Origin: Bacillota bacterium | GTDB lineage: Bacteria; Bacillota; Clostridia; Lachnospirales; Lachnospiraceae | Direction of reading: 5' to 3' | Assembly (NCBI GenBank): GCA_023435505.1 | Contig: JAEYRR010000091.1 | Span: 1 to 13,260 of the forward strand | Length of the DNA stretch: 13,260 nt | Part shown: positions 1 to 13,260 of the stretch, piece after piece | Layout of the letters: each line of letters starts with the position of its first letter | Position numbering within the stretch: the first letter of the stretch is position 1 | Translations under genes and position numbers: made by a program | The notes under the pieces: model-generated | Told to the model about the DNA's origin: nothing | The model's input: only the letters and a program-made list of their open reading frames with translations | Databases searched by the model: none

Positions 1-349
1 ATAGTTCGGCACTTTTATATACTACTTCAAAATGATTAGGAAACCGTTGTAGAGCTTTCTCGGCTTCCCTCATACCTTCCTGATAATTTTTAGATAGAGA
101 GAGTTCATTGATCTTTTCAGCCGAAGACTCCGCTGTTCTACAGGTTAACTGATAGCCTAGCAATACATCAATGGAGATTTCAAAGAAGTCCGCTAGAATA
201 GGTAACATTAATATGTCCGGAGAAGATAAACCAGACTCCCATTTGGAGACCGCCCCAACGGTAACTCCTACCGCTTCGGCTAGCTGTTCCTGTGTAAGAT
301 TTAATTTTTTTCGATACATACGTATGGTTTCATTTACTTTTAGTTTCAT
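1..349 (-). CDS. Xre-family transcriptional regulator, 3' end cut by window edge
   Basis: The visible 116 residues begin MKLKVNETIRMYRKKLNLTQ and hold a classical Cro/C1 helix-turn-helix at about residues 5-65, with LTQEQLAEAVGV as the first helix and turn and VSKWESGLSSPD as the recognition helix. The part after residue 75 is helical and charged (NYQEGMREAEKALQRFPNHFEV), which looks like the start of a TPR-like sensor domain, but the gene runs off the window. The start is set by AGGAGG seven bases upstream of the ATG at 349. It diverges from the MerR-type gene at 603, and the shared region carries GGTAAA-type inverted repeats that could be its own operator. Such proteins are usually local repressors or activators; the target and ligand cannot be read from the sequence. 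DNA-binding role is confident, specific function unknown. Confidence 0.9.
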   Translation of the reverse strand, partial: MKLKVNETIRMYRKKLNLTQEQLAEAVGVTVGAVSKWESGLSSPDILMLPILADFFEISIDVLLGYQLTCRTAESSAEKINELSLSKNYQEGMREAEKALQRFPNHFEVVYKSAEL

Positions 350-373
350 AGGAATACCTCCTTGTATGTCTAT

Positions 374-402
374 ATTATAAGGGTATTAGATAGCAACTGG
401 AA
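374..402 (-). promoter_or_regulatory. Probable sigma-A promoter of the Xre regulator
   Basis: On the minus strand a perfect -10 TATAAT lies at 379-374. The best -35 at 17 bp spacing (402-397, TTCCAG) is poor, so the promoter may need an activator or may be weak. Predicted transcription start is near 367, giving a leader of about 18 bases that contains the AGGAGG ribosome site. Confidence 0.5.
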
Positions 403-420
403 GATACTGTTGGTATATTC

Positions 421-469
421 GGTAAAAATATTTTTTTACCAGTGGTAAAATTGACATTTGTAGGGTAAA
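421..469. promoter_or_regulatory. Cluster of GGTAAA half-sites, candidate operator
   Basis: Four half-sites are seen: GGTAAAAA at 421-428, its complement TTTTTACC at 433-440, GGTAAAA at 444-450, and GGTAAA at 464-469. They form two nested perfect inverted repeats: 8-bp arms around TATT (421-440), and 7-bp arms around AGT (434-450). The cluster sits between the divergent Xre and MerR-type genes, as expected for an operator of the neighbouring Xre regulator. The pairing of this protein with this site is inferred. Confidence 0.5.
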
Positions 470-495
470 TGCTTCAGAGATTGTATCATTTTAGA

Positions 496-514
496 ACATG
501 GACTAGTTCCATGT
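496..514. repeat. Inverted repeat ACATGGA-5-TCCATGT
   Basis: Perfect 7-bp arms at 496-502 and 508-514 flank CTAGT. It lies about 35 bp upstream of the -35 of the MerR-type gene and could be a regulator site. No T-run follows, so it is not a terminator. Confidence 0.4.
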
Positions 515-540
515 CGATAAAAACTATGTAAATATATGGA

Positions 541-576
541 AATGTTTATTGAAAAACATTCTTCCTATGCTATAAT
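541..576 (+). promoter_or_regulatory. Sigma-A promoter of the MerR-type gene with an inverted repeat over the -35
   Basis: The -35 TTGAAA (549-554), a 16-bp spacer and the -10 TATAAT (571-576) preceded by TGC (extended -10) form a good promoter with a start near 583. A perfect inverted repeat, AATGTTT at 541-547 and AAACATT at 554-560, straddles the -35, so a protein bound there would contact or block RNA polymerase. Confidence 0.75.
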
Positions 577-602
577 TTAAAGTATGGTAAAGGAGGTATA
601 GT

Positions 603-1304
603 ATGGGCGACAGTATGTATGTAATCTCACAAGTAGTCGAGAAGACTAATATTAAACCACATACAATTCGATATTGGGAAGACGAGTTGAATCTTACTAT
701 AAATCGTAACAATATGGGACATAGGTGTTATAGTGAAGAGAATATTGAACTATTACTTAAAATTAAGGAGCTGAAGAATCTGGGGTATCAGCTAAAGGCC
801 ATTAAATTACTATTACCTGATATTAAGAGACTGGATGAGCTAGATCAGGTAGATATTCTGAAGCTGAAGGATGAGATGAATCTTCGAGCAATGGGAATAG
901 AGATGGTAGAGAAGCGTGGAGGTAATCCCCAGGATGAGGTTATAGAAGTGTCTGTGCCTTCTCAAAGTGTACAAGCACAGACACAGATGGTAGAGACAAG
1001 AAGACCAAACCTAGCAGTGAAGGCTTCTACGACGGAGAAGATGAATCAGTTTCAGGATATTATGAAGCGTATTATGTTAGATGCAGTAAGAGAGAATAAT
1101 GTTGAGATTACAGAAGCAGTGACAGAGAAGGTGACAGATTCTGTTGTCAAAGAGATGGATTACCTTCTTCGTATTAGAGAGGACCGTGAAGAGGAACGAT
1201 TTAAGAAGCTTGATGAGACAATTCGAGGGGTACAGAAAAGTAGACAGGAAGTAGCTGCTACAAGTTCTAAGAAAAAGAAGAAAAGAATGTTTGGAAAGGA
1301 ATAG
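603..1304 (+). CDS. MerR-type DNA-binding protein with coiled coil and basic tail (RacA-like architecture)
   Basis: This 233-residue protein has a winged-helix MerR-type domain at about residues 6-75 (YVISQVVEKTNIKPHTIRYW). It includes LNLTINRNNMGHRCYS, where the wing and the start of the next helix are expected. There are no paired cysteines for metal sensing and no recognisable ligand domain. Residues about 100-140 look like a flexible linker, 145-212 is a charged, probably coiled-coil helix, and the end is strongly basic (KKKKKRMFGKE). From memory, this resembles Bacillus RacA, which has the same LNL..RN..GH pattern and bridges DNA and the cell pole through a coiled coil. A structural DNA-binding role is therefore an alternative to ordinary transcription control. 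The ATG at 603 is chosen because AAAGGAGG (589-596) sits six bases upstream. It is apparently a single-gene transcript ending at the terminator at 1332-1378. Confidence 0.85.
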   Translation: MGDSMYVISQVVEKTNIKPHTIRYWEDELNLTINRNNMGHRCYSEENIELLLKIKELKNLGYQLKAIKLLLPDIKRLDELDQVDILKLKDEMNLRAMGIEMVEKRGGNPQDEVIEVSVPSQSVQAQTQMVETRRPNLAVKASTTEKMNQFQDIMKRIMLDAVRENNVEITEAVTEKVTDSVVKEMDYLLRIREDREEERFKKLDETIRGVQKSRQEVAATSSKKKKKRMFGKE

Positions 1305-1331
1305 GATATAAAACTATTTCCTATTACATAA

Positions 1332-1378
1332 AAAAGGGGCTGTCACACAGATCTTAGTAAGTGTGAGCAGCTCCTTTT
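1332..1378. terminator. Bidirectional rho-independent terminator
   Basis: Arms 1332-1348 and 1361-1378 pair along about 17 bases with one G-U and one bulge around a 12-base loop. T-runs flank it on both strands (six T on the minus strand, four on the plus). It serves the MerR-type gene from the left and the ferredoxin gene (stop at 1430) from the right. Confidence 0.85.
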
Positions 1379-1429
1379 ATATACATTTTATCAATGTTTT
1401 AGCCATTAGGCATATCAATTGATTTAGGA

Positions 1430-1597
1430 TTAGCCTTCGATGGATTCTGTTGGACAGACAGCTTCACAAGCGCCACAGTCGATGCAAGTATCAGCATCAA
1501 TGATGTATTGGCTATCTCCTGCAGAAATTGCGCTTACTGGACATTCACCTTCGCAAGCTCCACAGCTAATGCAAGTATCTTTAATTACGTGTGCCAT
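1430..1597 (-). CDS. 2[4Fe-4S] ferredoxin, 55 residues
   Basis: A small electron carrier of the clostridial type. The protein starts MAHVIKDTCISCGACEGECP and carries two complete cluster motifs: CISCGACEGEC followed by Pro (Cys9, 12, 15, 19) and CIDCGACEAVC followed by Pro (Cys38, 41, 44, 48). The length of 55 residues matches classical 2[4Fe-4S] ferredoxins. AGGAGG at 1611-1606 precedes the ATG at 1597. It lies 114 bases downstream of the pyruvate formate-lyase activase on the same strand. A terminator follows it but none is obvious between the two genes, so it may be partly co-transcribed with the pfl cluster, or use a weak promoter of its own. Activases of this family need a one-electron reductant, so it is a plausible donor (inference); it could equally serve pyruvate:ferredoxin oxidoreductase or hydrogenase. 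Confidence 0.95.
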   Translation of the reverse strand: MAHVIKDTCISCGACEGECPVSAISAGDSQYIIDADTCIDCGACEAVCPTESIEG

Positions 1598-1632
1598 AAT
1601 AGTATCCTCCTTTTTTTATAAAACTCGCTTAT

Positions 1633-1661
1633 ATTTTAACTTATATGTGGTAATAATACAA
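1633..1661 (-). promoter_or_regulatory. Weak candidate promoter for the ferredoxin gene
   Basis: On the minus strand TTGTAT (1661-1656), a 17-bp spacer and TAAAAT (1638-1633) lie upstream of the ferredoxin start. The -35 matches only in TTG, so the call is tentative. Confidence 0.3.
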
Positions 1662-1711
1662 TACTTTAGGACAGGTTTTTTATTTAGTACAAAGCGAGAT
1701 AGGAAAGGGGA

Positions 1712-2461
1712 TTATAATGCCTTAATACGATTTCTCATACCTTTAAGAATCTCATTTCTAGCGTGTAAGGCTTCCCCCTTAGTAGCAGCAGAAACACCTT
1801 CTAGTGGATAGGGAATGCCTAAGGTTTCGTATTTAACCTTACCCATAGTGTGGTAGGGCAATACATCTAATGCTTTTATATTCTTAAATTGTCCTAGAAA
1901 GTATCCCAAGTCATATAAAGCCTTATCATCCAAAGTAATTCCAGGAACTACAACATGACGGATCCATACAGGAATCTCTTTTTCATTCAGATAATGGGCG
2001 AAATTCAAAATCGCCTTGTTATCTGCTCCTGTAAGACTCCTATGCTGCACCGGATCTATATGCTTGATGTCTAAAAGTATCAGGTCAGTAACATTCATCA
2101 GTTTTTCCAGTTTCTCATGCTGGAGTGCGTTACCTTGCTGGTAGACAGCGCCCGAAGTATCGATGCAAGTATGAATTTCTTTTTCTTTACACTGGGTAAA
2201 TAGGTCTATGAGAAAATCCATCTGTAACAGGGGTTCCCCGCCCGTAACGGTTATCCCCCCATTTTTCAGGAATTCCTTACAACCTTCATATTGCTCTAAA
2301 ATCTGTGATACTTCCATAAGCGTTCCGCCTTCAAAGTTCCAAGTATCTGGATTATGACAGTACTTACAACGAAGAGGGCAGCCCTGGGTAAATACTACAA
2401 ACCTTATGCCAGGGCCATCTACGGTACCACAGCTTTCAATAGAATGGATTCGACCTAACAT
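1712..2461 (-). CDS. pflA: Pyruvate formate-lyase activating enzyme (radical SAM)
   Basis: This 249-residue enzyme uses S-adenosylmethionine and one electron to abstract a hydrogen from the glycine of pyruvate formate-lyase, making the active glycyl radical. The radical-SAM cluster motif is C28-x3-C32-x2-C35 (CPLRCKYC). It is followed by GGEP at 74-77, DTSG at 101-104, LLDIKH at 129-134 and WIRHVVVPG at 166-174, all typical of PflA. The length is normal for the family and there is no extra ferredoxin-like insert, as in true PFL activases. The ATG at 2461 lies one base after the stop of the separate glycyl-radical subunit (TAA-G-ATG). I see no Shine-Dalgarno site in front of it, so translation is probably coupled to that gene. 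Its natural substrate here is presumably the neighbouring 78-residue protein. Confidence 0.96.
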   Translation of the reverse strand: MLGRIHSIESCGTVDGPGIRFVVFTQGCPLRCKYCHNPDTWNFEGGTLMEVSQILEQYEGCKEFLKNGGITVTGGEPLLQMDFLIDLFTQCKEKEIHTCIDTSGAVYQQGNALQHEKLEKLMNVTDLILLDIKHIDPVQHRSLTGADNKAILNFAHYLNEKEIPVWIRHVVVPGITLDDKALYDLGYFLGQFKNIKALDVLPYHTMGKVKYETLGIPYPLEGVSAATKGEALHARNEILKGMRNRIKAL

Positions 2462-2462
2462 C

Positions 2463-2699
2463 TTATATATTTTGGTGGAAAGTACGGGAGATAACGTCGT
2501 CCTGTTGTTCCTTTGTAAGCTTATTGAAGTTTACCGCATAACCGGATACACGAACGGTAAGCTGAGGATACATTTCAGGATGAGCCTGAGCATCTAATAA
2601 TGATTCCTTTGTAAATACGTTTACGTTAAGGTGGTGACCACCTTTTTCAACGTATCCGTCTAATAGTTGAACTAAGTTTTCTACTTGTTGAGTTGCCAT
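2463..2699 (-). CDS. Free-standing glycyl-radical domain of pyruvate formate-lyase (GrcA/YfiD-like)
   Basis: This 78-residue protein corresponds to the C-terminal domain of pyruvate formate-lyase. [18 protein letters not shown] matches the segment just before the radical domain, and RVSGYAVNF (residues 50-58) is the glycyl-radical loop, with Gly53 as the residue activated by PflA. The end, [10 protein letters not shown], is the usual PFL C-terminus. The core enzyme upstream lacks this domain, so the protein is probably an essential subunit rather than a spare part. In Escherichia coli the homologous YfiD/GrcA repairs PFL broken at its glycine, which shows that such a domain can work in trans. 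A strong AGGAGG overlaps the stop of the preceding gene and lies seven bases before the ATG at 2699, so it has independent translation initiation. Whether the holoenzyme forms from these two parts is inferred. Confidence 0.92.
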
Positions 2700-2710
2700 G
2701 ATTTATCCTC

Positions 2711-2911
2711 CTAGTCTTCGTCAATGCTATCCTGCATAGTTGGAATGGCACATGCCTGATTTCCAAGGGAGCAGTCTTGGCTTTTATAAGTTTCTACCTG
2801 CAGGTCCTCCTCATCTTGGGAGTTGACCTGAAGATTAATGTGACCAACGCCATCCTGAACGCATCCGTCCAGCATTGCTATGATATCTTCAATTTGTTTG
2901 TTTGGGTTCAT
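2711..2911 (-). CDS. Small protein resembling the start of the glycyl-radical domain but lacking the radical loop
   Basis: A 66-residue protein starting MNPNKQIEDIIAML, between the PFL core and the free radical subunit. Residues 6-30 align with residues 5-29 of the downstream subunit: QIEDIIAMLDGCVQDGVGHI against [20 protein letters not shown]. They share LDG, Gly, His and Asn positions. After that the sequence diverges into an acidic, Gln-rich stretch with Cys17, Cys47 and Cys54, and there is no RVSGYA glycyl motif, so it cannot carry the radical. I do not recognise a named family. ATG at 2911, one base after the core gene's stop with AGGTGA upstream, is preferred to an in-frame GTG at 2920 that would overlap that stop and has no ribosome site. 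It may be a duplicated, repurposed linker acting as a spacer or regulatory subunit, or a decaying duplicate. Confidence 0.7.
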   Translation of the reverse strand: MNPNKQIEDIIAMLDGCVQDGVGHINLQVNSQDEEDLQVETYKSQDCSLGNQACAIPTMQDSIDED

Positions 2912-2912
2912 A

Positions 2913-4955
2913 TTATTCACCTAGAGTATCGAGATCAATCTCTCCGGTAAACAGCTGATCATCCTTACCAAGGGCACCTGGCACGATGGAGAAGGTATTG
3001 CTGATACCGTCCTGAGCATGTTTAAAAGGTAGTTTTGCTACGGAAGCAAGGGAAGCAACTGCTCCATTGGTATCTCTGCGGTGCATTGGGTTGGCACCTG
3101 GCGCAAGAGGTTCACCCATACGTCTTCCATCTGGTGTGTTACCGGTCTTCTTGCCATATACCACATTGGAGGTAATGGTTAAGATAGACATCGTTGGGAA
3201 ACTATCACGATAAGTGTGGTGCTTACGTATTTTATCCATGAAGTTCTTTACAAGATCTACAGCAATCTGGTCTACACGGTCATCGTTGTTACCGTATTTA
3301 GGGAAGTCACCTTCTACCTCAAAATCAGTAACGATGCCATTTTCATCACGGATTGGCTTTACCTTGGCATATTTGATGGCACTTAGAGAATCAGCAACAA
3401 CGCTAAGTCCGGCAATACCGGTTGCAAAGTATCTTTTTACTTCCCTATCATGAAGAGCCATTTGAATCTTTTCGTAGCAGTATTTATCGTGCATATAATG
3501 GATGACATTCAGCGTATTTACATATAATCCTGCCAACCATTCCATCATATCATCAAATTTGGTTATTACATCCTCATAGTCCAGATATTCTCCTTCTGCA
3601 GGACGGAACTTAGGACCTACCTGAATCTTCAGCTTTTCATCCATACCACCATTGATTGAGTACAGTAAGCACTTTGCTAAGTTGGCACGGGCACCGAAGA
3701 ACTGCATTTCCTTACCGATACGCATGGAGGATACACAGCAGGCAATCGCATAGTCATCACCATGAGTCTGTCTCATTAAGTCATCATTTTCATACTGTAT
3801 GGAAGAAGACTTAATTGACATTTTAGCACAGTATTCTTTGAAGTTTCTTGGTAGTCGAGTGGACCAGAGTACAGTAAGGTTTGGCTCTGGAGATGTTCCT
3901 AAGTTATCTAAGGTATGGAGATAACGGAAGGAGGTCTTAGTTACCAGATGACGACCATCCACTCCTACACCAGCAATTGATTCTGTAACCCAAGTAGGAT
4001 CTCCGGAGAAGAGCATATTATATTCAGGAGTACGAGCAAATTTTACAAGTCTTAACTTCATAATAAAATGATCAATGTATTCCTGAGCCTGTTCTTCTGT
4101 AATTACACCATTCTTAAGATCTCTTTCAATATAAATATCTAAGAAGGTAGAGGTTCTACCTAAGCTCATGGCAGCTCCATTCTGCTCCTTAACAGCAGCT
4201 AGGTAACCAAGATACAGCCATTGAATTGCTTCTTTAGCATTTGCTGCCGGTCTGGAGATATCGAAGCCATAGATGTTACCTAATTCTTTTAATTCACCAA
4301 GAGCTCGGATCTGTTCTGATAGCTCTTCCCTTAAACGCATATTCTTGGAAGTCATACGTACCAGAGAAGTACTGAGCTGATTTTTCTTATCTTCAATTAA
4401 ATAATCAACTCCGTATAAGGCAACACGACGGTAATCACCAATGATACGACCACGCCCATAGGCATCTGGAAGACCTGTAATGATACCAGACTTTCTTGCT
4501 AACCTCATCTCTGGAGTATAAACATCGAATACACCCTGATTATGAGTTTTTCTGTATTTGGTGAAAATATCCACAACTTCAGGGTCTACCTCATAACCAT
4601 TCTCATGGCAAGCGTTCTGAGCCATACGAATTCCGCCAAATGGCTGAAGAGAACGTTTAAAAGGTTTGTCAGTCTGAAAACCTACGATAGTTTCTAATTC
4701 TTTATCTAAATATCCAGGGCCATGAGAAGTGATAGTGGAGACGGTTTTTGTATCCATATCCAGTACGCCACCGGCTTCAAGTTCCTTTTTTGAAAGATCC
4801 ATAACCTGTGCCCACAGTTTATTGGTAGCTTCTGTAGGACCTACTAAAAAGGAATCATCCCCATCGTACATGGTGTAGTTTTCCTGAATAAAGTCTCTTA
4901 CATTAACAGAAGTAGTCCATTTACCTAGTTTAAATCCTGTCCATGCTGCATTCAT
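2913..4955 (-). CDS. pflB: Pyruvate formate-lyase core subunit lacking the glycyl-radical domain
   Basis: Formate C-acetyltransferase converts pyruvate and CoA to acetyl-CoA and formate in anaerobic fermentation. The 680-residue protein starts [13 protein letters not shown] and keeps the PFL barrel, including SHGPGYLD (77-84), the active-site pair Cys406-Cys407 in IACCVSSM, and [19 protein letters not shown] (605-623). It stops after [20 protein letters not shown]. In one-piece enzymes of about 750-760 residues a linker and glycyl-radical domain follow; here they are encoded by a separate downstream gene, and 680 plus 78 residues equals the normal length. The ATG at 4955 is chosen because AGGAGGAGG lies just upstream; an in-frame ATG at 4997 would add 14 residues foreign to the family. 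The core is well conserved with no sign of decay. It is the first gene of a cluster with pflA. Confidence 0.95.
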
Positions 4956-5049
4956 TCTTTTTCCTCCTCCTTCTAAATATAGAGCAACCTGTTCCAAAAG
5001 AGTTTATCAACTGCAGGTCAAACCCTGCCTAATAAAACATATTAATAGT

Positions 5050-5080
5050 AAAGAGCCACTTTTCTTTCGGTGAACTCTTT
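5050..5080 (-). promoter_or_regulatory. 5'-end stem-loop in the pfl leader
   Basis: The leader starting near 5082 begins with AAAGAG-T-TCAC, a loop of about ten bases, then GTGG-CTCTTT, pairing with a small bulge. It starts within about three bases of the predicted transcript end and is not followed by a clear T-run. It could protect the 5' end of the mRNA rather than terminate transcription. Confidence 0.35.
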
Positions 5081-5088
5081 TCTTGTGT

Positions 5089-5117
5089 ATTATATGATAA
5101 GAGGCAAGTATCGTCAA
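5089..5117 (-). promoter_or_regulatory. Sigma-A promoter of the pfl cluster
   Basis: On the minus strand TTGACG (5117-5112), a 17-bp spacer and a perfect TATAAT (5094-5089) predict transcription from about 5082. This leaves a leader of about 127 bases before the PFL core gene. Confidence 0.85.
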
Positions 5118-5378
5118 CCGCACAGGAAGACCATAGAATGGCACTTATCAATAAAATAATTCAATAAAAAAAACAGAGTGCCATTGGTGTATACCTATAA
5201 ATACATTGGCATTGTGTATTCTGTATACAATCATAAGTAAAATAGGAATGTTTACTATTAATTTTCATTGGTGAGGATTATAATAAGAACAAGTTTAAGG
5301 CAAAGTGACAAATTTTATAAAAATGGAAAATGATAGATTTTCTCACTAGAAACATCTTCCAAAGCTAGTACCTTAACC
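5118..5378. promoter_or_regulatory. Control region between the divergent pfl and DUF1858 promoters
   Basis: This 261-bp AT-rich stretch contains no gene. It holds a perfect 9-bp inverted repeat, AATGGCACT at 5137-5145 and AGTGCCATT at 5177-5185, just upstream of the pfl -35. TGTATAC occurs twice, at 5188 and 5222, 34 bp apart. The second copy is part of an imperfect palindrome at 5211-5231 with outer arms ATTGT and ACAAT. No canonical Rex (TTGTTAA-4-TTAACAA) or FNR (TTGAT-4-ATCAA) box is visible, so the regulator is unknown. Confidence 0.45.
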
Positions 5379-5407
5379 TTGACGATATAGGAGAGATGAC
5401 ATATAAT
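5379..5407 (+). promoter_or_regulatory. Sigma-A promoter of the DUF1858 gene
   Basis: TTGACG (5379-5384), a 17-bp spacer and TATAAT (5402-5407) predict a start near 5414. An upstream in-frame ATG at 5396 falls inside this promoter, before the transcript begins, which fixes the real start at 5444. Confidence 0.85.
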
Positions 5408-5443
5408 AACCTTATTTCCAATATAAAGTTAGGAGGTAAGAAC

Positions 5444-5647
5444 ATGGCTAAGATATCAAAAGATATGTTTATAGCGGAGATTATCCAGGTTGATCAGGGA
5501 CTAATCCCTATTTTATTAAATTCAGGAATGCACTGTCTTGGATGCCCATCTGCTCAGGCTGAATCCCTTGAGGAAGCAGCTATGGTTCATGGAATCGATG
5601 CAGATGCATTAGTTGAAGAGTTAAATGCATATTTAGAAAGCAAATAA
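5444..5647 (+). CDS. DUF1858 redox-disulfide domain protein
   Basis: This 67-residue protein starts [15 protein letters not shown] and consists of a single DUF1858 domain, the family also described as the hybrid-cluster-protein-associated redox disulfide domain. Its hallmark CLGCP is at residues 31-35, with Cys31 and Cys34 able to form a disulfide or bind a metal or cluster. The surrounding pattern, a long helix of the [12 protein letters not shown] type followed by [12 protein letters not shown], is typical. The biochemical role of the family is not established; redox sensing or Fe-S/nitrosative stress functions are suggested by its usual neighbours. Here it is a single-gene transcript with AGGAGG (5431-5436), its own promoter, and a strong terminator. 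It is divergent from the oxygen-sensitive pfl cluster, so a shared redox control is conceivable but not shown. Confidence 0.9.
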
Positions 5648-5668
5648 TGTTGGGAGTATTCTCAGCAT

Positions 5669-5711
5669 AAAAGGGCTTCATTCTCAAAGAGAGTGAAGCC
5701 CTTTTTGTCTT
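5669..5711. terminator. Strong bidirectional rho-independent terminator
   Basis: Arms 5669-5685 and 5689-5705 pair over 17 bases with a single G-U and a three-base loop. A run of T follows on the plus strand (TTTTTGTCTTTT) and a shorter one on the minus strand. It ends the DUF1858 gene and, from the other side, mecA, whose stop is at 5712. Confidence 0.93.
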
Positions 5712-6503
5712 TTACATAACTGAAAGAATCTGAACGGCACTATTCTTTACAATTACTTCATAATGTTCCTTATAGTAAGCTAAAGATGCATAAGTGCTTC
5801 TTGCCATCCTACCATACTCAGAAACCAGATTACATATCTGATTAAACTCTTGTGGAGTATGGTCAGAACTGTTAAGAACCAGATAATATGTGCTACTTAA
5901 TGTATCTTTATATAAATCATTCTCACCATGGTATAGACTTACTAGATTTGCACTTAACTGTATGACTTCTTCAAGAGAATGAAACGTAAATACTTTGTAT
6001 ACCGTTTGCTTAGTGGTAAATTCGCTGGAAGTATTAGTGCCATCTTTTGCAGATTTTAATGAATGGCCGTAGATAGCATTGCTATCATTGGACTCCTTAG
6101 AGGATTCCTTATCAGTATCTAAAAGTTCATCTAACTGACTGAAGCAGTTGATGATCTCATCTGCATAGGAATTGTCATCTTCTTCCTCTTCTTCCTCTCC
6201 CTCTTCTTCTGCCTCTTCAGGAGAAAACTTGGAAAAACGAGTATCTAATTCATCAGGATCTTCTACTTTTGTTACAACAAGTATTAAGCTTTCAGGAGAA
6301 ATAGGAATAGCTTCAATCATAAGAGGAATATCATCTGCTTCGAATCCAAATTCAAAAGCAGCTTGTTGCATCATATCACGGAAAAGTAATTTTGCTTTTT
6401 CAGTACCATAAGCTAGTTCACTTTAACGCAACTGGCGATCCATCAGGTCTTCTTTATTAAGGGTACAACGAATCTGATTCTCACTAATCTTTTCAATCTT
6501 CAT
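5712..6503 (-). pseudogene. mecA: mecA-like ClpC adaptor gene interrupted by an in-frame stop at codon 27
   Basis: The intact frame would encode 263 residues of a MecA-type adaptor, which delivers proteins to the ClpC-ClpP protease and in Bacillus controls competence. It starts MKIEKISENQIRCTLNKEDL at 6503, with AAGGA upstream. It reaches MDRQLR, then reads TAA (6425-6423) where Leu is expected, and continues in the same frame with SELAYGTEKAKLLFRDMMQQ. A single base change TTA to TAA explains it. Downstream there is the rest of the N-terminal substrate-binding domain (FEFGFEADDIPLMIEAIPIS, then KVEDPDELDTRFSKFSPEE). An unusually acidic linker with long Glu/Asp runs follows, then the C-terminal ClpC-binding domain (YKVFTFHSLEEVIQLS to the end). 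Nothing else is decayed, so the lesion is recent, strain-specific, or a sequencing error. Re-initiation at the ATG at 6374 would lose about 42 residues and has no good ribosome site. Confidence 0.85.
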
Positions 6504-6866
6504 CGAATCACATCCTTTCTTGCTCGCATAAGCTAGTTTATGACCATAATATAGTATATGCGAATCCACCTGTTATATTGTAATACTGTGCACAAAACAT
6601 ATGGAATAATTATGTTTCTGGGCTTTGACAGGCTGCTTTTGTAAAAACAAGTCCATCAATAATGTGTATAAAGTATAAGGGAATTTATATGCAAAGTCAA
6701 TAACAGAGATATTAAATTTTTACTCTATAATCTCCTATTTACAATACATATCGAGCATATCTGATAAAAACCTTATAAACATTCCGAGCATAATGTCATT
6801 GACGAGAAAATATGCCTATGCTAGACTAAAACAAGGTAGAAAGCGTATTAGAAGAAAGGGTTCTAT
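6504..6866. other. AT-rich intergenic region between mecA and the nuclease operon
   Basis: These 363 bases hold no gene that I can support on either strand. The left end carries the mecA ribosome site and presumably its promoter; the best minus-strand candidates (TTACAA with TATACT, 19-bp spacing) are poor. The right end holds the promoter at 6799-6827. The octamer CGAGCATA occurs twice, at 6752 and 6785. The middle part shows no recognisable RNA or regulatory motif. Confidence 0.6.
6799..6827 (+). promoter_or_regulatory. Sigma-A promoter of the nuclease-ATPase-PBP operon
   Basis: TTGACG (6799-6804), a 17-bp spacer and TAGACT (6822-6827), with TGC directly before the -10 (extended -10), predict a start near 6834. 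The leader is about 33 bases and contains GAAAGGG six bases before the ATG at 6867. Confidence 0.65.
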
Positions 6867-7928
6867 ATGAAATTTGTACATATTGCCGATGTGCATCTTG
6901 GGATGCAGCCAGATTTGGGATATCCATGGAGCGAAGCCAGGAAGCGGGAAGTGTATGAGACATTCTTTAGGGTAATTGATTTTTGTAGGGAACAGGAAGT
7001 AGACCTACTATTAATTGCAGGGGATTTGTTTCATCGCCAACCCAATAAGCAAGAGATGTCTGAGGTTTTATATGCATTTAAAAAATTATATAAGACGAAG
7101 ATTGTTCTGATTGCAGGAAACCACGACTATATGGGAATCGGCTCTCTATATGAAAGTGAGAACTGGCCGGTAAATGTGAAACTATTGGCTAAGAAGGACA
7201 TAGAGAGCTATTACATAGAAGAGCTAAATACCTATATATATGGCTATAGTTATGAGAGCCAGGATGTGAAGGAAAACCGCATTCAGAATGTAAAACCTAT
7301 GAGTAAGAAAGGTTATCATATACTATTGGCTCATGGTGGTGATTCTAATAACAATCCATTAAATCGCCAGGAACTAGTAAATACTCCATTTGACTATGTA
7401 GCATTAGGTCACATACATAAACCTGAACGTATCGGTGCCAGGACGGCATATGCAGGCTCCTTAGAACCACTAGATAAGACAGAGACAGGAGTTCATGGAT
7501 TTATATTGGGAACTTTAGGGGAGAAAGGTTGCTATTTACAGTTTGTATCGTTTGCAAAAAGGCATTATGAGCAACTGGTCGTAGAAGTAGAGCCAGGAAT
7601 GACCTTATATGCCATTCGTAATAAAGTGCAAGAGCTTATTAGGAAGCGTGGAAAAGAGAATATCTACAAAATATTGTTAGAGGGTACAGCATCTGCAGAA
7701 CTGATGCTGGAAAAGGAGGTACTGTATTCCATGGGAAATGTAATAGAAGTAGTAGATCAGACAAATCCAGATTATGATTATGAGAAGTTACATTATGAAA
7801 ATCAAGATAATATTGTAGGTATGTATATAGAAAGTATAAGAAATATGGATTTAGCAGATGAGGAAAAGGACCTGGCACTCTATTATGGAATAAAGGCATT
7901 TGCAGGTTCCAAAATAAATGAAAGGTAA
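6867..7928 (+). CDS. SbcD/YhaO-like metallophosphoesterase, DNA repair nuclease subunit
   Basis: The 353-residue protein is a calcineurin-type phosphoesterase of the Mre11/SbcD group. Metal-binding motifs appear in order: ADVHLG (Asp8, His10), AGDLFH (Asp53), AGNHD (Asn85, His86), the lone His156 in LLAHGG, and GHIH (His182, His184). Residues after about 240 form the family's capping region, with a C-terminal helical part expected to contact the ATPase partner. With the following SbcC-like gene it should form a nuclease-ATPase complex acting on DNA ends or hairpins in the cytoplasm. Length and partner suggest the Bacillus YhaO/YhaN pair rather than canonical SbcCD, which has a much longer ATPase. 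It is the first gene of the operon, 11 bases before its partner. The family assignment is sure; the choice between the SbcD and YhaO labels is less so. Confidence 0.92.
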   Translation: MKFVHIADVHLGMQPDLGYPWSEARKREVYETFFRVIDFCREQEVDLLLIAGDLFHRQPNKQEMSEVLYAFKKLYKTKIVLIAGNHDYMGIGSLYESENWPVNVKLLAKKDIESYYIEELNTYIYGYSYESQDVKENRIQNVKPMSKKGYHILLAHGGDSNNNPLNRQELVNTPFDYVALGHIHKPERIGARTAYAGSLEPLDKTETGVHGFILGTLGEKGCYLQFVSFAKRHYEQLVVEVEPGMTLYAIRNKVQELIRKRGKENIYKILLEGTASAELMLEKEVLYSMGNVIEVVDQTNPDYDYEKLHYENQDNIVGMYIESIRNMDLADEEKDLALYYGIKAFAGSKINER

Positions 7929-7939
7929 AGGGATGCACA

Positions 7940-9706
7940 TTGTATATTAAAACACTGAATGTAAGTCATTTTGGTAAATTTCATCATAAAACGATTCATC
8001 TAGAGGATGGAATCAACATTGTGGAAGGACGCAATGAATCAGGAAAATCTACTATTCATGCCTTTATCAAGGGTATGCTTTTTGGAATTGATAAGACAAG
8101 AGGTAGAGAGGGCAAGGACGATTTATATAGTAAATATCAACCTTGGGATGATATGGCTTCATATAATGGTAGTATGGATATCGAGTTAAATGGGTCATTT
8201 TATCGTATTAACCGCAACTTTTACAAGGAAACAAAGGAAAGTACCATGTATCAATTAGATTCTGGCAGGGAAACCAGCCTGGAATCCGGACAAAGGCTTC
8301 CTATTCTGGAGGGAGTTAATCGCACAACCTTTCAGAATACGATTAGCATTGAACAGCTAAGACCTGAAACAGATGTATCTTTTGTAACTGAGGTGCAGAA
8401 TTATTATACAAACTTAACTACAGCAAAACACGGAAACGTGTCTATTTCTGTCGCTCTGGAGAATCTAAAAAAGGATAAAAAGGCAGTGAATCTGGAAGCC
8501 ATCAAAGAGGAAATGGCAAAAGTAGAGGGGACCCTTGCTGAGATTGAGAAGGAAAAAGAGGAAAAGAAAGCGCTTGAAGAGCAGATTATAAGTCTGGAAG
8601 AACAGGAGTTGTCTCAGGAAAAGAAAATTGAAATTAGTGAATTTATGGTGATGAAGCAACAGGTTGGAGATAAAGCCTATGCGTATCAGATACTAGAAGA
8701 TCAGATACAGGAATATGAGGAAACTGTCAGTGAACGGCAATATGAAAAGAAAAAGGAAGCTGCTAAGAGTAAAAGCTTTGAGCTTCTGTTTATAGCTTGT
8801 ATCATTGCCTTAGTAGGCTGTATTGTAGGAGTAGCATTAAAGAGTACCGCATGTCTAATAGGAAGCTTTGTGCTGTTACTGATGGTATTAGGAGCTGCTT
8901 TTATAGTACCTGTAATTCTGGCTAAGACTAATCCAGCACAACGAACGGCTCAGGAAGAAGAGTATCTGCAGTTGCTACATAATAAGAAGAAGAAGCTGGT
9001 AGCAGAGCTTGTAGAGTATCAGGCTCAGTTTGGCATGGAAGAAATGACGGTGTTAGAGTTTTCCAAGCAAATCAAAAGCCGGCTGGAATTACAGTTTAAG
9101 AACCTTTCCCTACAGCTTAAGGAAGAGAATACTGGAAAAGAGAGAAGAATTCTGGAGCTTAAGGTAAGACTTCAACAGTTGGAAGAAAAAATAGCGATGA
9201 AGAGCAGCCTAGATAGAAAAAAGGAAGAACTGCGTGTAATTTATACAGAGAAGTGTAGAGAAATTAGGATGATTGATCTGGCAATGGAGAAGATTAAAGA
9301 GTTATCCCACACCATCCATGATTCCTTTGGTAAAGAAGTTAACAGTGAGCTATCCAAGGTGGTTAAGCAGTTAACGAATGGTAGGTATTCCAGAGTATAT
9401 GTAGATGAAAAAATGAATATATCTGTTGAATATGATCATAAAAAGGTTTCAATTCAAAAATTAAGTACGGGAACGATTCATCAGATTTATTTTGCTCTTC
9501 GTATGGTGTTTGCTAGACATCTGTTCCCGAACTCTAAACTGCCTCTTATTTTAGATGAAACCTTTGTCTACTATGACAGTGGGCGCTTGGAAGAGGTTTT
9601 AAGAATTTTGCCTAAAGATCAACAAATAATTCTCTTTACATGTCAGGATAGGGAAAGAAAGATATGTGATAAACTTGGAATCTCCTATCACCATATCAGT
9701 CTGTAA
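7940..9706 (+). CDS. Short SbcC/YhaN-like ATPase with a membrane hairpin in the coiled coil
   Basis: This 588-residue SMC/Rad50-type ATPase has the N-terminal P-loop GRNESGKST (30-38), a Q-loop region near TISIEQL (134-140), and long coiled coils at about 170-275 and 335-460. The ABC signature LSTGTIHQI (508-516), Walker B LILDE (536-540) and a switch region ILFTC complete the ATPase head. In place of a Cys-x-x-Cys zinc hook at the coiled-coil tip there are two hydrophobic helices at about 280-300 and 304-328, joined by a tight loop. The protein is therefore probably anchored in the membrane with its ATPase head in the cytoplasm. The start is TTG at 7940: AAAGGG lies seven bases upstream, and an ATG at 7933 opens only a five-codon frame. 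It should pair with the preceding nuclease. Canonical SbcC is around 1,000 residues, so this is a compact relative. Confidence 0.9.
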   Translation: MYIKTLNVSHFGKFHHKTIHLEDGINIVEGRNESGKSTIHAFIKGMLFGIDKTRGREGKDDLYSKYQPWDDMASYNGSMDIELNGSFYRINRNFYKETKESTMYQLDSGRETSLESGQRLPILEGVNRTTFQNTISIEQLRPETDVSFVTEVQNYYTNLTTAKHGNVSISVALENLKKDKKAVNLEAIKEEMAKVEGTLAEIEKEKEEKKALEEQIISLEEQELSQEKKIEISEFMVMKQQVGDKAYAYQILEDQIQEYEETVSERQYEKKKEAAKSKSFELLFIACIIALVGCIVGVALKSTACLIGSFVLLLMVLGAAFIVPVILAKTNPAQRTAQEEEYLQLLHNKKKKLVAELVEYQAQFGMEEMTVLEFSKQIKSRLELQFKNLSLQLKEENTGKERRILELKVRLQQLEEKIAMKSSLDRKKEELRVIYTEKCREIRMIDLAMEKIKELSHTIHDSFGKEVNSELSKVVKQLTNGRYSRVYVDEKMNISVEYDHKKVSIQKLSTGTIHQIYFALRMVFARHLFPNSKLPLILDETFVYYDSGRLEEVLRILPKDQQIILFTCQDRERKICDKLGISYHHISL

Positions 9707-9752
9707 AGAGGCCACAGACGATTAAGAGAATTGAAAAGAGAAGTGATGGAGA

Positions 9753-12026
9753 ATGGCAAATAGGGATAAGAAACAGAAAAAAGTCATAAGCCCTTTACGA
9801 CGAAGAATTAGGCTAACATTGAAAGTGTTACTGCTAGCTATATTATCTATAATCGTCATAGGGCTTCTTGTATTTTATATAAAATACGGTCGAGATATTT
9901 TTAGACTTCAGTCTGAGGCAAAGACATTAGTAAATAACAGTTCAGAGGATACCTTTAGGCAGAATCTGACGACTCAGGTATTTGATAAGGATGGCAAGTT
10001 GATATGTAAGTTAAAGTCAGAAAAAGACATATATTATGTTAAAATAGCAGATATACCACAACAAGTGATTGATGCAACAATTTCCATTGAGGATAAGCAG
10101 TTCTATACACATGCAGGAGTGGATTTTCTGGCCAACGTCAGGGCTGCGGTAGATATTTTGAAGCATAAAGGGAAGATTACTCAAGGAGCGAGCACCATAA
10201 CCCAACAGTTAGCCCGTAATATTTTTCTGTCTCATGAAGTGACTTGGGAGCGGAAGGTAGAGGAGATCTTTTTAGCGGTAGAACTGGAGAAGCGATATGG
10301 CAAGACGAAGATTCTGGAGTTTTATCTTAATAATATATACTTTGCCAATGGATATTATGGTGTTCAAGCTGCAAGTAGAGGGTATTTCAGTACAGATATA
10401 GAGATGCTGAGCTTGTCCCAGATAGCTTTTTTAATTGCGATTCCTAATAATCCGACGTTATACGATCCTATAAATAATTTGGAAAATGTAATAAAGAGAA
10501 GAGACCGTATATTAGGACAGATGTTAGAGGATGAAAAAATTAGTAAAGATCAGTATAATGCAGCGGTTACCGAGAAGATTGTCTTAAAACAAACTACTTT
10601 AGAAAAGCAGGATTATGTCACCACCTACACCAAATACTGTGCAACAGAAGCGCTTATGGAGGCATCTGGTTTTGTTTTTAAGAATGAGTTTGAGGATGAG
10701 ATAGAGAAATCTGAATATGAGGAGAGCTATAGCCAGGAGTATAGCCGGTGCCAACAGATGTTGTTTACTAAGGGCTATGTGATAAAGACGTCCATTGATA
10801 TGGCACAACAGCAGGAGCTCCAAGCTTCCTTGGATAAAGGTCTTAAGAAGTTTACCACTGTCAATAAGGAAGGTATCTATGAAATGCAGGGGGCTGCTGT
10901 ATGTATTGATAATAGTACAGGAAGGGTAGTCGCTATAGTTGGCGGACGGGAGCAGGATACGAAGGGATATACTCTGAATCGTGCCTTTCAAAGTTACAGA
11001 CAGCCGGGCAGTTCGATTAAACCCTTAATTGATTATCTACCTGCACTACAAGGAGGCTATACTCCTAGCACGGAGGTAGTAGATGAAAAGCTTGAGGATG
11101 GAGTTACCAACGCTGATAAACGATATATTGGTAAGCTTACCTTACGAAGGGCTTTAGAACTATCCAGAAATACAGTGGCATATAAATTGTTCCAGGAATT
11201 TAATCCTTTCATCTGTATGAAGTATCTGTATAGCATGGATTTTCATAAACTTACACAGGAGGATTATCTTGCAACGGCCTCCATTGGTGGCCTGACCTAT
11301 GGAGTCAGTGCAGTGGAGATGGCAGCAGCTTACGCTACCATAGAAAATGATGGGAGATATCGAAAACCTACCTCCATTGTATCTATTGTAGATGTAGATG
11401 GAAACACTATAGTGGGAGAAGAGATAGCTGAAAAAAACATCTATGACCCTGTGGCCTGCCATGCCATGACGGATATGATGGAGGGAGTACTAACAAAAGG
11501 GACTGGCAAAGGGTATCGTATATCTGACATGCCTTCAGCTGGTAAAACCGGGACAACCAATTCCAATTATGATGGATGGTTTGTGGGATATACGCCGTAT
11601 TACACGACGAGTGTCTGGGTTGGCTATGATATTCCAAAGGAAATTAAGCACTTAGAGGGTGGTACCTATCCTCTACAAATATGGCATGACTATATGACAG
11701 TAATACACAAAGGTTTAAAAAAGGTTTCTTTTACAAAATACAAAGAACCAACAAAGGTGAGTCTTTCGCCTAGTGTTATGGAAACTAGAACGCCTGAGCC
11801 GTCAAAGACTCCTGAGCCACAAAGTACACCAACAATAACTTCCTCACCAAAGCCGACTGCGATACAGATACCTTCCAGCCAGCCAATAAATCCTGATAAA
11901 CCGGAAAAAACAAAGCCACCAACCCACACAAAACAACCGGTTAAGGTCAGCCCATCCCCAACACAAGATAGTGAGGTGGAGGATGAGATTGATATTGAGG
12001 ACTTCTTTGAGGGGGTAGAAGAATAA
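9753..12026 (+). CDS. Class A penicillin-binding protein (glycosyltransferase and transpeptidase)
   Basis: This bifunctional peptidoglycan synthase of 757 residues has a basic cytoplasmic N-terminus and one membrane anchor at about 23-44. The GT51 glycosyltransferase domain shows ISIEDKQFYTHAGVD (catalytic Glu113), QGASTITQQLARN (144-156), and ILEFYLNNIYFANGYYGVQAA. The transpeptidase domain carries Ser420-x-x-Lys423 in PGSSIKPL, SRN at 471-473 and KTGTT at 598-602, so all catalytic motifs are present. After about residue 660 the tail is rich in Pro, Ser, Thr and Lys and ends acidic (EVEDEIDIEDFFEGVEE), probably a disordered extracellular segment. It is of the PBP1a type of Firmicutes. The gene begins 46 bases after the ATPase with no visible promoter or terminator between them, so it is probably in the same operon. 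An SD-like AAGTGAT precedes the ATG. Confidence 0.96.
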   Translation: MANRDKKQKKVISPLRRRIRLTLKVLLLAILSIIVIGLLVFYIKYGRDIFRLQSEAKTLVNNSSEDTFRQNLTTQVFDKDGKLICKLKSEKDIYYVKIADIPQQVIDATISIEDKQFYTHAGVDFLANVRAAVDILKHKGKITQGASTITQQLARNIFLSHEVTWERKVEEIFLAVELEKRYGKTKILEFYLNNIYFANGYYGVQAASRGYFSTDIEMLSLSQIAFLIAIPNNPTLYDPINNLENVIKRRDRILGQMLEDEKISKDQYNAAVTEKIVLKQTTLEKQDYVTTYTKYCATEALMEASGFVFKNEFEDEIEKSEYEESYSQEYSRCQQMLFTKGYVIKTSIDMAQQQELQASLDKGLKKFTTVNKEGIYEMQGAAVCIDNSTGRVVAIVGGREQDTKGYTLNRAFQSYRQPGSSIKPLIDYLPALQGGYTPSTEVVDEKLEDGVTNADKRYIGKLTLRRALELSRNTVAYKLFQEFNPFICMKYLYSMDFHKLTQEDYLATASIGGLTYGVSAVEMAAAYATIENDGRYRKPTSIVSIVDVDGNTIVGEEIAEKNIYDPVACHAMTDMMEGVLTKGTGKGYRISDMPSAGKTGTTNSNYDGWFVGYTPYYTTSVWVGYDIPKEIKHLEGGTYPLQIWHDYMTVIHKGLKKVSFTKYKEPTKVSLSPSVMETRTPEPSKTPEPQSTPTITSSPKPTAIQIPSSQPINPDKPEKTKPPTHTKQPVKVSPSPTQDSEVEDEIDIEDFFEGVEE

Positions 12027-12037
12027 GGGGGATAAAT

Positions 12038-13260
12038 ATGTTTACGGAGAACATTAGATTTCAAGTGACAGCAATTTTGATTCTGACTATACTTGTGATT
12101 GTATATGGTAAAAGTAAGAAGCTACCACTGGTATCTACAAGATGGTTTTCTATTCTTCTTGCTAGTGTCAGTGCTAACCTAATCTTTGATGTGGCATCAG
12201 TATATTGCATCACTCATATGGATACGGTTAGTCCTGTAGTAAACCGGGTCATCCATCAGCTATTTATTGAATCACTGAATTTCTCTATCATGTGCCTATA
12301 CTTTTACATTGATTATCTTGGTATGCAGGAACAGAGACGTTCTTTCTTACAGACATTCGTAAGAATCATACCATTTTTACTTGCTTCAATTGGAGTTATT
12401 TACGGAGACTTATATTATTTATATGACGAATCAGGTGCTTATTCCTATGGTCCTATGGCCAATACGGTTTATATCAGCTGTGCCATCTACTTAGCGGCTG
12501 CTTTATATGCGACTACACGGTATCGATATGTGATTAGTAGAGAACGTGTTATTAGTATATACACTGGTATTACAGTATGGGCTGGGGCTGCAATCATTCA
12601 GTGTATTTACAGAACTATGTTGATTTCAGGATTAGCACTATCCTTGCTGCTCTTGATTATCTACTTATCCTTTGAAAACCCAAGGGAGTATCTGAACGGG
12701 CCTACAAAATCATTTAATGCCATGGCCTATCAAAAGATGTTAGTTCAGGCCTTCGGCCGAAAAAGACAGTTTTATGTAGTAGATATTTCTGTGAAGGAAT
12801 ATACCACGATGCACAGAATGTTTGGACAGGACATCGTAAATCAGATGCTGGCAGAGATATCTACCTATGTCCAGAAGATTTTTCAAGTGCGTGTTTATAC
12901 GCCATCGGGGAATCACTTAGTTGTCATTGTGGACAAACCTAGTGATAATGGTGAACATCTGATTGAACAGACTCATCTGTTACAAAAACGTTTTGCGGAG
13001 TATTGGAAATTCGGCTCATCGGCTTACCATCTTGATGCAGTTATCACTATAGTGGAGTGTCCTAAATATGCTAAGGATGAAAAAGAGCTTCATGATGTGA
13101 TACATTTCATGGGTAAGCAAAAAAATGTTGGGACTATGGGCATACGAACAGTCAATCAGCAGATTTTAGAGCAACGAATGCGAAAAAATAAATTAGCTGA
13201 TTTACTGCAGCAGGCCATATATGAGAATGGAATTACCATGTTCTATCAGCCAATCTACTC
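12038..13260 (+). CDS. 7TM protein with degenerate GGDEF and EAL domains, 3' end cut by window edge
   Basis: The visible 407 residues begin MFTENIRFQVTAILILTILV. About seven hydrophobic segments lie at 9-24, 35-54, 74-94, 106-123, 140-160, 171-190 and 194-212, a 7TM sensor arrangement. A GGDEF-like domain follows at about 235-370 (FYVVDISVKEYTTMHRMFGQ aligns with the family's first strand and helix). The signature position reads SGNHL instead of GGDEF, so cyclase activity is unlikely. Residues 386-407, LADLLQQAIYENGITMFYQPIY, are the start of an EAL phosphodiesterase domain, which continues beyond the window. It is likely a membrane sensor that degrades c-di-GMP, with the GGDEF part as a regulatory domain. 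Catalytic EAL residues are not visible. AAGGGGG lies six bases before the ATG, and the gene starts 11 bases after the PBP stop, so co-transcription is likely. Confidence 0.88.
   Translation, partial: MFTENIRFQVTAILILTILVIVYGKSKKLPLVSTRWFSILLASVSANLIFDVASVYCITHMDTVSPVVNRVIHQLFIESLNFSIMCLYFYIDYLGMQEQRRSFLQTFVRIIPFLLASIGVIYGDLYYLYDESGAYSYGPMANTVYISCAIYLAAALYATTRYRYVISRERVISIYTGITVWAGAAIIQCIYRTMLISGLALSLLLLIIYLSFENPREYLNGPTKSFNAMAYQKMLVQAFGRKRQFYVVDISVKEYTTMHRMFGQDIVNQMLAEISTYVQKIFQVRVYTPSGNHLVVIVDKPSDNGEHLIEQTHLLQKRFAEYWKFGSSAYHLDAVITIVECPKYAKDEKELHDVIHFMGKQKNVGTMGIRTVNQQILEQRMRKNKLADLLQQAIYENGITMFYQPIY

Follow-up and report, generated by a model that had tools for sequence, protein, structure and literature searches.

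Introduction

In gut anaerobes, pyruvate formate-lyase (PFL) is one of the main ways of turning pyruvate into acetyl-CoA, and it is a textbook example of an enzyme destroyed by oxygen. The ribonucleotide reductases (RNRs) are its structural cousins, and the anaerobic NrdD has a zinc site. RNR oxidises its cysteine pair at each turnover, whereas PFL turnover itself is not known to form a disulfide, so that an analogy between the two enzymes extends to repair only.

Small glycyl-radical proteins separate from PFL are known as GrcA/YfiD (TIGR04365) and GrcA2 (NF008341), and radical transfer in trans is described as established for GrcA (PMC8683613, PMC12338860). The NCBI family GrcA3 (NF038360), called an autonomous cofactor, already covers the protein analyzed here. 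A different accessory is BSS-beta, the small [4Fe-4S] subunit of benzylsuccinate synthase, which touches the domain bearing the glycyl radical and governs the formation of the thiyl radical; the authors of that work suggest that enzymes of this kind may have more accessory subunits that have gone unnoticed (PMC12590467). Among the RNRs, the class I enzyme NrdA of Escherichia coli ends in GCESGACKI, a presumably flexible tail that would re-reduce the disulfide of the active site (PMC11447812), and in Pseudomonas aeruginosa NrdJa/NrdJb the cysteine pair resides on a separate small subunit, with thiol-disulfide exchange given as its main role (PMC4520616). In the open-licence literature that we searched for split PFL, we found no paper describing a PFL that is normally split.

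Results

The window, that is, the whole stretch of 13,260 nucleotides analyzed, carries on its minus strand an operon transcribed in the order core, 66-aa middle protein, GrcA3 and pflA, with the following features.

5089..5117, minus strand: promoter-like site 5' of the core, TTGACG-17-TATAAT, 11 of 12 bases (the scan overall gave 10 sites, against 13.3 expected by chance)
2913..4955, minus strand: PFL core (PflB without the radical domain), 680 aa, ATG start, TAA stop, TIGR01255 and Pfam PF02901; the stretch upstream of its ATG start is AAGGAGGAGG
3735..3740, minus strand: catalytic pair Cys406-Cys407 of the core, in ACCVS
2711..2911, minus strand: dithiol module gene ('middle' protein), 66 aa, between the core and GrcA3
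2750..2773, minus strand: Cys47 to Cys54 of the middle protein, CSLGNQAC, followed by AIPT
2463..2699, minus strand: GrcA3, separate glycyl-radical subunit, 78 aa, NF038360 162.8 bits (cut-off 158)
2541..2543, minus strand: codon of the radical glycine, Gly53 of GrcA3, in RVSGYA
1712..2461, minus strand: PflA, radical-SAM activating enzyme, TIGR02493 298.1 bits (cut-off 231.75)

The earlier note had described a core of 680 residues with Cys406-Cys407 intact and no radical glycine, and RVSGYA in a separate 78-residue protein with its own ribosome site. The window sequence bears this out, AGGAGG preceding the GrcA3 gene, and the sum of 758 residues is also right. Its two genes and their coordinates are correct, but the third gene between them (2711-2911, minus strand, 66 aa) had been overlooked.

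With its catalytic Cys-Cys and 1147.7 bits to TIGR01255 (cut-off 994.2), the core scores as a PFL equivalog, but its radical glycine is on another chain: the core stops at position 664 of the 744 in the model, having covered 1-664, and the small protein corresponds to 665-743, so the cut falls at a single point. On E. coli PFL, the alignment of the core runs up to residue 680 and that of the small protein starts at 683, which places the cut at the border of the domain, ahead of its helix and the tenth strand. The split form thus has the cysteine pair and the RVSGYA loop in common with the one-piece PFL (E. coli PflB, TIGR01255; PDB 2pfl and 1h16), and the same fold is predicted when the separate chains from one relative are fused in silico; it differs in having two chains with their own starts and stops, cut between E. 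coli residues 680 and 683, and an added dithiol module. The core lacks the glycine loop and has no cysteine in its last 60 residues. Rfam gave no match at the gathering threshold.

When the core was used to scan genome contigs, 248 relatives were found and the best 80 kept, a set that is biased, being the best matches to a split query. None of these 80 cores carries the RVSGYA loop, and downstream of every one lies a small R[VI]SGYA protein, as in the window (78 loci by the automatic search, with L020 and L079 added afterwards). The search for other genomes with the same split, which the earlier note had set as a check, thus returned it in 80 of 80 kept relatives, and a glycine-less core with a separate small glycine protein is the state of 81 of 81 sequences, window included. 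At least five bases matching AAGGAGG lie upstream of the small radical-protein gene in 78 of 81, a count that leans upwards because the gene starts of the relatives were picked by their ribosome-site match. If one gene had been split by a frameshift or a sequencing error, the two lengths would be expected to add up to a one-piece PFL, as they do; but the kept relatives are split in varying reading frames, with independent stops and ribosome sites (80/80), and in most an extra gene stands between the two, which leaves this explanation scarcely credible.

An even draw of 293 Clostridia genomes is a better measure than the 80 best matches. PFL exceeded the cut-off in 157 of them. A stand-alone GrcA3-type frame of 78-106 aa was present in at least 16 among the matches listed, and since these reach only E 2.7e-33, weaker stand-alone copies may be missed; the remaining radical-domain matches listed were frames of 534-825 aa. 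Fifteen of the 16 genomes have a split core over the cut-off, and in the sixteenth (G193) the core is broken by contig ends and its own end is of the split kind. A full-length PFL accompanied the split one in a single genome of the 16 (G238), while the 18 locus-bearing genomes that we chose divide into 13 with only a split PFL and 5 with a full-length one as well. Furthermore, purifying selection on core and GrcA3 is strong, with a median dN/dS of 0.033 for the core (18 pairs) and 0.028 for GrcA3 (16 pairs; all three genes present, core dS 0.05-0.9, per-gene dS 0.05-1.5, which left 18, 11 and 16 pairs for core, middle gene and GrcA3). By a strict pattern, pflA lies within 700 nt in at least 34 of the 73 loci with enough sequence. 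The absence of a full-length PFL from most of these genomes and the strong purifying selection support the earlier proposal that the split is the normal state.

They also bear on the idea that the core is what remains of a decayed PFL, with GrcA3 serving as spare part to a full-length PFL encoded elsewhere. The 5 of 18 and 1 of 16 genomes in which a full-length PFL coexists would suit it, but 13 of 18 and 15 of 16 yielded no such PFL, and both the low dN/dS values and the intact catalytic pair of the window speak against decay. This idea is already contradicted for most genomes examined, and we consider it very improbable overall.

In Lachnoclostridium phytofermentans (G010), the split form alone passes the PFL cut-off. 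Strain ISDg is reported to make formate at 0.1 mol per mol hexose in two of three conditions, with none detected in the third, and three of its genes are given as PFL (PMC3561251); its formate would support PFL activity of the split form indirectly, as it may come from elsewhere, given these three genes, the formate-free third condition and the fact that the sequenced locus belongs to another strain. As separate observations, Ruminococcus flavefaciens MA2007 (G018) has two split PFL operons (L155 and L156), only one of them with a middle gene, and a contig titled Alistipes (Bacteroidota) holds a Ruminococcus-like split PFL locus (L032) that is nearest to L040 on the tree and is perhaps mis-binned.

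The window's small protein passes the GrcA3 cut-off and stays below those of GrcA (TIGR04365, 95.7 bits, cut-off 170) and GrcA2 (NF008341, 100.2 bits, cut-off 145), so that the likeness to GrcA/YfiD drawn in the earlier note holds for the kind of protein but not for membership of that family. YfiD has a roughly 60-residue disordered N-terminus, which the window GrcA3 lacks; the core that GrcA3 serves has no radical domain of its own to displace, unlike the PFL of GrcA/YfiD; and GrcA rescues beside a full-length PFL, which was not found in most of the related genomes counted above. In most genomes examined, no other PFL was found and GrcA3 is its sole radical domain, which makes GrcA3 a subunit rather than a spare cofactor.

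Relatives of the 66-aa middle protein were detected in 55 of 80 loci (profile E < 1e-10); the window protein, one of the ten seed sequences, matches the seed HMM at E 5.4e-29. The median dN/dS of its gene is 0.236, all 11 usable pairs of relatives being below 0.5, and in 49 of 56 cases the gene overlaps the core's stop or begins at most 10 nt from it. Judged by this dN/dS and this position at the core's stop, the middle frame is a real gene. The order is different in G152 (L113/L127), where the core is followed by GrcA3 and then by the middle gene.

Four positions are invariant in the alignment of 56 middle proteins (Asp15, Gly21, Cys54 and Pro57), and [AP]C..P[TN] was found in all 56. The window protein has three cysteines (17, 47 and 54), with C-x6-C in its C-terminal half; two or three cysteines are present in 47 of 56 and four or five in the other 9. 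The stretch formed by about its first 33 residues shares homology with the helix and strand at the N-terminus of GrcA3, as indicated by hhalign of the 56-row alignment against the GrcA3 profile (probability 93.9, E 1.6e-7) and by BLASTP within the window (E 4e-7). Probability against full-length PFL was 63, and the match of the window middle protein to the NCBIfam GrcA3 model was weak, 20.2 bits of a cut-off of 158. Pfam gave no match to it at E <= 0.1. Its 35 PDB profile matches, the best being a de novo protein (E 0.033) and the others mostly troponin C and BMP2, were judged to be due to chance. A database search with the middle protein yielded 534 clusters among 7989 candidates scored, and the 120 of these clusters that were listed showed no function name or Pfam domain.

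Where the middle gene is missing, the core itself ends in a cysteine-bearing tail, such as ...DRIEECGNQACNIPNIMDSIDNE or ...DLDCDNGACSSPTLFEGLDTDEK. Of the 81 sequences, 56 have the middle gene and no tail cysteine, 24 the tail cysteines and no middle gene, none has both and one has neither (Fisher p 1e-19, not corrected for kinship); the exception, L079, is a second copy in a genome whose other operon has the middle gene. The 16 sampled genomes comprise 8 with the middle gene, 6 with the tail and 2 with neither form of the module, namely L139 (G184) and L141 (G238, which also has the full-length PFL). G184 is the longest and outermost branch of the split clade in midpoint-rooted trees. The core of L139 ends at the border, in ASLGKDD, with no tail, and is much like PDB 38la (NSLGKED). 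On the tree, the tail label changes six times, at least three of them on well supported branches (L132, with a stop in frame, was dropped, and the other 12 added rows were labelled by hand), which means that tail and separate gene were swapped repeatedly.

Each of the 24 tails and 56 middle proteins of the first set contains two or more cysteines, mostly as C-x(4-7)-C in which Ala or Pro precedes the second cysteine (66 of 80 modules), CC pairs being found in others; the 3 of 56 middle proteins that lack the first cysteine of the pair have such a CC pair. Exactly two cysteines are present in 24 of 24 tails of the 80-locus set and in 5 of 6 tails of the sampled genomes, the sixth (L136) having four. 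In a set of cores nearest to PDB 38lb (the best 120 of 7875), all 120 lack the glycine and carry tail cysteines, three in 118, four in one and five in one, and the core end is DCGCC in 115. Full-length PFLs, in contrast, have no cysteine in the corresponding stretch in 116 of the 118 readable out of 120, and a single one, in the tenth strand, in the other two; only 1 of 80 complete GrcA3 copies contains a cysteine. The module accompanies the split, and what stays constant in it is the cysteine pair.

This distribution also weighs on another role for the middle protein, that of a docking or place-holding element whose helix and strand would fill or mark the site of the radical domain, either for recognition by GrcA3 or as a plug that closes the barrel until GrcA3 comes, its cysteines being secondary. 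The homology of its N-terminal half to the GrcA3 helix and strand fits such a role, as does the report that YfiD binding requires residues 696-733 of E. coli PFL and was undetectable with PFL cut at 695 (PMC8683613). However, 24 of 81 sequences keep only the cysteine part, as a core tail devoid of helix and strand, and what is constant in 80 of 81 is the cysteine pair and not the anchor; we therefore hold docking to be an unlikely main role. As PFL cut at 695 fails to bind YfiD, the docking of GrcA3 on a core that is cut still earlier needs features unseen in E. coli.

A tree was built from 52 split cores together with 30 full-length PFLs of Clostridia, and one branch parts the two sets (SH-aLRT 99). 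A second tree, to which full-length PFLs were added, including those of three genomes with both kinds, places all 44 glycine-less cores on one side (support 99), and four cores of the Coriobacteriia set, among them those of Olsenella uli (P0288) and Thermophilibacter provencensis (P0314), are nested among the Clostridia split cores. The second tree took 28 of the 81 cores; P0242 was lost to a pattern or length filter, as were 12 of the 21 further full-length loci tried (L125, L160, L161, L165-L171, L175 and L177). Both are quick trees with a midpoint root. With the glycine-less cores on one side of one branch in each, a single origin of the split, with passage between phyla, is not contradicted.

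Discussion

The split is already half visible in databases, through the GrcA3 family and PDB entry 38lb. The latter ('Formate acetyltransferase') differs at one of 683 residues from P0241, a natural 718-aa glycine-less core of the Coriobacteriia branch of the split clade, which means that a natural split core has already been solved. A GrcA3-like chain of 38lb or 38la was absent from the 33 PDB matches of GrcA3 at E <= 0.001, and we found no publication for either entry. As far as the literature searched on split PFL goes, the module and its complementarity look new.

We propose, with a probability of about one half for the explanation as a whole, that the radical domain of PFL became a separate subunit, GrcA3 supplying the radical and the dithiol module the repair. 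Core and GrcA3 occur together in every relative examined, nearly always with the dithiol module, and in the window pflA comes next. GrcA3 would dock where the C-terminal domain of the one-piece PFL sits, contributing helix, tenth barrel strand, glycine loop and last helix; PflA would place the radical on Gly53 of GrcA3, from where it would move to the cysteine pair of the core. That the split enzyme works in trans in this manner is highly probable. When oxygen cuts the glycine loop, the 78-residue subunit would be discarded and a new one would take its place, and such a loss and replacement of GrcA3 without a new core is plausible.

With GrcA3 off, the barrel would be open and the catalytic cysteine pair exposed. 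The module, held near the C-terminus of the core either as its tail or through an anchor of helix and strand that was duplicated from the radical domain, would then swing in and keep or make the catalytic pair reduced, as the NrdA tail and the NrdJb subunit do in RNRs. The C-terminal cysteine pair is common to NrdA and the module, a likeness of motif seen by eye: at least two nearby cysteines stand at the C-terminus of the chain bearing the active-site domain in 24 of 24 core tails, and on a separate protein in 56 sequences, the window included. By this analogy, the dithiol module could be a thiol-redox helper, an assignment that we make tentatively.

Alternatively, the module might bind a metal ion or an Fe-S cluster and steer the radical subunit, like BSS-beta or the zinc site of NrdD. 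That BSS-beta, with its [4Fe-4S], touches the glycyl radical domain (PMC12590467) lends some weight to this, and so do the 9 of 56 middle proteins with four or five cysteines, the four in the L136 tail and the three to five in the 120 listed cores nearest to 38lb. Besides, two chains of a dimer could share a site. The cluster of BSS-beta, however, sits in a HiPIP-like fold, and most modules have only two or three cysteines (47 of 56 middle proteins, with two in 24 of 24 tails and 5 of 6 sampled ones), too few for four ligands in one chain; the three of the window middle protein likewise fall short of four. The PDB profile search at E <= 1, which is weak evidence, returned no BSS-beta or HiPIP row. 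Metal binding thus seems rather unlikely to us.

Following the thiol-redox reading further, it is tempting to speculate that the split is a redesign for repair after oxygen damage, with a throw-away radical subunit, a lost covalent lid paid for by an RNR-like swinging dithiol, and a module moved repeatedly between tail and separate protein; we put this forward with more reserve than the redox role itself. In a group of gut bacteria, the cysteine-pair module may help to keep PFL repairable after contact with air. A separate 78-residue radical part may permit the radical to be loaded, removed and replaced at will, and with a natural split of this kind, radical transfer, half-of-sites activation and oxygen repair would become open to direct tests. 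That a dithiol module is nearly always present points to a so far unnoticed requirement for keeping the thiols of the catalytic cysteines in order, and links PFL to the working mode of the ribonucleotide reductases.

Structure prediction with AF2 (second run, alignment A8, 93 rows) gave confident models of GrcA3 and most of the core, the position of GrcA3 following in part from the input, as the alignment held many full-length PFLs. The middle protein was left unplaced (pLDDT 23-52), and core residues 597-628 and 669-700 were below pLDDT 50. A first model (L002 core plus middle protein, alignment A3, 28 rows) reached a pLDDT of 51, and no fold claim rests on it. Alignment A4, with one misplaced row, was left out, as were MAFFT alignments in which short middle or middle plus GrcA3 rows were misplaced against long rows.

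Other genes of the window were noted in passing. At 6867-9706 (plus strand) lies an Mre11/SbcD-like nuclease (67.9 bits to SbcD, below the cut-off of 77.65), followed by a 588-aa protein that has no NCBIfam match at E <= 1e-10 and looks by eye like an ATPase/coiled-coil partner. A 55-aa 4Fe-4S ferredoxin (1430-1597, minus strand; NF058577, 92.5 bits) comes after pflA in the same direction. Finally, a 68-aa 'hybrid cluster protein-associated redox disulfide domain' protein with the motif CLGC (5441-5647, plus strand; TIGR03980, 94.1 bits) is transcribed away from the pfl operon.
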